Shown here: piece after piece, positions 1 through 64,000 of the stretch
How positions within the stretch are numbered: the stretch's first letter is position 1
Layout: every line of letters starts with the position of its first letter
DNA from: an uncultured Actinomycetes bacterium
Lineage (GTDB): Bacteria > Actinomycetota > Actinomycetes > Nanopelagicales > Nanopelagicaceae
Direction: 5' to 3'
DNA length: 64,000 bases
Assembly (NCBI GenBank): GCA_903822425.1
Contig: CAIJOY010000039.1
Span: 1-64,000, forward strand
Notes under the pieces: generated by a model
What the model was told of the DNA's origin: nothing
Seen by the model: the letters and a program-made list of their open reading frames with translations, nothing else
Databases searched by the model: none
Made by a program: the position numbers and the translations under genes

Positions 1-250
1 GCTTTGGAGCTGCTTTCTTAGCAGCGGCCTTCTTGCGACGCTTTGGAGCTGCTTTCTTAGCAGCGGCCTTCTTGCGACGCTTTGGAGCTGCTTTCTTAGC
101 AGCGGCCTTCTTGCGACGCTTTGGTGCTGCTTTCTTAGCAGCGGCCTTCTTGCGACGCTTTGGTGCTGCTTTCTTAGCAGCGGCCTTCTTACGACGCTTT
201 GGTGCTACTGCCTTAGCAGCGGCCTTCTTGCGACGCTTTGGAGCAGATTT
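1..250. repeat. 39-bp tandem repeat (coding, 13-residue unit)
   Basis: Units start at 1, 40, 79, 118, 157, 196 and 235. Period 39 keeps the reading frame. The first two copies are almost identical, later ones carry one or a few substitutions, and the last decays after about base 247. The array is the coding sequence of the basic repeat protein. Copy number is expected to vary between strains and is prone to assembly collapse. Confidence 0.9.
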
Positions 251-265
251 CTTAGCTGCAGCCAC
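1..265 (-). CDS. Histone H1-like Lys/Arg/Ala/Pro repeat protein (partial, C-terminus off window)
   Basis: Read on the minus strand, the frame from GTG at 265 gives VAAAKKSAPKRRKKAAAK and then near-identical 13-residue units (AAPKRRKKAAAKK) to the left edge. The GTG is preceded by GGAG with a 6-nt spacer, and an in-frame TGA lies further upstream, so this is the real N-terminus and no HU domain precedes the repeats. Such tails are seen in histone H1-like proteins and in the C-terminal tail of actinobacterial HupB, where they bind DNA non-specifically. A nucleoid-associated role is inferred. At least 88 residues are visible and the end is missing. The plus-strand frame across the same bases (Phe/Leu/Ala-rich) is a shadow of the repeat. 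Confidence 0.8.
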   Translation of the reverse strand, partial: MAAAKKSAPKRRKKAAAKAVAPKRRKKAAAKKAAPKRRKKAAAKKAAPKRRKKAAAKKAAPKRRKKAAAKKAAPKRRKKAAAKKAAPK

Positions 266-423
266 GTACTTCTCCAATCGGAATGGTTCGATCCGTCACC
301 GAACCTGTTTCATGGATAAGCGTGTCATTGAATGGCCGATAATGCCAGCATTTTGTGATAAATATTTGGGTGCGTGTCGCGAATTACTTTTTTAATATTT
401 CTGTGCTGTCAATAGATTCTTTC

Positions 424-462
424 CGAAATATTTCGATAATTTTCCTGATTTTTTGAAAAATC
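424..462. other. AT-rich inverted repeats downstream of the MFS gene
   Basis: Two short palindromes sit between the basic repeat gene and the MFS gene: CGAAATATTTCG at 424-435, and GATTTTT/AAAAATC at 447-453 and 456-462 around a 2-nt loop. The second lies just after the MFS stop codon and could be a weak minus-strand terminator, but it has no GC stem. A TTGACA-like -35 for the minus strand is at 412-407; no convincing -10 was found. Nothing else is visible in 266-469. Confidence 0.25.
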
Positions 463-469
463 TGAATGA

Positions 470-1732
470 CTAATTGAGGGATTCGCGTTTTTTTCGTTCA
501 TGAACGGCAAATTCATTGGTTTGGACGTCGTATCTGCGTAATTTCGGGAGAAAACTGGCCAGTAACACGACGGCAATTATGCAAATAACCCCTCCGGAAG
601 TTACCGAAAAGGTCAAAGAAGTAGCAGATGCCATGGAAGCTGCTCGCAATTGACCAGCAAGTGGGCCAACCGAATAGGAGAGCAATTCAATGCCAGCTAA
701 TCGACCACGCAACTCATCAGGGATTGTTTGATTCCAAATCGTTCCGCGAAATAGTGCACTGACCATGTCCGATCCTCCGGCCAGAATCAGGAAGAGTAAG
801 ACAAGGGGAAGTGAATGAAGAAGTCCGGCACAGGCAATTGCTGCCCCCCAACCGATCGCGGCCCAGATGATCGCACGACCATGGAATCTGTAGCTCTTCA
901 CCCATCCACTCGTCAGGGTAACGATGAGAGCCCCGATCGTCCCAGCTGCATAGAAGAATCCCAGAGCCCATGGTGATCCAATTTGATCTGCCCAGAATGG
1001 AAACAGCGCTGTCGGCATTGCAAAAAACATCGCAGCCAAATCAATGACATACGTTCCTAATAAATCTTGGCGGCTAATTGCATATTTCAAACCTTCGAAT
1101 AAGCCTGCCAGAGATGGCTTTTCTGCTCTCTCGTTAGGAGGTACTGATCCAACTTTCCATAGGAAAATTAAAGAGATGACAAATGAGATCACATCTGCGA
1201 TATATCCGGCAGAGACTGACACTGTGGAGATGATGATGCCGCCAATTGCGGGACCAACAATGACTCCGAACTGAGAACGCAAACTCATGAGGGCACTTGC
1301 CGATGGCAAATCTGCATGTCCGACAATTCTGGGCAAGATTGCATCGGCGCTAGGTCGTTGCATTCCATCTACGGCAGCAAAAAGACCTGCCACAACATAA
1401 ATCAACACAAGGCTGGGGCGATCTCGAAGTGAGTTCAGAAGCAAAATAGAACTCAAACCCAGGGCACCAGCCTCCGTTGCCCAGACCATCTTCTTGCGAT
1501 CTACCGCATCTGCAAGCAAACCCCCGTAGAGACCAAAGATGATCAGGGGAGCTAGTTCAACTGCTCCGCTTAATCCGACTGCGAGGTAGGAGTTGGTGAG
1601 TTCTTTGATCTGGAAAGGGATGGCAACGTAGGTGATCATCGAGCCCAGGCGTGAAATCAGCCCGGAAAACCAGAGGTAGCGAAAATCTCTGTATTTTTTT
1701 AGTGGAGCGAAGTCGATCGTCAATCTACTCAT
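470..1732 (-). CDS. MFS permease (MFS_3 / EntS-like efflux type)
   Basis: A 420-residue, strongly hydrophobic protein with about 12 predicted membrane spans. It contains the MFS_3-type N-terminus (FRYLWFSGLISRLGSMITYV) and the loop motif GGLLADAVDRKK, which matches the MFS cytoplasmic loop 2-3 signature. Family members are drug, siderophore or metabolite exporters, and the substrate cannot be read from sequence. I chose ATG at 1732 because homologues start close to the FRYLW segment. In-frame ATGs at 1783 and 1873 would bring the start close to or into the divergent nadE gene. The gene is divergent from nadE. Confidence 0.8.
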   Translation of the reverse strand: MSRLTIDFAPLKKYRDFRYLWFSGLISRLGSMITYVAIPFQIKELTNSYLAVGLSGAVELAPLIIFGLYGGLLADAVDRKKMVWATEAGALGLSSILLLNSLRDRPSLVLIYVVAGLFAAVDGMQRPSADAILPRIVGHADLPSASALMSLRSQFGVIVGPAIGGIIISTVSVSAGYIADVISFVISLIFLWKVGSVPPNERAEKPSLAGLFEGLKYAISRQDLLGTYVIDLAAMFFAMPTALFPFWADQIGSPWALGFFYAAGTIGALIVTLTSGWVKSYRFHGRAIIWAAIGWGAAIACAGLLHSLPLVLLFLILAGGSDMVSALFRGTIWNQTIPDELRGRLAGIELLSYSVGPLAGQLRAASMASATSLTFSVTSGGVICIIAVVLLASFLPKLRRYDVQTNEFAVHERKKRESLN

Positions 1733-1784
1733 CTGGTGGAAATACTCTCCGATCGTGTACCGCGGCGAGTTTAGCGTGCCCATT

Positions 1785-1790
1785 ACACTT
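1785..1790 (+). promoter_or_regulatory. -10 box, leaderless nadE
   Basis: TACACT ends 6 nt before the nadE ATG, so transcription would begin at or next to the start codon. No Shine-Dalgarno sequence is visible. Confidence 0.5.
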
Positions 1791-1796
1791 CTATCT

Positions 1797-3524
1797 ATGT
1801 CCAGCAAGATCCGATTGGCACTTGCGCAGATCAACCCAACTGTGGGGGATCTGGCGGGAAATGCTGAACTCATCAGCGATCAGATTGCTACCGCTCATAA
1901 AAATGGTGCCCATATTCTTGTTTTTCCGGAGATGGTTCTTACTGGCTACCCTGTCGAAGATTTAGCCCTGCGCTCCTCTTTTCGTGCTGCCAGCAAGAGC
2001 GCTATTGAAGCCCTTGCCAAGAAAGCGATGGCAGATGGATGTGGTGAACTTGTGGCCATTGTTGGCTACTTAGATGAAGCTCCGGCTGCGATGAACCGAT
2101 TAGGTCAACCACAAGGTGCACCTCAAAATGCCGTTGCGATCATCCACGGCGGAAAAATTAAAGCCCGCTATGTCAAGCACCATCTGCCCAACTACGGAGT
2201 ATTCGATGAATTTCGCAATTTCGTGCCGGGTCAAGAATCCTTGGTTGTGCGCATTCACGGAGTCGATGTAGCGATAGCAATTTGTGAAGACATTTGGCAA
2301 CAAGGCGGACCGGTGGCTGAGTTAGCACAACGAAAGCCTGGTTTGCTTCTTGTCCCTAACGGAAGCCCCTATGAGCGAAATAAGGATGATGCGCGGCTGG
2401 CATTGGTGCAAAAACGTGCCCGAGAAATTGGCGCACCCCTTGCCTATGTGAACATGACTGGCGGGCAAGATGATTTGGTTTTCGACGGAGACACCATTGT
2501 TGTAGATGCTCAAGGCCAGATCCTTGCCCGAGCTGAGCAATTTAGCAGCCAACTTTTGTTTGTAGATGTGGATGTTGAAAGCCAAACATCAGATCCCGAT
2601 GTTGTCATTAGTCAAGATCCTGTGGGTGCAGTTGCTCCAAGCACCGTGGGACCGTCGGCAATTGCACCTCGATTAGATGATGTAGCTGAAATGTGGCAGG
2701 CACTTGTATTGGGCCTTGGTGACTATGTTCGAAAGAATGGATTTTCCACTGTCGCACTAGGCGTTTCTGGCGGTATCGATTCAGCCCTTGTTGCAGCAAT
2801 TGCTTGTGATGCCCTTGGTTCAAAGAAGGTGCACGGAATAGCAATGCCCAGTAAGTACTCCTCGGATCACTCATTGACCGACGCTGCTGCCCTTGCTGCC
2901 AATACCGGGATCGCTTATCGCGTTGTTGAAATTGAGCCAATGGTTGCCTCCTTCCTATCAGCCCTGTCCTTAACTGGCTTGGCTGAAGAAAATGTTCAGG
3001 CACGAGTTCGCGGAACAACTTTGATGGGAATTTCCAACCAGGAAGGTCACTTAATTTTGGCCACCGGAAATAAAAGTGAATTAGCTGTTGGGTACTCCAC
3101 TCTCTACGGTGATGCCGTTGGCGGATTTGCACCTATTAAAGATATTTACAAGACCGATGTTTGGGCTTTGGCGCGTTGGCGCAATGCGATTGCACTCACT
3201 CGTGGAGAAGTGGCACCAATTCCAGCCAATTCCATATCCAAAGCACCTAGCGCAGAATTGCGACCAGGGCAGAAAGATTCTGACTCCTTGCCTGAGTATG
3301 AAATCTTGGATCGATTGCTCCTTGCCTATGTTGATGGTGATCTTGGAAGCAAAGAATTAATCGCATCAGGATTTGATGCAGCGATGGTGGCTCGAGTCAT
3401 TGCACTGGTAGATAAAGCTGAATATAAGCGTCGCCAATATCCACCAGGAACAAAAGTCTCTATTCGCGCTTTCGGCAAGGATCGCAGGCTACCCATCACT
3501 TCTCAATGGCGCGAGAAGCTCTGA
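1797..3524 (+). CDS. nadE: Glutamine-dependent NAD(+) synthetase
   Basis: Makes NAD+ from nicotinate adenine dinucleotide, ATP and glutamine. It is a 575-residue two-domain protein. The N-terminal nitrilase-type glutaminase has the Glu/Lys/Cys triad at E45 (FPEMVLTGYP), K127 (KHHLPNYGVFDE) and C163 (AICEDIW). The C-terminal PP-loop synthetase has SGGIDSA at 324-330. The length matches the short form of bacterial glutaminase-fused NadE rather than the about 680-residue mycobacterial form. The start is ATG 1797, where similarity begins; an upstream in-frame ATG at 1755 would add 14 residues with no similarity. The gene stands alone with its own promoter. Confidence 0.95.
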   Translation: MSSKIRLALAQINPTVGDLAGNAELISDQIATAHKNGAHILVFPEMVLTGYPVEDLALRSSFRAASKSAIEALAKKAMADGCGELVAIVGYLDEAPAAMNRLGQPQGAPQNAVAIIHGGKIKARYVKHHLPNYGVFDEFRNFVPGQESLVVRIHGVDVAIAICEDIWQQGGPVAELAQRKPGLLLVPNGSPYERNKDDARLALVQKRAREIGAPLAYVNMTGGQDDLVFDGDTIVVDAQGQILARAEQFSSQLLFVDVDVESQTSDPDVVISQDPVGAVAPSTVGPSAIAPRLDDVAEMWQALVLGLGDYVRKNGFSTVALGVSGGIDSALVAAIACDALGSKKVHGIAMPSKYSSDHSLTDAAALAANTGIAYRVVEIEPMVASFLSALSLTGLAEENVQARVRGTTLMGISNQEGHLILATGNKSELAVGYSTLYGDAVGGFAPIKDIYKTDVWALARWRNAIALTRGEVAPIPANSISKAPSAELRPGQKDSDSLPEYEILDRLLLAYVDGDLGSKELIASGFDAAMVARVIALVDKAEYKRRQYPPGTKVSIRAFGKDRRLPITSQWREKL

Positions 3525-3568
3525 GCTTCTGCGAAGAGTTCGCAAGTGGCGTTTTGGCCATAAGTGGC

Positions 3569-3574
3569 TAAAAT
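3569..3574 (+). promoter_or_regulatory. -10 box, leaderless cysteine leader peptide
   Basis: TAAAAT ends 6 nt before the ATG of the cysteine-rich leader ORF at 3581, so the mRNA likely starts at that ATG. Confidence 0.55.
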
Positions 3575-3580
3575 TTACCT

Positions 3581-3664
3581 ATGTTTGAAATCAAGGATTG
3601 GTTTTTTACGCGTCGTCGCGTGATTGATTTTGGGCGCGCTTGCACTTGCGCATGCTGTAACTAA
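3581..3664 (+). CDS. Cysteine-rich leader peptide upstream of cysK
   Basis: A 27-residue ORF, MFEIKDWFFTRR followed by RVIDFGRACTCACCN, ends 84 nt before cysK. Its C-terminal end carries four cysteines in six residues (CTCACC) just before the stop. Leaderless poly-cysteine leader ORFs in front of cysteine or sulfur operons are known from mycobacteria, where ribosome pausing at the Cys codons under cysteine shortage opens the downstream ribosome-binding site. Position, leaderless start and Cys run all fit that class. I did not find a clear anti-Shine-Dalgarno partner for the GGAGG of cysK, so the switching structure is not resolved. Confidence 0.8.
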   Translation: MFEIKDWFFTRRRVIDFGRACTCACCN

Positions 3665-3748
3665 TAACTGCTACAAAAAAGTTCTTAGTTTTAAATTCTC
3701 GATTTCAACCCAAATATCACTGTATTTAACAATTACCTGGAGGATTAG

Positions 3749-4681
3749 ATGAAGCTTTATAACAACATCACTGAAGTTGTAGGAAATACGCCCCTAGTTC
3801 GCATTAATCGCATAACAGATGGCGCAGCTGCACATGTCTACGCGAAATTAGAGTTTTACAACCCCACCAGCACAGTAAAGGACCGTATTGGTATTGCAAT
3901 GGTCGATGCTGCTGAAAAAAGTGGAGAATTAAAAGCTGGCGGAACCATTGTTGAGGCGACTTCTGGCAATACCGGAATCGCACTTGCCATGGTGGGCGCA
4001 GCACGTGGGTACAAAGTCATCTTGACGATGCCTGATTCGATGTCGAAGGAACGTCGCACCCTGCTACGTGCTTTTGGAGCTGAGTTGGTGTTGACCCCAG
4101 CGGCCGAAGGAATGCGCGGAGCGGTTGCAAAGGCCGAAGAGCTTGGCGCCAAAGATGGCGCAGTATTGGTGCGCCAATTCGAGAATGATGCAAACCCAGA
4201 AATTCACCGCAAAACAACTGCGGAAGAAATTTGGCGCGATACCGATGGCAGTGTTGCTGCCGTCGTTTCTGGCATCGGAACAGGTGGAACCATCACTGGT
4301 GTTGGTCAGCGCCTGAAAGAGTTAAACCCGGCAATTAAGATTTTTGCAGTTGAACCAGCTGCATCCCCGTTGCTAACGGGTGGTTCTCCAGCAGGGCATC
4401 CACTACAAGGGATTGGCGCAAATTTTATCCCTAATATTTTGGACACCAAGATTTATGATGAAGTCTTCGATGTGACCAATGATGATGCACTAGCTACAGC
4501 TCGCCGTGCCGGCGTAGAAGAAGGAATCCTTGCAGGAATCTCTTCAGGTGCTTCGCTGTGGGCTGCCTCCCAAGTGGCAAAGCGTCCAGAATTTGCTGGA
4601 AAAATCATCGTTGTCATCGTTCCTTCATTTGGAGAGCGCTACCTTTCAACGGTGCTGTATAAAGATTTGGTGGAGTTATAA
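3749..4681 (+). CDS. cysK: Cysteine synthase (O-acetylserine sulfhydrylase)
   Basis: Converts O-acetyl-L-serine and sulfide into cysteine. This 310-residue fold-type II PLP enzyme carries the PLP lysine K44 in PTSTVKDR, the substrate loop TSGNTG at 71-76 and the phosphate-binding [11 protein letters not shown] loop. The length is usual for CysK. The start ATG has a strong TGGAGG ribosome-binding site 6-7 nt upstream. It lies between the cysteine leader peptide and cysE (4-nt gap), giving a self-contained cysteine-biosynthesis operon that is probably attenuated by cysteine supply. Confidence 0.95.
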
Positions 4682-4685
4682 ATTG

Positions 4686-5189
4686 ATGTTGCATATTCTT
4701 GAAGATCTTGACAACGCATTAACTCGCGATCCTGCTGCGAGAAATCGCTTAGAGATTTTTTTGGCATACCCAGGGCCACATGCTGTGTGGGGTCATCGAA
4801 TGGCCCATTGGTTGTGGAACCACAAATTGAAACTTATAGCTCGAATTTGGTCCAACTTCACCCGCACAGCCACCGGCATTGAAATTCATCCTGGCGCAAA
4901 GATTGGGCGACGATTCTTTATCGATCACGGAATGGGCGTCGTGATTGGAGAAACCTCGATTATTGGAGATGACGTGATGATGTATCACGATGTCACTTTA
5001 GGAGCGCGTTCTTTTAATAAAGGAAAGCGTCACCCGACAATTGGTGATGGCGTCATTATCGGTGCTGGAGCCAGAGTGATCGGCAATGTCACCATTGGCA
5101 AAGGGGCAATTGTCGGAGCCAATACCTTGGTCACCCAAGATGTGGCTGAGCGTGCACATGTAGATGCTGCAGGTCTTTTTACTATCTAA
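4686..5189 (+). CDS. cysE: Serine O-acetyltransferase
   Basis: Acetylates serine with acetyl-CoA, the first step of cysteine synthesis, and supplies the CysK substrate. It is a 167-residue protein of the short CysE type: a helical N-terminus followed by left-handed beta-helix hexapeptide repeats from about residue 65. The catalytic Asp-His is at D80-H81 ([12 protein letters not shown]). I start at ATG 4686, 4 nt after cysK. The frame is open further upstream, but only because it overlaps cysK in another frame. The short C-terminal tail ends in FTI; CysE proteins use a C-terminal Ile to bind CysK, so a CysK-CysE complex is plausible. Confidence 0.92.
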
Positions 5190-5233
5190 GTTTTGTTAAC
5201 ACAGCCGTAACGAGACTTTGGCACCATGGCGCC

Positions 5234-6550
5234 ATGAGCACACCAGTGGATCCCCAATTACGCAAGCAGCAAGAGTTTGTTCTGCGGACTCTTGAAGAGC
5301 GCAATATTCGATTTGTTCGTCTCTGGTTTACCGACGTGCTCGGCTTCCTTAAATCTGTAGCAATCGCACCAGCAGAACTAGAGAATGCATTCGATGAAGG
5401 AATTGGCTTTGATGGTTCTGCCATCGAAGGTTTTGCTCGTATTACAGAATCAGATATGTTGGCAAAACCTGATCCCAGTACATTCTCAATTCTTCCTTGG
5501 CGCACGGAAGCACCTGGTGCTGCCCGCATGTTCTGTGACATCGTGATGCCAGATGGCGTTGCATCTCATGCAGATCCGCGTCATGTATTACGCCGCACCT
5601 TGGCCAAAGCTGCTGAAATGGGTTACACCTGTTACACCCACCCGGAAATTGAATTCTTCCTTTTCAAAGATCGACCAGAAGTTGGTAAGAGCCCAGTGCC
5701 AGTTGATTCGGGCGGATATTTCGATCACACGCCGGCAGTAGTAGGGCATGATTTTCGTCGTCAAGCAATTACTTTGCTTGAAGCCATGGGAATTAGCGTT
5801 GAATTTAGTCATCATGAAGGTGCACCTGGACAGCAAGAAATTGATCTTCGTTATGCAGATGCATTAAGCACTGCCGATAACATCATGACTTTCCGACATG
5901 TCGTAAAAGAAGTAGCTCTTGATGAAGGTTTCCATGCATCCTTTATGCCCAAGCCATTTACCGATCACCCAGGTTCTGGAATGCACACCCATGTTTCCCT
6001 TTTTGAAGGTGAGCGCAACGCTTTTTATGATGCAAAAGCTGAATACAACTTATCTAAAGTCGGCAGATCATTCATTGCTGGGCTGTTAAAACATGCCCCG
6101 GAAATTACGGCGATCACTAATCAGTGGGTTAACTCCTACAAGCGTTTGCACGGGGGAGGCGAAGCACCTGCATTCGCCAACTGGGGTCACAACAACCGCA
6201 GTGCCCTTGTTCGCGTGCCAATGTATAAGCCAAAGAAAGAGAATTCCACTCGTATTGAATTTCGCTCGCCCGATTCTGCGTGCAACCCCTATCTGGCCTA
6301 CGCAGTGATGTTATCTGCCGGCCTCAAGGGCGTGGCAGAAAATTATGAGTTGCCAGAATCCAATGAAAATGTCGGCTTGCCCAATAATCTTAAAGAGGCG
6401 ATCATCGCCATGGAAGGCAGCGAATTAGTTCGCGAAACTTTGGGCGAGCATGTATTTGAATATGTTTTACGCAATAAGAGGGCCGAATGGGATGACTACC
6501 GCCGTCAAGTCTCCGCCTATGAATTGGATAGGTATCTGCCTATCTTGTGA
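5234..6550 (+). CDS. Glutamine synthetase, GlnA2-type
   Basis: Ligates ammonia to glutamate with ATP. The 438-residue protein closely resembles the actinobacterial GlnA2 group: FVRLWFTDVLGFLKSVAI and GIGFDGSAIEGFARI near the N-terminus, HHEGAPGQQEIDLRYADAL in the middle, and NRSALVRVPMY and EFRSPDSACNPYLAYA later. The Tyr-containing adenylylation segment of GlnA1 is not evident near residue 400, in line with known GlnA2 proteins. Start ATG 5234 gives the family N-terminus. It is monocistronic by spacing. Whether the cell has a separate GlnA1 cannot be seen here. Confidence 0.9.
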   Translation: MSTPVDPQLRKQQEFVLRTLEERNIRFVRLWFTDVLGFLKSVAIAPAELENAFDEGIGFDGSAIEGFARITESDMLAKPDPSTFSILPWRTEAPGAARMFCDIVMPDGVASHADPRHVLRRTLAKAAEMGYTCYTHPEIEFFLFKDRPEVGKSPVPVDSGGYFDHTPAVVGHDFRRQAITLLEAMGISVEFSHHEGAPGQQEIDLRYADALSTADNIMTFRHVVKEVALDEGFHASFMPKPFTDHPGSGMHTHVSLFEGERNAFYDAKAEYNLSKVGRSFIAGLLKHAPEITAITNQWVNSYKRLHGGGEAPAFANWGHNNRSALVRVPMYKPKKENSTRIEFRSPDSACNPYLAYAVMLSAGLKGVAENYELPESNENVGLPNNLKEAIIAMEGSELVRETLGEHVFEYVLRNKRAEWDDYRRQVSAYELDRYLPIL

Positions 6551-6664
6551 GCCGTCTTATCTGGATGGCCGCATAAGCAGTGCCGGGATTTTGCAAGAAA
6601 GTATCTCTTACACATTTGCCATGAAATCGGTAGGCTTAAATTCTTACCAGAAATGAGGACAGTC

Positions 6665-7648
6665 ATGGCTAAAGGATTGCGTTGGGGTTTTTTAGGTGCA
6701 GGCGGGATTGCAGAAACTATTGCCACTGATTTCCAACTGGCAGGTTTAAAGATTCAAGCTGTGGGCACTCGAGAGATTGCAAATGCTCACCGATTTGCAG
6801 ATACCTTCAAAATTCCCAATCGCCATCATGGTTATGCAGCTCTGGTGGCAGACCCTGAAGTTGATGCAATTTATGTTTCAACTCCTCAAACGATGCATAT
6901 GCGCGATGCGCTCTTAGCCATTGAAGCCGGCAAACACCTACTTTTGGAAAAGCCTTTCACCATTAATGCAAAGCAAGCGATAGCAATTCAAGAAGCTGCA
7001 GAACGAAAAGGCGTATTTGTCATGGAGGCGATGTGGACTCGTTTCTTGCCCTCAATGGTCGCAGTCTTTGACGTGATCAAAGCTGGCACCATCGGGGTTC
7101 CGCAATATGTGCATGCAGATCACAGTCAATTCCTTCCCCCTACGCGCGCTCCCCGCTTGTGGGATCCGGCACTGGGTGGAGGCGCCTTACTTGACCTTGG
7201 TATTTATCCGATTTCATTTGCTGTGCGTGTACTTGGATTACCTGCGAAAGTTGTAGCACGAGGAGTTTTGACTCCGCTTAAATTGGATGAGATGACTTCC
7301 ATGATTTTTGAATATGACAATCGCACCCAAGCAGTTTTGCAAACGAGTATGACGGTGGGCGGAACCATCACTGCATCAGTTGTCGGAACACTGGGTCGCA
7401 TTGAATTAGCTGGTTCTTTCTACGAACAAACGTCATTTAACGTGTATGACAATACCCGCGCTTTAGTTAAGCGTTATGAGGAAAAAGTTCCAGGTCGCGG
7501 AATGCAATATCAAGCCATTCACATGGAAGAGTGCATTGCAGCGGGCTTGAGCCAAAGCCCGATCATGAGCCTTTCTGAGAGTGTTGCCATCATGAAAGTC
7601 ATGGACGATATCCGTTCACAAACTGGAGTTGTTTATCCCGGCGAGTAA
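6665..7648 (+). CDS. Gfo/Idh/MocA-family NAD(P)-dependent oxidoreductase
   Basis: A 327-residue Rossmann-fold dehydrogenase of the family that includes glucose-fructose oxidoreductase, inositol dehydrogenase and dihydrodiol dehydrogenase. It has the nucleotide-binding GFLGAGGIAETIA at the N-terminus and the family catalytic motif EKPF (LLLEKPFTI) near residue 100. The substrate is not predictable; the overall layout resembles trans-1,2-dihydrodiol/D-xylose dehydrogenase-like members. ATG 6665 has GAGGA 5 nt upstream. An alternative ATG at 6653 would place that ribosome-binding site inside the gene. It sits between glnA and the leuA leader with no obvious partner. Confidence 0.85.
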   Translation: MAKGLRWGFLGAGGIAETIATDFQLAGLKIQAVGTREIANAHRFADTFKIPNRHHGYAALVADPEVDAIYVSTPQTMHMRDALLAIEAGKHLLLEKPFTINAKQAIAIQEAAERKGVFVMEAMWTRFLPSMVAVFDVIKAGTIGVPQYVHADHSQFLPPTRAPRLWDPALGGGALLDLGIYPISFAVRVLGLPAKVVARGVLTPLKLDEMTSMIFEYDNRTQAVLQTSMTVGGTITASVVGTLGRIELAGSFYEQTSFNVYDNTRALVKRYEEKVPGRGMQYQAIHMEECIAAGLSQSPIMSLSESVAIMKVMDDIRSQTGVVYPGE

Positions 7649-7652
7649 GGGC

Positions 7653-7658
7653 TACCCT
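7653..7658 (+). promoter_or_regulatory. -10 box, leaderless leuA leader
   Basis: TACCCT ends 6 nt before the ATG of the leucine-rich leader peptide, again the leaderless spacing. Confidence 0.5.
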
Positions 7659-7664
7659 TACTCC

Positions 7665-7712
7665 ATGAAGTTACGCAGCCTCCTCCTTCGCTGCCGTGGC
7701 GGGGCCCTCTAA
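7665..7712 (+). CDS. leuA leader peptide (leucine-rich)
   Basis: A 15-residue ORF, MKLRSLLLRCRGGAL, with five leucine codons, three of them consecutive (CTC CTC CTT). It ends immediately before a terminator-like hairpin and 75 nt before leuA. This is the arrangement of transcription-attenuation leaders known upstream of leuA in corynebacteria and streptomycetes: leucine starvation stalls the ribosome on the Leu codons and favours read-through. Confidence 0.85.
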   Translation: MKLRSLLLRCRGGAL

Positions 7713-7717
7713 CCGGT

Positions 7718-9503
<1,786 letters not shown>

Positions 9504-9512
9504 TCCAACCAT

Positions 9513-9518
9513 TACGGT
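9513..9518 (+). promoter_or_regulatory. -10 box, leaderless recO
   Basis: TACGGT ends 6 nt before the recO ATG at 9525; no ribosome-binding site is visible. Confidence 0.45.
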
Positions 9519-9524
9519 TGCGAC

Positions 9525-10256
9525 ATGAGCCTTTATCGTGACGAAGCAGTTGTTTTGCGGACTCAGAAATTAGGCGAAGCAGACCGAATAATTACCATGC
9601 TCACCCGCGAGCATGGTCGAATCCGTGGAGTCGCAAAAGGCGTACGCAGAACTAAATCTAAATTTGGTGCACGACTTGAACCCGGTAGCCATGTCGATAT
9701 TCAGCTCTATGTAGGTAAGACTTTCGATACCGTCACTCAAGTTGAAGCGATTATGAATTATGGAGAAATGATTTCTCATGACTATCAACGCTGGACTATT
9801 GCCTCAGCAATGCTAGAAAGTGCAGAACGTTTTACATCGCAAGAGCACGAACCCGCCCTTCAGGAATTCAGCCTTGTAGTGGGAGGGTTAAAAGCTTTAG
9901 CAGAAGGCCGTTATGACTCATCGCTGATCCTTGATGCATTCTTATTACGCTCATTAGCAATTGGTGGATATGCGCCATCTATGAGCACCTGCTCGCGATG
10001 TGAAAAACCAGGGCCTCATAGATTTTTCTCACTCGTGGGCGGCGGAAGTGTTTGCGCCGATTGTCGCCCTTCTGCTTGTGCGACACCAGCACCTGAAACC
10101 CTCGAACTTATGGGTGCATTGTTAAGCATGGATTGGGAGATTGCCAATGCCAGTGAAGGAAAACATCAGCGCGAAGCCAGTGGCCTCATTGCAGCCTATC
10201 TACAGTGGCATTTAGAGCGCGGACTTCGTAGCCTTCCTCTTGTGGAGCGCCGCTAA
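9525..10256 (+). CDS. recO: DNA repair protein RecO
   Basis: A RecF-pathway mediator that helps load RecA at SSB-coated gaps. The 243-residue protein has an N-terminal OB-fold ([20 protein letters not shown]) and a helical C-terminal part with a four-cysteine zinc site at C156, C159, C177 and C180. The stop codon overlaps the uppS start by one base (TAATG), so the two are co-transcribed, the usual actinobacterial recO-uppS arrangement. Confidence 0.93.
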
Positions 10257-10984
10257 TGTCGATGAAAATTCCTAATATCGCACCCGAGAAAATTCCGGCA
10301 CATGTTGCAATTGTTATGGATGGCAATGGTCGTTGGGCTAAAGCTCGAGGTTTACCACGCACCGCCGGACACGAAGCTGGTGAGGCAGCACTTTTTGATG
10401 TTATCGAAGGTGCAATCGCAATCGGGGTAAAAGAAATCAGTGCGTATGCTTTTTCCACAGAAAATTGGCGGCGCTCACCGGATGAAGTGAAATTTCTCAT
10501 GGGTTTTAACCGCGATGTTATTCGTCGCCGTCGCGACCAGATGCACGCTATGGGCGTTCATGTTCGCTGGGTGGGCAGACCCAAGCGTTTATGGAGCAGC
10601 GTTATTAACGAATTAGAACAGGCCGAAGAATTGACGGCGAAGAATAAAGTTCTGACACTAAATATGTGCGTTAACTACGGAGGCAGATCTGAGATTGTGG
10701 ATGCTGCCACGGCCCTGGCTAGAGACGTTAAACGAGGCAAATTGAGTGCGGATAAGATTTCCGAAAAAGTCTTTTCGCGCTATCTTGATCAACCCCAGAT
10801 GCGCGATGTGGATCTTTTTCTTCGCTCATCAGGTGAAATGCGCACCAGTAACTTTTTACCGTGGCAATCTGTTTATGCTGAATTTGTATTTATGGATGTA
10901 CTTTGGCCAGATGTAGACCGGACCACTTTATGGAAAGCCATTGAAGAATATTCCAAACGTGACCGGCGCTTTGGCAAGGCTTAA
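10256..10984 (+). CDS. uppS: Isoprenyl (undecaprenyl/decaprenyl) diphosphate synthase
   Basis: A cis-prenyltransferase that makes the polyprenyl diphosphate carrier for cell-wall synthesis. The 242-residue protein carries the signature [19 protein letters not shown] with catalytic D22 and the C-terminal [14 protein letters not shown] / Y-E--F motif region. Product chain length cannot be told here (C50 in mycobacteria, C55 in most bacteria). The start overlaps the recO stop, and the 3' end overlaps the convergent zur gene by 4 bp. Confidence 0.93.
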
Positions 10985-11346
10985 CAGTTAGAGCAAGTTC
11001 CAAAGACTTCAGCTGTATGTCCGATATCCCGAAATCCATGTTCTGCTGCAACACTTTTGGCCCATTTCTCGATCGCCGCACCTTCGATTTCGACGGTAGA
11101 GCCGCAGTTTTTACAGACAAGGTGATGGTGGTGAGAATCCCCGCATAAGCGATAGATCGCTTCGCCATCATCGCGTCTCAAAACATCAACGATGTTTTCT
11201 TTAAGCAAACTTTGCAAGGAGCGATACACAGTGGTCAGCCCAATGCGCTGTCCATTGCGTTGCATGAGTTTATAAATCTCTTGCGCACTTGCAAATCCAC
11301 CTGCGCGCTCAAGGGTGCTCAGAACCTTTGGATTAGAGCGGCTCAT
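10981..11346 (-). CDS. zur: Fur-family zinc regulator (Zur)
   Basis: A 121-residue Fur-family repressor: an N-terminal winged helix ([13 protein letters not shown] as recognition region) and a C-terminal metal domain. The structural zinc cysteines are C78/C81 and C118/C121, with HHHH at 72-75. Its start ATG overlaps the stop of a ZIP-type zinc importer (ATGA), and the promoter of that importer carries a Zur-box-like palindrome. This argues for Zur rather than Fur or PerR. It would sense Zn2+ and repress its own operon. A longer open frame to 11376 is rejected because of the ATGA coupling and the family N-terminus. Confidence 0.85.
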
Positions 11347-12080
11347 ATATTTCCCACAATTATCCACATTGCACATACTCCAACAATGGTGGCAAGCATC
11401 GTTAATCGTGAAGGATGGCGTGAATGCGCTTCTGGCAAAATATGCGATGTTGCCAAGTAGATAACGAACCCAGAAAAAGTGGCTAGATATATTGCTAGAA
11501 GGGGATCGCTGATTGTGATGTAGGAACCAAGGGCTGCGCCGCTAATTCGCATAATCGCATCTAGTCCTAAAAGTGCCGATGCGCTCTTGGTTAGGTGCCC
11601 GCTTTTAATTAGCAGTGAAACGGTATTAAGACCATCGCTAAATGCGTGCGATAAAATTGCGATGAAAACTGCATAACCCAAAGAATTGCTGACTTGAAAA
11701 GCGATACCTAGAGCAAGTCCATCGAGAAATACATGGCCTCCCATAGCAAGTGCGCCAAGGGTGCCAGCGATATTGACTGCGTGATTGTGATCATGACCGT
11801 AAGTGGACTGTGCCGGTTCGTGGGATCCAAATATCTGTTCTGCAAAATGCAGAAGAAGAAAACCTAGGACAAAGGCGATGGAGACGGTTCTAACATTTCC
11901 AAATGTGTTGCTGTTGAGTGTGAAAACTTCTGGAAGTAGATCAAATGCCACAAGTCCCAAGAGCAGACCAGCTGATAAACCCAAGACCAAGTGGAGGCGA
12001 TCGCGAGCGCGAATTGCTAAATAGCCCCCTGCAGTTGTCGACAGCGCTGTAACACCAGCCAAGGCGACGGCGATATTCAT
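11343..12080 (-). CDS. ZIP-family zinc transporter
   Basis: A 245-residue polytopic membrane protein of the ZIP (ZupT/GufA) family that takes up Zn2+ or related divalent cations. The metal-binding transmembrane motifs are seen as HVFLDGLALGIAF and HAFSDGLNTV, and a His-rich cytoplasmic loop (YGHDHNHAV) sits between helices. The start is ATG 12080. The frame stays open to 12143, but that stretch holds the promoter and Zur box. First gene of a zinc operon with zur (4-bp overlap). Confidence 0.85.
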   Translation of the reverse strand: MNIAVALAGVTALSTTAGGYLAIRARDRLHLVLGLSAGLLLGLVAFDLLPEVFTLNSNTFGNVRTVSIAFVLGFLLLHFAEQIFGSHEPAQSTYGHDHNHAVNIAGTLGALAMGGHVFLDGLALGIAFQVSNSLGYAVFIAILSHAFSDGLNTVSLLIKSGHLTKSASALLGLDAIMRISGAALGSYITISDPLLAIYLATFSGFVIYLATSHILPEAHSRHPSRLTMLATIVGVCAMWIIVGNI

Positions 12081-12086
12081 AAGTGG

Positions 12087-12092
12087 ACGATA
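12087..12092 (-). promoter_or_regulatory. -10 box of the zinc operon
   Basis: On the minus strand TATCGT lies 6 nt before the transporter ATG (leaderless), and TGACAA, 16 nt further upstream at 12114-12109, serves as -35. Confidence 0.55.
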
Positions 12093-12099
12093 ACAGGAA

Positions 12100-12114
12100 T
12101 GAAAATGATTGTCA
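12100..12114. promoter_or_regulatory. Zur box
   Basis: TGAAAATGATTGTCA is a 15-bp near-palindrome of the Zur type (TGA-AAT-A-ATT-TCA core). It covers the -35 element of the zinc transporter promoter, so bound Zur would block RNA polymerase. It also lies 64 bp upstream of glyS on the other strand; an effect there is possible but not indicated. Confidence 0.75.
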
Positions 12115-12162
12115 TTATCATAATCTCGCCTTAATGAGCGCAATGAATGCGCGAGGATCCTT

Positions 12163-12168
12163 TAGGAT
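12163..12168 (+). promoter_or_regulatory. -10 box, glyS
   Basis: TAGGAT ends 9 nt before the glyS ATG at 12178; there is no Shine-Dalgarno sequence, so near-leaderless initiation is likely. Confidence 0.4.
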
Positions 12169-12177
12169 TGCACTCTC

Positions 12178-13557
12178 ATGGCCACTGACCGTTTAGAAAA
12201 TATCGTAAGCCTGGCCAAACGCCGCGGCTTTGTTTATCCATCCAGCGATATTTATGGTGGCCTGCGTGCTTCATGGGATTACGGCCCCCTCGGCGTTGAA
12301 CTTAAAAATAACGTCAAACGCCAATGGTGGAAATCAATGGTAACCGGCCGCGATGATGTCGTCGGGTTGGATTCATGTGTCATCTTGGCGCGCGAAGTCT
12401 GGGAAGCCTCAGGGCACGTTGCAACTTTTTCTGACCCACTGACGGAATGCACAGCTTGCCATAAGCGTTATCGGGCCGACCATTTAGAAGAGGCGTATGA
12501 AGCCAAACATAAGAAAGCGCCAACATCATTAACTGAAGTTAATTGTCCAGCGTGCGGAAATAAGGGGCAGTTCACTACGCCCAAGCAATTTAGTGGATTA
12601 TTGAAAACTTATCTTGGACCAGTAGAGGATGAATCTGGTCTTGCTTATCTGCGTCCTGAGACTGCACAAGGAATCTTTATTAACTTTGATAACGTTGCAA
12701 CAACATCACGCAAGAAGCCACCGTTTGGGATCGGCCAAATCGGAAAATCTTTCCGAAACGAGATTACTCCCGGAAACTTCATTTTCCGTACCCGCGAATT
12801 CGAGCAGATGGAGATGGAATTCTTTGTTGTGCCTGGCACAGATGAAGATTGGCATCAATACTGGATCGATACTCGCCTGAGTTGGTACAAAGATTTAGGC
12901 ATTAATCCCGAACGACTGCGGATTTATGATCACCCTAAAGAGAAGTTGTCGCATTACTCGAAGCGGACTGCAGATATTGAATATAAGTTTGAGTTTGCTG
13001 GCACCGAATGGGGTGAACTCGAAGGGATTGCTAACCGCACTGACTTTGATTTGAAAGCGCACTCAAGTGCATCCGGAAAAGATCTTTCGTGGTTTGACCA
13101 AGAAAAAAATGAACGGTGGACTCCATTTGTTATTGAGCCGGCAGCTGGAGTTGATCGCTGCACATTAACTTTCTTGATGGATGCATTTACTGAAGATGAA
13201 GCCCCAAATAGTAAAGGGGAGATGGAAAAGCGGGCAGTTTTGAAACTAGATCATCGTTTGGCTCCAGTTAAAGCAGCGGTACTACCCCTTTCCAGAAATG
13301 CCGATCTTTCGCCAAAAGCGCGAGATCTGGCTACTCAACTTCGCAAGAACTGGAACATCGATTTTGATGACGCTGGTGCAATTGGTCGGCGCTATCGTCG
13401 CCAAGATGAAATTGGAACTCCTTATTGCATCACTGTTGACTTTGATACTTTGGAGGATCACGCAGTAACAATTCGTGACCGTGACACGATGGGGCAAGAA
13501 CGCATCGCTTTAGATCAAGTTGAAGGCTGGCTTGCTCCACGCCTTCTAGGCTCATAA
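12178..13557 (+). CDS. glyS: Glycyl-tRNA synthetase (single-chain, alpha2 type)
   Basis: Charges tRNA-Gly. The 459-residue class II synthetase of the eukaryote/archaea-like dimeric type contains [23 protein letters not shown] at the N-terminus (motif given only in part), a Cys4 zinc site (CTACHKR and CPACGNK), motif 2 ([19 protein letters not shown]), and a C-terminal anticodon-binding domain ([11 protein letters not shown]). The length is usual for Actinobacteria. It has its own promoter beside the divergent zinc operon. Confidence 0.95.
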
Positions 13558-13613
13558 AACCGCTCATCCTGCCGTTATCTAGCGGCGCGCATTCCATAGA
13601 TCCGCCAGTAGTT

Positions 13614-14693
13614 TTGGCGCCCATGGCTGGAATTACCAATGCTCCATTTCGTTTGCTCTGCCGCGAACAAGGTGCGGGATTATTTGTATCTGAAATGGTT
13701 ACTGCTCGGGCATTAATTGAACGTCGTCCGGAAACTCTGCGCATGCTCTTACCTGGGAAAGGTGAATGGCCACGTTCGGTGCAGCTCTATAGCGTTGACG
13801 CATCTGCCATGAAAGCTGCTGTCACCATGATCGGCAATGAAAATTTAGCCGACCACATCGATATGAATTTCGGATGCCCAGTGCCCAAAGTTACGCGAAA
13901 GGGGGGCGGTGCAGCGTTGCCATATAAACGTCGACTCTTCACTTCAATAGTTTCGGCAGCCATTGAAGCAGCAAAACCTTTTGGAATGCCAGTTACAGTA
14001 AAGATGCGCATTGGTATCGACAGCGATCATGAAACTTATTTAGAGGCAGCAAAATCAGCAGCAGATTTAGGTGTTGCTTGGGTGGCCCTACATGCGCGCA
14101 CTGCACAACAAATGTATGAAGGTAAATCTGATTGGAGCGCAATTACTCGCCTTGTAAATCATTTAAAGCCCACCGGAGTGCCGGTTTTGGGAAACGGTGA
14201 TATTTGGAGTGGCAGTGATGGTGTTGCAATGGTGGAGCAGACTGGTTGTGCAGGAGTGGTTGTAGGGCGGGGCTGTTTAGGACGCCCGTGGTTATTTACC
14301 GATTTAGTGGCTGCTTTTGCTGGCGATACATCGCGCCACTTGCCGACACTTTTTGAAGTTCGTGAAATTATGTTTCGCCATGGTGAACTCATTGTCGAAT
14401 ATTTTGAATCCGAAGAGCGCGGCTGTCGAGATCTCCGCAAACACATGGCCTGGTACCTCAAGGGGTTCAGAGTTCATAGCGCACTACGCCGAGAATTTGG
14501 AATGGTTTCAACTCTTGCAGAATTTCGCTCCTTGCTTGATCAACTTGACGATCAGCCCTATCCAGTTGCAGTGGGAGATGCACCGCGAGGGCGCACTAGT
14601 CACGGGCGTCCAGTAACGCTTCCAGATGGTTGGTTGCGCGACCCAGATGAAATGGCGCAGATCGAACTTGAAGACGCTTTTTCGGGAGGCTGA
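13614..14693 (+). CDS. dus: tRNA-dihydrouridine synthase
   Basis: An FMN-dependent reductase of uridines in the tRNA D-loop. The minimal ORF (TTG 13614) is 359 residues and starts inside the conserved motif: LAPMAGITNAPFR at the N-terminus, then DMNFGCPVPKVTRKGGGAAL with the catalytic Cys, VTVKMRIGID, and GNGDIWS for flavin binding. Family members carry about 10-20 residues before APMAG, and the frame is open upstream to 13524 with HSIDPPVV in front of LAPMAG. The true start is therefore probably upstream, perhaps CTG 13569, because no ATG, GTG or TTG is available there. It follows glyS closely. Confidence 0.85.
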   Translation: MAPMAGITNAPFRLLCREQGAGLFVSEMVTARALIERRPETLRMLLPGKGEWPRSVQLYSVDASAMKAAVTMIGNENLADHIDMNFGCPVPKVTRKGGGAALPYKRRLFTSIVSAAIEAAKPFGMPVTVKMRIGIDSDHETYLEAAKSAADLGVAWVALHARTAQQMYEGKSDWSAITRLVNHLKPTGVPVLGNGDIWSGSDGVAMVEQTGCAGVVVGRGCLGRPWLFTDLVAAFAGDTSRHLPTLFEVREIMFRHGELIVEYFESEERGCRDLRKHMAWYLKGFRVHSALRREFGMVSTLAEFRSLLDQLDDQPYPVAVGDAPRGRTSHGRPVTLPDGWLRDPDEMAQIELEDAFSGG

Positions 14694-14694
14694 G

Positions 14695-15321
14695 ATGTTT
14701 ATTTTCAAAATTTTTCGCCGCGCAATAGCTGCCATAACTTTATTGATTATTGTTTTCCCACTCTATGTGATGGGGTCAACATGGTATGCCGCCCACAATC
14801 CCACAGTTAAAAAAGCGGATGTCATCGTTGTATTAGGTGCTGCACAATTCGATGGCCGTCCTAGCGAAGCACTTGAAGCGCGTCTAGTTGAAGCAAAGAG
14901 AATTTTTGACGCGGGACTCTCCCAATACATTATTACCGTGGGTGGTGGGGCGCCAGGTGACCGCACAACCGAAGCGGCATCAAGTCGTAATTGGTTGCTC
15001 GCACATGGCATCAAAGCGAAGTTTGTGATGGCGATAGAACGTGGCAGAGATACTTTGGTGAGTACACAAAGTTATGTTGCCGAGATGAAGAAACGTCAAA
15101 TCGAGAGCGTCATCATTGTGACCGATCCTTATCATTGTCTTCGAGCGATGACTATGGCTAAAGATATGGGAGCAATAAGTTCATGCTCGCCCGTGCAGAC
15201 GGGCCAGAATTCCTTAGCCCACAGCAATTTTCGCTACCTTGTTCGAGAAACAGGTGCCTACCTTGCCTATGTCAGCCTTGGCAGGCGCGGAATTCATGTC
15301 AGCGATCACTTAAGCCAGTAA
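14695..15321 (+). CDS. YdcF/SanA-like DUF218 membrane-anchored protein
   Basis: A 208-residue protein with one N-terminal membrane segment (about residues 8-28) and a DUF218 domain. The motifs seen are DVIVVLGAAQFDGRPSEAL, ITVGGGAPGDRTTEA and IIVTDPYHCLRAM. Members include SanA, linked to vancomycin resistance and envelope integrity, and ElyC-type proteins linked to lipid carrier use in peptidoglycan synthesis. The molecular activity here is unknown. ATG 14695 is preceded by GGGAGG and lies 1 nt after the dus stop. Confidence 0.8.
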   Translation: MFIFKIFRRAIAAITLLIIVFPLYVMGSTWYAAHNPTVKKADVIVVLGAAQFDGRPSEALEARLVEAKRIFDAGLSQYIITVGGGAPGDRTTEAASSRNWLLAHGIKAKFVMAIERGRDTLVSTQSYVAEMKKRQIESVIIVTDPYHCLRAMTMAKDMGAISSCSPVQTGQNSLAHSNFRYLVRETGAYLAYVSLGRRGIHVSDHLSQ

Positions 15322-15327
15322 TAGAGT
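15322..15327 (+). promoter_or_regulatory. -10 box, leaderless dgt
   Basis: TAGAGT ends 7 nt before ATG 15335. This spacing favours 15335 over the upstream ATG at 15329. Confidence 0.4.
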
Positions 15328-15334
15328 TATGAGC

Positions 15335-16558
15335 ATGAGCAACTACAGCCAAAGCGATCTTGAGCGTTTTGTCTTTGAACCAGCCAAGCGCGCTGGGCGC
15401 ACTGAATTTATGCGCGATCGTGCTCGAGTTATTCACTCAGCTTCTTTGCGCCGCTTAGGCGCTAAAACTCAAGTGGCTGTCCCTTGGGAGAATGATTTCC
15501 AACGCACACGTCTTGCTCATTCACTTGAAGTTGCACAAATTGGTCGCGAACTCGGAGATTCACTGGGAGCTGATCCAGATTTGCTCGACACTTCATGTTT
15601 AGCTCATGATTTAGGACATCCACCATTTGGTCACAATGGCGAAGATGCACTTGCATCCATTGCCCAAGATTGTGGTGGATTCGAAGGAAATGCACAGAGT
15701 TTTCGTCTCCTAACGCGACTAGAAGCAAAGACAGTTGATAACAATGGAAAATCTGTCGGCCTGAATCTTTCGCGTGCCTCTCTAGACGCGGTTACAAAAT
15801 ACCCATGGCCAGCAACCAAACATTCTCGTAAGTTCGGTGTGTATGAAGATGATCTTGAAGTATTCAATTGGATGCGCCAAGGCGCTCCAGATGAGCGTCG
15901 ATGCATCGAAGCTCAAATTATGGACTGGTCTGATGATGTTTCCTATTGTGTTCATGATTTGGAAGATGCGCTTGTGGCAAATCAAATTCATGTCAAGAAT
16001 TTCAAGAAAGACCTGCCGGAATTGCACCGCGTACTTGTGAAAGATTATGGTGTTGATGCCACTGAGGAAGATACATCTCAAGCCCTGGAGCGTTTGCAGA
16101 ACTTGTCTTGTTGGCCAACTCAATATGACGGCGCTCATCGCTCTCTTGCAAGATTGAAAGATCTCACAAGCCAACTTATTGGTCGCTTTGTGCTCTCGGC
16201 AGAAGTAGAGACACGTCGGATACATGGCGATCAACCATTGGTGCGCTATAGCGCCAATCTAGAAGTTCCAACGTACTTGCGAATTGAAGTAGGTCTCCTC
16301 AAAGCTATTGCTGGTCATTACCTCATCAACGCTCCTATTTCGCAGGAACGCTATGCAGCCCAGCGCGTAATAGTTATCGACTTGGTGGAGATGCTCCTAG
16401 CAAGTGCACCCAAGAATTTAGATTCAATATTTCTGGAGGATTGGAAGCACGCTTCCAATGACGCTGCTCGATTACGAGTGATCATTGATCAAGTAGCTAG
16501 CTTGACCGATCCAGGTGCCCACGCTCTTCATGCTCGTCTGCGCTCACAGGTAGGGTAG
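15335..16558 (+). CDS. dgt: Deoxyguanosinetriphosphate triphosphohydrolase-like protein
   Basis: An HD-domain dNTP triphosphohydrolase that releases tripolyphosphate from dGTP or other dNTPs. The 407-residue protein has RDRARVIHSASLRRLGAKTQV at the N-terminus, RTRLAHSLEVAQIGRE (first His of HD), CLAHDLGHPPFGHNGE (the HD pair) and MDWSDDVSYCVHDLEDAL (last Asp). The usual actinobacterial neighbour is dnaG, as here, which follows after 5 nt. Confidence 0.9.
   Translation: MSNYSQSDLERFVFEPAKRAGRTEFMRDRARVIHSASLRRLGAKTQVAVPWENDFQRTRLAHSLEVAQIGRELGDSLGADPDLLDTSCLAHDLGHPPFGHNGEDALASIAQDCGGFEGNAQSFRLLTRLEAKTVDNNGKSVGLNLSRASLDAVTKYPWPATKHSRKFGVYEDDLEVFNWMRQGAPDERRCIEAQIMDWSDDVSYCVHDLEDALVANQIHVKNFKKDLPELHRVLVKDYGVDATEEDTSQALERLQNLSCWPTQYDGAHRSLARLKDLTSQLIGRFVLSAEVETRRIHGDQPLVRYSANLEVPTYLRIEVGLLKAIAGHYLINAPISQERYAAQRVIVIDLVEMLLASAPKNLDSIFLEDWKHASNDAARLRVIIDQVASLTDPGAHALHARLRSQVG
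16551..16556 (+). promoter_or_regulatory. -10 box, dnaG
   Basis: TAGGGT at the dgt stop codon ends 7 nt before the dnaG ATG, so a second, leaderless dnaG transcript is possible beside read-through from dgt. Confidence 0.35.
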
Positions 16559-16563
16559 GGCGC

Positions 16564-18399
16564 ATGAGCGGACGCATTAAAGATGAGGATGTTGCCTACA
16601 TCCGCGAACGCGCACCTATTGATGAGATTGTCGGAGATTATGTTCAACTCAAGAATGCTGGAGGGGGTCAGAAAAAAGGTCTCTGTCCATTTCATGATGA
16701 AAAATCTCCTTCATTTCACGTAACCCCTAGCAAAGGATATTTTCACTGCTTCGGGTGCCAAACTGGTGGAGATGTCATTGCATTTATCATGAAAATGGAT
16801 CACCTTTCATTTACTGAAACAGTTGAACGCCTCGCCGAACGTATTGGATACACCTTGCGTTACGAGGAAGGTGGAAGCGGTGTCAAGGCAGCACCTGCTG
16901 GACAACGTTCACGATTAATTGCCGCCAATGCTGCAGCTGCTAAGTTTTATCAAACACAACTCAACGAATCTTCGGGTGCTCAATTCGGGCGAGACCTATT
17001 GTCTAAAAGAGGTTTCGATAAAGCAGCATGTGAAATATTCGGTGTTGGTTATGCCCCTGATGAGTGGGATGCACTCACAAAGTATTTACGGAGTGAAGGT
17101 TTCAGTATCGACGAACTTGAAGTTGCGGGCCTTTCCAAGATGGGCCAGCGCGGCCCCATTGATCGATTCCGTAATCGCCTCACTTGGCCAATTCGGGATA
17201 TTTCTGGAGACGTTGTTGGTTTTGGAGCACGCAAGTTAGCAAGTGATGATGTCGACAGCGGTCCTAAGTATTTGAATACTCCCGAGACACCCATCTACAA
17301 AAAAAGCCAAGTCCTTTACGGGTTAGATCTGGCAAAAAAAGAGATTGCCAAGAAGCGCCAAGCGGTAATTGTCGAAGGTTACACGGATGTTATGGCGGCT
17401 CATTTGGCAGGGATTACAACAGCAGTTGCCACGTGCGGAACTGCATTTGGCGCAGACCATATTCGAATATTGCGCCGACTTTTGATGGATGATGATTCAT
17501 TTCGCGGTGAAGTTATTTTCACATTTGATGGAGATGCAGCGGGGCAAAAGGCAGCCCTTCGTGCATTTACTGATGACCAAAAATTTGTTACGCAAACATT
17601 CGTTGCAGTTGAACCAGATGGTTTAGATCCATGTGATTTGCGCCAACAAAGGGGCGATCTTGCTTTGAGAGATCTCATTGCACGCCGAGTGCCGCTCTTT
17701 GAGTTCGCAATCCGTACCGAACTCAATTTACATAAATTAGATTCAGCTGAAGGCCGTGTGAATGCGCTCAATGCTGCAGCACCATTAGTTGCACAAATTC
17801 GTGATAAGTCTCTGCGTCCCGAGTACACACGCTTGCTGGCTGGCTGGCTCGGTGTAGAAGTAGAAACTGTTTCAGCTGTTGTTGCCCGCGGAGTTCGCAA
17901 TGTAGTTAGTACTACAGATGCCGAAGTAGTTGTAGATTCGCAATGGAGACCTAACCCCAATGAGCCACGATTGGCACTTGAACGCGAAGTTCTCAAAGCG
18001 CGACTTCAAATGCCGGATCTGGTGAAAGGTTGGAGCGAAATCGAAATCGAAGCATTTACTCACCCCGCATATCAACAACTTCGTGGAGTAATTGACGCCC
18101 ATGGCGATTCGCATCTTCGGATGGATCAGATTGACGATGAGCACATGAAATCTCTTATTGCCGAATTATCTGCTGAACCAATTCGCGAAGATGGTGCGAT
18201 CTCAGAAAGATATGTTGAGAGCATCGTTGCGCGTTTACGAGAAGTGACGATGAGCCGAGCAATTGCTGAGTTAAAGTCCACTTTGCAGCGCTTGAACCCC
18301 GTCGAAAATGATTCTGAATACACCGCCCTTTTTACCGATCTGGTCGCCTTGGAAAGTGCTCGCAGAACCCTGCATGATTTGGCCATTGGCGAGCTATAA
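16564..18399 (+). CDS. dnaG: DNA primase
   Basis: Makes RNA primers at the replication fork. The 611-residue protein has a CHC2 zinc ribbon with ligands C41, H44, C62 and C65 (CPFHDEKSPSFH...FHCFGC), the RNA polymerase domain, a TOPRIM domain (VIVEGYTDVMAA and FTFDGDAAGQ), and a C-terminal helicase-interaction region. All catalytic acidic motifs are visible. It lies 5 nt after dgt. Confidence 0.95.
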   Translation: MSGRIKDEDVAYIRERAPIDEIVGDYVQLKNAGGGQKKGLCPFHDEKSPSFHVTPSKGYFHCFGCQTGGDVIAFIMKMDHLSFTETVERLAERIGYTLRYEEGGSGVKAAPAGQRSRLIAANAAAAKFYQTQLNESSGAQFGRDLLSKRGFDKAACEIFGVGYAPDEWDALTKYLRSEGFSIDELEVAGLSKMGQRGPIDRFRNRLTWPIRDISGDVVGFGARKLASDDVDSGPKYLNTPETPIYKKSQVLYGLDLAKKEIAKKRQAVIVEGYTDVMAAHLAGITTAVATCGTAFGADHIRILRRLLMDDDSFRGEVIFTFDGDAAGQKAALRAFTDDQKFVTQTFVAVEPDGLDPCDLRQQRGDLALRDLIARRVPLFEFAIRTELNLHKLDSAEGRVNALNAAAPLVAQIRDKSLRPEYTRLLAGWLGVEVETVSAVVARGVRNVVSTTDAEVVVDSQWRPNPNEPRLALEREVLKARLQMPDLVKGWSEIEIEAFTHPAYQQLRGVIDAHGDSHLRMDQIDDEHMKSLIAELSAEPIREDGAISERYVESIVARLREVTMSRAIAELKSTLQRLNPVENDSEYTALFTDLVALESARRTLHDLAIGEL

Positions 18400-18461
18400 A
18401 TCCTTGATTTAGAAGCAACTGCTTCTGTGCGCTAGAGTTTGCGCCTGCCTCACCGCAGTAG

Positions 18462-18534
18462 TCCCTGATAGCTCAATTGGCAGAGCAGCCGGCTGTTAAC
18501 CGGCAGGTTCTTGGTTCGAGTCCAAGTCAGGGAG
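18462..18534 (+). tRNA. tRNA-Asn (GUU)
   Basis: The acceptor stem TCCCTGA/TCAGGGA, D-arm AGCTCAATTGGCAGAGC, anticodon stem GCCGG/CCGGC with anticodon GTT at 18495-18497, and T-arm with GGTTCGAGTCC all fold as a cloverleaf. Discriminator base is G, and CCA is not encoded. A TAGAGT at 18433-18438 may be its -10 box. Confidence 0.97.
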
Positions 18535-18554
18535 CAATTCTCAGCAATGACCTT

Positions 18555-18560
18555 TACTAT
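18555..18560 (+). promoter_or_regulatory. -10 box, leaderless DoxX-Rieske gene
   Basis: TACTAT ends 7 nt before ATG 18568. This supports that start over upstream in-frame ATGs, the longest of which would overlap the tRNA. Confidence 0.5.
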
Positions 18561-18567
18561 GCGCCCC

Positions 18568-19455
18568 ATGGCTAAATTGCGTACACAATCATCTTCAGTA
18601 GTTGCATCCTGGAAAGTTCAATCACCTGGCATCCGAGTTATTCGTCTCTGGTTAGGACTTACATGGATTTGTGGTGGCTGGGATAAAGCAACTGACCCAA
18701 ACTTTTTGGCAAAAACTGGATCGACCTCAATAAGTAAAGTTCTTACTGGGTATTCCACATCATCACCCTTAGGTTTCATCTTCAAGCACATGATCGAACG
18801 CGCCACAGTAATTGGGATATTCGTCATGATCGCTGAATTTGCATTAGGTCTTGCAACACTTCTCTGGGTTGCTCCAACTTTGGCGGCATTTGCTGGCTTC
18901 ACAATGTCCTTAGGATTGTGGATCGCAGCAACGTGGCATGTAAAACCTTATTTTCTTGCAAGTGATACTGCTTATGCCGTGCTGTGGCTTTCCTATTTCT
19001 TAACTTTGCTTGGTAAACGTCGCAAGATCGATATCAATGTGGAAAGACGTGGAGCAATTCGCTTAGGAATGATTGCAGTTGGAGCGATGGCCTTGGCTGC
19101 GTTGGGGCGCGGTTCCCAAAAGAGCCCTACGGCTTCTAGCGTCCCAAGTGCTGCAGCAAATCAGATTATTAAAGTTGCAGATCTCAATGTCGGGCAAACT
19201 CATGAATTCACGCTCTCAGATGGCCAAGCAGCAATTGTTTTTCGCACAGCAAACGGAGTCTTTGCGTATTCTGAAACGTGTACTCACCAAGGATGCATTG
19301 TCAGTTATTCCGCACCCGATAAGGCTTTGATTTGCCCTTGCCATGGGGCGATGTATGACCCATTTAGCGATGCAAAAGTTCTAGCGGGGCCTACCAACAC
19401 CCCCTTGGCTAAAGTAAAAGTGGCAATCAGTGGAGATTGGGTAGTTTTAGCTTAA
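18568..19455 (+). CDS. DoxX-like membrane domain fused to a Rieske [2Fe-2S] domain
   Basis: A 295-residue fusion. Residues about 20-150 form a DoxX-like four-helix membrane domain (RVIRLWLGLTWICGGWDKA is a typical first helix). A fifth hydrophobic helix follows at about 162-180, preceded by Arg-Arg. A short Ser/Ala linker leads to a C-terminal Rieske domain with all ligands: C238 and H240 (CTHQGC), C256 and H259 (CPCHG), plus the disulfide pair C243/C258. The Rieske domain is expected outside the membrane. DoxX relatives take part in thiosulfate or quinone redox steps, so electron transfer to or from the quinone pool is inferred; the partner is unknown. Not a QcrA, which lacks DoxX. Confidence 0.85.
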   Translation: MAKLRTQSSSVVASWKVQSPGIRVIRLWLGLTWICGGWDKATDPNFLAKTGSTSISKVLTGYSTSSPLGFIFKHMIERATVIGIFVMIAEFALGLATLLWVAPTLAAFAGFTMSLGLWIAATWHVKPYFLASDTAYAVLWLSYFLTLLGKRRKIDINVERRGAIRLGMIAVGAMALAALGRGSQKSPTASSVPSAAANQIIKVADLNVGQTHEFTLSDGQAAIVFRTANGVFAYSETCTHQGCIVSYSAPDKALICPCHGAMYDPFSDAKVLAGPTNTPLAKVKVAISGDWVVLA

Positions 19456-19518
19456 ATCTTAAGGTCTAGTTAAGAACGTTCTCATGCAGCCCTCAGCAAG
19501 TAAGGAGACCTTCGGACT

Positions 19519-20646
19519 ATGAAATTTAAAATCTTAGGCAATACAGCGTCCAAACTTGCAGTTGGATTTGTTATGGGAGCACTAGCAGCCGGCGGAGTTG
19601 CCACTGCGGTAACCAGCAATGGATCCTCGGCACAAGTATGTGTAGATAGCCGAACACAAGCGATGTATTTGGCCACAAATGGCACCTGCTCCAAAACGCG
19701 CACTCTTGTTGACTTAGGCACCGGATCAATGAGTGTTAAAACAATCGCGGCAGCAGTAACTCCCAGTGTGGTTTCGATCAATGTTGTGACAGCAACTGGC
19801 AGTGGTACGGGATCTGGTTCAATTATTCGTACTGGTGCGACTTCAAGTTACATTCTCACAAATAATCACGTGATCGAATCGGCAGTTACCGGCGGGACGA
19901 TTACGGTTGAATTTAGTAATGGGGATACAACTGATGCAAAGATTGTTGGCCGAGACACGATATATGACTTAGCTGTAATACAAATTCAAAAGGGGAATCT
20001 CCCTGTTATTGCTTTTGGAGATTCATCTAATTTGAGCATTGGGGATCCTGTAGTTGCCATTGGCTCACCACTCGGTCTTGCAAGCACCGTTACAAGCGGA
20101 ATCATTTCGGCACTCCACCGCCCAGTCACAACTGGTACCACTGGCTCGGAGTCCTATATTGATGCAATCCAAACTGATGCAGCAATTAATCCAGGAAATT
20201 CTGGGGGAGCCCTTTTAGATGCCCAAGGCCGCATCATCGGCGTTAACTCAGCAATTGCGACTCTGACATCTGGCGGATCAAGTGGCAGTATCGGATTGGG
20301 GTTTTCTATTCCGATCAATCAAGCAAAGCGAATCGCTACCGAAATTATTGATACTCCTGCGCACATTTCTACTCGACCAGTTTTGGGAATCTTCTTTGAC
20401 ACAACCTATGTCGGAACAGGTGCAAAGATATTGAAACTCAGTCCAGGTGAAGGAGCAGAAAAAGCAGGTGTTCCGGCAGGTGCGATTATTCGATCAATAG
20501 ATGGATTTAAGATTCCAGATCTCACAACAGCCATTGTTCGCATACGCTCTTATGCCCCAGGGGATGTAGTCACAGTGGTTGTTGATCTACCTGCGGGTGG
20601 TTCACAAACTTTTAAAGTCACTATGGGCTCAGCCCCATCACAGTGA
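19519..20646 (+). CDS. HtrA/DegP-type serine protease with PDZ domain
   Basis: A 375-residue envelope protease. It has an N-terminal signal/anchor (residues about 10-32) and a trypsin-like domain with triad H117 (NNHVIE), D150 (YDLAVIQ) and S228 (INPGNSGGAL). A C-terminal PDZ domain spans about 285-370 (LKLSPGEGAEKAGVPAGAII). The family degrades misfolded or regulatory proteins outside the membrane. Two cysteines (C41, C57) sit between anchor and protease domain. AAGGAG lies 11 nt before the ATG. A palindrome AGAACGTTCT occurs about 40 nt upstream, function unknown. Confidence 0.9.
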   Translation: MKFKILGNTASKLAVGFVMGALAAGGVATAVTSNGSSAQVCVDSRTQAMYLATNGTCSKTRTLVDLGTGSMSVKTIAAAVTPSVVSINVVTATGSGTGSGSIIRTGATSSYILTNNHVIESAVTGGTITVEFSNGDTTDAKIVGRDTIYDLAVIQIQKGNLPVIAFGDSSNLSIGDPVVAIGSPLGLASTVTSGIISALHRPVTTGTTGSESYIDAIQTDAAINPGNSGGALLDAQGRIIGVNSAIATLTSGGSSGSIGLGFSIPINQAKRIATEIIDTPAHISTRPVLGIFFDTTYVGTGAKILKLSPGEGAEKAGVPAGAIIRSIDGFKIPDLTTAIVRIRSYAPGDVVTVVVDLPAGGSQTFKVTMGSAPSQ

Positions 20647-20668
20647 GTGTGAAAGCCTGCAACCGAGA

Positions 20669-20674
20669 TAAGAT
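20669..20674 (+). promoter_or_regulatory. -10 box, leaderless ACT gene
   Basis: TAAGAT ends 5 nt before ATG 20680 and overlaps the alternative TTG at 20674, favouring 20680 as start. Confidence 0.4.
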
Positions 20675-20679
20675 TGAGC

Positions 20680-20919
20680 ATGGCACTTTTTAGGTTGCAT
20701 CTTTCACTCCCCGATCGTCCTGGCTCATTGGGTGCGGTGGCATCGGCCATTGGTTTCGCTGGTGGGGATATTCGCGGACTAGTTGTGATGAAAAGTGAAG
20801 ATGGCCGTGGATACGATGACATTACCGTGGCAATTCCTGGCAGTGACCCTACGGATCTTCTCAATGTTCTGGGTGATATTGGTGGGGTTGAAGTACTAAA
20901 AGTTATGCCAGTGAAATAA
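20680..20919 (+). CDS. Stand-alone ACT-domain protein
   Basis: A 79-residue single ACT domain. LFRLHLSLPDRPGSLGAVA is the ligand-loop strand-helix, and GGDIRGLVVM and DDITVAIPG follow as the second beta-alpha-beta half. ACT domains bind amino acids and regulate enzymes; which one is served here is not evident. Its end overlaps the convergent galK by 17 bp. Confidence 0.8.
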   Translation: MALFRLHLSLPDRPGSLGAVASAIGFAGGDIRGLVVMKSEDGRGYDDITVAIPGSDPTDLLNVLGDIGGVEVLKVMPVK

Positions 20920-22036
20920 TTTTTGCGCCTTCACTGGGTAGTGCTGTAAAGAATCTTGGTTCGCGGAAGTTCTCTTTTTTGAAGGCTAAACGTATTGCCT
21001 CAATCATTTTTGCCGATTCGCCAGCGTGAATAAGAGCAATATCACTTCCTCCATAACCCCCGCCGATCATTCGTGCTCCCAGCGCGCCAAGGCGCTGGGC
21101 TACTTCAACGCCTAAATCAAGTTCGGGACAAGAAACGGTGTAGTCATCGCGCAGCGATGCATGGGTTTGGTTGATGAGATCACCGAAAAGTACAAAATCA
21201 TCCTTTTCAAGAGCGGTGACCGCTTCGCGCACCCGTTGCATTTCGCTGACGCCATGACGCGCTCTGACAAATTGAGTAGGAGTAAATTCATTTTTGTGTG
21301 CGAGTAATTGTTCCATTGTGACATCTCGAAGTGCTTTCGCCCCTAATGCCTCAGAGACGACTTCACAATCTCCACGGCGTTCTGCGTAGCCTCCATCAAC
21401 GAGGGCGTGATGCACTTGTGTGTCGATGACAAGTAGTTCAAGTCCGTGTGATGCCAGATCAAATGGAATATGGCGCGTGGATAAGTCTCGGCAATCCAAT
21501 AACAGTGCATGACCAGCTAGCGACATTAATGAAACAGATTGGTCCATAATTCCGCACGGCATTCCGACGTAGGCATTTTCTGCTCGTTGGCAAATGCGGG
21601 CAAGATCTTCAAGTGAATGCCTAAAATTGAAGAGTTTATTGACCGCTGTAGCAACGCTGCATTCCAGAGCCGCTGACGAGGAAAGCCCAGCACCTAAAGG
21701 TACGTTCCCATCGATGAGCAAATCCACGCCTTGAGTTATTCCTAGTGCCCAAAGAACTCCCAATGCATAACGCTCCCAGTCACCTTTATTTCCAGGTGCT
21801 AAATCTTCAATGCTGGTGGAAAATATTTCGCCATTGCGCTGCATGGAAGCTAAGTTAATTTTTGAGTCTTTCCTTGCGCGCACCGCAGCAAGTGTGTGAT
21901 CCGAAATGGCAAAGGGAAGAACGAAACCATCCAGGAAATCCACGTGTTCGCCAATGAGATTTACGCGTCCGGGAGCTTGGGCTACTACCGTTGGGAGTTC
22001 ACCGAATAACTTTTCAAAAGTTTTTTCTGTATTCAT
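20903..22036 (-). CDS. galK: Galactokinase
   Basis: Phosphorylates galactose to galactose-1-phosphate. The 377-residue GHMP kinase has the galactokinase signature GRVNLIGEHVDFLDGFVLP at the N-terminus, the ATP loop PLGAGLSSSAALE and the C-terminal GGGYGG segment (ARMIGGGYGGSDIALI). It is the last gene of the galT-galE-galK run; its start overlaps the galE stop by 4 bp (ATGA). Confidence 0.95.
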   Translation of the reverse strand: MNTEKTFEKLFGELPTVVAQAPGRVNLIGEHVDFLDGFVLPFAISDHTLAAVRARKDSKINLASMQRNGEIFSTSIEDLAPGNKGDWERYALGVLWALGITQGVDLLIDGNVPLGAGLSSSAALECSVATAVNKLFNFRHSLEDLARICQRAENAYVGMPCGIMDQSVSLMSLAGHALLLDCRDLSTRHIPFDLASHGLELLVIDTQVHHALVDGGYAERRGDCEVVSEALGAKALRDVTMEQLLAHKNEFTPTQFVRARHGVSEMQRVREAVTALEKDDFVLFGDLINQTHASLRDDYTVSCPELDLGVEVAQRLGALGARMIGGGYGGSDIALIHAGESAKMIEAIRLAFKKENFREPRFFTALPSEGAKIISLA

Positions 22037-22992
22037 AAAAGTTCAAGGCTAGAGGCTGTGTCTGTAACCATTTGAGCCAAGTCACGAGATGGACGCCAAT
22101 TCAAAAGGCTTTCTGCAAGTTCTATTGATGCAACCAAGACGGCTGGATCACCATCTCGACGTGGCGAATCCAGAGTGGGAATCGGTCTTTCCAAGACTTT
22201 TTGTGCCGAATCGATCACTTCTCGCACTGAATATCCTCGCCCGCTGCCAATATTGATGATGGCATGGTGTGAATCTTTAAGGACTCTTAGTGCACGCACA
22301 TGAGCATCAATAAGATCAACGACGTGTATGTAATCTCTGATGCACGTGCCATCTGCGGTTGGCCAATCGCTTCCGAAGATTTTTACTGGATGATCAGCTG
22401 TGCTGTGCAAAACATTGGGAATGAGGTGAGTTTCAGGATTGTGTCGCTCGCGCAACCAGCCTCTCTCGGTCTTCATGGAACCTGCGACATTGAAATAACG
22501 AAGACTAATTGCAGCAAGTCCATGTGCACTTGCTTCTTTAGTTAGCATTTGATCAATAGCGAGTTTGGTTTCTCCATATGGACTTGTTGGTTGGGTTGGG
22601 GCAGATTCGGTGATGGGAGTTGTAGTTGGCTCTCCATAGGTTGCGGCCGAGGATGAGAAGACAATTTGTTTGATGTTCGCAAGGCGCATTTCCTCCAGCA
22701 GAACCCGCGTACCGTGCACATTCACATCGCGATACAAATCGGGTTTTTGCACTGATTCACCCACGAGCGACTTTCCCGCGAAGTGGATAACAGCGCTAGC
22801 CCCAGTGAGTGCTTCACGCACTGTGTGCATGTTCAAAATTGTGCCTTCGATAAACCGTGCTTGGGACGGTAGCGCATCTGCAAAGCCCGAGGATAGGTCG
22901 TCTAAAACACTGACATCAAAACCTTGCTGGAGAAGAATCTCAACGGCTGTGGCACCTATATATCCAGCGCCGCCCGTTACGAGGATTCGCAT
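22033..22992 (-). CDS. galE: UDP-glucose 4-epimerase
   Basis: Interconverts UDP-galactose and UDP-glucose. The 319-residue extended SDR has the NAD motif TGGAGYIG at the N-terminus, catalytic SSSAATYG and YGETK (Y-x3-K), and the RYFNVAGS substrate loop. It is coupled to galT by a TAATG overlap and to galK by ATGA, so all three Leloir enzymes are co-translated. Confidence 0.94.
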   Translation of the reverse strand: MRILVTGGAGYIGATAVEILLQQGFDVSVLDDLSSGFADALPSQARFIEGTILNMHTVREALTGASAVIHFAGKSLVGESVQKPDLYRDVNVHGTRVLLEEMRLANIKQIVFSSSAATYGEPTTTPITESAPTQPTSPYGETKLAIDQMLTKEASAHGLAAISLRYFNVAGSMKTERGWLRERHNPETHLIPNVLHSTADHPVKIFGSDWPTADGTCIRDYIHVVDLIDAHVRALRVLKDSHHAIINIGSGRGYSVREVIDSAQKVLERPIPTLDSPRRDGDPAVLVASIELAESLLNWRPSRDLAQMVTDTASSLELL

Positions 22993-24119
22993 TATTTTCC
23001 TAAGACCACATCTCGTAATTGTTGCGCCGATTGTTCTGGTCGCATATCCATGATGAATGCACCCATCGCAGATTCTGAACCCGCCAAGTATTTCAATTTG
23101 CCTGGAGCTCGGCGCACACTAGTGATCTGCCAATGGAGGCGAAGTAGATCCCGACCTTGGCGGACAGGTGCTTGATGCCACGCTGCGATGTATGCCATCG
23201 GAATTCCAAACACACCATCTAGACGCTTGAGGACCTCAAGGGAGATAGACGGAAATGCATCGCAAACTTCTAGCGAGAGTTCGGTCAAGTCAGCAACTGG
23301 CTTTCGAGGAGTTACATGAATTTCAAACGGATATCTCGCCGCGTAAGGTACAAATGCAATCCAATGCTCATTTTGAGCAACTATCCGAACTTCATCTTTA
23401 ATTTCTCGAGCAAGGAGATCATCAAAGAGAACCCGTCCGGTGCGTTCCTTATGCAACTTGGCAGCTGCAAGCATTCGCTCAACGCGAGAGGGCAAATATG
23501 AATACGCATAAATTTGACCATGTGGGTGAGTAAGTGTCACACCGACTTCTTCGCCGCGGTTTTCGAAAGGGAAAATCTGTTCGATAAATTCTTGCTCGGA
23601 TAATTCGGCGGTACGATCTCGCCAAGCTTCAAGGACGGTACGTACTTGCGATTGCGAAAGATCACCAAATGAATTGCCATGCTCGGGGGTATAGCAAACA
23701 ACTTCACAGATGCCAGCGGCCGGAACGATGGGAGTTTCAGGTCCAAGTGATTGCGGAAGTTTCCATGGTCCATCAGGTGGACGCAATGAAGGCGAACGAT
23801 TATCAAATACGACTACGTCATAGGTTGCTTCAGGTATTTCCGTAAGGAGTTCACCGGTAGTTGGACACAGTGGACACAATTCTTTAGGGGGTAAAAAAAT
23901 TCTCGTTTGGCGATGAGGCGCCATTGCCACCCATTCATTAACAAGTGAATCAAGGCGTATTTCACCGATTCCTGGTTGGTCCTCTTTAGGGCGCAAATCT
24001 GGAGCGTTTCGAGTTTGACCGTGTGTGTCGTAATAGCGAATTGTGCGCCCGTCAGACATTTCACGATCATTGCGAATCACGCCAGCTGCTAGTTTTTTGC
24101 TCGCATGCTCAGAAGACAT
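22992..24119 (-). CDS. galT: Galactose-1-phosphate uridylyltransferase
   Basis: Exchanges UMP between UDP-glucose and galactose-1-phosphate. This 375-residue HIT-superfamily enzyme shows the nucleophile motif HPHGQ (TLTHPHGQIYAY), the zinc-type Cys pair (LCPLCPTT) and a C-terminal half with WHQAPVRQG. The start ATG 24119 follows a -10-like TAGAGT by 9 nt. A second Met 20 residues in (MSDGRTIRYYD) is an alternative. It follows glpK after 7 nt. Confidence 0.93.
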   Translation of the reverse strand: MSSEHASKKLAAGVIRNDREMSDGRTIRYYDTHGQTRNAPDLRPKEDQPGIGEIRLDSLVNEWVAMAPHRQTRIFLPPKELCPLCPTTGELLTEIPEATYDVVVFDNRSPSLRPPDGPWKLPQSLGPETPIVPAAGICEVVCYTPEHGNSFGDLSQSQVRTVLEAWRDRTAELSEQEFIEQIFPFENRGEEVGVTLTHPHGQIYAYSYLPSRVERMLAAAKLHKERTGRVLFDDLLAREIKDEVRIVAQNEHWIAFVPYAARYPFEIHVTPRKPVADLTELSLEVCDAFPSISLEVLKRLDGVFGIPMAYIAAWHQAPVRQGRDLLRLHWQITSVRRAPGKLKYLAGSESAMGAFIMDMRPEQSAQQLRDVVLGK

Positions 24120-24126
24120 AGTGTGC

Positions 24127-25614
24127 CTACTCTACCCAGCCTAATGAACGTTCTATTGCTTTTTTCCAAGAGACAAATCCCTTTTCGCGTGAGTGTTGAG
24201 AGGATTGCGGTTGCCATTGGCGAGAACTTTGCCATTTTGCTCGTAGCTCATCTGTGCCAGACCAGAATCCCACTGCTAAGCCAGCTGCATATGCAGCCCC
24301 CAGCGCAGTAGTCTCGCCGATCACTGGGCGAGTAATAATGATTCCCATGATGTCAGATTGCATCTGCATACATAATTCATTGGCTGTGATTCCACCGTCA
24401 ACACGCATGTCGGTCAAAGCCACTCCGCTTTCGGCAACCATCGCATCGATAATCTCGCGAGTTTGGTAACAAATGGCTTCAAGTGCCGCTCGCGCAAGAT
24501 GAGCTTTAGTCGATGCTCGTGTAAGCCCGACGATGGTCCCACGTGCATCACTTCGCCAATGCGGTGCGAAGAGTCCAGAGAAAGCTGGAACAAAATAAAC
24601 ACCGTCAGTACTTTCAACACTTGCTGCTAAGTCCTGGATTTGTGAGGCATGAGAAATGATTCCTAATTGATCCCGTAACCACTGAATAGCAGATCCAGTT
24701 ACAGCTACAGATCCTTCAAGTGCATATTGCACGGGTCCATCTCCAAATTTGTAAAGGACTGTGGTGAGAAGGCCATGGGTTGAGCGAACGATTTCATTGC
24801 CAGTGTTGAGCAGAGCAAAATTGCCAGTGCCATATGTTGTTTTCGAATCTCCACGATTGAAGCAGACTTGGCCAACCATTGCCGCTTGCTGATCACCCAA
24901 AATAGCCGCGACTGGAATTTCGGCTGCGAAGGGTCCCGATTTAACAGTCATGCCGAATACTTCAGAAGAGGATCGAATTTCTGGCAGAAGATCTAATGAA
25001 ATGCCAAAGATTGAAAGCAGATCGGGATCCCATTGCAAAGTTTCCAAGTTCATCAACATAGTGCGTGATGCATTTGTGACGTCGGTGGCAAGCACGCCAG
25101 TGAGCTTCCACAGAAGCCAGGAATCGATTGTTCCGATACGGGCATTGCCCGTTGATATTGAGTCGCGCAGGATCGAATTGTTTTCAAGCATCCAATGCAT
25201 TTTGCTAGCTGAAAAGTACGGAGCAATCTGTAGACCAGTGCGATGGCGAATTAATTGCTTTTCTTCGTTACCTAAGGTTGCCAAAAAATCTGCAGTTCGA
25301 ACGTCTTGCCAAACTATTACATTGCCTAGTGAGTGCCCAGTGGAAATATCCCAAGCCACAGTGCTTTCTCGTTGGTTTGTGATGCCGATCGCAGTTAAAT
25401 CTGCACCTTTAATGCGGGCTTTCTCGAGTGCTTCAGCAATGACCTCTTGCACTCGTTGCCAGATTTGTTCTGCATCATGCTCGACCCATCCAGATTGGGG
25501 CAGAATTTGCTCATGTTCACGTTGAGCGGCGCCAACTATGCGTCCATCGTGATCGATGATCATAAATCGGGTACTACTTGTTCCTTGATCCAAACTTCCG
25601 ATAAATGTTCCCAA
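24127..25614 (-). CDS. glpK: Glycerol kinase
   Basis: Phosphorylates glycerol to sn-glycerol-3-phosphate. This FGGY-family kinase of about 495 residues has the N-terminal phosphate loop GSLDQGTSSTRFMI, LIRHRTGLQIAPYFSASKMHW (in part) and YGTGNFALLNTG. I start at TTG 25614, which has AAGGAG 6 nt upstream and places the GSLDQGT motif where GlpK usually has it. The longer ATG frame (25662) would overlap the lysozyme gene by 25 bp. It lies directly upstream of galT-galE-galK; no glpF or glpD is adjacent. Confidence 0.88.
   Translation of the reverse strand: MGTFIGSLDQGTSSTRFMIIDHDGRIVGAAQREHEQILPQSGWVEHDAEQIWQRVQEVIAEALEKARIKGADLTAIGITNQRESTVAWDISTGHSLGNVIVWQDVRTADFLATLGNEEKQLIRHRTGLQIAPYFSASKMHWMLENNSILRDSISTGNARIGTIDSWLLWKLTGVLATDVTNASRTMLMNLETLQWDPDLLSIFGISLDLLPEIRSSSEVFGMTVKSGPFAAEIPVAAILGDQQAAMVGQVCFNRGDSKTTYGTGNFALLNTGNEIVRSTHGLLTTVLYKFGDGPVQYALEGSVAVTGSAIQWLRDQLGIISHASQIQDLAASVESTDGVYFVPAFSGLFAPHWRSDARGTIVGLTRASTKAHLARAALEAICYQTREIIDAMVAESGVALTDMRVDGGITANELCMQMQSDIMGIIITRPVIGETTALGAAYAAGLAVGFWSGTDELRAKWQSSRQWQPQSSQHSREKGFVSWKKAIERSLGWVE
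24129..24134 (-). promoter_or_regulatory. -10 box, galT
   Basis: TAGAGT on the minus strand, within the end of glpK, lies 9 nt before the galT ATG; it may give a gal-only transcript. Confidence 0.3.
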
Positions 25615-25637
25615 AGATGTCTCCTTCAACTGAGGAG

Positions 25638-27278
25638 TCAATTCTTTATCTGATTCTTGCAACCATCAATAGCGGGCTTAGGAGTAGATGGGGTCGTTGG
25701 CTTAGGAGTAGATGGGGTCGTTGGCTTAGGGGTTGGTATTGCTCCTTGTAGGAGCGTGATGACCACCGGAGTTGAGCTTGTTGCATGCGTGCCAGAAATA
25801 TCAGTGAACTTAATTTTTCCTGGCCATGTGCCAGCTGGGAGACCTTTAACACTCAGGACCCAACTGCCGCTGGAAGATCGAACTGCAGACTGCACTGGAG
25901 TTACTTTTAATCCTGCATCTTTATCTGCAAAAAATCTTACGGTCCCAGTAACAACAGGTGTACCAGTGGGACGCACAACATTAACTGTAAAAAGTACGGG
26001 TCGATTTATACTTGTTGCAACAATAGATTGAACAAAAGTTTGGCTTGGTTCTTGACTCGGCATGAGTTCACTTACTTCGGGCTCCCACGTTCCTTGTACA
26101 AGTTTAAGGAACGAGTTCGGAGTACCTCGGAAAACATTAAGGTCTACTCGAGTACCTGGAACACCGTATTTTTTTGCAATGCCACATGAGGTGTACTGCC
26201 ACATCGTCCATAGAGAAGAACAATTGGATGTCGTCCATGAGTGGACATAGCAACCTCCATTTTTCTGTCCGGGCTGGGCCAAAGGATCAAAGGGATCAAG
26301 TGCGTAGTGAGCAATCCAGAGTGGGTATTTGAGTAGTTCGGTAGTGCGAACTGTAGAACTTTCCAGGAAATAAGGTCCTGAATATATTATTGGCAATCTA
26401 TTGGTTTTCTTGGCGACTTCTGCAAGCCAAGTTGTAGTCCACAGCGTTGCCGCACTTCTTGTTACGTAGGCATGGCAGGCACCGGTGGAGCTCACAAGTA
26501 CACATTTGTTTTCTAAGTCGAGTGCATAGGGGAGATCTCGTTGTGTATAGCCGCCTAAACTGGCTAAACGCCAAGCTACTTTCTGTGCTTGTGCTTTCGC
26601 ATCCTGGATAATCACCATTGGATCTGTGGAGTTAGGCAAAGTTGCATAGTGATAGAAGCCCGTGTAAATACCTGCGGCTTGTGCAGCATTGTGATCGATT
26701 ATTGCGTTAGATAACGCTTGCGCATCAGCTAGGTCGCGCGTATCAGATGCCTTAATCATTACAAATCGAATGCCGGCACCGTACATCTTTACGAAATCTA
26801 TGCTTTTCCCATCAGGATGTTGCCATCGACTGATATCCATCCCGTGGATTCTTCCTCCCGGTCCTGTTGATGCGATTAAAGAAGCAGGGTCACTTGAAGC
26901 AACTTCCGGAATTTGTTTTATCGTGACTGATCTTAACTTTGAAACTATTGTCTTACCTGAAACAATTATTAGTGCACGATACTTAACACTGGCATTTAGC
27001 GCAGTAGCAACAGATTCAATACGCCAAGTCCCACTCGAGGTAGTTTTGGTTGATAAGGAAGTCACATGCCATTTACTTTTAACTTCAACTTGGATCGAAA
27101 TTTTTAGTCCACTTTTAGCAGGTTTAACTTGGCCATAAAGAGTGACAATCGGTTCAGAAACACTCGGGGTTTGGCGTACGGCAAGTGTGAGAGTTGTCGG
27201 AACTGCCCACGCTGGGGCCAAATCGGTAGCAACTAAGGCCAGCACTATGACAGTCAATTGAGCTATGAATTTCTTCAC
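25638..27278 (-). CDS. Secreted GH25-family lysozyme with Pro/Thr-rich tail
   Basis: A 546-residue exported muramidase-like protein. It has a Sec signal peptide (residues 1-25, ending AWA) and an N-terminal beta-sandwich-like region (30-125). The GH25 catalytic domain spans about 143-365, with D148 (HGMDISRWQ) and the D254-x-E256 pair (YALDLENKC). A second Ig-like region (about 405-515) and a tail of TPKPTTPS repeats follow. Several paired cysteines fit an extracytoplasmic location. The GTG start at 27278 is directly followed by the Lys-rich signal. It may remodel the own cell wall or attack other cells; sequence cannot decide. It lies 11 nt after the small DnaX-C-like gene. Confidence 0.85.
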   Translation of the reverse strand: MKKFIAQLTVIVLALVATDLAPAWAVPTTLTLAVRQTPSVSEPIVTLYGQVKPAKSGLKISIQVEVKSKWHVTSLSTKTTSSGTWRIESVATALNASVKYRALIIVSGKTIVSKLRSVTIKQIPEVASSDPASLIASTGPGGRIHGMDISRWQHPDGKSIDFVKMYGAGIRFVMIKASDTRDLADAQALSNAIIDHNAAQAAGIYTGFYHYATLPNSTDPMVIIQDAKAQAQKVAWRLASLGGYTQRDLPYALDLENKCVLVSSTGACHAYVTRSAATLWTTTWLAEVAKKTNRLPIIYSGPYFLESSTVRTTELLKYPLWIAHYALDPFDPLAQPGQKNGGCYVHSWTTSNCSSLWTMWQYTSCGIAKKYGVPGTRVDLNVFRGTPNSFLKLVQGTWEPEVSELMPSQEPSQTFVQSIVATSINRPVLFTVNVVRPTGTPVVTGTVRFFADKDAGLKVTPVQSAVRSSSGSWVLSVKGLPAGTWPGKIKFTDISGTHATSSTPVVITLLQGAIPTPKPTTPSTPKPTTPSTPKPAIDGCKNQIKN

Positions 27279-27288
27279 GGGCGAACCA

Positions 27289-27546
27289 TCATTTTTCCAC
27301 GATCTGAATATCTACAAGCAAGACTTCATGTATTGCCCGCTCCAATGCCGCACGATGGTTAGGGCGGGATTGGGAGAATTCATGACCGGATGCAAATTTT
27401 CGACTATCGGAGAAATCCAAATACAAGGTCGAATCTACGAGGGAGTCCAAGCGAGCATCAAAGAAAGTGAGCCAGGCAATACGATCTGCCCGCTCTAGAT
27501 GGTCGAGGATTTCCACCCAGCGAACACGAATATCAGAAATTTCCAC
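27289..27546 (-). CDS. Small protein resembling the C-terminal domain of DnaX (tau/gamma)
   Basis: An 85-residue protein from GTG 27546, leaderless behind TATCGT. Its pattern (IRVRWVEILDHLERADRIAW, then STLYLDFSDSRKFA and LERAIHEVLLVDIQIVEK) matches by eye the domain that follows the clamp-loader collar in DnaX proteins, where W--IL...R..W..L, TL-L-F and AL-EVLGVDW recur. No ATPase or collar part is present. It is free-standing, between a LuxR-type regulator and a secreted lysozyme. Function unknown. Resemblance is moderate, and chance similarity of a small alpha/beta fold is possible. Confidence 0.55.
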   Translation of the reverse strand: MEISDIRVRWVEILDHLERADRIAWLTFFDARLDSLVDSTLYLDFSDSRKFASGHEFSQSRPNHRAALERAIHEVLLVDIQIVEK

Positions 27547-27553
27547 GGAAGTG

Positions 27554-27559
27554 ACGATA
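27554..27559 (-). promoter_or_regulatory. -10 box, leaderless DnaX-C-like gene
   Basis: TATCGT on the minus strand ends 7 nt before GTG 27546. It is identical to the -10 of the zinc operon. Confidence 0.45.
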
Positions 27560-27591
27560 CCTGCAACACCGTGGAGTTGAGCGGCAGAACG

Positions 27592-28260
27592 CTAGTGTCG
27601 CGGAGCGCCGATCCATTTGAAGTACTGGCCAGTGATGAGTACTCGTAGATTCTGCTTACGATCGGGAATTACGCCCAGATGTTGTGCAATTCGCGCAACG
27701 ATTTGCTCAACTGATTTTTCACTGACAAATCTCGTACGCCCAATTTCCGAGTTACTCATTCCCAATGCAACCAAACGGAGAGTTTCAATTTGAATATCCG
27801 TTAAATCATGAAGTATCGAGATAAAGGAATTCTGATGCAGCAATGAATGATCATTCACCCATTCCATCGGTTGTTTCTCAGCTGCTGCGTTGATTGAATC
27901 AGGTATTGCATCACATATGACATCTAGATCACCGACAGATCGCTTCAAAACAATTTGAGTACCCAAAGGGATTTCTTTTTCAGTATGCCCTAGAAGTCGC
28001 AGATCAGGACATGCTGTTGTTAAAACAATTCCGAGAGTGGGAGAACTTTTTCGAAGGAGTTGAGCAAATGAAATTCCGCTATGAGAATTGAACTGAACAT
28101 CTATTACGACAACTTCTGGTTTAAGACTCGTGAAGAGTTTCTCAGAAACCATGTAATCACTTGCTTCGCCGACAACATTCACTCCGTGTAGTCGCATCGC
28201 AGCTGCTAAAGTGACTAATTCGAATGGATCATCGTTGATCAGTAAAACTCGAATAGTCAT
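27592..28260 (-). CDS. NarL/LuxR-type response regulator (orphan)
   Basis: A 222-residue two-domain regulator. The receiver domain has acidic pocket D10/D11, phospho-acceptor D54 (VVVIDVQFN) and a Lys after a beta strand (QIVLKRS). The C-terminal LuxR helix-turn-helix (about 160-215) has LTDIQIETLRLVALGMSNSE and SEKSVEQIVARI. No histidine kinase lies nearby. The start is ATG 28260 (MTIRVLLINDD); an ATG 12 codons upstream is rejected because TACGGT, 5 nt before 28260, gives a leaderless start. It is divergent from the sugar-acid island and could act on the inverted repeat in between, but this is a guess. Confidence 0.85.
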   Translation of the reverse strand: MTIRVLLINDDPFELVTLAAAMRLHGVNVVGEASDYMVSEKLFTSLKPEVVVIDVQFNSHSGISFAQLLRKSSPTLGIVLTTACPDLRLLGHTEKEIPLGTQIVLKRSVGDLDVICDAIPDSINAAAEKQPMEWVNDHSLLHQNSFISILHDLTDIQIETLRLVALGMSNSEIGRTRFVSEKSVEQIVARIAQHLGVIPDRKQNLRVLITGQYFKWIGAPRH

Positions 28261-28265
28261 AATGC

Positions 28266-28271
28266 ACCGTA
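28266..28271 (-). promoter_or_regulatory. -10 box, leaderless response regulator
   Basis: TACGGT on the minus strand ends 5 nt before ATG 28260. Confidence 0.4.
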
Positions 28272-28430
28272 GCGTAAACGTAAAACATATGCGCATTAAA
28301 AATAGGTTGCTGGGGTAATCCCTATGCGTTCAGATTCTTAATTATTTTTAAAATTATGTGCAATATTTTTCGACCAAGAGTTAAAAACTTTTTACAAGGA
28401 TTTTCTCTGAAGCTGTCGGTAGATCGATGA

Positions 28431-28448
28431 GACAACACTCTCGTTGTC
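28431..28448. promoter_or_regulatory. Inverted repeat, operator candidate
   Basis: GACAAC-6 nt-GTTGTC is a perfect 6-6-6 inverted repeat, about 85 bp upstream of the -10 of the first sugar-acid gene. The arrangement suits a dimeric repressor or activator (GntR-like size), but no regulator gene is in the island. The remaining 28272-28531 is AT-rich with nothing else I can name. Confidence 0.4.
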
Positions 28449-28531
28449 CTTCATTGCAAAGGTAACACTGAATTGCCCTCTCGCCTAGGTCAGGATTTGA
28501 GCGCAGTTTTCTCCTTATCTTCTCCCAGAGT

Positions 28532-28537
28532 TAGAAT
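28532..28537 (+). promoter_or_regulatory. -10 box, leaderless FAH-family gene
   Basis: TAGAAT ends 6 nt before ATG 28544, the head of the plus-strand catabolic operon. Confidence 0.5.
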
Positions 28538-28543
28538 CTCGCC

Positions 28544-29416
28544 ATGAGCAGATCTATAGCGGTAATCGCTTCCTCCAAAAGTTCACATCATGTAGTTGTC
28601 CATGATGCGGGTAAATACTTCGAAATCCCGGGAGTACTAACTCTCACTGATGCACTCCACATGCATGTCACCGAGCTAGAAGTTTTACTTGGTTCACACT
28701 TAGGTAGCCAAATCGATGGCCAACTAATGCCACCTGTTGCCGCTGAGACTGAAGTCTGGGGCGCTGGGGTCACATATTTACGATCACGTGATGCACGGAA
28801 AGAGGAAAGTGGAGTTCCGGATGTTTACCAGAGAGTCTATGAAGCAGATCGCCCTGAACTATTTTTCAAAGCCAATGCCCGACGTACGTTAGGACATGGA
28901 GCCAATATCGGGATTCGTGCTGACTCTCATGCCTCAGTGCCCGAGCCAGAAGTTGCAATTGTCATCAATCGATTTAAAGAAGTTATTGGGCTCAGCATTT
29001 GTAACGATGTCACGGCTCGAACAATTGAAGGTGAAAATCCGCTCTATCTTTCGCAAGCCAAAATTTATGTTGGGTCAACTGCACTAGGCCCCATGATCAC
29101 TCCCATCTGGAATATAAAGGAACTCTCTGCTGTGGCGATTTCTGCTCAGATTCAGCGAGGTGCCCACATGGCATGGCACGCCCAAACTTCTTTAGCGGCA
29201 CTCAATCGCACTTTTGAGGACTTAGTTAATTATTTATTTAGGTGTCAAAATTTCCCTGATGGAGTGATCTTGTCTACGGGCACAGGGATTGTCCCTCCTT
29301 TAGATATTTCTCTGGAAGCCGGGGATGTGGTTTCGATTACGGTGGATCAAGTGGGTACGCTCTCCAACACCGTTAAGGTCATCCCGTTGGATATTCACGA
29401 GCGCACTCTGGGTTAA
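28544..29416 (+). CDS. Fumarylacetoacetate hydrolase-family protein, candidate 2-keto-3-deoxy-pentonate dehydratase
   Basis: A 290-residue FAH-fold protein with metal ligands E134, E136 (SVPEPEVAIVI) and D155 (SICNDVTART). FAH-family enzymes act on 2-keto acids; one branch, XylX, dehydrates 2-keto-3-deoxy-D-xylonate to 2-oxoglutarate semialdehyde in the Weimberg pathway. The full-length fold with long N-terminal part and the IlvD/Edd dehydratase two genes downstream favour that role. Hydrolysis of another acylpyruvate remains possible. First gene of a plus-strand operon running to 34283. Confidence 0.75.
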   Translation: MSRSIAVIASSKSSHHVVVHDAGKYFEIPGVLTLTDALHMHVTELEVLLGSHLGSQIDGQLMPPVAAETEVWGAGVTYLRSRDARKEESGVPDVYQRVYEADRPELFFKANARRTLGHGANIGIRADSHASVPEPEVAIVINRFKEVIGLSICNDVTARTIEGENPLYLSQAKIYVGSTALGPMITPIWNIKELSAVAISAQIQRGAHMAWHAQTSLAALNRTFEDLVNYLFRCQNFPDGVILSTGTGIVPPLDISLEAGDVVSITVDQVGTLSNTVKVIPLDIHERTLG

Positions 29417-29426
29417 GGGGAAAGAA

Positions 29427-30332
29427 ATGGCGAAAGTTGTCTGGACGCAATGGGATGACATCCATGTTCCGCAGGGTGTGACCAAACTTTCTCCGATCAA
29501 TACCCCTCTAGAAAGTGCCGATTTATCGGAAATAAATTTTTATGTTCCTCCTTATATGGGATCACGTCCAGCTTTGGAACGTACTAAAGCCATGGGCCAT
29601 CTTGAAGTTCTGCAGATGCCTAACGCTGGTTATGACGATGCACTCGAATTTTTGCGCCCCGGAATGACGTTATGTAATGGCCGTGGAATACACGATGCAT
29701 CCACGGCAGAGCTTGCGGTGGGTCTCACGATTGCCTCACTTCGCGGATTTCCGGATTTCGTACGCTCGCAAGAAAAGGGTGAATGGAAACATGGTCGCTA
29801 CCAATCCATCAACGATAAGCGCATAGGAATTGTTGGTTTCGGATCTATCGGGCAAACCATTGCACGCAATCTCTCTGGTTTTGATGTGGAAGTTATTGGC
29901 TTCTCAAAGTCTGGCCGTGATGGTTCACGAACGATGTCAGAATTTGACACCTTGCTGCCTTCACTTGATGTCGTCATCTTAATATTGCCTCTTAATGATG
30001 AAAGTCGTCGATTCTTTGATGCCCAGCGCCTTGCGAAGATGAAAGATGGCGCGTTATTAGTAAATGTTGCCCGTGGAGCGATCATTGATACTGATGCATT
30101 GATCAAAGAATTGAACTCAGGCCGCATCACAGCTGCCTTAGATGTAACAGATCCAGAACCACTTCCTGCCGGTCATGCTCTATGGAGCGCTAAAGGAGTC
30201 TTGATCGCGCCACATGTGGGGGGCAATACCTCAGCTTTTGAACCACGCGCTCGCAAACTAGTTGAATCCCAACTCAAGCGCTGGGCAGCTGGCGAAAAAC
30301 TAGAAAATATAATTGTTGATGGTTCTCACTAA
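29427..30332 (+). CDS. D-isomer-specific 2-hydroxyacid dehydrogenase
   Basis: A 301-residue NAD(P)-dependent dehydrogenase. It has the Rossmann motif GFGSIG at 137-142 and the catalytic triad R216 (NVARGAIID), E244 (TDPEPLP) and H263 (APHVGG). Likely substrates are glyoxylate/hydroxypyruvate-like 2-oxo acids; in this context it may reduce a by-product 2-oxo acid of sugar-acid breakdown. ATG 29427 has AAGGGG upstream. It lies 10 nt after the FAH gene. Confidence 0.85.
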   Translation: MAKVVWTQWDDIHVPQGVTKLSPINTPLESADLSEINFYVPPYMGSRPALERTKAMGHLEVLQMPNAGYDDALEFLRPGMTLCNGRGIHDASTAELAVGLTIASLRGFPDFVRSQEKGEWKHGRYQSINDKRIGIVGFGSIGQTIARNLSGFDVEVIGFSKSGRDGSRTMSEFDTLLPSLDVVILILPLNDESRRFFDAQRLAKMKDGALLVNVARGAIIDTDALIKELNSGRITAALDVTDPEPLPAGHALWSAKGVLIAPHVGGNTSAFEPRARKLVESQLKRWAAGEKLENIIVDGSH

Positions 30333-30365
30333 TTATTTCTACCCTTGATAGATAGGATGACCGAT

Positions 30366-32099
30366 ATGAGCGAAGATAAAGGCAAAGGCAAGCGTCGTAG
30401 TTCCGAATGGTTTGCAGGAACTGGCAAGAATGGATTCATCCATCGTTCCTGGATGCGCAACCAAGGCTTCGCTCCCGATCTCTTTGATGGACGTCCCGTA
30501 ATTGGCATTGGTTCTACTTGGTCTGAATTCACTCCCTGCAATGCGCACCTCAATAAAGTTGCCGAATCAGTCAAGCGCGGGGTATGGGAAGCAGGGGGAT
30601 TTCCACTTGAATTTCCTGCAATGTCATTGGGCGAACCAGTTATGCGTCCAACAACGATGCTTTACCGAAACTTACTTGCCATGGAAATTGAAGAACTTAT
30701 CCGTGCAAATCCCATGGATGGCGTGATCCTGCTTGCTGGGTGCGATAAAACAACGCCAGGAATGTTGATGGGTGCAGCAAGTGTTGACTTACCAACGTTG
30801 ATGATGACTGGCGGGCCAATGCTTAATGGAAAATTCCGTGGCAAAGATATTGGCTCAGGTACCGATGTGTGGAAATTTGCCGATGAAGTTCGTGCCGGCA
30901 TCATGAGCGAAGAAGAATTTACAGAAGCTGAAACTTGTATGGCTCGAAGTGCCGGACATTGCATGACTATGGGAACAGCATCAACAATGGCTTCGGTAAC
31001 TGAAGCACTTGGTATGCAATTGCCAGGTAGCGCTGCAATTCCTGCGGTGGATTCACGACGTTACGCTCTGGCTCAAATCGCTGGCCGTCGTATAGTTGAA
31101 ATGGTGAAGGAAGATCTCAAGATCTCCAAAATCCTCACACGCCAAGCATTTGAAAACGCAATCAAAGTTAACGCAGCTGTCGGTGGCTCTACGAACGCTG
31201 TCGTTCACTTGTTGGCCCTTGCTGGTCGAGTCGGCGTGGATTTGAAGTTGGCTGACTTTGATTCTTTGGCTCGCGAAGTCCCAGTAGTTGTTAACTTGAT
31301 GCCATCGGGTAAATACCTCATGGAAGATTTCTTTTACGCAGGTGGTATTCCAGTAGTAATGGCTGAATTGGGAAATATGATCCACCGCAATCACGTGACC
31401 GTTACTGGAAAAACGGTTGCAGAAAATATCGATAAAGCTAAAAACTGGAATGAAGAAGTTATTACCCCAATGAGCAATCCATTCCAAGGCGCAGGTGCCG
31501 GAACCGTTGTTCTCACTGGCTCTCTCGCACCAGATGGTGCTGTGTTGAAGATTTCTGCGGCATCACCACACTTGCTCAAAGCCCGCGGAAAAGCGCGCGT
31601 ATTTAGCAATATCGAAGATTACAACGTCGCTGCAGATGATATGAACATGGATATTGAGGAAGGTGACATTATCGTTTTGCAAAACTCTGGGCCAAAAGGT
31701 TATCCAGGATTTCCAGAAGTAGGAAATGTTTCCATGCCACGTAAATTAATGGCGCAGGGTATTTTTGACATGATCAGAATTTCTGATGCACGTATGAGCG
31801 GCACTGCATACGGAACTGTTGTTCTTCATGTCACTCCAGAGGCTGCAGTTGGTGGACCGTTAGCATTCGTCGAAACCGGAGATGAGATCGAACTTGATGT
31901 AGAAAACCGTCGTCTGGATCTTCTAGTCTCACCTGAAGTACTGGCTCAACGCCGAGCAAAGTGGAGCGCTCCTAAAACCGGACCATCGCGCGGCTGGGGC
32001 AAACTTTATGTAGATCACGTTATGCAAGCAAACGTTGGAGCAGATCTTGATTTTCTTGTTGGTGGATCTGGCAGCGAAGTTGGCCGGCACTCACATTAA
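30366..32099 (+). CDS. IlvD/Edd-family sugar-acid dehydratase
   Basis: A 577-residue iron-sulfur dehydratase. The three cluster cysteines are C58 (FTPCNAH), C126 (LAGCDKTTPG) and C199 (SAGHCMTMGTAS), the pattern of [2Fe-2S] sugar-acid dehydratases and of DHAD. Context (FAH gene, lactonase, uronate genes) and sequence features such as the long N-terminus favour a pentonate or hexonate dehydratase (arabinonate, xylonate, or possibly mannonate/galactonate) over dihydroxyacid dehydratase. I start at ATG 30366 with AGGA 8 nt upstream; TTG 30345 and ATG 30357 are alternatives. Its stop overlaps the next start (TAATG). Confidence 0.85.
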   Translation: MSEDKGKGKRRSSEWFAGTGKNGFIHRSWMRNQGFAPDLFDGRPVIGIGSTWSEFTPCNAHLNKVAESVKRGVWEAGGFPLEFPAMSLGEPVMRPTTMLYRNLLAMEIEELIRANPMDGVILLAGCDKTTPGMLMGAASVDLPTLMMTGGPMLNGKFRGKDIGSGTDVWKFADEVRAGIMSEEEFTEAETCMARSAGHCMTMGTASTMASVTEALGMQLPGSAAIPAVDSRRYALAQIAGRRIVEMVKEDLKISKILTRQAFENAIKVNAAVGGSTNAVVHLLALAGRVGVDLKLADFDSLAREVPVVVNLMPSGKYLMEDFFYAGGIPVVMAELGNMIHRNHVTVTGKTVAENIDKAKNWNEEVITPMSNPFQGAGAGTVVLTGSLAPDGAVLKISAASPHLLKARGKARVFSNIEDYNVAADDMNMDIEEGDIIVLQNSGPKGYPGFPEVGNVSMPRKLMAQGIFDMIRISDARMSGTAYGTVVLHVTPEAAVGGPLAFVETGDEIELDVENRRLDLLVSPEVLAQRRAKWSAPKTGPSRGWGKLYVDHVMQANVGADLDFLVGGSGSEVGRHSH

Positions 32100-32374
32100 T
32101 GAGAGAAATACTTTTCTTAAACTCGCTTGATAACATTGCAGTGTGTTTAGGTGATATTGAGTCAGGGCGTGTAATTTCACAAGATGGGCGTTCAGTGACG
32201 GCCATTGAAAATATTCCACGTGGACATAAGATTTCAACCCGCGATATTGCCAAGGGTGAAGGAATTATTAAATATGGCGAACGCATGGGACACGCCACTC
32301 AAGACATCGCGTGCGGTGCACATGTTCACGTTCATAACGTGTTAGGTGATCGCTTATCAACGGAGAGCTCATGA
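32099..32374 (+). CDS. UxaA-family SAF-domain subunit (altronate dehydratase small subunit)
   Basis: A 91-residue SAF domain as found at the N-terminus of altronate dehydratase UxaA and galactarate dehydratase, here free-standing. The family segments are DNIAVCLGDIESGRVI, IPRGHKIS and IIKYGERMGHATQDIACGAHVHVHN. In two-subunit relatives (UxaA1/UxaA2, sulfolactate lyase SuyA/SuyB) this is the small subunit. It overlaps both neighbours by 1-4 bp, so the three UxaA-type genes are translated together. Confidence 0.85.
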   Translation: MREILFLNSLDNIAVCLGDIESGRVISQDGRSVTAIENIPRGHKISTRDIAKGEGIIKYGERMGHATQDIACGAHVHVHNVLGDRLSTESS

Positions 32375-33126
32375 ACGAGGGTGTGCGTAGCTATCAATTG
32401 ATTTTGCCATCGGTTGTTTGCTCCACGCACCTATCGCGGCGCATTGCTCAAGAGGTAGGGGCGATCACCTTCGCCCACCAGCATGGCTGCGGCATTATCG
32501 GATTGGATGTTGCCGGTATTGATAATTTCTTCATCGATTTAGCAACCCATCCCAATGTTTCATCAGTCTTAATTGTCGGACTGGGCTGTGAGACTATTCA
32601 GAGCAATGAACTTGGCGGGAAAATCTCAAGCTTGAATCCTTCTTCAAAATATATTGTTATTCAAGAAAGTGGCGGAGTTGAGGGTGCAGTAGAAAAAGGG
32701 ATCACTGAAGCACGTTCTTTAAAAAGTAGATTTCAAGGTCCGCATCTACCCACCGATTCATTCATTGTGGGGATTGATTCAGCGTCCAATCACGAGGGCT
32801 TGATTTTGTTCTTAGAAAACTTAGGCATCAAGTGTGTGCAATCGCCTAAGGGTTTTTCAGAATTGATGTCGCTCAAAGCTCAGATCATTCTCTCTTTTCC
32901 CACGCCAAGCCAGCCACCATCAGGATTCCCGTTGATCCCAGTACTCAACGTTGCTGGTTCTGGGGTACTGCATCAAGCACTCTCGCACGAATTCGATCTG
33001 CACAATAGTGCGGCGTATCAAGAGATTGCAGATGCAATTGTTGCTGTTGCAGCTGGTTCTAAAACAATCAGTGAAAGCAATAATTCTGGTGAGATCATCG
33101 CCCCTAGGCTAGTTAGGAGCGTCTAA
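32371..33126 (+). CDS. UxaA-family subunit, first half intact and second half degenerate
   Basis: A 251-residue protein like the large domain of UxaA but short. The first half keeps the conserved motifs HQHGCG (36-41), ATHPNVSSVLIVGLGCE (59-74 region) and VQESGG-like IQESGGVEGAVEKG. The second half lacks the CGGSD-x-x-SG-x-x-ANP block; VGIDSASNHEG (133-143) stands in its place. The C-terminus still aligns to the end of UxaA (VLNVAGSG...EIADAIVAVAAG). It lacks the G-Y-x-R-x-D-G start. Probably a partner subunit of the next gene rather than an independent enzyme (inference). Confidence 0.7.
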   Translation: MNEGVRSYQLILPSVVCSTHLSRRIAQEVGAITFAHQHGCGIIGLDVAGIDNFFIDLATHPNVSSVLIVGLGCETIQSNELGGKISSLNPSSKYIVIQESGGVEGAVEKGITEARSLKSRFQGPHLPTDSFIVGIDSASNHEGLILFLENLGIKCVQSPKGFSELMSLKAQIILSFPTPSQPPSGFPLIPVLNVAGSGVLHQALSHEFDLHNSAAYQEIADAIVAVAAGSKTISESNNSGEIIAPRLVRSV

Positions 33127-34283
33127 TGAGCGCTCTTACAGGATTTAAGCGCAGTGATGGGCGCTGGGGATTTAGAAACCACGTTTTAGTTCTACCTCTA
33201 CATCAAGTGCTCAGCAATACAGCACGAGAAGTGGAAGGCCTCGTAGACGGCGCAGTAGCAGTAAGTCATGATTGGTCTGGCGAAGTTGATTCTGACTTTG
33301 AACGCATTGCCAAAGTTCTTGCGGGCATCGCTAATAACCCAAATAATTTTGCAACAATTTTTCTGACAGTGGGAACTCCGATCGAAACTGAAATTATCAC
33401 TCGTTCACGTTCCTTGGGAGCTACAGAACTGCACGTTCTCTCCCTGAGCGAGTTAGGTTCGATGACGGCCCTACTAGCGCATGCAACTAATCTGGCAACG
33501 CAATTAACGCAAAAAGCCACAGCGGTAGTGCGGGTCGATGCTCCTATGAGTGCAATTGTTCTGGGCCTTGAATGTGGTGGTTCTGATGCGTACTCGGGTA
33601 TCACAGCCAACCCCGCACTCGGTCTTGCAAGTGATCGACTTGTTGCCCAAGGAGCGACTTCAATATTGGCCGAGACGATGGAAATTTTAGGGTCGGAACA
33701 TTTACTTGCCGCGCGAGCAATCACTCCTGAAGTAGGTAAACAAATTATTGATGTCGTTGCTCGCTATGAACGTTCAATCTCCTATGAGGGTATCGATATT
33801 CGTGGCGCACAACCTTCTCGCGGAAATATCGAAGGTGGTCTTTCCACTCTTGAGGAGAAATCTCTCGGAGCTGCCAAAAAAGCCGGAAGCGCCCAATTCA
33901 CTGGAGTTTTAGAATACGCAGATACGCCACCAACCCCGGGACTTTATTTTATGGATACACCGGGACATGACATTGAGCAGTTAACGGCTTTTGCTGGGGC
34001 CGGTGTGAACATCACTGTATTCACAACTGGCCGTGGCACTCCAACAGGTTCTGCAGTGATGCCAACAATTAAGGTGGCAACCAATTCTGAAATGGGCCTA
34101 GTACTGACTGACCTCATAGATCTCAATGCTGGGACAATTTCTGATGGAGTCCAGACTCTGGATGAAGTTGGAGATTTGATTTATCAGGAAATTCTTGATG
34201 TAGCAAACGGCAAACTTGCAAAAGCTGAAATCAATGGGCAGCACGAATTTAACTTATCGCGTTTATACGGCTCCACCCTCTAA
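33126..34283 (+). CDS. UxaA-family large subunit, second half intact and first half degenerate
   Basis: A 385-residue UxaA/GarD-type large subunit. It opens with GFKRSDGRWGFRNHVLVLP as in the family. Where the H-x-x-GCG motif is expected it has HDWSGE (48-53), and GLGCE is replaced by TVGTPIE. The second half is fully conserved: GLECGGSDAYSGITANPALG from 147, ILAETMEILGSEHLL, and the C-terminal FTTGRGTPTGSAVMPTIKVATN. With the preceding two genes it would form altronate dehydratase, giving 2-keto-3-deoxygluconate. SuyB-like sulfolactate lyase is a less likely alternative. It overlaps the convergent reductase by 21 bp. Confidence 0.75.
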   Translation: MSALTGFKRSDGRWGFRNHVLVLPLHQVLSNTAREVEGLVDGAVAVSHDWSGEVDSDFERIAKVLAGIANNPNNFATIFLTVGTPIETEIITRSRSLGATELHVLSLSELGSMTALLAHATNLATQLTQKATAVVRVDAPMSAIVLGLECGGSDAYSGITANPALGLASDRLVAQGATSILAETMEILGSEHLLAARAITPEVGKQIIDVVARYERSISYEGIDIRGAQPSRGNIEGGLSTLEEKSLGAAKKAGSAQFTGVLEYADTPPTPGLYFMDTPGHDIEQLTAFAGAGVNITVFTTGRGTPTGSAVMPTIKVATNSEMGLVLTDLIDLNAGTISDGVQTLDEVGDLIYQEILDVANGKLAKAEINGQHEFNLSRLYGSTL

Positions 34284-35642
34284 ATCCTGGATAGCTGCTT
34301 TTACATCCTTCTCTCTTAACTGCTTGAGCGAATGTGCGATCGTTGGGAAATGCTGTGCATCAACGGTGCTCGCAAATTGCGGCAAAGAAAGTGATTGCTT
34401 AACTGCTTCCAGTGGATCACTCAATTGCGCCAAGGGTAGGAGCGCACTGGCTAGAGGATCACTGACTTTGTCACTAGTTGCTAAGTAATGCAGCCACACT
34501 GCGATGGCAAAACAAATTCTTGTTGCTGGTAGATTCCTAGCCAATAAATCATTTGCAGCGCCAAATAATCTCTGAGGTAACTTCTGCGAGCCATCCATGG
34601 CAATTTGTTGGCTACGGTGCAACAAGGTCGGATTGCTCACACGTGTTCGCACAACGCCGGCATAGGCAATCGGATCAAGATCTGCTGGCGGAGTGAATGA
34701 GCGCCCCAACTCCAGCTCTTGCAATTTTAGGATGAAGGGCGCGATGACTGGATCCACAATTGCATCGGCAACGTATTCAATGCCAGCAAGCTGGGAGATA
34801 TAGGCCAAAGTTGAGTGGTTGCCATTGAACATCCGAATTTTTGCTAGCTCATAAGGAGCCACTTTCTCAACAAATCGCACACCTGCGCAAGAAAGTTCGG
34901 CTTCGAGGGGATCATTTTCAATGATCCATTCATTCCAAAATTCAGTTGTTATTAAAGATTTGTCTAGATATCCAAATTCTTCGGCAAATTTATCAATGGA
35001 TGCTTGCGTAATTGCAGGAACAATTCGATCAATCATTGAGTTAGGAAAGCGCACTTGCGTTTTAACCCAATCCACGAATCCAACTGGGGGTTCTGTAATC
35101 GCTTCTAATACAACTCTACGAGTGACTTCGCCATTACTCGGCAAGTTATCGCAAGAAATAACCGCAAGCCCAGGCAATCCAGCAGCGTATCGAGCGGCTA
35201 AGAGAGTTGCTATGCGATGAGGCAGATGAGATGCATCGCCATTTCGGTATGCCTTTTCACTTACCGTGAGCGTGATCAATCGCAGGTCAGGAGATTTTGC
35301 GATCTCTAGAAGGCGTGCCAAATCTCTTTCATAGAAAGCGGTTTCACGAATCGCACCAATGATCATTGGTTCAGAATGTGAACCATCTTGAGCATTTACT
35401 GTGTAGAAACCATCCTGAGCGGCTAGGGAATCTGCAACCGTGCTGGAGCGTTGCGACACTGAGCAAACTCCGTAATTCAGATTTCCAGAACGCAGGACGT
35501 TTTCAAAGAAAACTGCTTGGTGGGCTCTATGAAATGCGCCAAGACCCATATGCAGCACACCAATACGCACATCGCTCATCGCATAGTTAGGAGGATTAGC
35601 TTTGGGATTGTTAGCGAAATTGCTCTGGTTGAGTAGTTGCAT
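34263..35642 (-). CDS. Mannitol dehydrogenase-family hexuronate reductase (UxuB/UxaB-like)
   Basis: A 459-residue polyol-specific long-chain dehydrogenase. It has the N-terminal nucleotide region VLHMGLGAFHRAHQAVFFE and the family motif near the substrate site, IRMFNGNHSTLAYISQLAG. It reduces fructuronate to mannonate or tagaturonate to altronate in the isomerase pathway. A UxaA-type dehydratase is present while no UxuA is in the window, so the tagaturonate/altronate direction is at least as likely; the family alone cannot tell. It follows uxaC with a 1-bp overlap (TAATG or similar coupling). Confidence 0.8.
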   Translation of the reverse strand: MQLLNQSNFANNPKANPPNYAMSDVRIGVLHMGLGAFHRAHQAVFFENVLRSGNLNYGVCSVSQRSSTVADSLAAQDGFYTVNAQDGSHSEPMIIGAIRETAFYERDLARLLEIAKSPDLRLITLTVSEKAYRNGDASHLPHRIATLLAARYAAGLPGLAVISCDNLPSNGEVTRRVVLEAITEPPVGFVDWVKTQVRFPNSMIDRIVPAITQASIDKFAEEFGYLDKSLITTEFWNEWIIENDPLEAELSCAGVRFVEKVAPYELAKIRMFNGNHSTLAYISQLAGIEYVADAIVDPVIAPFILKLQELELGRSFTPPADLDPIAYAGVVRTRVSNPTLLHRSQQIAMDGSQKLPQRLFGAANDLLARNLPATRICFAIAVWLHYLATSDKVSDPLASALLPLAQLSDPLEAVKQSLSLPQFASTVDAQHFPTIAHSLKQLREKDVKAAIQDLEGGAV

Positions 35643-37009
35643 CAGAGCTTGAAATAATCTTTTGATAGGTTGTAAGCGATATCTCCTGCTAAGTCCAGCG
35701 CTTCATCTTTTGTCATGCGATGGCGTGCGACTTCGCGGGCGAGGTAACTCGCATCAAATCTCCGTGCCACATCGTGGCGAACAGGGATTGAGCAGAATGC
35801 ACGAGTGTCGTCAATGAAACCCACGGTGTTGTAGTAACCCGCAGTTTCGGTAACAGATTCGCGCCAACGTTCCATTCCATTAAGGCTGTCATGAAACCAC
35901 CAAGGTGGACCCACACGTAATGATGGATATCCTCCAGCAAGAGGTGCAAGTTCGCGAGCATAGGCACTCTCATCGAGTGTGAATAGAACAGCACGGAAAT
36001 TTGGATGAAATCCAACTTCTTCTAAAAGTGGTTGAAGTTCGCGCGTGTATGTGGTTGTAACTGGAATATCGAATCCTTTATCAGGGCCGTATTTTTTGGC
36101 GATCAAGGATGAGTAGTTGCGCAGAGATCCTGCATGAATCAGCATGACTAGACCATCATCTGCCGCCATGCGAGCGTGCTCTAACAACATAACGGCACGA
36201 AATGTTGTGGCATCTTGAGAGTTAATTTCACCAGTCATTAATTGAGCAAATAACTTTTCTTTTACTTGGATGGATAAATTCAAAGTCTGCGCGCTTAAAA
36301 CCCCATGGTCGGTTGCAGTGGCGCCGTGGGCTTTGAAGTGAGCACGACGAATTTGCAGTGCCGACAGAAATCCAGCAAAAGTTGAACAATCTTCTTGAGT
36401 TGATTCGGCAAGTTCAGCAACAGTCTTTCTCCATAGAGGACGCTCTGGATCGCTGACGTCATCCGGGCGAAATGTTGGGATGACGCGGCCACCAAGATCG
36501 AGTTGGGAGAGCTTCTTATGCGATTGCAATGTGTCATTTGTTGCATCTGTCGTTGCTAGAACTTCGATGTTAAAACGACGAAAAAGTGCTTGAGGCAAGA
36601 ATTCTGGTTGAGCCAGGCGCTCATTAATTTGATCATAAATATGTTCGGCACTTTCCGGGGTAAGGATTTCGTAGACATCAAATAGCGAGGAGAAGATTTC
36701 TTGCATCCATACTCGAGTGGGTGTGGAGCGAAATGCTTTCCAATTCTGCGCAAAAAGTGCCCAAACTTCTCGAGGATCTCCAGATAGCTCGTCAAGAGCG
36801 ATTCCTTGACTCATTAAAATACGAGTGATGTAGTGATCTGGAGTAATTAACAAATCCACTGGGTTGGAGAAGGGTTTATTCTCTAACAGTAAGTCGGGAT
36901 TCACGTGTCCATGTGGAGCAATAATCGGATATCCGCGCATCTGGTCATAGATTTCGCGCGCCAAGGGCAACGATGCTGGGTCGGTCCCCAGGAAGCGATC
37001 TTTAAACAT
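35642..37009 (-). CDS. uxaC: Uronate isomerase
   Basis: Isomerises glucuronate to fructuronate and galacturonate to tagaturonate. The 455-residue amidohydrolase-fold protein has the N-terminal metal motif APHGHVNPDLLLENKPFSNP, a central RPDD segment (IPTFRPDDVSDPE) and the C-terminal FIDDTRAFCSIPVRHDVARR. I start at ATG 37009 (MFKDRFLG), which overlaps the esterase stop by 8 bp; longer in-frame starts run deep into the esterase. It is the entry enzyme for both uronate branches. Confidence 0.92.
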   Translation of the reverse strand: MFKDRFLGTDPASLPLAREIYDQMRGYPIIAPHGHVNPDLLLENKPFSNPVDLLITPDHYITRILMSQGIALDELSGDPREVWALFAQNWKAFRSTPTRVWMQEIFSSLFDVYEILTPESAEHIYDQINERLAQPEFLPQALFRRFNIEVLATTDATNDTLQSHKKLSQLDLGGRVIPTFRPDDVSDPERPLWRKTVAELAESTQEDCSTFAGFLSALQIRRAHFKAHGATATDHGVLSAQTLNLSIQVKEKLFAQLMTGEINSQDATTFRAVMLLEHARMAADDGLVMLIHAGSLRNYSSLIAKKYGPDKGFDIPVTTTYTRELQPLLEEVGFHPNFRAVLFTLDESAYARELAPLAGGYPSLRVGPPWWFHDSLNGMERWRESVTETAGYYNTVGFIDDTRAFCSIPVRHDVARRFDASYLAREVARHRMTKDEALDLAGDIAYNLSKDYFKL

Positions 37010-38045
37010 GTGCAACCATCCAATCGAAAGCATCTTCTTGCATTTGCTCCGTAAAGGAGTGGCGTACGGGATAAGAGTCACCACGATAGTTCACATGATG
37101 CAAAGTTAAAAGTTGATGAGCGTCCTTCATGCCTTTGTCTGTGAATAATTGGTCGTTACCGCAATATTGAACATAAAGTGGGTGTGGTGATCCGATCATT
37201 GCAACCCCTGGCCAATCAGTTGCACGTGCAAGTCCTTGAGGAAAAAACATCCACGAATGGGGTGCTACATGAATATCGATCATGGATTCATAAGTCGCCA
37301 TGGCACCAACGCTGACGGTGGCCCGAAGTTGGGGAGATGTGGCATGCAAATAAATTGCGCGACAACCCCCACCAGAGAGGCCGACTGCACTTATCGAACC
37401 ATTCATTTCTGGAAGGTTTTGAGCAACCGCTAAGGCAACTCGATCATCAAAGTTCAGCAGACCTGCAAGTGTTGTACCAAACAGACTTAAGTATTTCGAT
37501 AGTGCCATTGATTCATGCATAACTGAGAGTTTTTCGTAATCAGGTGCGCCGAGTAATTCAAGCAACCGCGCTGGCATATTCTCCATCGGAAATCGGCGCG
37601 AGCCCCACATGAAGCAATCAAATGCCAAGACAGCAAAACCTCGCTTTGCAAGCTCATTTGCTGGAGCCCGGTTGCCGTAGTGATCTTTGCGTACCCATTG
37701 CAGGTGCTCGGGAAGCTGGCCTACTCCTTCGACAACTTTCTCTTTTCCATACTCTTTAACATCATCGTGGCTATGTAGAAATAGCGCGCCGGGTAAAGGT
37801 TTAGTTTCTCCTTCTGGTTTGAGTAAAAACGCTTGCGTGCGGGGGCCCCAACCAGTGCTCCAACTAATTTCGGTGATATGCACACCTTCAAAGATTGTTG
37901 ATTTGCCGCGTTCAATCGCGAAGTCTGTAGGAAATTTAGGGAGAGTTCCAAAGTAAGTGAGTATCGAGTTGCTATCAATTTTAGGTTGTGCTGGAGGTGC
38001 AAAAGAAAGTGCAGCAGGAAGATCTGCGAAAGGCCCAAGATCCAT
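37002..38045 (-). CDS. Alpha/beta-hydrolase, acetyl-xylan-esterase-like
   Basis: A 347-residue alpha/beta-hydrolase without signal peptide. The nucleophile is S224 in GLSGGGCR, the oxyanion-side segment is FLHSHDDVKEYGKEK, and the likely catalytic His is in the C-terminal RHSFTEQMQ. The fold is of the dienelactone hydrolase / acetyl esterase group. Cytoplasmic location beside uxaC and a sugar importer suggests removal of acetyl or other acyl groups from imported oligosaccharides. Start ATG 38045 overlaps the preceding stop (TGATG). Confidence 0.7.
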   Translation of the reverse strand: MDLGPFADLPAALSFAPPAQPKIDSNSILTYFGTLPKFPTDFAIERGKSTIFEGVHITEISWSTGWGPRTQAFLLKPEGETKPLPGALFLHSHDDVKEYGKEKVVEGVGQLPEHLQWVRKDHYGNRAPANELAKRGFAVLAFDCFMWGSRRFPMENMPARLLELLGAPDYEKLSVMHESMALSKYLSLFGTTLAGLLNFDDRVALAVAQNLPEMNGSISAVGLSGGGCRAIYLHATSPQLRATVSVGAMATYESMIDIHVAPHSWMFFPQGLARATDWPGVAMIGSPHPLYVQYCGNDQLFTDKGMKDAHQLLTLHHVNYRGDSYPVRHSFTEQMQEDAFDWMVAHV

Positions 38046-38695
38046 CACAAGACGCCATACTTTGCAAAGGCTGCGCTTGGACTCATTCCTTCCTTCACCG
38101 CTTTTCTAAATTGACTTTCACCAGAGTTCTTCTCTTCGACGCGTTTAACAACTTCGTCAATAAGTTTGGTCGGAACCACAACTACGCCATCTACATCTGC
38201 CACTATTAAATCACCAGGGTTAATTCTCACGCCATCAATCACACCGACGACATTATGTGCGATGACTTCGTATCGCCCATTAATATCCAATGGACTTGTT
38301 CCAGTTCCAAAAACATTGAAACCCATTTCGCGCATCCGAGTGACATCCCGCACTGGTCCATCAGTGAGTGCGCCAGCAACTCCTTTAAACTTACATGCAG
38401 TTGATAAAAGTTCTCCCCACAGAGATGCATGACCCAATCGATTGGTAGGTGTTACATACACGTGGTCTTTACCAACAGCATCGAGTGCCTGTAGTAGTCC
38501 GACGTAGGGAACTTCAGGTGCTGCATGAACAACTTCTAACTCAACGGGGAATGCAAAACCCATCATGACCCCAGAACCAGAGATCATCGAAATATCTGAT
38601 CCCAGAACTTGTTTCCGATAGCCCAAGTGATCCAGACAATCTGAGGCCAAAGCGGCGGAGAAAATCTGGCGCAAGTGGGGAAGGTCAAGATTCAT
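38045..38695 (-). CDS. RraA / HMG-aldolase-family protein
   Basis: A 216-residue RraA-fold protein. The class II pyruvate aldolase signature is present: GVAGALTDGPVRDVTRMREMG (Arg-Asp catalytic pair) and a downstream VVVVPTKL strand. True aldolases of this group cleave 4-hydroxy-4-methyl-2-oxoglutarate or related 2-keto acids; others are RNase E inhibitors or of unknown role. In a sugar-acid operon, a retro-aldol or oxaloacetate-decarboxylase activity is the better guess. First gene of the minus-strand operon rraA-like/esterase/uxaC/reductase. Confidence 0.75.
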   Translation of the reverse strand: MNLDLPHLRQIFSAALASDCLDHLGYRKQVLGSDISMISGSGVMMGFAFPVELEVVHAAPEVPYVGLLQALDAVGKDHVYVTPTNRLGHASLWGELLSTACKFKGVAGALTDGPVRDVTRMREMGFNVFGTGTSPLDINGRYEVIAHNVVGVIDGVRINPGDLIVADVDGVVVVPTKLIDEVVKRVEEKNSGESQFRKAVKEGMSPSAAFAKYGVL

Positions 38696-38748
38696 GGCCC
38701 CACGTTAGGGGCAAAGCGGACAATTCTCAAAGGTTTCAGGCTCGATTT

Positions 38749-38787
38749 ATAACGAATTCATAACGAACAGATAACAAAGATCGTTAT
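38749..38787. promoter_or_regulatory. Helically phased ATAACRAA repeats, operator candidate
   Basis: ATAACGAA at 38749, ATAACGAA at 38760 and ATAACAAA at 38771 recur with an exact 11-bp period, followed by an inverted CGTTAT at 38782-38787. They lie in the divergent region between the uronate operon and the sugar-binding protein gene, just upstream of a TTGACA -35. One-turn spacing puts the boxes on one DNA face, as for oligomeric regulators. Confidence 0.5.
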
Positions 38788-38807
38788 CCATTCCCTCGAC
38801 CTGTTGG

Positions 38808-38835
38808 TTGACACAGGTTGGCCACTAGATAAGCA
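38808..38835 (+). promoter_or_regulatory. Promoter of the sugar ABC operon
   Basis: A perfect -35 TTGACA (38808-38813) is followed after 16 nt by TAAGCA (38830-38835), a fair -10. The predicted 5' UTR of about 45 nt contains the weak purine stretch GAGAATGG before the ATG. The phased ATAACRAA boxes end 20 bp upstream of the -35. Confidence 0.5.
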
Positions 38836-38888
38836 TTTGTCTGTGTAGTTCTACTACACCCAAAATCCTCGCAGAGAATGGACAATTA

Positions 38889-40163
38889 ATGCGTAAAAGC
38901 TCATATCGTCTTGCTGCAGCACTAGCCGCGGTTGCACTTGTTGTAGCCGGTTGCTCTTCATCATCGAAGACTGACACAGCTGCTGCTGACAAATCGCTAG
39001 AAATCTTCACATGGTGGTCTGCCGGTGGAGAAGCTGCAGGACTTGCAGAACTTGAGAACCAATTCAAGGCTGCAAATCCAAATACTGAATACATCAACGC
39101 TTCCATTGCTGGTGGCGCTGGCGTAAACGCAAAGGCAGTTCTTACCAGCCGCCTAGAGGCTAACGATCCACCAGATTCATTCCAAGCACATGCTGGTATG
39201 GAACTTGATGGATATGTAAAGTCCGGCAAGCTAGAAGACCTTACATTCCTTTACAAAGAACAGGGTTGGGACACAATTTTCCCAGCAGACTTAATCAAGA
39301 CACTGACTGTTGATGGAAAGATTTATTCTGTTCCAGTAAACATTCACCGTGCCAACGTTCTATGGTCAAACCCAGCAACAAATGCAAAAGCTGGCGTTGC
39401 CAAGGATCCTGCAACACTAGATGAGTTCTTCGCCAACCTTGAGAAGTTCAAGAAGGCCGGAATCCAACCTCTAGCACTTGCAACCGAGTGGACACAGGCA
39501 CACTTGATGGACTGGATGTTGCTTGCAACTCTTGGTCCAGATGCATTCAATGGTCTCTTCGACGGAACAACTTCATGGACAAGTCCAGAAGTTGCTAAAG
39601 CGCTGAAGAACTTCCAGAAAGCACTTGGCTATGCAAACAAGGATGCACAAAACCTTGACTGGCCAGATGCAGGCAAGCTCATCACATCCGGTAAAGCTGG
39701 ATACTTCATCATGGGCGACTGGGCATCAGCACAGTGGCAATCAGAAGGTCTTGTACTAGACACTGACTACACCTGGGCACCAGCTCCAGGAACTGTTGGT
39801 ATCTACCAATGGCTATCTGACTCATTCACACTTCCAGTTGGAGCTAAGGATCGCAATGCGGCCATTTCATGGTTGACAATTTGCGGTTCAAAGGATGGAC
39901 AAGATGCGTTCAACCCTAAGAAGGGTTCGATCTCAGCTCGTACCGACTCAGATCCAGCAGGATATGACAACTACCTCAAGGCAGCCATGGAGTCATGGAA
40001 GGTTGACCGCCTCGTCGGATCAACAGTTCACGGCGTTAACGGCAACAATGCTTTGATGGCTGCTTACAACTCAGCAGTAGGTAAGTTCTACACAGGCGGA
40101 TTTAAAGACACTGCCGGTCTAGCAACTGACCTTGCTGCAGCATACGAAGCAGGCAAAGCGTAA
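38889..40163 (+). CDS. Sugar ABC transporter substrate-binding lipoprotein
   Basis: A 424-residue CUT1-type extracellular solute-binding protein. It has a lipoprotein signal with lipobox VAGC (lipidated C22), a Ser/Thr linker, and then LEIFTWWSAGGEAAGL, the start of the group that includes the Thermus glucose/mannose-binding protein. Codon use is visibly biased (Lys almost always AAG, many GCA/GGA/CCA), suggesting strong expression. It is followed by a stable hairpin and two kinds of permease genes. Ligand is unknown; the neighbours suggest an oligosaccharide of pentoses or uronates. Confidence 0.9.
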   Translation: MRKSSYRLAAALAAVALVVAGCSSSSKTDTAAADKSLEIFTWWSAGGEAAGLAELENQFKAANPNTEYINASIAGGAGVNAKAVLTSRLEANDPPDSFQAHAGMELDGYVKSGKLEDLTFLYKEQGWDTIFPADLIKTLTVDGKIYSVPVNIHRANVLWSNPATNAKAGVAKDPATLDEFFANLEKFKKAGIQPLALATEWTQAHLMDWMLLATLGPDAFNGLFDGTTSWTSPEVAKALKNFQKALGYANKDAQNLDWPDAGKLITSGKAGYFIMGDWASAQWQSEGLVLDTDYTWAPAPGTVGIYQWLSDSFTLPVGAKDRNAAISWLTICGSKDGQDAFNPKKGSISARTDSDPAGYDNYLKAAMESWKVDRLVGSTVHGVNGNNALMAAYNSAVGKFYTGGFKDTAGLATDLAAAYEAGKA

Positions 40164-40203
40164 GCAGCGATTAAGTAGATTCACTCTACTTAATATGTTG
40201 TGA

Positions 40204-40247
40204 CATAGTTCTGGTGGGTGGCGTAATAGTCGCCCACCAGAACTATG
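40204..40247 (+). terminator. Perfect 15-bp hairpin between binding protein and permeases
   Basis: CATAGTTCTGGTGGG (40204-40218) pairs with CCCACCAGAACTATG (40233-40247) around a 14-nt loop. Only a broken T stretch follows (GGCTTTACTTTCTT). Such hairpins behind binding-protein genes act as partial terminators or as 3' stabilisers that raise the level of binding protein over permease. Confidence 0.75.
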
Positions 40248-40332
40248 GCTTTACTTTCTTGAAAAGCAACGATAAAAATATAGAAAATGAATAAGCAAAT
40301 AAAATTTTAATATGAATATGGGAAGGTCTCAG

Positions 40333-41238
40333 ATGGCAACTCTCCAAAAGAAAAGACTTACGAGTTCTGTAGGTGGATTCTTTTTCGTGCTTCCTTCCAT
40401 CATTGCGATTGCGATTTTCGTTTATGGAATGATTGCCTGGACACTCAATATTTCCCTTACCAACCGCAACTCATCAGCGGTCAAAGCCCCAAAACACGTC
40501 GGGCTGAAAAATTACATCGAACTGATGGCAGATGCGCGCTTTACGCATGCCTTAAGCAATCTTCTAAAATTTACTACCGTCTTTATTCTCGGAACGCTGA
40601 TCTCCGGATTTATCATGGCGCTCTTGCTCGAAAAGGGAATTAAGGGCGAAGGTCTTTTCCGCTCCATCTACCTCTATCCCATGGCGATCTCCTTCATCGC
40701 CATGGGTACCGTATGGCGCTGGCTATTGAATTCATCCCAAGGCGCCGATGCTGGCGGATTAAACCTCATCTTGCAAAAATTAGGGCTGGGCTTTCTCCAG
40801 AACAACTGGTACATCTCTGAAAAAGGATCGATGTTTGCCATGACGTTGCCTGCCATTTGGCAGATGAGCGGATATGTTTTGGCGCTTTTTCTCGCTGGAT
40901 TTCGCGGCATCCCTGATGATTTACGTGAAGCAGCCCGTGTAGATGGTGCGAGTGAATCTAAGATTTATCGCTATGTTCTCTTTCCTCAACTTAGCCCAAC
41001 GTTTTTAACAGTATTAATCATCTTAGGCCATATTTCTATGAAGGTCTTTGACTTAATTGTTGGTATTTCGGGCAAGAGCTATGTCACAGATGTGTTGGCT
41101 GTTTACATGTGGCAAGTAACATTTGATATTACTAACTACGCTAAAGGTGCGGCCATTGCCATCATCATCTTGCTGATGGTTGCAATTGTGGTTATTCCTT
41201 ATCTTCGTTATGTAAACAAAAATGAGGAATATCGCTAA
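40333..41238 (+). CDS. Sugar ABC transporter permease, MalF/UgpA type
   Basis: A 301-residue CUT1 inner-membrane subunit with six predicted helices and the EAA loop near the C-terminus (LREAARVDGASESKIYRYVLFPQL). ATG 40333 has GGAAGG 7 nt upstream; the ATG at 40312 lacks one. It overlaps the next permease start by one base (TAATG). It pairs with a MalG-type partner. Confidence 0.88.
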   Translation: MATLQKKRLTSSVGGFFFVLPSIIAIAIFVYGMIAWTLNISLTNRNSSAVKAPKHVGLKNYIELMADARFTHALSNLLKFTTVFILGTLISGFIMALLLEKGIKGEGLFRSIYLYPMAISFIAMGTVWRWLLNSSQGADAGGLNLILQKLGLGFLQNNWYISEKGSMFAMTLPAIWQMSGYVLALFLAGFRGIPDDLREAARVDGASESKIYRYVLFPQLSPTFLTVLIILGHISMKVFDLIVGISGKSYVTDVLAVYMWQVTFDITNYAKGAAIAIIILLMVAIVVIPYLRYVNKNEEYR

Positions 41239-42143
41239 TGAGTGCTAATAACGATCTCGTCGACCTCATTACTGCTCACCACACACCTTCACATGGTGGT
41301 TCTAGCAAGAAGTTAAGTGGCACTGCACAATTTTGGCTGATTTTCCGTTACATCTCCCTCACGCTCATTCTTGCAATGGTGATTTTGCCTATCTATGTCA
41401 TGGTGATTAACTCCTTTAAGGGAGTTTCTGTCTACCTACCTGACGCATTCGTTTTACCTAAGCACTTGAATTTTGATACATGGTCGAAGGCTTGGAAAGT
41501 CCTCGGAAAACCAATGAGCCGGACGCTGTTCTTCGTCGTCCAGTCCTCAATCATTTCCGCGATGATCGGTTCGATTAATGGCTATGTACTTTCCAAGTGG
41601 CGCTTCCGAGGATCCAAGATGGTCTTTACTCTCTTCTTATTTGGAATGTTCATCCCATATCAAGCGATTATGATTCCGCTGGTTCAATTCAACAAAGCAG
41701 TGGGATTGACTGGCTCTATTTATGTGCTTGTAGTTGCGCACGTTATTTATGGAATCCCGATTTGTACTTTGATTTTCCGCAATTACTACGCATCTATCCC
41801 AGATGAAATCATCGAAGCAGCCCGTGTTGATGGCGCTTCAATGACACGCATCTATCGTTCAATCATCCTGCCTTTATCGATTCCGGGCTTTGTTGTAGTT
41901 CTTATTTGGCAATTCACCTCCGCCTGGAACGATTTCCTTTTTGCTATCTTCCTTACCGGTGGATCGCCAAAGTTAGCTGTAGCAACTACTGCGCTTAACT
42001 TCTTAACGGCTGGAACAAACCAGGTGTATTACGGCATCAACATGACTGCCTCACTCATGGCTTCGATCCCTACGCTCTTGGTCTACATGTTCTTAGGACG
42101 TTATTTCTTGCGCGGCCTCCTCAGTGGTTCGCTAAAGGGTTAG
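41238..42143 (+). CDS. Sugar ABC transporter permease, MalG type (copy 1)
   Basis: A 301-residue CUT1 permease with six predicted membrane helices and the EAA loop IIEAARVDGASMTRIYRSI. It is very similar to the next gene over nearly the whole length: VILPIYVMVINS, the stretch from TLFFVVQSSIIS to FGMFIPYQAIMIPLVQF, and the last about 30 residues are almost identical. The N-terminal 30 residues and a loop near residue 255 differ. No ATP-binding subunit is in the cluster, so a shared MsiK/UgpC-type ATPase from elsewhere is expected. Confidence 0.9.
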   Translation: MSANNDLVDLITAHHTPSHGGSSKKLSGTAQFWLIFRYISLTLILAMVILPIYVMVINSFKGVSVYLPDAFVLPKHLNFDTWSKAWKVLGKPMSRTLFFVVQSSIISAMIGSINGYVLSKWRFRGSKMVFTLFLFGMFIPYQAIMIPLVQFNKAVGLTGSIYVLVVAHVIYGIPICTLIFRNYYASIPDEIIEAARVDGASMTRIYRSIILPLSIPGFVVVLIWQFTSAWNDFLFAIFLTGGSPKLAVATTALNFLTAGTNQVYYGINMTASLMASIPTLLVYMFLGRYFLRGLLSGSLKG

Positions 42144-42149
42144 GAAACC

Positions 42150-43043
42150 ATGAGCTCTGACATTGTCGACCGCATTGTCAAAACCTCAAGAAAGCCTAAG
42201 TCGAGCCGTAAACTCACGGGAACACAACAGTTCTGGTTAGTTTTTAGATACTTCGCACTTTTTATCATCCTGGCGATGGTGATTTTGCCGATCTATGTCA
42301 TGGTCATCAATTCACTTAAGGGTCCAGCTGTCTATTTACCAGATGCTTTTAATTTGCCGAAGAAATTATCGGTAGAGACGTGGCCACTTGCATGGGCAGT
42401 CCTGGGCAAACCGATGATGCGCACTTTATTTTTTGTGGTTCAGTCCTCCATTATTTCTGCAATCATCGGGTCGATCAACGGCTACGTGCTCTCTAAATGG
42501 CGCTTTCGTGGTTCAAGAATGGTCTTTACGCTCTTTCTTTTCGGAATGTTTATTCCATATCAAGCGATCATGATTCCGTTAGTGCAGTTCAACCGCATGG
42601 TGGGGCTGACCGGTTCGATTTATGTTTTGGTACTAGCTCACGTCGTTTACGGTATTCCAATCTGCACTCTGATTTTCCGTAACTACTATGCGGCGATACC
42701 TAATGAGCTTATCGAAGCCGCACGTGTTGATGGAGCATCCATGGTTCGCGTTTATCGCTCAATCATCGTCCCTCTTTCGATTCCGGGTTTTGTGGTGGTT
42801 TTAATTTGGCAATTTACTTCTGCTTGGAATGATTTCCTCTTTGCAATCTTCCTTACTGGTGGTTCACCGAAACTGGCTGTTGCTACAACGGCCCTGAACT
42901 TCATCGCAGGTGGTGCGGTAATTGTTAAGTACGGTATCAACATGACAGCATCGCTCATGGCATCTATTCCAACCCTTTTGGTTTATATGTTCCTAGGGCG
43001 CTACTTCTTACGCGGATTGTTGAGCGGTTCGCTTAAAGGTTAA
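42150..43043 (+). CDS. Sugar ABC transporter permease, MalG type (copy 2)
   Basis: A 297-residue paralogue of the preceding permease, 6 nt downstream, with EAA loop LIEAARVDGASMVRVYRSI. At DNA level many third codon positions differ although the protein is conserved, so the duplication is old and both copies look maintained by selection. It differs in the N-terminus and in the loop ALNFIAGGAVIVKYG (copy 1 has ALNFLTAGTNQVYYG). It overlaps the convergent GH43 gene by 4 bp. Confidence 0.9.
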   Translation: MSSDIVDRIVKTSRKPKSSRKLTGTQQFWLVFRYFALFIILAMVILPIYVMVINSLKGPAVYLPDAFNLPKKLSVETWPLAWAVLGKPMMRTLFFVVQSSIISAIIGSINGYVLSKWRFRGSRMVFTLFLFGMFIPYQAIMIPLVQFNRMVGLTGSIYVLVLAHVVYGIPICTLIFRNYYAAIPNELIEAARVDGASMVRVYRSIIVPLSIPGFVVVLIWQFTSAWNDFLFAIFLTGGSPKLAVATTALNFIAGGAVIVKYGINMTASLMASIPTLLVYMFLGRYFLRGLLSGSLKG

Positions 43044-44380
43044 GGGCGATACCAAATATCTGGCTCATTTAACGGAGTCAACCTAAAGAAATCGATATCA
43101 ATCCCTTCCTCGCCCGAGGAAAGTGTGTGGCTTGCAGAAACTCGGATGGGATGATCACCAGGCTGCAAAACTATGCGTCCGATAAGAATTTCACTCCACA
43201 TTCCGTGCGTCGCAGGGAAAAGCGTGCCGCGATTAATGTATTCCTCGTACGTAAGATTTTGTTTTCCATTATAAAAAAGGTGACGACCAATCATGACTCG
43301 GTTAAATCGATCTGCATTGCCGCTGCAGTAGCGTATCGAAAGTTTGTATTCAACAACGGGCCCGCTTTGGGCTAAGACGCTGACGCCAAATTCTTGTTGT
43401 GTCAGGCCTGTGACATAACCAGATCCGCTAAAGCCTGATCGTTTCGTTGAAAGATGGGTGCCATGGAGTTTGCCACCAGCGCGCTCTGCTACTTCGGCTT
43501 GGAGAATTTGTATCGTACTTCCGCTTCCAGCAATAGCTCCATTGAGTGATGGTGTAATCATTTCAATTTTGCCATCGACATCGTATGACAGTGGCTCGGC
43601 CATCAATGATCGACAACTTTCAGAGCCGGTGCCCCAAGCGCTGTGATAAAAGGCGTACCACTGGCTCTTAAATTCCACTATAGATCCATGAATGGTGCCG
43701 CTATGGCCGCGATATTGATCGATAAATACGCCTTGATATGTGTATGGGCCCAAGGGAGTATCTGCAGTTGCATAACACATCCGTTGTGGCCAAGTTTCAC
43801 CATCAAGGGCGGGGAAAGTGAGGTAATACTTTTCTTTGTATTTGTGCAAGAAAGGACCTTCATAGCCGTGGATATCTGCAGTGAGATTGCGAATCGTATC
43901 TGACTTAACCGATTTTAAATCTGGGTGAAGTTCTGCTATCAAAATTGAACCTCGTGCGCCCCAGACCAAATATGGAATTTGATTATCGATAAATAAAGAT
44001 GGATCTTGACCCCATTCAACACCGTCAATTGGCCCGCAGTCGGTGAAGGGACCTTCAGGGCGATCACTGACAGCAAGGCCAGTGCGGAATGTACTTGTGG
44101 CTTTTTCAATCGCACAGAAAACTAAGTAATACTTGCCTTGCCAAAAGTTGCAGTCAATCGCCCACATATGGCTGATAGCCCAAGAAACATTTTCGAGGTG
44201 CAGTATCCGTCCGTGATCTGTCCAATTCTGCATATCATCAGAGGAGAGCGCGTGATAGCAGACCATCGAGTCATAAGCATTTGTGTACGGTTCATCATAG
44301 GAGACGTAGATATATACGCGACCATCAAAGACATGAGCGGCAGGATCTGCAGCAAATATTGTCTTTACAATCGGATTCAT
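43040..44380 (-). CDS. Glycoside hydrolase family 43 (arabinofuranosidase/xylosidase type), intracellular
   Basis: A 446-residue enzyme with a five-bladed propeller domain. The catalytic base is D12 (FAADPAAHVF), the pKa-modulating Asp D126 (WGQDPSLFI) and the acid E174 (HGYEGPFLHK). The C-terminal 130 residues form a beta-sandwich resembling CBM6. There is no signal peptide, so it acts on imported oligosaccharides. Activity is probably alpha-L-arabinofuranosidase, beta-xylosidase or a galactosidase of this family. ATG 44380 lies 6 nt after TACTCT; the upstream ATG is rejected. Confidence 0.85.
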   Translation of the reverse strand: MNPIVKTIFAADPAAHVFDGRVYIYVSYDEPYTNAYDSMVCYHALSSDDMQNWTDHGRILHLENVSWAISHMWAIDCNFWQGKYYLVFCAIEKATSTFRTGLAVSDRPEGPFTDCGPIDGVEWGQDPSLFIDNQIPYLVWGARGSILIAELHPDLKSVKSDTIRNLTADIHGYEGPFLHKYKEKYYLTFPALDGETWPQRMCYATADTPLGPYTYQGVFIDQYRGHSGTIHGSIVEFKSQWYAFYHSAWGTGSESCRSLMAEPLSYDVDGKIEMITPSLNGAIAGSGSTIQILQAEVAERAGGKLHGTHLSTKRSGFSGSGYVTGLTQQEFGVSVLAQSGPVVEYKLSIRYCSGNADRFNRVMIGRHLFYNGKQNLTYEEYINRGTLFPATHGMWSEILIGRIVLQPGDHPIRVSASHTLSSGEEGIDIDFFRLTPLNEPDIWYRP

Positions 44381-44386
44381 ACGCGT

Positions 44387-44392
44387 AGAGTA
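44387..44392 (-). promoter_or_regulatory. -10 box, leaderless GH43 gene
   Basis: TACTCT on the minus strand ends 6 nt before ATG 44380. Confidence 0.5.
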
Positions 44393-44424
44393 TCGCCAGA
44401 AGAGCACAGATGTGGGGGAGAGCA

Positions 44425-45300
44425 GTGAAGGCTAGCGTTTTTGATGATCGCCGAAATGTCCTTGGAGAAGGACCCACAGCCACCGGTGCAAAGAATGAAT
44501 TAATTACTTGGGTAGATCTTTATGGCAAGAAAGTGCGCTCCCGCCATCTTGCAACTGGAGTCACTACCGAATACGCAACAACTGAAGATGTTGGTTTCGC
44601 AATTCCCCGCGTAAACGGTGGAGAAATAATCGGAACTGCAAATGGGCCACTGCTTCGTGATCCAGATGGAACTTTGCACAAACTTCCAACTCGCGAAGAT
44701 GTGGATGGATACAAAGCAAGTCAAGTAGTCCGCTGGAATGATGCAAAAGTTTCCCCGCAAGGTGATCTCTTTCTCGGCTCTATGGCCTATGACTTTAAGA
44801 CTAATGCTGGCGCGTTCTACCAGATGCGCTCTGATGGCAAACATATGAGACGACTCTTCGGTGATGTCACCATTAGCAACGGGTTGGACTGGACCGTAGA
44901 TGGCAAGAAGATGTTTTACATTGATACTCCTTTGTGCCGTGTTGATATTTTTGATGTAGAAGAGCGTGAAATCAAGAATCGTCGCACATTGGTTCACTTT
45001 CCAGAAAGTATGGGCATGCCTGATGGCGCATCTGTTGATGCACATGGAAATATTTGGGTGGCTTTCTGGATGGGCCATGCCGTGCGCTGTTTTGATGGTG
45101 AAACTGGTGCGCAGCTGGAGGAGATTTCATGTCCCGCTCCGCGAATCACTTCGTGTGTTTTTGCTGGTGATAATTTAGACCAACTCATTATTACAAGTGC
45201 AAGTGAAGATACTGATCTGGAAGAATTTCCTGAAGCAGGATTTGTTTTCACAGCCAACGTTGGAGTTCGTGGACAAAAGACAGCGCTCTTTGGGGCCTAA
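44425..45300 (+). CDS. SMP-30/gluconolactonase-family sugar lactonase
   Basis: A 291-residue six-bladed propeller lactonase. Metal ligands are expected at E15 (NVLGEGP), the Asn of ISNGLDWT and the Asp of MPDGASVD. It opens aldonolactones formed by sugar dehydrogenases. I prefer GTG 44425, with GGGGGAG 4 nt upstream; ATG 44410 in the same frame is possible but lacks a site. The stop overlaps the next start (TAATG), linking it to kdgK and eda. Confidence 0.85.
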   Translation: MKASVFDDRRNVLGEGPTATGAKNELITWVDLYGKKVRSRHLATGVTTEYATTEDVGFAIPRVNGGEIIGTANGPLLRDPDGTLHKLPTREDVDGYKASQVVRWNDAKVSPQGDLFLGSMAYDFKTNAGAFYQMRSDGKHMRRLFGDVTISNGLDWTVDGKKMFYIDTPLCRVDIFDVEEREIKNRRTLVHFPESMGMPDGASVDAHGNIWVAFWMGHAVRCFDGETGAQLEEISCPAPRITSCVFAGDNLDQLIITSASEDTDLEEFPEAGFVFTANVGVRGQKTALFGA

Positions 45301-46250
45301 TGCCTGATCTCTATACCTTCGGCGAAACGATGGCGCTATTTCTCACCCACGACACCGATAGCGTTGTAGATGCACGTGAGTATGAACGCAGTACTGCAGG
45401 GGCTGAAGGAAACGTCGCTGTTGCTGTTAAAAGACTTGGTCTCACTTCGCACTTTTACACACATTTCGGAGATGATGAATTAGGAACTGCTGTCCTTAAT
45501 GATTTTCTTGCTGAAGGAGTCGACGTTTCTGCGGTAAAACGAGTCCCCGAATTCACAGGCACGATTATTCGCAACCCTGGCACAACCAGAGGAGTAGAGC
45601 TGACTTACCTTCGTAAAGGTTCGGCAGCTTCAACAATTACTCCCAAGGAGATCGATGTATCAGTTCTGTCAAAATCTCGGTGGGTACATACCACTGGGAT
45701 TACTTGTGCAATTTCATCAACAGCAAGTGATGCTGTGGGGTTTGCTCTTGATACTGCTAGAAAACTTGGCGTTGCTCGCAGCTTTGATCTGAATATTCGT
45801 CGCAAACTTTGGAGTCTCAAGAAAGCGCGCTCAGTTCTAGAACCTTTGGCTCATGATCTTGATGTGCTGATCGGAGGAGAGGATGAGTATGCGGCAGTTT
45901 TTAGTGAGAGCGACCCACGTAAAGCGTTGGAGTTGGCCTACGGCCGTGGATGCGCGATTGCGATTATGACAAAGGGAGCAGAGCCTGTCAGATTTATTAT
46001 TCATGGCGAATATGGGCAGATGTCTCCTCCGCAGGTTCATGCAGTTGATCCAGTGGGTTCTGGAGATGCATTCACTGGAGGAGTGATTGCTGGAATTCTT
46101 GGCGGACTCGAACCCTTGCAAGCAATCAAGCAAGGTACTGTCTCTGGAGCACTCGTTGCTAGTAAGTTTGGCGACTGGGCCGGATTACCTTTTGGTACCA
46201 ATGGGCGCACAGACCCAGCGGTAATTTCATCAATGAGTGGGGGAAAGTAA
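45300..46250 (+). CDS. kdgK: 2-keto-3-deoxygluconate kinase (PfkB family)
   Basis: Phosphorylates KDG to KDPG. The 316-residue ribokinase-fold protein has an N-terminal GAEGNVAVAVKRLG and the catalytic base D256 in DPVGSGDAFTGG. FDLNIRRKLW after the lid matches the KdgK group (Asp-x-Asn-x-Arg). It lies directly before KDPG aldolase, which strongly supports the assignment. A second PfkB protein of similar type lies at 61607. Confidence 0.88.
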   Translation: MPDLYTFGETMALFLTHDTDSVVDAREYERSTAGAEGNVAVAVKRLGLTSHFYTHFGDDELGTAVLNDFLAEGVDVSAVKRVPEFTGTIIRNPGTTRGVELTYLRKGSAASTITPKEIDVSVLSKSRWVHTTGITCAISSTASDAVGFALDTARKLGVARSFDLNIRRKLWSLKKARSVLEPLAHDLDVLIGGEDEYAAVFSESDPRKALELAYGRGCAIAIMTKGAEPVRFIIHGEYGQMSPPQVHAVDPVGSGDAFTGGVIAGILGGLEPLQAIKQGTVSGALVASKFGDWAGLPFGTNGRTDPAVISSMSGGK

Positions 46251-46252
46251 AG

Positions 46253-46873
46253 TTGAGCATACTTACGACACTTCAAGAAAATGGCGCAGTTGCGATTGTT
46301 CGTTCACATGATCAAGAAAGCGGACAAGCAATTGCAGATGCCATCGTTGATGCAGGACTTACATGCATTGAAGTTACCCTCACCAATCCTGGCGCCCTTG
46401 CCATCATCGCCTCCCTTGCAAAACGTCCAGGTGTTGTGGTGGGTGTTGGCACAGTGCTCAAACCCTCAGAAGTTTTAGCTGCACGAGATGCTGGGGCAAC
46501 ATTTATCGTTTCCCCCAATACCGATCTTGCAGTGATTGCGGCGACAAAAGCCGCGGGACTGCTTTCTCTTCCTGGAATTTCAACTGCCACCGAAGTCGGT
46601 ATGGCTCTGAATGCTGGCGCAGATGTCTTAAAACTTTTCCCAGCTTCAACTTTCGGACCATCCCATTTGAAGGCGTTGCGTGACCCATTCCCTGGCAATC
46701 TATGGTGTCCTACTGGTGGAATTAGCGTTGCCTCTATCCCTGAGTGGTTCCATGCAGGTGCTGCATTTGTAGGTCTTGGTGGACCACTGACAAAAGGTGG
46801 CTTTGATGCGATTGGTGAAAATGTTCAGGCATTTAGATCTGCCATCGCAGCCGTAAAACAGGTAAAGTCCTGA
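46253..46873 (+). CDS. eda: KDPG / 2-keto-3-deoxy-6-phospho-aldonate aldolase
   Basis: Cleaves KDPG to pyruvate and glyceraldehyde-3-phosphate. The 206-residue class I aldolase has E40 (CIEVTLTNPG), the Schiff-base K127 (DVLKLFPAS) and GVGTVLKPSEV. It starts at TTG 46253, 2 nt after kdgK, with GGGGGA upstream; no ATG is available in the N-terminal part. It completes the uronate-to-triose route. Confidence 0.9.
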   Translation: MSILTTLQENGAVAIVRSHDQESGQAIADAIVDAGLTCIEVTLTNPGALAIIASLAKRPGVVVGVGTVLKPSEVLAARDAGATFIVSPNTDLAVIAATKAAGLLSLPGISTATEVGMALNAGADVLKLFPASTFGPSHLKALRDPFPGNLWCPTGGISVASIPEWFHAGAAFVGLGGPLTKGGFDAIGENVQAFRSAIAAVKQVKS

Positions 46874-46876
46874 ACT

Positions 46877-47635
46877 ATGAAACTGGCAAATCAGCATATT
46901 TTTGTAACGGGCGGTTCAAAAGGAATTGGTGCGGCAATTGTTCGCGATTGTCTAGAAGCGGGAGCCAAAGTTTCCTTTGTAGATATTGATGTTGAAAATG
47001 GACAAGCACTTGTTAAAGAGTTGAAAACTCACGGCCATAGCGTTGCTTTTGCTAAAGCCGATGTTGCAGACCCAGCAGAATTAAAGAAAGCATATGAATC
47101 ACTTGTGGCGCAATTTGGGGATGTCACAGGAGTTGTAAATAATGCAGGCGTTAACTCATATGCAGATCCGGTCGAAATGACTGATGAGCAATGGGACGCA
47201 TTTTTTGCTATTGATCTCAAAGCAATTTGGCTCACCGCACGTTTAGCATTACCTGCCATGCGCAAGGCGCACAAAGGGGCAATTGTTAACATCGGTTCCA
47301 TTCACGGGCGCTTAACGTTTCCAAACTTTTTTCCTTATGGCGCCGCAAAATCTGCTGTTCTGGGTTTAACACGCAACTTAGGTGTTGATGAAGGCCATCA
47401 TGAAATTCGCACAAACACTGTGGCACCCGGTTATGTACTAACTCCCTTAACTGAAGGCTGGCTCGATGCAGAACCAGGACGCCGCGACCGTGCGACATCG
47501 ATTCAACCAATGGGTCGCATGGCACAGCCTGTAGAAGTTGCAAAAGTAGTGACATTCTTATTATCCGATGATGCATCCTTCGTGAACGGTTCTGATTGGG
47601 CCGTTGACGGTGGACTTAGCGCAAGGTCAGCGTGA
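46877..47635 (+). CDS. SDR-family dehydrogenase (copy 1 of a tandem pair)
   Basis: A 252-residue classical short-chain dehydrogenase. It has the cofactor motif TGGSKGIG, VDID after the second strand (Asp suggests NAD(H) preference), NNAG, and catalytic S141, Y154 and K158 (SIHGRLTFPNFFPYGAAK). It starts 3 nt after eda. Substrate unknown: a sugar-1-dehydrogenase feeding the lactonase, or a 2-keto-3-deoxyuronate/gluconate dehydrogenase (KduD-like), both fit the operon. Confidence 0.82.
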   Translation: MKLANQHIFVTGGSKGIGAAIVRDCLEAGAKVSFVDIDVENGQALVKELKTHGHSVAFAKADVADPAELKKAYESLVAQFGDVTGVVNNAGVNSYADPVEMTDEQWDAFFAIDLKAIWLTARLALPAMRKAHKGAIVNIGSIHGRLTFPNFFPYGAAKSAVLGLTRNLGVDEGHHEIRTNTVAPGYVLTPLTEGWLDAEPGRRDRATSIQPMGRMAQPVEVAKVVTFLLSDDASFVNGSDWAVDGGLSARSA

Positions 47636-47639
47636 TCTC

Positions 47640-48401
47640 ATGAGACTGAAGAATGGACACTTATTAGTAACCGGTGGAGCGCAAGGCATCGGTGAGGCAA
47701 TAGTCATTGATGCAGCAAATGAAGGCGCGAAGGTATCTTTCGTCGATATTGATGATGTCAACAGTCAAGCTCTCGTTACGCAGTTGAGCGCCAAAGGCCA
47801 CAAGGTGCAATATCAACATGGTGATGTCTCCAAGTTTGAGACCTTTAAAGCCGCTTTTGATAAGTTAACGGCCAGTTTTGGGCCGGTTACTCATGCTGTT
47901 TCCAACGCTGGACGCAATTCGTATGCCGACCCAGTTGAATACGCCGATGAAGAGTGGGAATCTTTTTTCGCACTGGATCTGAAATCGAGTTGGTATGTTG
48001 CCAAACTTTGTCTGCCTGAGATGCGAAAGGCCAAGAAGGGATCGATCGTTAATATTTCATCAATCCACGGGCGCATGACTTCGCCAAACTTCTTCCCTTA
48101 TTCAGCAGCTAAAGGTGGAATTGTTGGTCTCTCTCGCAATTTAGCTTTAGATGAAGCCAAACACGGAATCCGCGTTAACTCAGTTTCACCTGGGTATACC
48201 TTGACTCCGCTTTTGAAAAGTTACTTTGAGCTCTTCCCGCAAGCTAAGGCAAATGCCATCGATGTTCAACCAATGAAGCGCGTGGGTCAACCACACGAAA
48301 TTGCAAAAGTTGTTTCATTCATACTTTCTGATGAAGCATCTTTTGTGAACGGTGCAGATTTGATGGTGGATGGCGGTTTGCACGCGCGGTACGCCTCTTA
48401 G
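47640..48401 (+). CDS. SDR-family dehydrogenase (copy 2 of a tandem pair)
   Basis: A 253-residue paralogue of the preceding gene with the same positions for S141, Y154 and K158 (SIHGRMTSPNFFPYSAAK) and the same NSYADPVE segment. The family NNAG is SNAG here. It starts at ATG 47640, 4 nt after copy 1; the frame is open further into copy 1 but with no similarity. The pair probably acts on related substrates or on two stereoisomers (inference). Confidence 0.82.
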   Translation: MRLKNGHLLVTGGAQGIGEAIVIDAANEGAKVSFVDIDDVNSQALVTQLSAKGHKVQYQHGDVSKFETFKAAFDKLTASFGPVTHAVSNAGRNSYADPVEYADEEWESFFALDLKSSWYVAKLCLPEMRKAKKGSIVNISSIHGRMTSPNFFPYSAAKGGIVGLSRNLALDEAKHGIRVNSVSPGYTLTPLLKSYFELFPQAKANAIDVQPMKRVGQPHEIAKVVSFILSDEASFVNGADLMVDGGLHARYAS

Positions 48402-48573
48402 CTCTCTATGGCCAAAGTAGGTTGGCACCTTCAACCCCACTTGGTGCAATTCGTCGTCAAGTTTACCTGGCCATGTGCTTACGAAAAACTTCTCCCCGTG
48501 AGTGCATAAATCTCATCTCCTTTTGCGGTGAACCCGTTAAGCCAATGACTTTCTGAGATAGTAAGGAGCAAAA

Positions 48574-49164
48574 ATGAAGATAGCCCGAATTCATATTGGG
48601 ATCGGTGCATTAGCGGCAGTTGCCCTTCTTGTGTCACCTCTAACTCCCGCTCAGGCAGCTGACCCTTGTATCCCTGATGCTGTGGCACTTTCCGCAGAGC
48701 AAATTCACCCTGGCGAATTGGTCTCCACTTCGCTTAATGGTTTCTTCCCGACGGTGGTGTGCACTGCTACCGATCCCGGATGGTTTCTCTATGGTTATGT
48801 CCACCCAGGTGAGCTCATGACATCGGCCCAAGGTTTAGCTTTTCTAGCAGATAATGCGTGGGGATATTCACTCACTTATGAGTCGATTGTTGAGCAGATC
48901 AGAGCCTTGGGCTACACCGATGCAATTGAAGATGGGTCGGGATATCAAATTAATTTCTATCGCGGTGGCACAGCTGATGTTCAACCAGATACTTTAACGC
49001 CGACGTTGAGCTACAGCATCGTCCTTAAAGCGGCGCCGTTGATTCTAATTTCTCCAGCACCCAAGGCTGCTAAGAAAATTACTATCACCTGCATGAAGGG
49101 TAAAACTTCCAAGAAGGTGACAGCAATCAAGCCAGTATGTCCAAAGGGTTACAAGAAAAAGTAA
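48574..49164 (+). CDS. Secreted protein with Lys-rich two-Cys C-terminal motif
   Basis: A 196-residue protein with a Sec signal peptide (residues 1-29, ending AQA). I recognise no known domain in the middle part, which is predicted beta-rich. The C-terminal about 30 residues read KKITITCMKGKTSKKVTAI then PVCPKGYKKK: two cysteines in a Lys-rich frame. This looks like a sorting or surface-binding tail rather than a catalytic unit (inference). AAGGAG lies 6-7 nt before the ATG. The 172 bp upstream hold an unconvincing 33-codon ORF and no clear terminator. Confidence 0.75.
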   Translation: MKIARIHIGIGALAAVALLVSPLTPAQAADPCIPDAVALSAEQIHPGELVSTSLNGFFPTVVCTATDPGWFLYGYVHPGELMTSAQGLAFLADNAWGYSLTYESIVEQIRALGYTDAIEDGSGYQINFYRGGTADVQPDTLTPTLSYSIVLKAAPLILISPAPKAAKKITITCMKGKTSKKVTAIKPVCPKGYKKK

Positions 49165-49177
49165 TTATTAGTTGAAC

Positions 49178-50236
49178 TTAGATCTTGGCCGAAGGGAAAA
49201 GATCTAAGTAACTTGGCAAAGTGATTGCTGGTGTTCTAACTGCCGTTGCATCCAAAAGGGCATGTGCAACTGCTCGCGAAACGCAATCTGCCGCTGCAGT
49301 AAGAATTTCATGAAATTGTGCAGGATTTGGTGAAGGATTTTTTGCGGTAGAGCCTGCAAAGATTGTGTCACCATCAAACATTGAATGAACTGGATGAATT
49401 GAGCGAGCCAAACCATCTTGACCGATACCTGCCAATTTTTTGCATTGGGCTTTGGTAAGGGCAACATCTGTGCCTACAAAACCGATTGTTGTATTCAAAG
49501 AGAGCGCTTCGGGGAACTTGCCGTTATCCAACAGCGCAATGTGTCCCGGGGCTTTGGCAAGATCAGCGGCTGATGGTTTGCCTAAGTGCGCGAACTCATT
49601 GCCCAATCCGTAAGCGATTCCATAGACTTCGCCAGTTTTGCTATTAAGTGCAGAGCCCACGGAGTTAAGGACAATCAGTGCCGCGATCGTTGTTCCATCT
49701 GACAAAACCACACTTGCGGACCCGATGCCACCTTTAATTCCACCAGCCATCGCTCCTGTACCCGCACCTACTGTCCCTGTTTTAACTTTCTTAGAGCCTG
49801 ACGCTGACTTAGCATCTTCATAGGCTTTCTTTCCAAAAGCAGCATCAGGAGTTGAGTTCACAACACCACTGCGACCTAAATCGAAGACGATTGCTCCAGG
49901 AACAATTGGAACGATGACTCCCGGCAGGACTTCAAGCCCGCGCCCTTCAGATCTCATTGCATCCTGAACTCCTGAAATTGCGGCAAGGCCGAAAGCGCTT
50001 CCTCCGCCAAGAACAATGGCGTGCACTCGTTCCACGCTATTGATGGGATCTAGAAGATCTGTCTCATGTGTACCAGGACCGCCACCTCGCACATCGACGC
50101 CGGCTACGAATCCATCGGCTTCTCCAACGATGACAGTTGTGCCAGTAAGGAAGCCATCGGTGTCTGCTGTGTAATGTCCAACTCGTAAACCAACAAGATC
50201 GGTAAGTGAATTAGTGGGCCCAGGTTTCAACGTCAT
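49178..50236 (-). CDS. P1/S58-family N-terminal hydrolase (NylC/DmpA-type)
   Basis: A 352-residue member of the self-processing aminopeptidase family. It shows LTDLVGLRVGHYT, GFVAGVDVRGGGPGTHETDLL, IVLGGGSAFGLAA and, in the C-terminal quarter, LNTTIGFVGTD followed by LTKAQCKKLAG. In NylC the chain is cut between Asn and Thr at this NTT site and the new N-terminal Thr is the nucleophile; here that would be N248-T249. Relatives cleave D- or beta-amino-acid peptides or nylon oligomers. It is the last gene of the ABC-amidase operon; its start overlaps the amidase stop (ATGA). Confidence 0.85.
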   Translation of the reverse strand: MTLKPGPTNSLTDLVGLRVGHYTADTDGFLTGTTVIVGEADGFVAGVDVRGGGPGTHETDLLDPINSVERVHAIVLGGGSAFGLAAISGVQDAMRSEGRGLEVLPGVIVPIVPGAIVFDLGRSGVVNSTPDAAFGKKAYEDAKSASGSKKVKTGTVGAGTGAMAGGIKGGIGSASVVLSDGTTIAALIVLNSVGSALNSKTGEVYGIAYGLGNEFAHLGKPSAADLAKAPGHIALLDNGKFPEALSLNTTIGFVGTDVALTKAQCKKLAGIGQDGLARSIHPVHSMFDGDTIFAGSTAKNPSPNPAQFHEILTAAADCVSRAVAHALLDATAVRTPAITLPSYLDLFPSAKI

Positions 50237-51666
50237 GATAAAGCGCCTCCATAGACATCAGCGTTAGATGGAATTTCCCAGTTCGGTTTAGCCGAATCCG
50301 GACGAGCATTTTCAAACCAATGCGTTGCTTGTAAGACGCCGAGGTCATCAAATCTGCGTCCAGAAATTTGTAATCCGATTGCACGTCCATCGGGGGCAAA
50401 TCCGGCATTGATTGAGGAAGCAGGTTGTTCTGACATGTTGTAAGGAACAGTAAAACCGATATGCGCCATTGCAGTTTTGGGATCATTTGTTGGCATCGCC
50501 CAGTGTGCAGGATAGGTAAGTACGGGAGTGACAGGGGAGAGTACAAAATCATATTTCTCAGTTGCCACTTGGGTGAGTTTTCGTACTTCCAATTTTCGAT
50601 TGACGCAGCGCATGAGGTGGGAACTGGAAACTTTCTCTCCAGCACTGAGCCATTCGACTATAAATGGAAGAAGCAGAGCTCTGCGATCAGGCGACATAGT
50701 TTGGTAATCATTCCAGCCGCGGACACGCCAAAAAGTATCCAGATCATCCAAGGCTTCTTGGGAGAAGAAAGGTGGAATCGTTTCAACGATGGCTCCAGCA
50801 CTTTCAAATATCTTCGCGGCTTCAATAATTGCTGCCAGAGTATGTGCTTCTACAGGAAGTCCGCATCCGGCATCTAGGTGCAAAGCAATGCGCTTTCCTT
50901 TGGGGGCGAAAGAATTGAATTCTTTCCACGCAATATCCTGAGGTGGCAAACTCATGTAATCCCGACGATCGGGTTGTGAGACAACCTGCATTAACAAAGC
51001 GGCATCACCAGTTGTACGTGTCATTGGCCCTGCAACGCGGCCGAAAAATGGTGGATCGATGGGAATTCGACCATTACTTGGCTTGAGTGTGATGACTGCA
51101 TTCCATGCACCAGGTAAGCGCAGTGATCCACCGATATCGGTTCCTAGATGCAGTGGACCATAACCCACCGCTGCACTTGCTCCGCCACCAGCACTTGATC
51201 CACCAGGATTCCAGCTTGGATTCCAGGGATTTGTCGCAAGTTTATGAAAACTGGATAAACCCGAAGAGAGCATTCCTAGATCAGGCATTGTTGTTTTGGC
51301 TATCAAAATTGCACCGGCTTCACGTACTCGTGCTGAAGCTGGTGCATCCTGAAGTGCTGGTGTTAAAACTGTAGATGCAGCCCCTAAAGGAACGGCTGTT
51401 CCTTGTGTTGCAATATTTTCTTTAATTGTAATTGGGACACCATCGAGCGCCCCATTTGGCGCATTGGTGTGCCATCGCTGCGTGCTTGCATCAGCATTTG
51501 CGATTACCTCCTCGCGATTGAGTGCCCACAGTGCATTAACTACAGGTTCTCGCGCATCGATTCTTGCCAAGACGCTTTCAATTACTTCACGTGGAGAAAA
51601 TGCTTTTGTGCGAAATCCATCGAGCATCTGTGATGCAGAGTAATCAGCTAAAGTTTTGCGCGTCAT
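50233..51666 (-). CDS. Amidase-signature hydrolase
   Basis: A 477-residue amidase. The Ser-cisSer-Lys triad is visible as K82 (VPITIKENIAT), cis-S158 (GGSSAGGGAS) and S181 (TDIGGSLRLPG). The family includes GatA, fatty-acid amide hydrolase and the cyclic-dimer hydrolase NylA. It is not GatA, since no gatB/gatC is adjacent. Start ATG 51666 (MTRKTLADYS) is 7 nt after the SDR stop; a longer frame into the SDR is rejected. In this operon it probably opens an amide bond of an imported compound. Confidence 0.85.
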   Translation of the reverse strand: MTRKTLADYSASQMLDGFRTKAFSPREVIESVLARIDAREPVVNALWALNREEVIANADASTQRWHTNAPNGALDGVPITIKENIATQGTAVPLGAASTVLTPALQDAPASARVREAGAILIAKTTMPDLGMLSSGLSSFHKLATNPWNPSWNPGGSSAGGGASAAVGYGPLHLGTDIGGSLRLPGAWNAVITLKPSNGRIPIDPPFFGRVAGPMTRTTGDAALLMQVVSQPDRRDYMSLPPQDIAWKEFNSFAPKGKRIALHLDAGCGLPVEAHTLAAIIEAAKIFESAGAIVETIPPFFSQEALDDLDTFWRVRGWNDYQTMSPDRRALLLPFIVEWLSAGEKVSSSHLMRCVNRKLEVRKLTQVATEKYDFVLSPVTPVLTYPAHWAMPTNDPKTAMAHIGFTVPYNMSEQPASSINAGFAPDGRAIGLQISGRRFDDLGVLQATHWFENARPDSAKPNWEIPSNADVYGGALS

Positions 51667-51673
51667 AAACTTC

Positions 51674-52444
51674 TCACGCAGGTAGTGGAGGCGTGTAGCG
51701 CCCATCGATGGCAGTCCATCCACCATCGACAGTGATTGTTGAGCCGGTGACAAAGGTTGAGGCGTCTGAAGCCAAGTAGAGTGCCGCGCCTGCTAACTCC
51801 TCTGACTTTGCCCAACGGCCAAGTGCTGATTTTTGTGCGTAAGCAGAATTCCACTCTTCATTAGCGCGCAGTTGTTGAGTTAAAGGAGTTTCAACAACGC
51901 CTGGTCGGATGACGTTTACGCGAACATTATGTGGCCCAAATTCTGCTGCCGCTGTCCGTACTAAAGACTCGAGTCCAGCTTTGGTTGCACCATAAACGCT
52001 CTGTCCGGGCTCTGTTGCAGCAGCACGGATAGATGAGAAGAGAACAATTGAACCTGAACCTTGTTTAACCATCATGGCACCGGCGGTACGTAGAACATCA
52101 AATGTCGCACGTAGGTTCAATGCGATAACTCGATCAAACTCTTCTAAGGTGTAGCCAAGAATTGATTTACGAACATTAATTGCAGGAGTGTGGACCACGA
52201 TATCTAGGGGACCCAAAGCGGCTAGTGCGGCTACTTGACTTGCATCTGTAACATCCAATTCGAGTGCTTGTCCATGGGGAATGTCTTTACACGTTTCTTG
52301 CACGCTGGCCATATCACGATCGGCCGCAATGACAAATGCACCTTGTGCGCAAAGCGCTAAAGCACATTCGCGCCCGATTCCGCTTCCGGCACCAATGACG
52401 AGTGCTCGCTTATTGTCGAGGCGAAAAATCTTTGAATAATCCAT
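51674..52444 (-). CDS. SDR-family dehydrogenase of the ABC-amidase operon
   Basis: A 256-residue classical SDR with GAGSGIG cofactor loop, AADRD (Asp after strand 2, NAD-type) and S138, Y151, K155 (FSSIRAAA and YGATKAG). It differs from the family in HTPAINV where NNAG is usual. It lies between the aldehyde dehydrogenase (4-nt gap) and the amidase, so it may oxidise an alcohol to the aldehyde used by the neighbour. Confidence 0.82.
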   Translation of the reverse strand: MDYSKIFRLDNKRALVIGAGSGIGRECALALCAQGAFVIAADRDMASVQETCKDIPHGQALELDVTDASQVAALAALGPLDIVVHTPAINVRKSILGYTLEEFDRVIALNLRATFDVLRTAGAMMVKQGSGSIVLFSSIRAAATEPGQSVYGATKAGLESLVRTAAAEFGPHNVRVNVIRPGVVETPLTQQLRANEEWNSAYAQKSALGRWAKSEELAGAALYLASDASTFVTGSTITVDGGWTAIDGRYTPPLPA

Positions 52445-52448
52445 GTGA

Positions 52449-53915
52449 TTAGCCTATTGCTTTGGTCTCAGGTCGGATGATGGCCATTCGAGTCACAGTA
52501 AATTCTTCGACAGCAAAACGAGGACCTTCGCGCCCAATTCCAGAATCTTTCACTCCACCATATGGCATTGAATCAGATCTGAATCCCGGAACTTCATTAA
52601 CGACGACTCCGCCAACTTCTAGCTCATCGAGAGCTGCAAATGCACTCTTAAGGGATGCGGTAAAGATACTGGCTTGTAATCCGTAACGAGAGTCATTGAC
52701 CAGATCAAAAGCTGCAGGCAAATCTTTGACTCCGCGGATACACATCACAGGGCCAAAAATCTCTTCATCCCAGATCGGTTCACCACTAGGTGGATCAAGA
52801 ATTACAGTGGGCTCAAAAGCACCATGTGTGATGCCCCCACCATGTGAAATTGTTGCACCGGCTTTCTTCGCGCTCTCGATCCACGTAAGGATTCGAGCAG
52901 TACTTGCTTGGTTAATAAGTGCCGAAATATGTGTTTCTGCCTTACGTGGATCGCCCACCACAACTTTAGAAAGGTGGCCTTTAAGTGCGTTGAGGAATTG
53001 TGGCTTCACCGAATCCAAAACTATGACGCGCTGAACTGAGATGCAGGCTTGACCAGAAGCGTAATAACTTCCGCGCACGGCAGCTTCGGCTGCAGCTTCG
53101 ATATCTGCGCTGTCATCAACGATGAGAGCAGAGTTTGATCCTAGCTCGAGCAAAGTTTTGCGTGGAGCTGCTGCCCGAGAAATCGAATGGCCAACCGCTG
53201 CAGAACCTGTAAAGGAAACTGCTCCAACTCGTGGATCACTTACCAGTGCTGCACCAACTTCTGGGTTTCCAGTGACTAATTGCACGGTACCTGTAGGAAC
53301 TCCCAGAGTGGATGAGATTTCTCTCATGATGTGAACAAGCCACAATGTTGCTAGAGGAGTTTGTGGTGCAGGTTTGAGAATCACAGGACAGCCTGCCGCT
53401 ATTGCAGGTGCAATTTTGTGGGATGCAAGAAGTAATGGATAGTTAAATCCAGCAATTCCAATAACAACGCCAATGGGTTTGCGGACCCAAAAGCCGAGCA
53501 TTCCTTGCCCGCTGGGAAGCAAATCAAGTGGAACGGTTTCACCATGAAGTCGTGAGACCTCACCGGCTGCGGTCTCAAATGTGAGAATTGTGCGAGCTAC
53601 CTCCACTTTACAATCGCGTAAAGGTTTGCCCGTTTCTAGTACAAGTAGGTTTTCAAATTCCTCACGCATCAATGTAATTTTTTCAGCTGTCTTAGCTAAC
53701 AAATCCTTGCGTGCAGCTGAGGATAATGCCGCAACCTCTTTGCGAATTGAAACTGCATGTCCCAAAGCTTTGGCTGCATCCTCGACGCTACCAACTGGTG
53801 CATCACAAATATGCGATTCATCGAATGGGAAAACCACTGGAGCACTTTTATCGGTCTTGATCCAGGTCGATCCGATAGGAAGACCCTGCGGAAATTTTTG
53901 CGAAAAGTTGCTCAC
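52449..53915 (-). CDS. NAD(P)-dependent aldehyde dehydrogenase
   Basis: A 488-residue ALDH with catalytic N158 (IAGFNYP), E257 (LLELGSNSA) and C291 (YASGQACISVQR), plus the C-terminal EIFGPVM motif. It belongs to the branch with LELGSNSA, which contains lactaldehyde/glycolaldehyde and semialdehyde dehydrogenases. The substrate may be the aldehyde freed after amide cleavage. It could also serve the FAH/IlvD branch as 2-oxoglutarate-semialdehyde dehydrogenase, though the operon context favours the first. Its ATG overlaps the stop of the ATPase gene (ATGA). Confidence 0.85.
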   Translation of the reverse strand: MSNFSQKFPQGLPIGSTWIKTDKSAPVVFPFDESHICDAPVGSVEDAAKALGHAVSIRKEVAALSSAARKDLLAKTAEKITLMREEFENLLVLETGKPLRDCKVEVARTILTFETAAGEVSRLHGETVPLDLLPSGQGMLGFWVRKPIGVVIGIAGFNYPLLLASHKIAPAIAAGCPVILKPAPQTPLATLWLVHIMREISSTLGVPTGTVQLVTGNPEVGAALVSDPRVGAVSFTGSAAVGHSISRAAAPRKTLLELGSNSALIVDDSADIEAAAEAAVRGSYYASGQACISVQRVIVLDSVKPQFLNALKGHLSKVVVGDPRKAETHISALINQASTARILTWIESAKKAGATISHGGGITHGAFEPTVILDPPSGEPIWDEEIFGPVMCIRGVKDLPAAFDLVNDSRYGLQASIFTASLKSAFAALDELEVGGVVVNEVPGFRSDSMPYGGVKDSGIGREGPRFAVEEFTVTRMAIIRPETKAIG

Positions 53916-54709
53916 AATAAATCTGGCAATCTCGGAATAGCAGCGATCAGAGAATGAGTGAATTCGTGCTTGGGAGAATTAAAGACTTCTCGCGTCTTGC
54001 CTGATTCGACCACGTGACCATCTTTCATCACAATTACTCGATCGCAAAGTCGAGCGATCACGCTGAGATCGTGGGAAACAAGGATGAGGGTCAAACCCAA
54101 GTCTTTGGTGAGATTCGAGATTAAATCCAGGATCTGATCGCGAACAAGAACATCAAGGGCGCTTACTGGCTCATCTGCGATGAGAACTGTCGGTCTTGGA
54201 GCAAGAGCTCTGGCAATTGCCACACGTTGGCGCTGTCCTCCTGAGAGTTCGTGTGGGTATCGCTCGCGCATACCTATATCTAGACCTACCGATGCGAGAA
54301 CTTCATTGATGCGCGCTTCATGGTCCTCATCAATATTCAAGCAGACAAGCGGCTCACGAATGATCTCAGAGATCTTCATGCGAGGATCGAGTGAGCTTCG
54401 AGGGTCTTGGAAAACAATCTGCACTTCTTTTCGAAGCCAAGGCATCTTGCCTGCGCTAAGTTCTTGTCCACGAAACTCCACGCTACCTGTTGTGGGTTTA
54501 TCGAGCCCTAGCAATAAGCGCACTAATGTTGTTTTACCTGAGCCAGATTCACCGACAATTCCTAATCGATCCCCGGCTGCAATCGATAGATCAAGCCCCA
54601 CGAGGGCGTAACGAAGAGCCGCACTGTTGCCTTTGGCTTTGCGTCCAACTTTTGCCAGTTTAAAAGTTCGTGAGAGGTTTTTGGTTTCCAGTAAGTGTTG
54701 TTGCATCAT
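53912..54709 (-). CDS. Peptide-type ABC transporter ATP-binding protein (DppF-like)
   Basis: A 265-residue ATPase with Walker A GESGSGKT, Q-loop FQDPRSSLDPRM, signature LSGGQRQR and Walker B LIADEPVSALD. FQDPRSSLDP is typical of the OppF/DppF subunit. It overlaps both neighbours by 4 bp. Confidence 0.92.
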   Translation of the reverse strand: MMQQHLLETKNLSRTFKLAKVGRKAKGNSAALRYALVGLDLSIAAGDRLGIVGESGSGKTTLVRLLLGLDKPTTGSVEFRGQELSAGKMPWLRKEVQIVFQDPRSSLDPRMKISEIIREPLVCLNIDEDHEARINEVLASVGLDIGMRERYPHELSGGQRQRVAIARALAPRPTVLIADEPVSALDVLVRDQILDLISNLTKDLGLTLILVSHDLSVIARLCDRVIVMKDGHVVESGKTREVFNSPKHEFTHSLIAAIPRLPDLL

Positions 54710-55503
54710 TTCCCACCACCTTGAGAAAAAGCATCTTCGGCTACGCGGGCAGCACTGATAAGGCGTTTTGAATATTCGTGGCGAGGATTCTGAAATAGAG
54801 AGGCGACACTTGCATTCTCAACGATCTTGCCCAATTGCATAACCGCAATGTTTTCGGTCATGATTGAAACCACTGGTAGGTCATGGGTGACGAAAACTAG
54901 CGCTGAACCTTCTTGGTCAACGAGGGAATTAATTAAATTAAGAACTTCTCGCTGCACTGTCACATCAAGTGCCGTGGTTGGTTCATCAGCTATGAGCAGA
55001 GCTGGTTCACATGCAAGGGCAATTGCTAAGCCAATACGTTGGCGTTGGCCTCCTGAGAGTTGGTGGGGATACGCCCGCACAATACGTTCAGGATCGGGCA
55101 GTCCTACTTTTACGCAAAGTTCGAGTGCTTTCACTAAACCTTCTTTAAGTGTTGCTCCACGATGAATCATTAACGGTCCGGCAATTTGTTTTCCAATGCG
55201 CATCAGAGGATTTAGCGCTGTGAGCGGTTCTTGAAAAACCATGCCGATTCTATCCCCGCGTAATTTTGAATGTTCCTTGTCGGATAAACCGATTAACTCT
55301 TTACCTTCAAAAGTGATGCTGCCTGAGACGGTGGCGGTATCTGGAAGTAGCCCCATTATCGCCAGAGAGGTCATAGATTTTCCGGAACCTGACTCACCAA
55401 TCAACCCGATGCGCTCACCTTTATTGAGAGTAAATGAGACAGCATCCACAACTTTTTTATGGCCAAAACTAATTGAAAGATCATTGACCTCTAGAAGGCT
55501 CAT
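54706..55503 (-). CDS. Peptide-type ABC transporter ATP-binding protein (DppD-like)
   Basis: A 265-residue ATPase with Walker A GESGSGKS, Q-loop FQEPLTALNPLMRIG (the OppD/DppD form), signature LSGGQRQR and Walker B LIADEPTTALD. It is shorter than usual OppD (about 320) and lacks the C-terminal extension with the Cys cluster. It overlaps the permease stop by 4 bp. Confidence 0.92.
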   Translation of the reverse strand: MSLLEVNDLSISFGHKKVVDAVSFTLNKGERIGLIGESGSGKSMTSLAIMGLLPDTATVSGSITFEGKELIGLSDKEHSKLRGDRIGMVFQEPLTALNPLMRIGKQIAGPLMIHRGATLKEGLVKALELCVKVGLPDPERIVRAYPHQLSGGQRQRIGLAIALACEPALLIADEPTTALDVTVQREVLNLINSLVDQEGSALVFVTHDLPVVSIMTENIAVMQLGKIVENASVASLFQNPRHEYSKRLISAARVAEDAFSQGGGK

Positions 55504-56330
55504 GTTTCGCTCCTTCGTAAAGTCGGGTCAAATGCTTCGCGCACTCCATCACCTAGTAAGTTAAAGCCGAGCACAACGATGACAATTACAATGCCGGGCC
55601 AGATTGCAAGCAACGGATTCACAAAGAGATATTGCTGTGAACCGGCCAACATTCGCCCCCAAGATGGAGCTGGTGGTGGCGTACCTAAGCCCAGATAGGA
55701 AAGAGAAGACTCTGCAAGTACCGAGATAGATACGGCAGCAGATGCTTGAATCAATAAGGAAGCACGTAAATTGGGCATTACATGCTTTCGGACAATCCAC
55801 CAGGTACTGGCTCCAGATGCATGCGCAGCTAAAACGAAATCAGAGGAGAGGATCCCTGCAGCCGTGCGCCTGGTGACTTGGGCAACTGCAGCAGCGGTTG
55901 CGATACCAATCGCTGAAACTGCAGTAAGCGTTGATGCTCCATAAACCGCTGCCAAAATAATTGCTAGCAGTGCAGCAGGAAATGCCAATGCAATGTTTAC
56001 TGCATAAATCATGGGGGATTGGTAGGCACGTTTGGCAACTGCGATTGCAAGCCCCATGCTCACACCCAGTGACATCGCTATTGTTACAGACAATGCTGCG
56101 ACAAGCAGGGTTACTCGTGATCCCACAATGATCTGGCTCAAGATATCGCGACCAAAATTGTCGGCACCAAGTATGTGAGTTGCTGAGACTCCAGCGAATG
56201 AATCATCAGGATTAACTTCTAAAGGATCAAACGGAGTCCAAATATAGGAAAGTATGAGCAAAAAGAAAGTAAAAGAGATCATCGAAAGTCCAGCAATCAG
56301 TGAAATATTGCCTTTGAATAATTTTCTCAT
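55500..56330 (-). CDS. Peptide-type ABC transporter permease (DppC-like)
   Basis: A 276-residue permease: one N-terminal helix, then the segment with LGADNFGRDILSQIIVGSR typical of DppC/OppC, five further helices and a cytoplasmic EAA-like loop (HASGASTWWIVRKHVMPNL). It overlaps DppB-like by one base and DppD-like by 4 bp. Confidence 0.92.
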   Translation of the reverse strand: MRKLFKGNISLIAGLSMISFTFFLLILSYIWTPFDPLEVNPDDSFAGVSATHILGADNFGRDILSQIIVGSRVTLLVAALSVTIAMSLGVSMGLAIAVAKRAYQSPMIYAVNIALAFPAALLAIILAAVYGASTLTAVSAIGIATAAAVAQVTRRTAAGILSSDFVLAAHASGASTWWIVRKHVMPNLRASLLIQASAAVSISVLAESSLSYLGLGTPPPAPSWGRMLAGSQQYLFVNPLLAIWPGIVIVIVVLGFNLLGDGVREAFDPTLRRSET

Positions 56331-57292
56331 TATTTCTGCCTCACTCTTGGGTCAAGCAAACCAAGTACGAGATCGACAATAAAGCTCACCAAGAAGACGA
56401 TGGAAGTTGTGACTGCGATAATGCCTTGTACTTTAAGTAAATCGCGATTATTGACATCTTGCAAAAGCATTTGACCGATTCCGGGAAGGGCAAATACATT
56501 TTCAACAATAATGGCTTCAACAATGAGGGTAGCCATCTGCATACCTAAGACTGAAATTACCGGAATCATCGCATTTCGAACGCCGTGAATTCGTAGTGCT
56601 TGAAAACGAGAGAGGCCGGTTGCGCGAGCTGTGCGGAAGTAGTCTTGTTGCAAAGTGTCGATCGTCGCAGAACGCGCAAATCGCATGAGGACTGCACCTT
56701 GTCCGAGTGCCAATGTGAAAACAGGCAAGATCATTGATTTAAAAGCATTGCCCGGTTCACTCCACCCGATTTCTGGGAAACCACCAGCTGGGAGTAGGGG
56801 CCATAGGACAGCAAAAACTGTCGCAATGAGAATTCCAGACCAAAAAATTGGGACTGCGATCCCAAGTTGGCTGATGCCAGATGTTGCTACACCATCAAAG
56901 TTTCGGTAACGAAGTGCTGCATACATTCCTAATGGGATTGAGATTAGGACTGCAATGATAGAAGCCATTATTACGAGTGGAATTGTCACTGTTGCTTTTT
57001 GCGCGATCTCTGCTGTTATGTCCGCACCGCTTAGAATTGATACACCTAGATCCCCGTGCAAGGCGTGAATGAGCCAATCTAGGTATTGGCTAAGCAAAGA
57101 TCGATCGAGCCCCATTTCATGACGCAAAATGGCAAGGGATTCTGGTGTTGCTTGGATCCCTAGTTTGGCTTGTGCTAAATCCCCCGGCAATAAACGCAGA
57201 AGGGCAAAAACTATTCCCGAGGAGACAACGAGAGATGAAATAAAAAGGGAGAGACGGCGGGCGCTAAATAACAATATATTCACGCCCGCCAT
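56330..57292 (-). CDS. Peptide-type ABC transporter permease (DppB-like)
   Basis: A 320-residue permease with the family N-terminus (FARRLSLFISSLVV-like, ending in LLPGDLAQAKLG) and MGLDRSLLSQYLDWL. The EAA loop is YFRTARATGLSRFQALRIHGVRNA, of which I quote only part: RTARATGLSRFQALRIHGV. The start is 54 nt after the binding-protein stop; no terminator is visible in that gap. Confidence 0.92.
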   Translation of the reverse strand: MAGVNILLFSARRLSLFISSLVVSSGIVFALLRLLPGDLAQAKLGIQATPESLAILRHEMGLDRSLLSQYLDWLIHALHGDLGVSILSGADITAEIAQKATVTIPLVIMASIIAVLISIPLGMYAALRYRNFDGVATSGISQLGIAVPIFWSGILIATVFAVLWPLLPAGGFPEIGWSEPGNAFKSMILPVFTLALGQGAVLMRFARSATIDTLQQDYFRTARATGLSRFQALRIHGVRNAMIPVISVLGMQMATLIVEAIIVENVFALPGIGQMLLQDVNNRDLLKVQGIIAVTTSIVFLVSFIVDLVLGLLDPRVRQK

Positions 57293-57346
57293 CTCTCCAT
57301 TTCGTTTACTTATCGAACTCCGATACTGATTGTGCCTGTGTAATGA

Positions 57347-58855
57347 CTACTTGGTCTTCGCGATCGAAGCCACGTAGTACGACATACCTAATGAGTTAGT
57401 AGGAATGCCCGAAATCTTCTTCGTTACAACTTGGGTAGCTGGCAACAGGAACAACCAGTCACTGGCTGAATCCACTGCTAACTGATGACCAACCTTCTTC
57501 AGCAACGCATTGCGCTGGGCGTCTGTGGCTGCTTCATCGGCGGCCTTCAACCAACCCTGTACATCTGTGTTGTTGTAATGGAAGTAGTAGCCAGGATTTC
57601 CGTAGATCGCAATATCGTGTGGCTCAACATGAGCAACGATCGTCATGTCGTAGTTGCCCTTAGTGAAGATGCGATCAATCCATTCGCCCCAACCAACGTT
57701 GTTGATTGTGACGTCGATGCCAACCTTCTTAAGAGAAGCTTGGATGAATTCAGATGATGCTGTTGCGTATCCAATTGGTGGGACATCAAGTGTGAGCTTG
57801 AATCCATCTGGATATCCAGCTGCTGTAAGGGCAGCCTTTGAAGCAGCAAGATTGTATGGAGCAAGACCAGTCAGGTCCTCATACCAAGGATCTGTTGGAG
57901 GCACAAAGCTTCCGATGGTCTTTCCATACCCTGACCATGCAGTTTTGATCAAAGCTTTGTGATCAATTGCTTGGCGGATTGCAAGGCGAACCTTTGGATT
58001 CTTCAAGTAAACGTTGTCGTTGTTCATGCTCATTGTAACTTCACCGTTTGTGCTGCCTTCAACAACTTTGAACTTATCGTTGGCTACGAAAAACTTGAGA
58101 ATTTCTGGAGCTTGAACAGTTGTCAGCACATCAACTTGACCCGAAAGGAATGCGTTATTGAGCGCATTTGGGTTAGCGATGTAGCGGAACACAACAGTCT
58201 TAGCAAGCCCCTTGGTTCCACGGTAAGCATCGTTGCGTACGAGAGTGATGCTTGCTCCACGGTTCCACTTTGAGAACTTGTAAGGACCGGTTCCGTTTGC
58301 TGTGGAATCCAGTTTGGTTGCACCAGTTTTTAGAACAACTCCAACTTGACCGGTCAAGTTGAACAAGAAGCTGTTATCGCGATTCTTCATCTTGATAATA
58401 ACTTTGCTAGCACCTGACGCAGTCACAGAGTCAACATTGGCAAATTGGGTTTTGAAAGGGTTTGTCGAGTCTGTTGCAGTTACGCGGTTATACGACCACA
58501 CGACGTCAGCTGAAGTGAATGATGAGCCATCATGGAATTTAGCAGTAGCCAATGTAAAGGTATAGGTCTTTCCATCTGTGGATACTTTCCATGACGACGC
58601 TAAGTTTGGAACGATGACACCCTTATCATTCATGCGAACTAGGCTCTCATAAACATTGTCCAAGAGAACTTGTGGGATCGGTGCACCGGCAGTACCGGTG
58701 AGATCCAAACTAGTTGGTTCTAGATCCAAGCCCAAAGTAATAGTGGCGTTTGAATCTGCAACAGGGGATGCAGCATTTGTTTGAGGAATTGCAAAGCTGA
58801 TTAAACCTACTACGAGAGCAGCAGGGATTATCAGGCGGCGAAAAGTGTTTTTCAT
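57347..58855 (-). CDS. Peptide-type ABC transporter substrate-binding protein (family 5)
   Basis: A 502-residue SBP_bac_5 protein with a Sec signal peptide (residues 1-28, NAA) and no lipobox, so it is secreted or anchored otherwise. It has the typical LVRMNDKGVIVPNLASSW and KFHDGSSFTSADVVWSYNR (in part). Ligands of this family are oligopeptides, but also opines, nickel or glycosides; the amidase and S58 hydrolase in the operon suggest an oligoamide. ATG 58855 has AGGAG about 10 nt upstream. The 170 bp upstream contain a TATCAT that may be a -10 box (58907-58902); nothing else is clear. Confidence 0.9.
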   Translation of the reverse strand: MKNTFRRLIIPAALVVGLISFAIPQTNAASPVADSNATITLGLDLEPTSLDLTGTAGAPIPQVLLDNVYESLVRMNDKGVIVPNLASSWKVSTDGKTYTFTLATAKFHDGSSFTSADVVWSYNRVTATDSTNPFKTQFANVDSVTASGASKVIIKMKNRDNSFLFNLTGQVGVVLKTGATKLDSTANGTGPYKFSKWNRGASITLVRNDAYRGTKGLAKTVVFRYIANPNALNNAFLSGQVDVLTTVQAPEILKFFVANDKFKVVEGSTNGEVTMSMNNDNVYLKNPKVRLAIRQAIDHKALIKTAWSGYGKTIGSFVPPTDPWYEDLTGLAPYNLAASKAALTAAGYPDGFKLTLDVPPIGYATASSEFIQASLKKVGIDVTINNVGWGEWIDRIFTKGNYDMTIVAHVEPHDIAIYGNPGYYFHYNNTDVQGWLKAADEAATDAQRNALLKKVGHQLAVDSASDWLFLLPATQVVTKKISGIPTNSLGMSYYVASIAKTK

Positions 58856-59025
58856 AGAGGTGTTCTCTCCTAAATGAGTCTGATAAGGGTTTTCCTTAGG
58901 GATGATAAAACAGGCAAATCGCCAAAAAGGCAAGAGTTAGTTCAATTCTTCACGGCTATCCCCATGGTTTTGGTACTTAAGGGGCGATTTATATTGAAAA
59001 GTGTTGACGTATTTAAAGCCTTAGG

Positions 59026-60069
59026 TTAAAGGGATAAGTCAATCAACTCGGCTAAGTGAATAACTTTTGTCTTGACTCTGGCTCGGCGTAATTGAGAGAC
59101 CAATTGTCTTGTGCAACCAGGATTGAGGGTCACTAAGTAATCGAGGTTGAGTTCCTTAATATCTTGGATTTTTTTGGAAATGACTTTTCTGCTGTTCTTG
59201 CGCTGCAATAATGAATAACTGCCTGCTGCGCCGCAACATCCTCCCGCATCTGGAACTTCCACGTAATCACCCAGCTGTTTCAAAATTTCTCTCGGTTCCT
59301 TAAAGACGCCTAGACCATTTCTTAAATGGCAAGAATCCTGAAGTCCAATCCGTAAGGTGCGCCCAGATTTTTTTATCTTCTCCAGTTTACCTTCGTTTTG
59401 TGACCACCATTGGGAAAATTCACGAACGCGATCTCTACCAATAACATCAGATAGGTGCGCTGCGCATCCTCCTGCTGTTGTGATGATCGTGCCAGTGAGT
59501 TCCTCTCCCAGTTTTTGCGCCATCTGCCGACCTTTTTCTAATTCTCCATTATGTGCATGGAGCGCCCCGCAGCAACTCTGCTCTTTGCACACAGAAATAT
59601 TTGTATCTAACTTTGCGACGGTCCGGCTCACAGAGGGAAATAATCTTCGCTCAAAACATCCCAACATTAAATTCAATTCAGGGTTTGCTTTGCGATTTTT
59701 GGCAGTAGGTGAGAGGAAGCCCAAAGCCCACATTCCAATTTTTGATTGAACAGCAATGAAGAGTCCTCGGATTATTAACGGGCGGTTCTTGCCTTGCCAT
59801 GCCATGTCTCGCATCTCCTCGAGCAAAGTTCCGTACTCCACACCAGCGGGACAAACTGGTTCACATGCTCTACACCCCAAACAAAATCCTGCCTCAGGCA
59901 AAAGATCAACGATCGGCAAACGCCCTTCTTGAACCGCGCGCATCAAAGTTATGCGACCCCGTGGAGAAGATTCTTCTGCACCAGTTAATTGGTAGGTCGG
60001 GCAAGCTGGCAAGCAATAGCCACATGAGATACAACGATCAAGTTTGCTTTGAGTAAATTTTTCTATCAT
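59026..60069 (-). CDS. glcF: Glycolate oxidase iron-sulfur subunit
   Basis: A 347-residue electron-transfer subunit. Two [4Fe-4S] ferredoxin motifs are present, C13/C16/C19/C23 and C62/C65/C68/C72, followed by two CCG domains (SCCGALHAH and GCCGAAGSYSL). It passes electrons from the flavin subunit to the respiratory chain. It overlaps glcD by 4 bp (ATGA). A D-lactate dehydrogenase pair has a similar build, so the exact 2-hydroxyacid is not certain. Confidence 0.88.
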   Translation of the reverse strand: MIEKFTQSKLDRCISCGYCLPACPTYQLTGAEESSPRGRITLMRAVQEGRLPIVDLLPEAGFCLGCRACEPVCPAGVEYGTLLEEMRDMAWQGKNRPLIIRGLFIAVQSKIGMWALGFLSPTAKNRKANPELNLMLGCFERRLFPSVSRTVAKLDTNISVCKEQSCCGALHAHNGELEKGRQMAQKLGEELTGTIITTAGGCAAHLSDVIGRDRVREFSQWWSQNEGKLEKIKKSGRTLRIGLQDSCHLRNGLGVFKEPREILKQLGDYVEVPDAGGCCGAAGSYSLLQRKNSRKVISKKIQDIKELNLDYLVTLNPGCTRQLVSQLRRARVKTKVIHLAELIDLSL

Positions 60070-61454
60070 GAACCTAGGCGATTCGGGTTGAGGATGTTAT
60101 CGGGATCAAAAACATGCTTGATCGATCGCTGTAGTTGCATGTTCGTCTCACCGAGCAATTCCTGCAAATATGGAAGTTTTGCACTTCCCACACCATGCTC
60201 ACCGGTGATAGTCCCGCCAGCGGCAATTGCCAAATGAAATATTTCAGAAAGTGCTAATTCTGCCCGCTTAACCTCTGCTGCGTTATCTTTATCTACAACA
60301 ATTGTTGGATGTAGATTTCCATCACCGGCATGGCCAAATGTGCCAATGCGAAGATTGTGTTTGGCGCCGATCCCTTCAATTGCCGTAACAACGTGCGCCA
60401 TTTTTGGACGAGGCACTGCAATGTCTTCCAAAATAGAGAGGCTTCCAAGGCGAGCAAGGGCGGGAAGGGAGCAACGTCGCGCATACAAGAGGGCTTCTGC
60501 TGCTGCAACATCTTGGGCCAGACTGACACCACGGCCACCAGCAGATTCCTTAACAATCTCAGCCATTTTGTTTACAGTAAGAGAAACTGACTCGCCTTCT
60601 CCGTCATCTCCAAAGAGCAAGAGCGCCCCTGCGCCAGTATCTAAACCTAAGTGAGCAAATTCCTCCACAGCCGTGATGCAAGTGTTGTCCAAAAATTCCA
60701 GAGTAGAGGGCATGATCCCGTGAGAAATAATTTTCTCAACTGCTATTGCGGCACAAGAGAGGTCATCAAAATAAGCAACACCATATTTAGAAGTTGAAGG
60801 CCGTGGAGCAAGTGCCACCGTGATTTCTGTAAAGACAGCCAAAGTTCCTTCACTGCCAACCAGAAGTCGAGTCACGTCATAGCCTGCAACATCTTTCACA
60901 AGGCGCCCGCCAGTACGAATTAATTCACCTGTGCCAAGAACTGCTTCCAACCCCAAGATGTAATTCTTTGTTGTTCCATATTTAAGCCCACGAAGTCCGC
61001 CAGCACTCGTGGCAACATTTCCACCGATGGTGGAGACGCTTCGAGACCCGGGGTCTGGAATAAAGCGCATCCCATCTTTTTCTACCAATTGGTCCAAGTC
61101 AAGATTGGTTACACCTGGTTGCACTACTGCAAGCATTTCGGATTTAGATACTTCAAGAATCTTCTTCATATTTGCCATGCTCATGACGATTCCGCCCGAT
61201 AAAGGCACCGTTGCCGCACATAGATTGCTTCCAGCACCCCGCGCGATGATGGGGGTGCTTGTCTGACGTGCGAAGTTCACGATCTTGACTACATCAGCTG
61301 TTGTTTTTGGAGCCACAATTACTTCGGGTAAGCCCTGAAAGATCGGTGTTGCATCATGGCTGTAGGACTCTAAAGCGGTTGCATCCGAGCGAACGAGATC
61401 TTTGCCGAGCAAGGATTCAAGTTGACTCACTAATGATGCAGAGTCAAGTTTCAT
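60066..61454 (-). CDS. glcD: Glycolate oxidase FAD subunit
   Basis: A 462-residue FAD-linked oxidase (VAO fold). The FAD-binding segments are PIIARGAGSNLCAATVP, VQPGVTNLDLDQLV and DPGSRSVSTIGGNVATSAGG, and the C-terminal cap has RIGTFGHAGDGNLHP with the catalytic His. It oxidises glycolate or D-lactate. A separate GlcE is absent. First gene of the glcD-glcF pair. Confidence 0.88.
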   Translation of the reverse strand: MKLDSASLVSQLESLLGKDLVRSDATALESYSHDATPIFQGLPEVIVAPKTTADVVKIVNFARQTSTPIIARGAGSNLCAATVPLSGGIVMSMANMKKILEVSKSEMLAVVQPGVTNLDLDQLVEKDGMRFIPDPGSRSVSTIGGNVATSAGGLRGLKYGTTKNYILGLEAVLGTGELIRTGGRLVKDVAGYDVTRLLVGSEGTLAVFTEITVALAPRPSTSKYGVAYFDDLSCAAIAVEKIISHGIMPSTLEFLDNTCITAVEEFAHLGLDTGAGALLLFGDDGEGESVSLTVNKMAEIVKESAGGRGVSLAQDVAAAEALLYARRCSLPALARLGSLSILEDIAVPRPKMAHVVTAIEGIGAKHNLRIGTFGHAGDGNLHPTIVVDKDNAAEVKRAELALSEIFHLAIAAGGTITGEHGVGSAKLPYLQELLGETNMQLQRSIKHVFDPDNILNPNRLGS

Positions 61455-61570
61455 GGGTCAATTAAAGCACCATGCGATGGCAGGGTCTCTTCTGCAATAA
61501 GGGACTCAGATGGCATGATGAGACATGGACGTTGTTGGCAGGCTCACAACGCTGGCAGTTAATTGACCGG

Positions 61571-61586
61571 TATTAGACAACTAATA
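61571..61586. promoter_or_regulatory. Inverted repeat upstream of the second KDG-kinase gene
   Basis: TATTAG-ACAA-CTAATA is a perfect 6-4-6 palindrome 20 bp before the ATG at 61607, partly followed by the ribosome-binding site GGTGGAG (61591-61597). It could be an operator or a small hairpin in the 5' UTR. The rest of 61455-61606 shows nothing I can name. Confidence 0.4.
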
Positions 61587-61606
61587 GATTGGTGGAGTAG
61601 CACCCA

Positions 61607-62725
61607 ATGACAACCCTTGACACACGCACCTCTATGAAAATTCGTACTGCCAAAGAGTGCGACTTTGATGTTGTCGCCTTGGGTGAAGTCATGCTCCGTC
61701 TAGACCCTGGTGAGGGACGCGTTCGCACTGCTCGCCACTTTGCAGCATATGAAGGCGGGGGTGAATATAACGTTGCACGCGGATTACGCCGTTGTTTTGG
61801 ATTACGTGGGGCTGTGGTTACCGCTCTTGCTGATAATGAGGTTGGCCGTCTTGTCGAGGATTTCATGCTTACTGGAGGTTTAGATCTTTCCTATGTGAAG
61901 TGGGTGAAATACGACGGAATTGGTCGAACTGTTCGTAATGGATTGAATTTTACCGAACGTGGTTTTGGTGTACGCGGAGCAGTAGGAGTGAGTGATCGGG
62001 GAAATACTGCGATCTCACAGATGAAACCAACCGATGTCGATTGGAACGCTCTTTTTGGGCGCGGAGTTCGATGGTTTCACACGGGTGGAATATTTGCAGC
62101 ACTATCTGATTCATCAGCTGATGTTGCAGAGGCGGCGATGAAGGCAGCAAGGGCTAATAACACAATTGTTTCCTATGACCTTAACTATCGCCCATCTTTG
62201 TGGGAGAGCATCGGTGGCCAAGAGCGCGCTCGCGAAGTAAATAAGCGTCTTGCCAAATATGTTGATGTCATGATCGGTAACGAAGAAGATTTCACGGCAA
62301 GTTTAGGTTTTGAGATTGAAGGAGTCGACGAACATCTCACCGATTTGGATACAAGCAGCTTTAAGACGATGATCAAAGAGGCATCAACGGCTTATCCAAA
62401 TTTTCAAGTGGTCGCCACAACGCTGCGAGGCGTTAAGAGTGCATCTCGTAATGATTGGGCAGCCATTGCGTGGTCGCGTGCAGAGGGTTTTGCGCAATCA
62501 ACACCTCGCAAAGATATGGAGATCTTGGATCGAGTGGGAGGCGGTGACTCATTTGCCTCTGGTTTGGCCTATGGATTGATGGAGTTGGGCACAATCGCCC
62601 AGGCAGTTGAATACGGCGCAGCACATGGTGCACTTGCTATGACAACTCCGGGTGATACTTCTATGGCCACTTTAGATGAAGTGAAGAAACTAGTTGGCGG
62701 CGGCAGCGCTCGAGTAATTCGCTAA
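61607..62725 (+). CDS. PfkB-family sugar kinase, KDG-kinase-like (second copy type)
   Basis: A 372-residue ribokinase-fold kinase, longer than KdgK at 45300. It opens with FDVVALGEVMLRLDPGEGRVR, of which DVVALGEVMLRLDPGEG is the KdgK-like start. YEGGGEYNVARGLRRCFG is the substrate motif, SYDLNYRPSLW follows the lid, and DRVGGGDSFASGL holds the catalytic Asp. The Asp-x-Asn-x-Arg pattern again points to 2-keto-3-deoxy-sugar acids. It is monocistronic with its own palindrome upstream. It could phosphorylate KDG, 2-keto-3-deoxygalactonate or another ketose. Confidence 0.82.
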   Translation: MTTLDTRTSMKIRTAKECDFDVVALGEVMLRLDPGEGRVRTARHFAAYEGGGEYNVARGLRRCFGLRGAVVTALADNEVGRLVEDFMLTGGLDLSYVKWVKYDGIGRTVRNGLNFTERGFGVRGAVGVSDRGNTAISQMKPTDVDWNALFGRGVRWFHTGGIFAALSDSSADVAEAAMKAARANNTIVSYDLNYRPSLWESIGGQERAREVNKRLAKYVDVMIGNEEDFTASLGFEIEGVDEHLTDLDTSSFKTMIKEASTAYPNFQVVATTLRGVKSASRNDWAAIAWSRAEGFAQSTPRKDMEILDRVGGGDSFASGLAYGLMELGTIAQAVEYGAAHGALAMTTPGDTSMATLDEVKKLVGGGSARVIR

Positions 62726-62821
62726 TCTAATTCTTTATTCGTCTTTTCAGATGCAGTGCGCAGTTTATTTGCGCCTGATTAATTTCTTCGAGTGCTCTGC
62801 GGTGGGAAAACAAGTGCCTAG

Positions 62822-62864
62822 AACGAGTCCTTAAACGAGTCCTTAAACGAGTCCTTAAACGAGT
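62822..62864. repeat. 12-bp tandem repeat
   Basis: AACGAGTCCTTA occurs three times in a row (62822, 62834, 62846), followed by AACGAGT. The array is non-coding, between the kinase and the last gene, about 65 bp upstream of its -10 box. The rest of 62726-62927 shows no clear feature. Confidence 0.85.
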
Positions 62865-62927
62865 GGCTAGAAGTCGTGCTAGTTCGGGTTTTGCACCTTT
62901 GCCCACCTGATTTTTGCCTCAATCACC

Positions 62928-62933
62928 TAGACT
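62928..62933 (+). promoter_or_regulatory. -10 box, leaderless secreted protein gene
   Basis: TAGACT ends 7 nt before GTG 62941. Confidence 0.45.
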
Positions 62934-62940
62934 TATCGGC

Positions 62941-64000
62941 GTGAATCCATTGAAGTTAAGAATGTTCTCCCTACTTGCAATTGTGGTTCTAACCTTTTCA
63001 TTTGCACCGTCAATCCACGCTTCAGTTGATTTTCCACCCGCATCTATTGGCAGCGGCTTTTCCGAACCATATTCAACACCTGAGTGGTCACTCTCTAAAA
63101 TTACTGGTTACAAACCATTAGCCCCAGGAAAAGTTGGACAAGGCGATCATCCATTGTGCGCTTCGGCAAGTGATGCGCATTGCGCCGACTCAGCTGGGAT
63201 ACTTGCAGATCTTGTGGTGCCTCCTTGCTATACGCCCACAGATCGTTTCTGTATTGAAGGCTTGGAAATGTCTGTCGAAGGTTCCCCAGTGGTACCAGGG
63301 CAACTAGTTCGTGAATTAAAAACCGCTGCTACCAGCCCTGGCGATCCTGCGTCAGGATTACCAAAAGGTGGTTCAGCAAGCATCTGGACTACTCCAACGA
63401 TGCATCAAGGTGGGGCCAATACCTATGCCGTTGTCGTAACGGGCTCTTATTATAAATCTAAAGAACAATCACAATTTGGTGCATTTCGATTTTCTGCAAG
63501 TGTGTACCCGGTTAACCTTAACCCTGGTGCTTATTGCGGTTTTGAAATGTATGAAGTGATCGATCAATTCGGAGAACAAAATTTCTCTTCTCGCATGGTC
63601 GGTAACAACTGTGCAAACCAGTTTGCAGACCATTGCATATTGACGGAATCTGGAACATGTGTTGTACCTGCAGAGTACGCACCAAATAGTCGGGTTGCAC
63701 TCTCACTAAGAATGGACAACAAAGTTACTGGCTGGCTGTTTGGACGCATGAAGGATGTTGATATGAAATCAACTGCGTTGGATAGTAAGAATAATCTTTT
63801 AAGAGTTGAGGCAACTTCGCTGAATTTGATGTCCGCCAAAGCCTGGGTTACAAAAAAGGAAGCCCCTAATTACAAGCTACTCTGGGAAGATATTACGACA
63901 AAGTGGTTTTTGACCAAAGCGGCATTTGATGAATGGGTAGCAAATCCTGGGAGCGGATGGGGAGACATGCTGCCCGTCGGGAGCTTCAAACAATTCGCGA
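62941..64000 (+). CDS. Secreted protein of unknown function (partial, 3' end off window)
   Basis: An open frame from GTG 62941 to the right edge, 353 codons without a stop. It begins MNPLKLRMFSLLAIVVLTFS and has a Sec signal peptide ending near IHA (residue about 28). The mature part is rich in Ser, Pro and Gly and holds several Cys pairs (HPLCASASDAHCADSAG, CYTPTDRFC, NCANQFADHC, SGTCVVP), fitting an extracytoplasmic disulfide-bonded protein. I recognise no named domain. It may be a surface or adhesin-like protein. Confidence 0.8.
   Translation, partial: MNPLKLRMFSLLAIVVLTFSFAPSIHASVDFPPASIGSGFSEPYSTPEWSLSKITGYKPLAPGKVGQGDHPLCASASDAHCADSAGILADLVVPPCYTPTDRFCIEGLEMSVEGSPVVPGQLVRELKTAATSPGDPASGLPKGGSASIWTTPTMHQGGANTYAVVVTGSYYKSKEQSQFGAFRFSASVYPVNLNPGAYCGFEMYEVIDQFGEQNFSSRMVGNNCANQFADHCILTESGTCVVPAEYAPNSRVALSLRMDNKVTGWLFGRMKDVDMKSTALDSKNNLLRVEATSLNLMSAKAWVTKKEAPNYKLLWEDITTKWFLTKAAFDEWVANPGSGWGDMLPVGSFKQFA

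Follow-up and report, generated by a model that had tools for sequence, protein, structure and literature searches.

A conserved upstream ORF with one fixed cysteine codon precedes cysK-cysE in Nanopelagicaceae and very probably acts as a cysteine-sensing leader

Introduction

The closest described systems are the leaderless polycysteine upstream ORFs (uORFs) of mycobacteria, which were first noted in PMC4633059 and act as attenuators (Canestrari et al. 2020, as related in PMC9094748, PMC13236596 and PMC9031893). The latter two papers describe them as translation attenuators. Candidate Cys leaders have also been listed for Mycobacterium cys operons, P. acnes and B. longum cbs (Seliverstov et al. 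2005, PMC1262725), and Rho was suggested in that study for the mycobacterial cys leaders, as in the tna operon. In tna, a released ribosome exposes a rut site that adjoins the leader stop codon (PMC10941005).

Here we describe a leader located upstream of cysK-cysE in a 64,000-nucleotide stretch of Nanopelagicaceae DNA, which in its entirety is called the window. Relative to the mycobacterial uORFs, as described in those sources, this leader is alike in its apparent leaderless start, short ORF, terminal Cys codons, sulfur/cysteine gene neighbours and homologous core. It differs in that no masking of the Shine-Dalgarno (SD) site was found, in that there is one invariant Cys with no required run, and in its distinct N-terminal WxFTRRR and its target, cysK-cysE. 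Reported complete genomes of the Nanopelagicaceae lineage lack sulfate assimilation (PMC5301498) and therefore need reduced sulfur.

Layout of the cysK-cysE leader locus

The features of the locus, with positions counted in the window, are:

3530-3544, plus strand: palindromic putative operator TGCGAAGAGTTCGCA (TGCRA-N5-TYGCA), -51 to -37 from the leader start
3569-3574, plus strand: -10 element TAAAAT of the predicted leaderless promoter, spacing to the start kept in 46/48 leaders
3581-3664, plus strand: predicted leaderless uORF of 27 aa, peptide MFEIKDWFFTRRRVIDFGRACTCACCN, C-terminus CTCACCN
3605-3637, plus strand: FTRRRVIDFGR core, codons 9-19, constrained at the amino acid level
3606-3623, plus strand: hairpin within the uORF, TTACGCG-TCGT-CGCGTGA, with covariation; broken in some lineages
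3653-3655, plus strand: codon 25 (TGC), the invariant Cys, located nine residues past Asp16; 45/46 unique Nanopelagicaceae peptides
3659-3690, plus strand: A/U-rich hairpin over the leader stop codon, AACTAA.AACT/AGTT.TTAGTT, in a subset of congeners only
3665-3733, plus strand: C-rich, G-poor, variable spacer, candidate Rho-entry region by the composition of 48 spacers
3738-3743, plus strand: Shine-Dalgarno site TGGAGG of cysK, accessible by prediction
3749-4681, plus strand: cysK, cysteine synthase A (TIGR01139, 445 bits, above cut-off)
4686-5189, plus strand: cysE, serine O-acetyltransferase (TIGR01172, 225 bits, above cut-off)

The initial annotation had read this region as a TAAAAT box, 6 nt, an ATG, a 27-codon ORF ending in CTCACCN, and 84 nt to cysK with a TGGAGG site, all of which we re-found in place. 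The 6 nt between the box and the ATG at 3581 read TTACCT, the 84 nt gap runs from the uORF stop to cysK, and cysK is followed by cysE after 4 nt. The upstream neighbor of the promoter and uORF is nadE (NAD+ synthase), which ends at 3524. Among 48 leaders the -10-like boxes are mostly TANNNT, with the start codon 6 nt past the box in 36 and 7 nt past it in 10 (46/48 in sum). This fixed -10/start geometry, together with the lack of an SD site, is what leaderless translation needs and indicates that the leader ORF likely starts leaderless. No consensus -35 box is evident, a sigma-70 scan gave no promoter call at the uORF promoter, and the peptide has no match in Pfam. A 42-aa ORF (3624-3752) that overlaps the start of cysK was taken as a chance occurrence because the spacers of relatives, which range from 53 to 157 nt, do not keep its frame.

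The uORF is conserved upstream of cysK

A DNA search of 41 related genomes recovered the region in 20/20 congeners, and the uORF lies before cysK in 21/21 genomes of the genus. A degenerate codon pattern gave one match per genome in 20 of these 21, with the 21st carrying an AGA codon instead, and a reversed control pattern gave 0 matches in the same genomes. When one genome per bacterial and archaeal species was scanned with a Cys-free pattern, FTRRR[VI][IV]DF, cysK was the next gene at 53/53 loci with the leader, and all 53 apparently belong to Nanopelagicaceae. The uORF is real, far beyond what chance would give, and its conservation lends good support to the earlier proposal that a Cys-codon leader controls cysK-cysE.

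Other genera of the family carry variants of the core (WFFTRNRVVDFCL, FTRRLVIDLCR and FTRRIVIDLHR) and further genera have no leader at all. At ten loci from sister genera cysK has no leader; in several of these, operator-like sites lie upstream and cysK itself seems to be transcribed leaderless from its own start. Nanopelagicaceae-type cysK leaders were also seen in six records that bear the names Streptomyces griseus, Clavibacter or Bifidobacterium breve, which are probably mislabelled MAGs.

Selection keeps a motif and one Cys in fixed register

The feature that is kept is W-x-F-T-R-R-R-V-I-D-F-G-R plus one Cys in a fixed register, not a run of Cys. Specifically, Cys occurs nine residues past the Asp (D+9) in 45/46 unique peptides, the lone exception having its sole Cys one codon later, and Trp occurs at D-9 in 46/46; both positions lie outside the search pattern and hence were not ascertained by it. 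Additional Cys positions are optional (D+7 in 28/46, D+10 in 16/46, D+5 in 10/46), six of the 46 peptides have a single Cys in total, and adjacent Cys amount to one CC pair in the window peptide and none in many relatives. Leader lengths are 25-32 aa, every one of the 46 peptides ends 9-11 residues past the Asp, and throughout the family the invariant Cys codon is separated from the stop by 0-2 sense codons (2 in the window leader). The pN/pS ratio is 0.255 across W..C and 0.046 at the Cys codon, and it is 0.047 for FTRRRVIDF, a segment that was ascertained through the search pattern.

The WxFTRRRVIDFGR motif is thus kept more strictly than the Cys run. The initial annotation had placed its emphasis on the run C-T-C-A-C-C and had called for its conservation to be compared with the rest of the peptide; in that comparison only codon 25 (D+9) is conserved, while the other Cys vary and some relatives have a single one. 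Its hunch that the Arg-rich centre matters finds good support in the strict conservation of the motif. Such very strong amino acid-level conservation outside the Cys codons would also be expected if the peptide acted in trans as a small protein, with its link to cysK being co-expression only. We consider this very unlikely, as a Cys codon in fixed register near the stop, a length within the above range and several different sulfur-gene targets fit a cis-acting leader better.

The leader belongs to a class-wide family of Cys leader peptides

On the evidence of sequence comparison, the window leader is homologous to actinobacterial Cys leader peptides, with which it shares the core RRx[VI]D[FLY]xRx5C. 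A profile built solely from non-cysK leaders (FTKRRVxDxGRLAGSLCRM and its relatives, from other sulfur operons) matched the window uORF with 46 bits (E 7.9e-12), and the leaders of this non-cysK set scored 19-51.7 bits against Ms5788A. The cysK-leader profile has matches in 129/297 class genomes, and elsewhere in the class the same kind of peptide precedes sulfurtransferase and sulfite reductase genes. With a profile cut off after D+3, and thus lacking the C-terminal Cys columns, Cys was present at D+9 in 30/30 of the top class-wide matches, which partly overlap the source sequences of the profile and so give a strong description and not an independent test. Both its profile match to leaders that precede other sulfur genes and its Cys at D+9 near the stop place this leader in the actinobacterial superfamily. 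Instead of the variant defined by a Thr/Ala-interrupted run that had been suggested for it, the leader is a branch of a class-wide peptide family.

The NCBIfam models NF042933, NF042934 and NF042936 share this core but miss the Nanopelagicaceae branch, which falls below all of their cut-offs. Specifically, NF042936 (Ms4527A) scored 13.9 bits (E 0.03) with the window peptide, under its curated cut-off of 45 bits. NF042933 (Ms5788A, cut-off 45 bits) had no match to the window peptide and scored 19-29 bits with related leaders from the same bacterial family. NF042934 (cis_reg_atten, cut-off 27 bits) matches 94/118 class genomes and had no match at E 0.01 in the window's own genome or in the family members searched. 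A text search of the literature for RRHVDL/RRRVIDF-type motifs found nothing relevant. Of the traits that mark a polycysteine attenuator, a leaderless start is found, as judged by promoter geometry only (46/48), and contiguous Cys codons are not. Actinobacterial Cys leaders are a known kind, of which the Nanopelagicaceae leader is a lineage-specific variant. Four points are new: the lineage, the fact that current models miss it, the rule of a single Cys in fixed register, and the pairing of such a leader with a Nur-like operator.

Fourteen loci in other Nanopelagicaceae carry another leader subfamily, FTKRRVxDxGRLAGSLCRM, most of whose members have one Cys only. It precedes an operon in which a DUF4395-like gene (named by eye) is joined by a Fur-family and a YgfZ-like gene and, in part of the genomes, by a sulfurtransferase. 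The Fur and YgfZ genes are present in the genome of the window, but no leader of this type was found there.

RNA structure and composition of the spacer

One way in which a leader of this kind could act is by translational attenuation, as PMC13236596 and PMC9031893 describe for the mycobacterial uORFs, with leader RNA pairing to the cysK SD region and a ribosome stalled at the Cys codons opening that pairing. In folding predictions the mean unpaired probability of the SD is 0.45 versus 0.39 with shuffled upstream sequence, and it is 0.51 both with a ribosome masked at the Cys codon and with one masked at the stop. The longest stretch that could pair with the SD region mostly measures 4-5 nt and lacks conservation, and folding did not reveal SD sequestration in the absence of stalling. 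Anti-SD pairing was rejected since neither the folding nor the complement analysis found any, which makes translational attenuation improbable. The predicted accessibility of the SD is also in line with the earlier hunch of a read-out other than SD masking.

A second alternative is intrinsic attenuation, in which the stop-overlapping hairpin at 3659-3690 and alternative folds would form an antiterminator/terminator pair. This hairpin folds at the same place in 11 congeners, as seen in an 11-sequence alignment, and its pairs are retained despite sequence change, for example in three of them. There is also a terminator-like element, TTGGGC-TTT-GCCCAA-CTTTTT, past the leader stop in genome G021. 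However, the hairpin is absent from the other congeners, about half of the genus, and from most other leader-bearing genera. No conserved terminator was found between leader and cysK when the leaders of relatives were compared, a scan of the window spacer found no terminator-like site, and Rfam had no element matching the leader region. We thus regard intrinsic attenuation as unlikely.

The hairpin inside the uORF (3606-3623) behaves as if it were also under selection. Of its cells, 84.8% are paired, and its covariation score was reached by 0/500 shuffles, with the covariation being carried mostly by one codon-third-position pair and confounded by kinship. The codons of Thr10 and Arg13 covary at their third positions, and double changes occur in separate genera.

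The 48 leader spacers have a mean C content of 0.238 and a mean G content of 0.105, with C exceeding G in 46/48, as compared to 0.246 and 0.215 in control upstream regions (C/G ratio 2.3 versus about 1.1); the spacers compared share ancestry, all controls were taken from a single window, and as a sign of a rut site the bias is weak. A C-rich, G-poor spacer adjoining the leader stop and the presence of a rho gene are features of a tna-type system that are consistent with, and not proof of, the use of Rho. The leaders of PMC1262725 are similar in having Cys codons close to the stop and no terminator, with Rho suggested, but they are from other lineages and their polyY motifs are not conserved, whereas the excess of C over G recurs across the Nanopelagicaceae spacers.

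A model for cysteine-dependent control

Judging from these comparisons, the uORF very probably senses cysteine. Of the interpretation that had been offered initially, the Cys leader, the Arg-rich centre and a read-out not involving the SD stand, and the weight given to the Cys run does not. We infer a Rho read-out by analogy with tna, and stalling under Cys limitation with a contribution of the nascent chain. The joint model, in which a wait for Cys-tRNA, the nascent motif and a shielded Rho site act together, is one that we hold to be somewhat better than an even bet. Transcription would begin at the leader ATG, such that each cysK-cysE transcript first carries a ribosome through the uORF. 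When Cys-tRNA is plentiful, the ribosome would reach the stop and leave, exposing the C-rich, G-poor spacer to Rho, which would bind and halt transcription before cysK. Under a shortage of Cys-tRNA, the ribosome would wait at codon 25, the invariant Cys, a wait that is probably made firmer by the nascent W-x-F-T-R-R-R-V-I-D-F-G-R in the exit tunnel. With no more than two sense codons between the Cys codon and the stop, a ribosome paused there would sit over the beginning of the spacer and shield it, and RNA polymerase would continue into cysK-cysE.

The strict amino acid-level conservation of the motif, which would be needless for a simple codon-counting attenuator, suggests a contribution of the nascent chain to stalling. 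With the Cys codon in the A site, the Asp and the Arg pair lie 8 and 11-12 residues, respectively, before the P-site residue of the nascent chain, and known arrest peptides contact the tunnel at about this depth. TnaC of the E. coli tna operon (PMC10941005) is alike in the proposed shielding of a Rho site by the ribosome and in having motif residues upstream of the stall codon. TnaC, however, senses free tryptophan, and its W-D spacing is 4 as compared to 9 in the window leader. We note the resemblance and make no claim of homology because this spacing differs.

A wider reading is that the whole actinobacterial Cys-leader family consists of cysteine-conditioned arrest peptides, for which RRx[VI]D[FLY]xR and one Cys codon suffice and a run is optional, with Rho as the read-out in Nanopelagicaceae. 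A tunnel motif at a fixed distance from one Cys codon would then turn a brief wait for Cys-tRNA into a stable stall. We put this forward tentatively, as possible and on balance doubtful. Should stalling depend on the motif, this family, which is at present characterized through its Cys runs, would be one of arrest peptides. The data in any case provide a sharp, testable rule, namely one Cys codon at D+9 behind an Arg-rich motif, for a peptide family with members in most of the class. They would also add bacteria that are among the most abundant in fresh water to those with leader-based cysteine control.

A Nur-box-like operator and Fur-family genes

The palindrome TGCRA-N5-TYGCA, with at least 9/10 arm matches at -49 to -55, is present in 46/47 leader promoters, relative to an expected frequency of ~0.4% per shuffled promoter. 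In the 64-kb window TGCGAAGAGTTCGCA is the only exact copy, with 0.72 expected by chance. This putative site at -51 resembles the Nur box, tTGCaa-N5-ttGCAA (PMC3919588), and may be a second input to cysK-cysE. Its near-universal presence, along with comparable sites upstream of cysK genes lacking a uORF, could be taken to mean that the operator alone controls these genes and that the uORF merely loads ribosomes. We judge this to be most improbable, as it leaves the conservation of the peptide and of its Cys codon unexplained.

Operator-like palindromes also stand at a fixed place before sulfurtransferase-type leaders and, in several congeners, before the gene of a transporter that resembles NiCoT nickel permeases (identified by eye), and a sulfur/metal regulon under a Fur-family protein is possible. 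One Fur-family gene lies in the window itself (10981-11376, minus strand), but it adjoins a ZupT-like transporter and has the look of a Zur, and it was rejected as the regulator of the operator; the better candidate is another gene of the Fur family, located on a different contig. In the window region 10981-12143 (minus strand), the Zur-like gene follows the ZupT-like transporter, and a Zur-box-like sequence, TGATAATGACAATCATTTTCA, is located near the gene start.

Follow-up and report, generated by a model that had tools for sequence, protein, structure and literature searches.

The window, i.e. the whole stretch of 64,000 nucleotides that was analysed, encodes a free-standing protein, here labelled S, that on the strength of profile comparisons and a predicted fold is a homologue of the actinobacterial DnaX C-terminal domain (tau domain V type). 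The 85-residue gene claimed in the initial annotation was retrieved as an open reading frame on the minus strand with a GTG start, and a chain of only 85 amino acids leaves no room for an ATPase part, as had been stated as well. The gene for S and its surroundings comprise the following features:

27289..27546, minus strand: S, 85 amino acids read from a GTG, stand-alone homologue of the C-terminal domain of DnaX (tau domain V type), assigned by profile homology and predicted fold
27592..28296, minus strand: response regulator with a LuxR-type HTH (receiver domain, E 2.8e-8; LuxR-type HTH, E 1.1e-5)
27554..27559, minus strand: candidate -10 element TATCGT, 7 nt before the GTG of S, of a putative leaderless mRNA
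25638..27278, minus strand: GH25 lysozyme, the next gene after S (PF01183, E 1.6e-24)

The LuxR-type regulator that had been placed before S was thus borne out by both of its domains, and its gene ends 45 nt upstream of S. The GH25 lysozyme gene after S was found too, but not at the reported spacing of 11 nt, as 10 nt separate the stop codon of S from the GTG of the lysozyme gene. No histidine kinase gene was seen by eye beside the response regulator, and a relative of this regulator occurred just upstream of S in 10 of the 18 neighbourhoods compared (three of the initial 21 were dropped, as S was not found there by the pattern of the script). The minus-strand genes after the lysozyme (20903-25662) were named by eye as sugar-use genes, coding for glycerol kinase, galT, galE, and galK. 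Furthermore, the plus strand carries a dnaG primase gene (16564-18399) with DNAG_N, CHC2 zinc finger, and DnaB-binding domains, about 9 kb from S, a nearness that is probably due to chance.

That S represents a chance open reading frame was rejected. Indeed, relatives of S were present (E<1e-12) in 34 of the 37 genomes of the window's family, out of 60 related genomes searched, and several of its residues are near-invariant. Over 74 pairs of equal length that were 70-97% identical and had a dS between 0.1 and 2, the median dN/dS was 0.088; as members recur among the pairs, these are not independent. In the three family genomes without a match (G014, G032, and G033), a contig end cuts the lysozyme gene, so that the absence of S is not established there. 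Nothing below E 0.003 was found in the 23 genomes of other families among the same 60.

Homology and predicted fold of S

NCBIfam describes the DnaX C-terminal domain by its PRK07764 models, and its gamma/tau model NF005848 matched the S protein of the window (E 1.7e-4) and 26 of 27 S relatives at E values up to 0.1 (best, 2.3e-8). A profile-profile comparison of S with the DnaX C-terminal domain gave 97.1% (E 4.9e-11), and a larger one, with 46 S and 27 DnaX sequences, gave 98.0% (E 2.7e-13), versus 10.5% (E 0.003) with domain I of DnaA from the same class, for which only six sequences were aligned. The DnaX-C likeness that had been read by eye from the residue pattern therefore corresponds to homology, and the HMM-HMM comparison that had been named as a check produced a match. 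Other collections gave less. Pfam model PF20964 (DnaX_C) matched 18 of the 27 S relatives weakly at E values up to 0.1 (best, 1.2e-4); it returned no match to the window's S at E 10, nor to the DnaX C-terminus of the same genome at E 0.01. The only Pfam match of the window's S was Tom37 (E 0.11), and PADLOC and PHROGs yielded no match at E 0.1. Searched by sequence against the PDB, two S profiles (A1 and A3) retrieved no replication protein at E 10, and the profile of the DnaX domain retrieved DnaA at E 0.053 and 0.74.

The homology extends over nearly the whole of S, with the same predicted order of helices and strands, and includes residues common to both groups, namely W10 (present in 47 of 47 DnaX domains), R22 (44/47), W25 (40/47), and G77 (37/47). 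In contrast with DnaX, S is free-standing and lacks the AAA+ ATPase, the collar, the linker, and the C-terminal tail, and it carries specific residues in the motifs FDARL and LDFSDxxK. These comprise D30 (46/46 in S versus 6/47 in DnaX domains), R32 (45/46 versus 5/47), D44 (40/46 versus 0/47), D47 (46/46 versus 6/47), and K50 (43/46 versus 5/47), all of which are nearly fixed in S.

The structural model of S (pLDDT 87.6) has the order helix-helix-strand-strand-helix-helix-strand. Its best solved match with VIA-align 2 was domain I of DnaA (4tps_D; Z 9.0, 78 residues aligned, rmsd 2.6), the next row having a Z of 6.7. Foldseek gave no match to the model at E 0.001 or better, its best (E 0.036) again being DnaA domain I. 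Although this domain is the best solved fold match, it resembles S only weakly by sequence and is part of DnaA instead of being free. The matches to E. coli tau (5fku_E, Z 5.3; 2aya, Z 4.9) were tied with unrelated KH-like chains, and so was the row for DciA (7ykm, Z 4.9), a KH-type helicase loader whose domain, DUF721, was not found at E 0.1 when 27 S proteins were searched with Pfam. As a control, the C-terminus of the genome's own DnaX was modelled from a six-row alignment (pLDDT 69.6, with a floppy tail). It displayed the same order of elements as S and hit the same PDB entry best (4tps_B; Z 11.7, 81 residues aligned, rmsd 1.8); the 50 rows listed for this model do not include E. coli tau, which excludes nothing. 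The structure prediction suggested earlier as a check thus returned a fold like that of the genome's own DnaX domain, the two models being compared by their order of elements and their best PDB entry. Accordingly, the label tau domain V type reflects place and sequence in DnaX, and the label pseudo-KH, DnaA-domain-I type reflects the predicted fold of S. A placement of D47 of S on Asn47 of B. subtilis DnaA, a SirA contact according to the available part of a published study (PMC4285326), was not leaned on, as this link runs through two weak alignments.

S and the DnaX of the same genome

The initial annotation had raised the possibility that the C-terminal domain is missing from the DnaX of this genome. 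This did not hold, as the last 137 residues of DnaX were found at a contig edge, 89% identical to those of the DnaX of a relative and including both the domain and the tail. A DnaX N-terminal model found no dnaX gene in the assembly, only three other frames that were by eye holB, clpC, and ruvB; the remainder of DnaX was presumably lost in an assembly gap. At this locus of the assembly, L084 (G000:C16), dnaX is cut by the contig edge, and the N-terminal model alone would call the gene missing. Past the domain, the genome's own DnaX continues with a linker and then an ELGA-type tail; S ends with the domain. This DnaX keeps its own copy, which makes S a separate paralogue rather than a fragment that DnaX has lost.

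The same holds beyond this genome. The C-terminal domain was present at 11 of the 13 family DnaX loci read; of the other two, one is cut with its domain on another contig (L055), and one is cut and looks foreign by eye (L034). Other families contributed 14 genomes with S, and the six of these that were followed yielded a DnaX-borne copy as well. When 46 S sequences and 47 DnaX domains were placed on one tree, S formed one side of a branch with a support of 100/99; this tree is unrooted and was built from 89 retained columns, its bootstrap was unsettled, and the program warned of long branches at the point where S joins.

Gene pairing, start signal, and distribution

A pattern scan of a named genome collection returned 169 S loci, the best 80 of which were kept. 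The tellingly named records among these 80 belong to lineages of acI, Planktophila and Nanopelagicus among them; other organism names are attached to some records of metagenome-assembled genomes, loci being taken by record and not by family membership. A relative of the window's GH25 lysozyme, 47-68% identical, came directly after S at 78 of these 80 loci. Of the two exceptions, L099 stops 97 nt after S, and L135 has a lysozyme frame with an in-frame stop. The distance from the stop of S to the lysozyme start at the 78 loci was -4 in 68 cases and -1 in six, with single loci at -14, 0, +2, and +6, so that the lysozyme gene overlaps S in 75 of the 78; the window, with its gap of +10 nt, is an exception. 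The motif LD[ILV]E, which we take to be the GH25 catalytic pair, occurred in 77 of the 78 lysozymes. In the window, the lysozyme has a signal peptide as seen by eye, S has no export signal by the same judgement, and the C-terminal part of the lysozyme showed a weak bacterial Ig-like match below the Pfam cut-off. Hence, the pairing with a cell-wall hydrolase gene that had been pointed out for the window is conserved, and the overlaps suggest that S and the lysozyme are co-translated. The tie is not universal, as three family genomes (G024, G028, and G031) contain S without a GH25 match at E 1e-10, one of them, G028, being a single contig, and the 14 loci described below for other families showed no GH25 neighbour.

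The claim of a leaderless gene was supported by a TANNNT box 5-8 nt before a start codon at 76 of 78 S loci, taken from the best 80 of 169 after two loci with too little upstream DNA had been dropped. The corresponding figure in shuffled sequences was 8%, a contrast that is inflated, because a choice of start codon within 15 nt was open to the real data and not to the shuffles. S may thus have a promoter of its own and a leaderless transcript. The longer pattern RGGTATCGTC occurred once in the genome, at the S gene, and likewise once when read backwards, and a regulon operator was rejected for the upstream box on account of this single occurrence. As the box varies as TANNNT at the other loci, it was read as a promoter and not as an operator.

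Outside the window's family, a search of 394 genomes (E<1e-20) found S in 14, which belong to three families (8, 3, and 3 genomes). At these 14 loci, no open reading frame of at least 100 amino acids within five genes of S clustered with GH25, several loci being cut by contig ends. In one genome (G316), S lies within an open frame of 536 amino acids with a provisional start. Besides a normal copy, the genome with locus L238 (G388:C2) contains a second, diverged S copy inside a frame of 214 amino acids. A Pfam search of 20 proteins encoded next to S, some of them from family genomes, gave a mixed picture, mostly of housekeeping functions or no match. In the three genomes of genus g114 (family f34), S is directly followed by an exodeoxyribonuclease III-type gene, 5 nt away in L235 and with an overlap of 8 nt in L236 and L237; the L235 protein scored over the curated cut-off for exodeoxyribonuclease III, and the L236 and L237 genes fall in the same BLAST cluster. 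This gene, the second partner gene observed for S, belongs to DNA repair and is the nearest approach to replication in the other families, in which S was not seen beside replication genes. A search of 396 genomes of the phylum returned five matches at E 1e-6, of which only that of the window's own genome was free-standing; as this draw seems to hold no other known S-bearing genome, it says little about the spread of S. Among viral contigs, 49 pattern matches were obtained, none of which was an S relative.

The initial annotation had offered a captured domain with a new role as one option. The idea of a domain set free fits these data, with two corrections, namely that the genome's own DnaX keeps its copy and that no lysozyme gene was seen beside S at its 14 loci in other families.

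Possible roles of S

A new role for S is likely. The reading that is tentatively preferred, at somewhat less than an even chance, is that S is a free adaptor or competitor that uses the partner face of its fold on a replication protein and is made together with a wall hydrolase. S would act in the cytosol as a small adaptor or competitor in protein-protein contacts, and the partner face of a DnaA-domain-I/tau-domain-V type fold would meet DnaB, the Pol III alpha subunit, DnaA, or a part of the clamp loader. In E. coli, according to the available part of one study (PMC11470591), the contact of tau with Pol III alpha spans residues 611 to at least 636, and tau is unstructured beyond S617 unless bound. 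If the tail has the same function in actinobacteria, S, which has no such tail, could not tether the polymerase as E. coli tau does; it would instead block or tune a contact. The pairing of both genes in the window's family would yield S and the wall hydrolase together. Against this adaptor reading count the loci of other families without replication neighbours, the PF20964 matches, which are weak and do not include the window's S, and the best Foldseek E value of 0.036. Further points against it are the tau and DciA rows tied with unrelated chains, the PDB searches in which S profiles retrieved no replication protein, and the few columns, unsettled bootstrap, and long branches of the tree.

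Alternatively, S may have lost any replication role and now serve the lysozyme alone, as a regulator or helper of, for instance, its expression, folding, or export, with the domain re-used as a scaffold. Both the position of S directly upstream of GH25 with frequent overlap (78/80 and 75/78, respectively, among the best 80 of 169 loci) and near-invariant residues that differ from those of DnaX would suit such a helper. It is nevertheless unlikely, as no GH25 match at E 1e-10 accompanies S in G024, G028, and G031, no GH25 was seen within five genes at the 14 S loci of other families (some cut by contig ends), and the lysozyme carries an export signal by eye whereas S does not.

Less probable again is that the S frame serves mainly as a leaderless entry site, from which ribosomes re-initiate on the lysozyme, so that S would set the dose and the protein would be a by-product. 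The TANNNT box and the stop/start overlaps at these same best loci are in line with this, but the low dN/dS and fixed residues of S, its retention without a lysozyme neighbour in other families, and the 10-nt gap of the window itself are not. It is doubtful, to a marginally greater degree, that the KH-like fold of S serves to bind single-stranded DNA or RNA, by analogy with DciA, which is reported to bind single-stranded DNA in the accessible parts of two papers (PMC9865707, PMC12547741); the fold class of S would allow it, but the invariant D30 and D47 are acidic. The same low probability applies to a coupling of replication to wall cutting, in which a tail-less mimic of tau domain V would sample a replisome contact and the co-translated lysozyme would open the wall for growth or separation, both rising together. 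Finally, a split DnaX, with S as its missing C-terminal part, was rejected as highly improbable despite the homology of S to that very domain, since the C-terminus of the genome's own DnaX was found with domain and tail (89% identical to that of a relative) and S stands apart from the DnaX domains on the tree.

Re-use of tau domain V as such is already known, going by the available parts of reports on the N-terminal NI/NII domains of PolC (PMC12926913; PMC3919608). These domains, likened to S here by description only, are fused to a polymerase, whereas S is free. No report of a free-standing protein of the tau domain V type was found by title or start of abstract in the literature searched, subscription papers being mostly outside reach; the available part of PMC13220808 holds nothing on a free-standing domain, and no paper on Planktophila with GH25 was found.

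With S, a relative of the polymerase-side clamp-loader domain that stands alone, bacterial replication would gain a new small player, and the records that bear S include named Planktophila and Nanopelagicus genomes. Should S, as an adaptor or competitor, vie for a contact in the replisome, it could act as a natural regulator, and the lysozyme gene paired with it would offer a link from replication to wall growth that can be tested. Such a coupling, if true, would concern a widespread group of freshwater bacteria.
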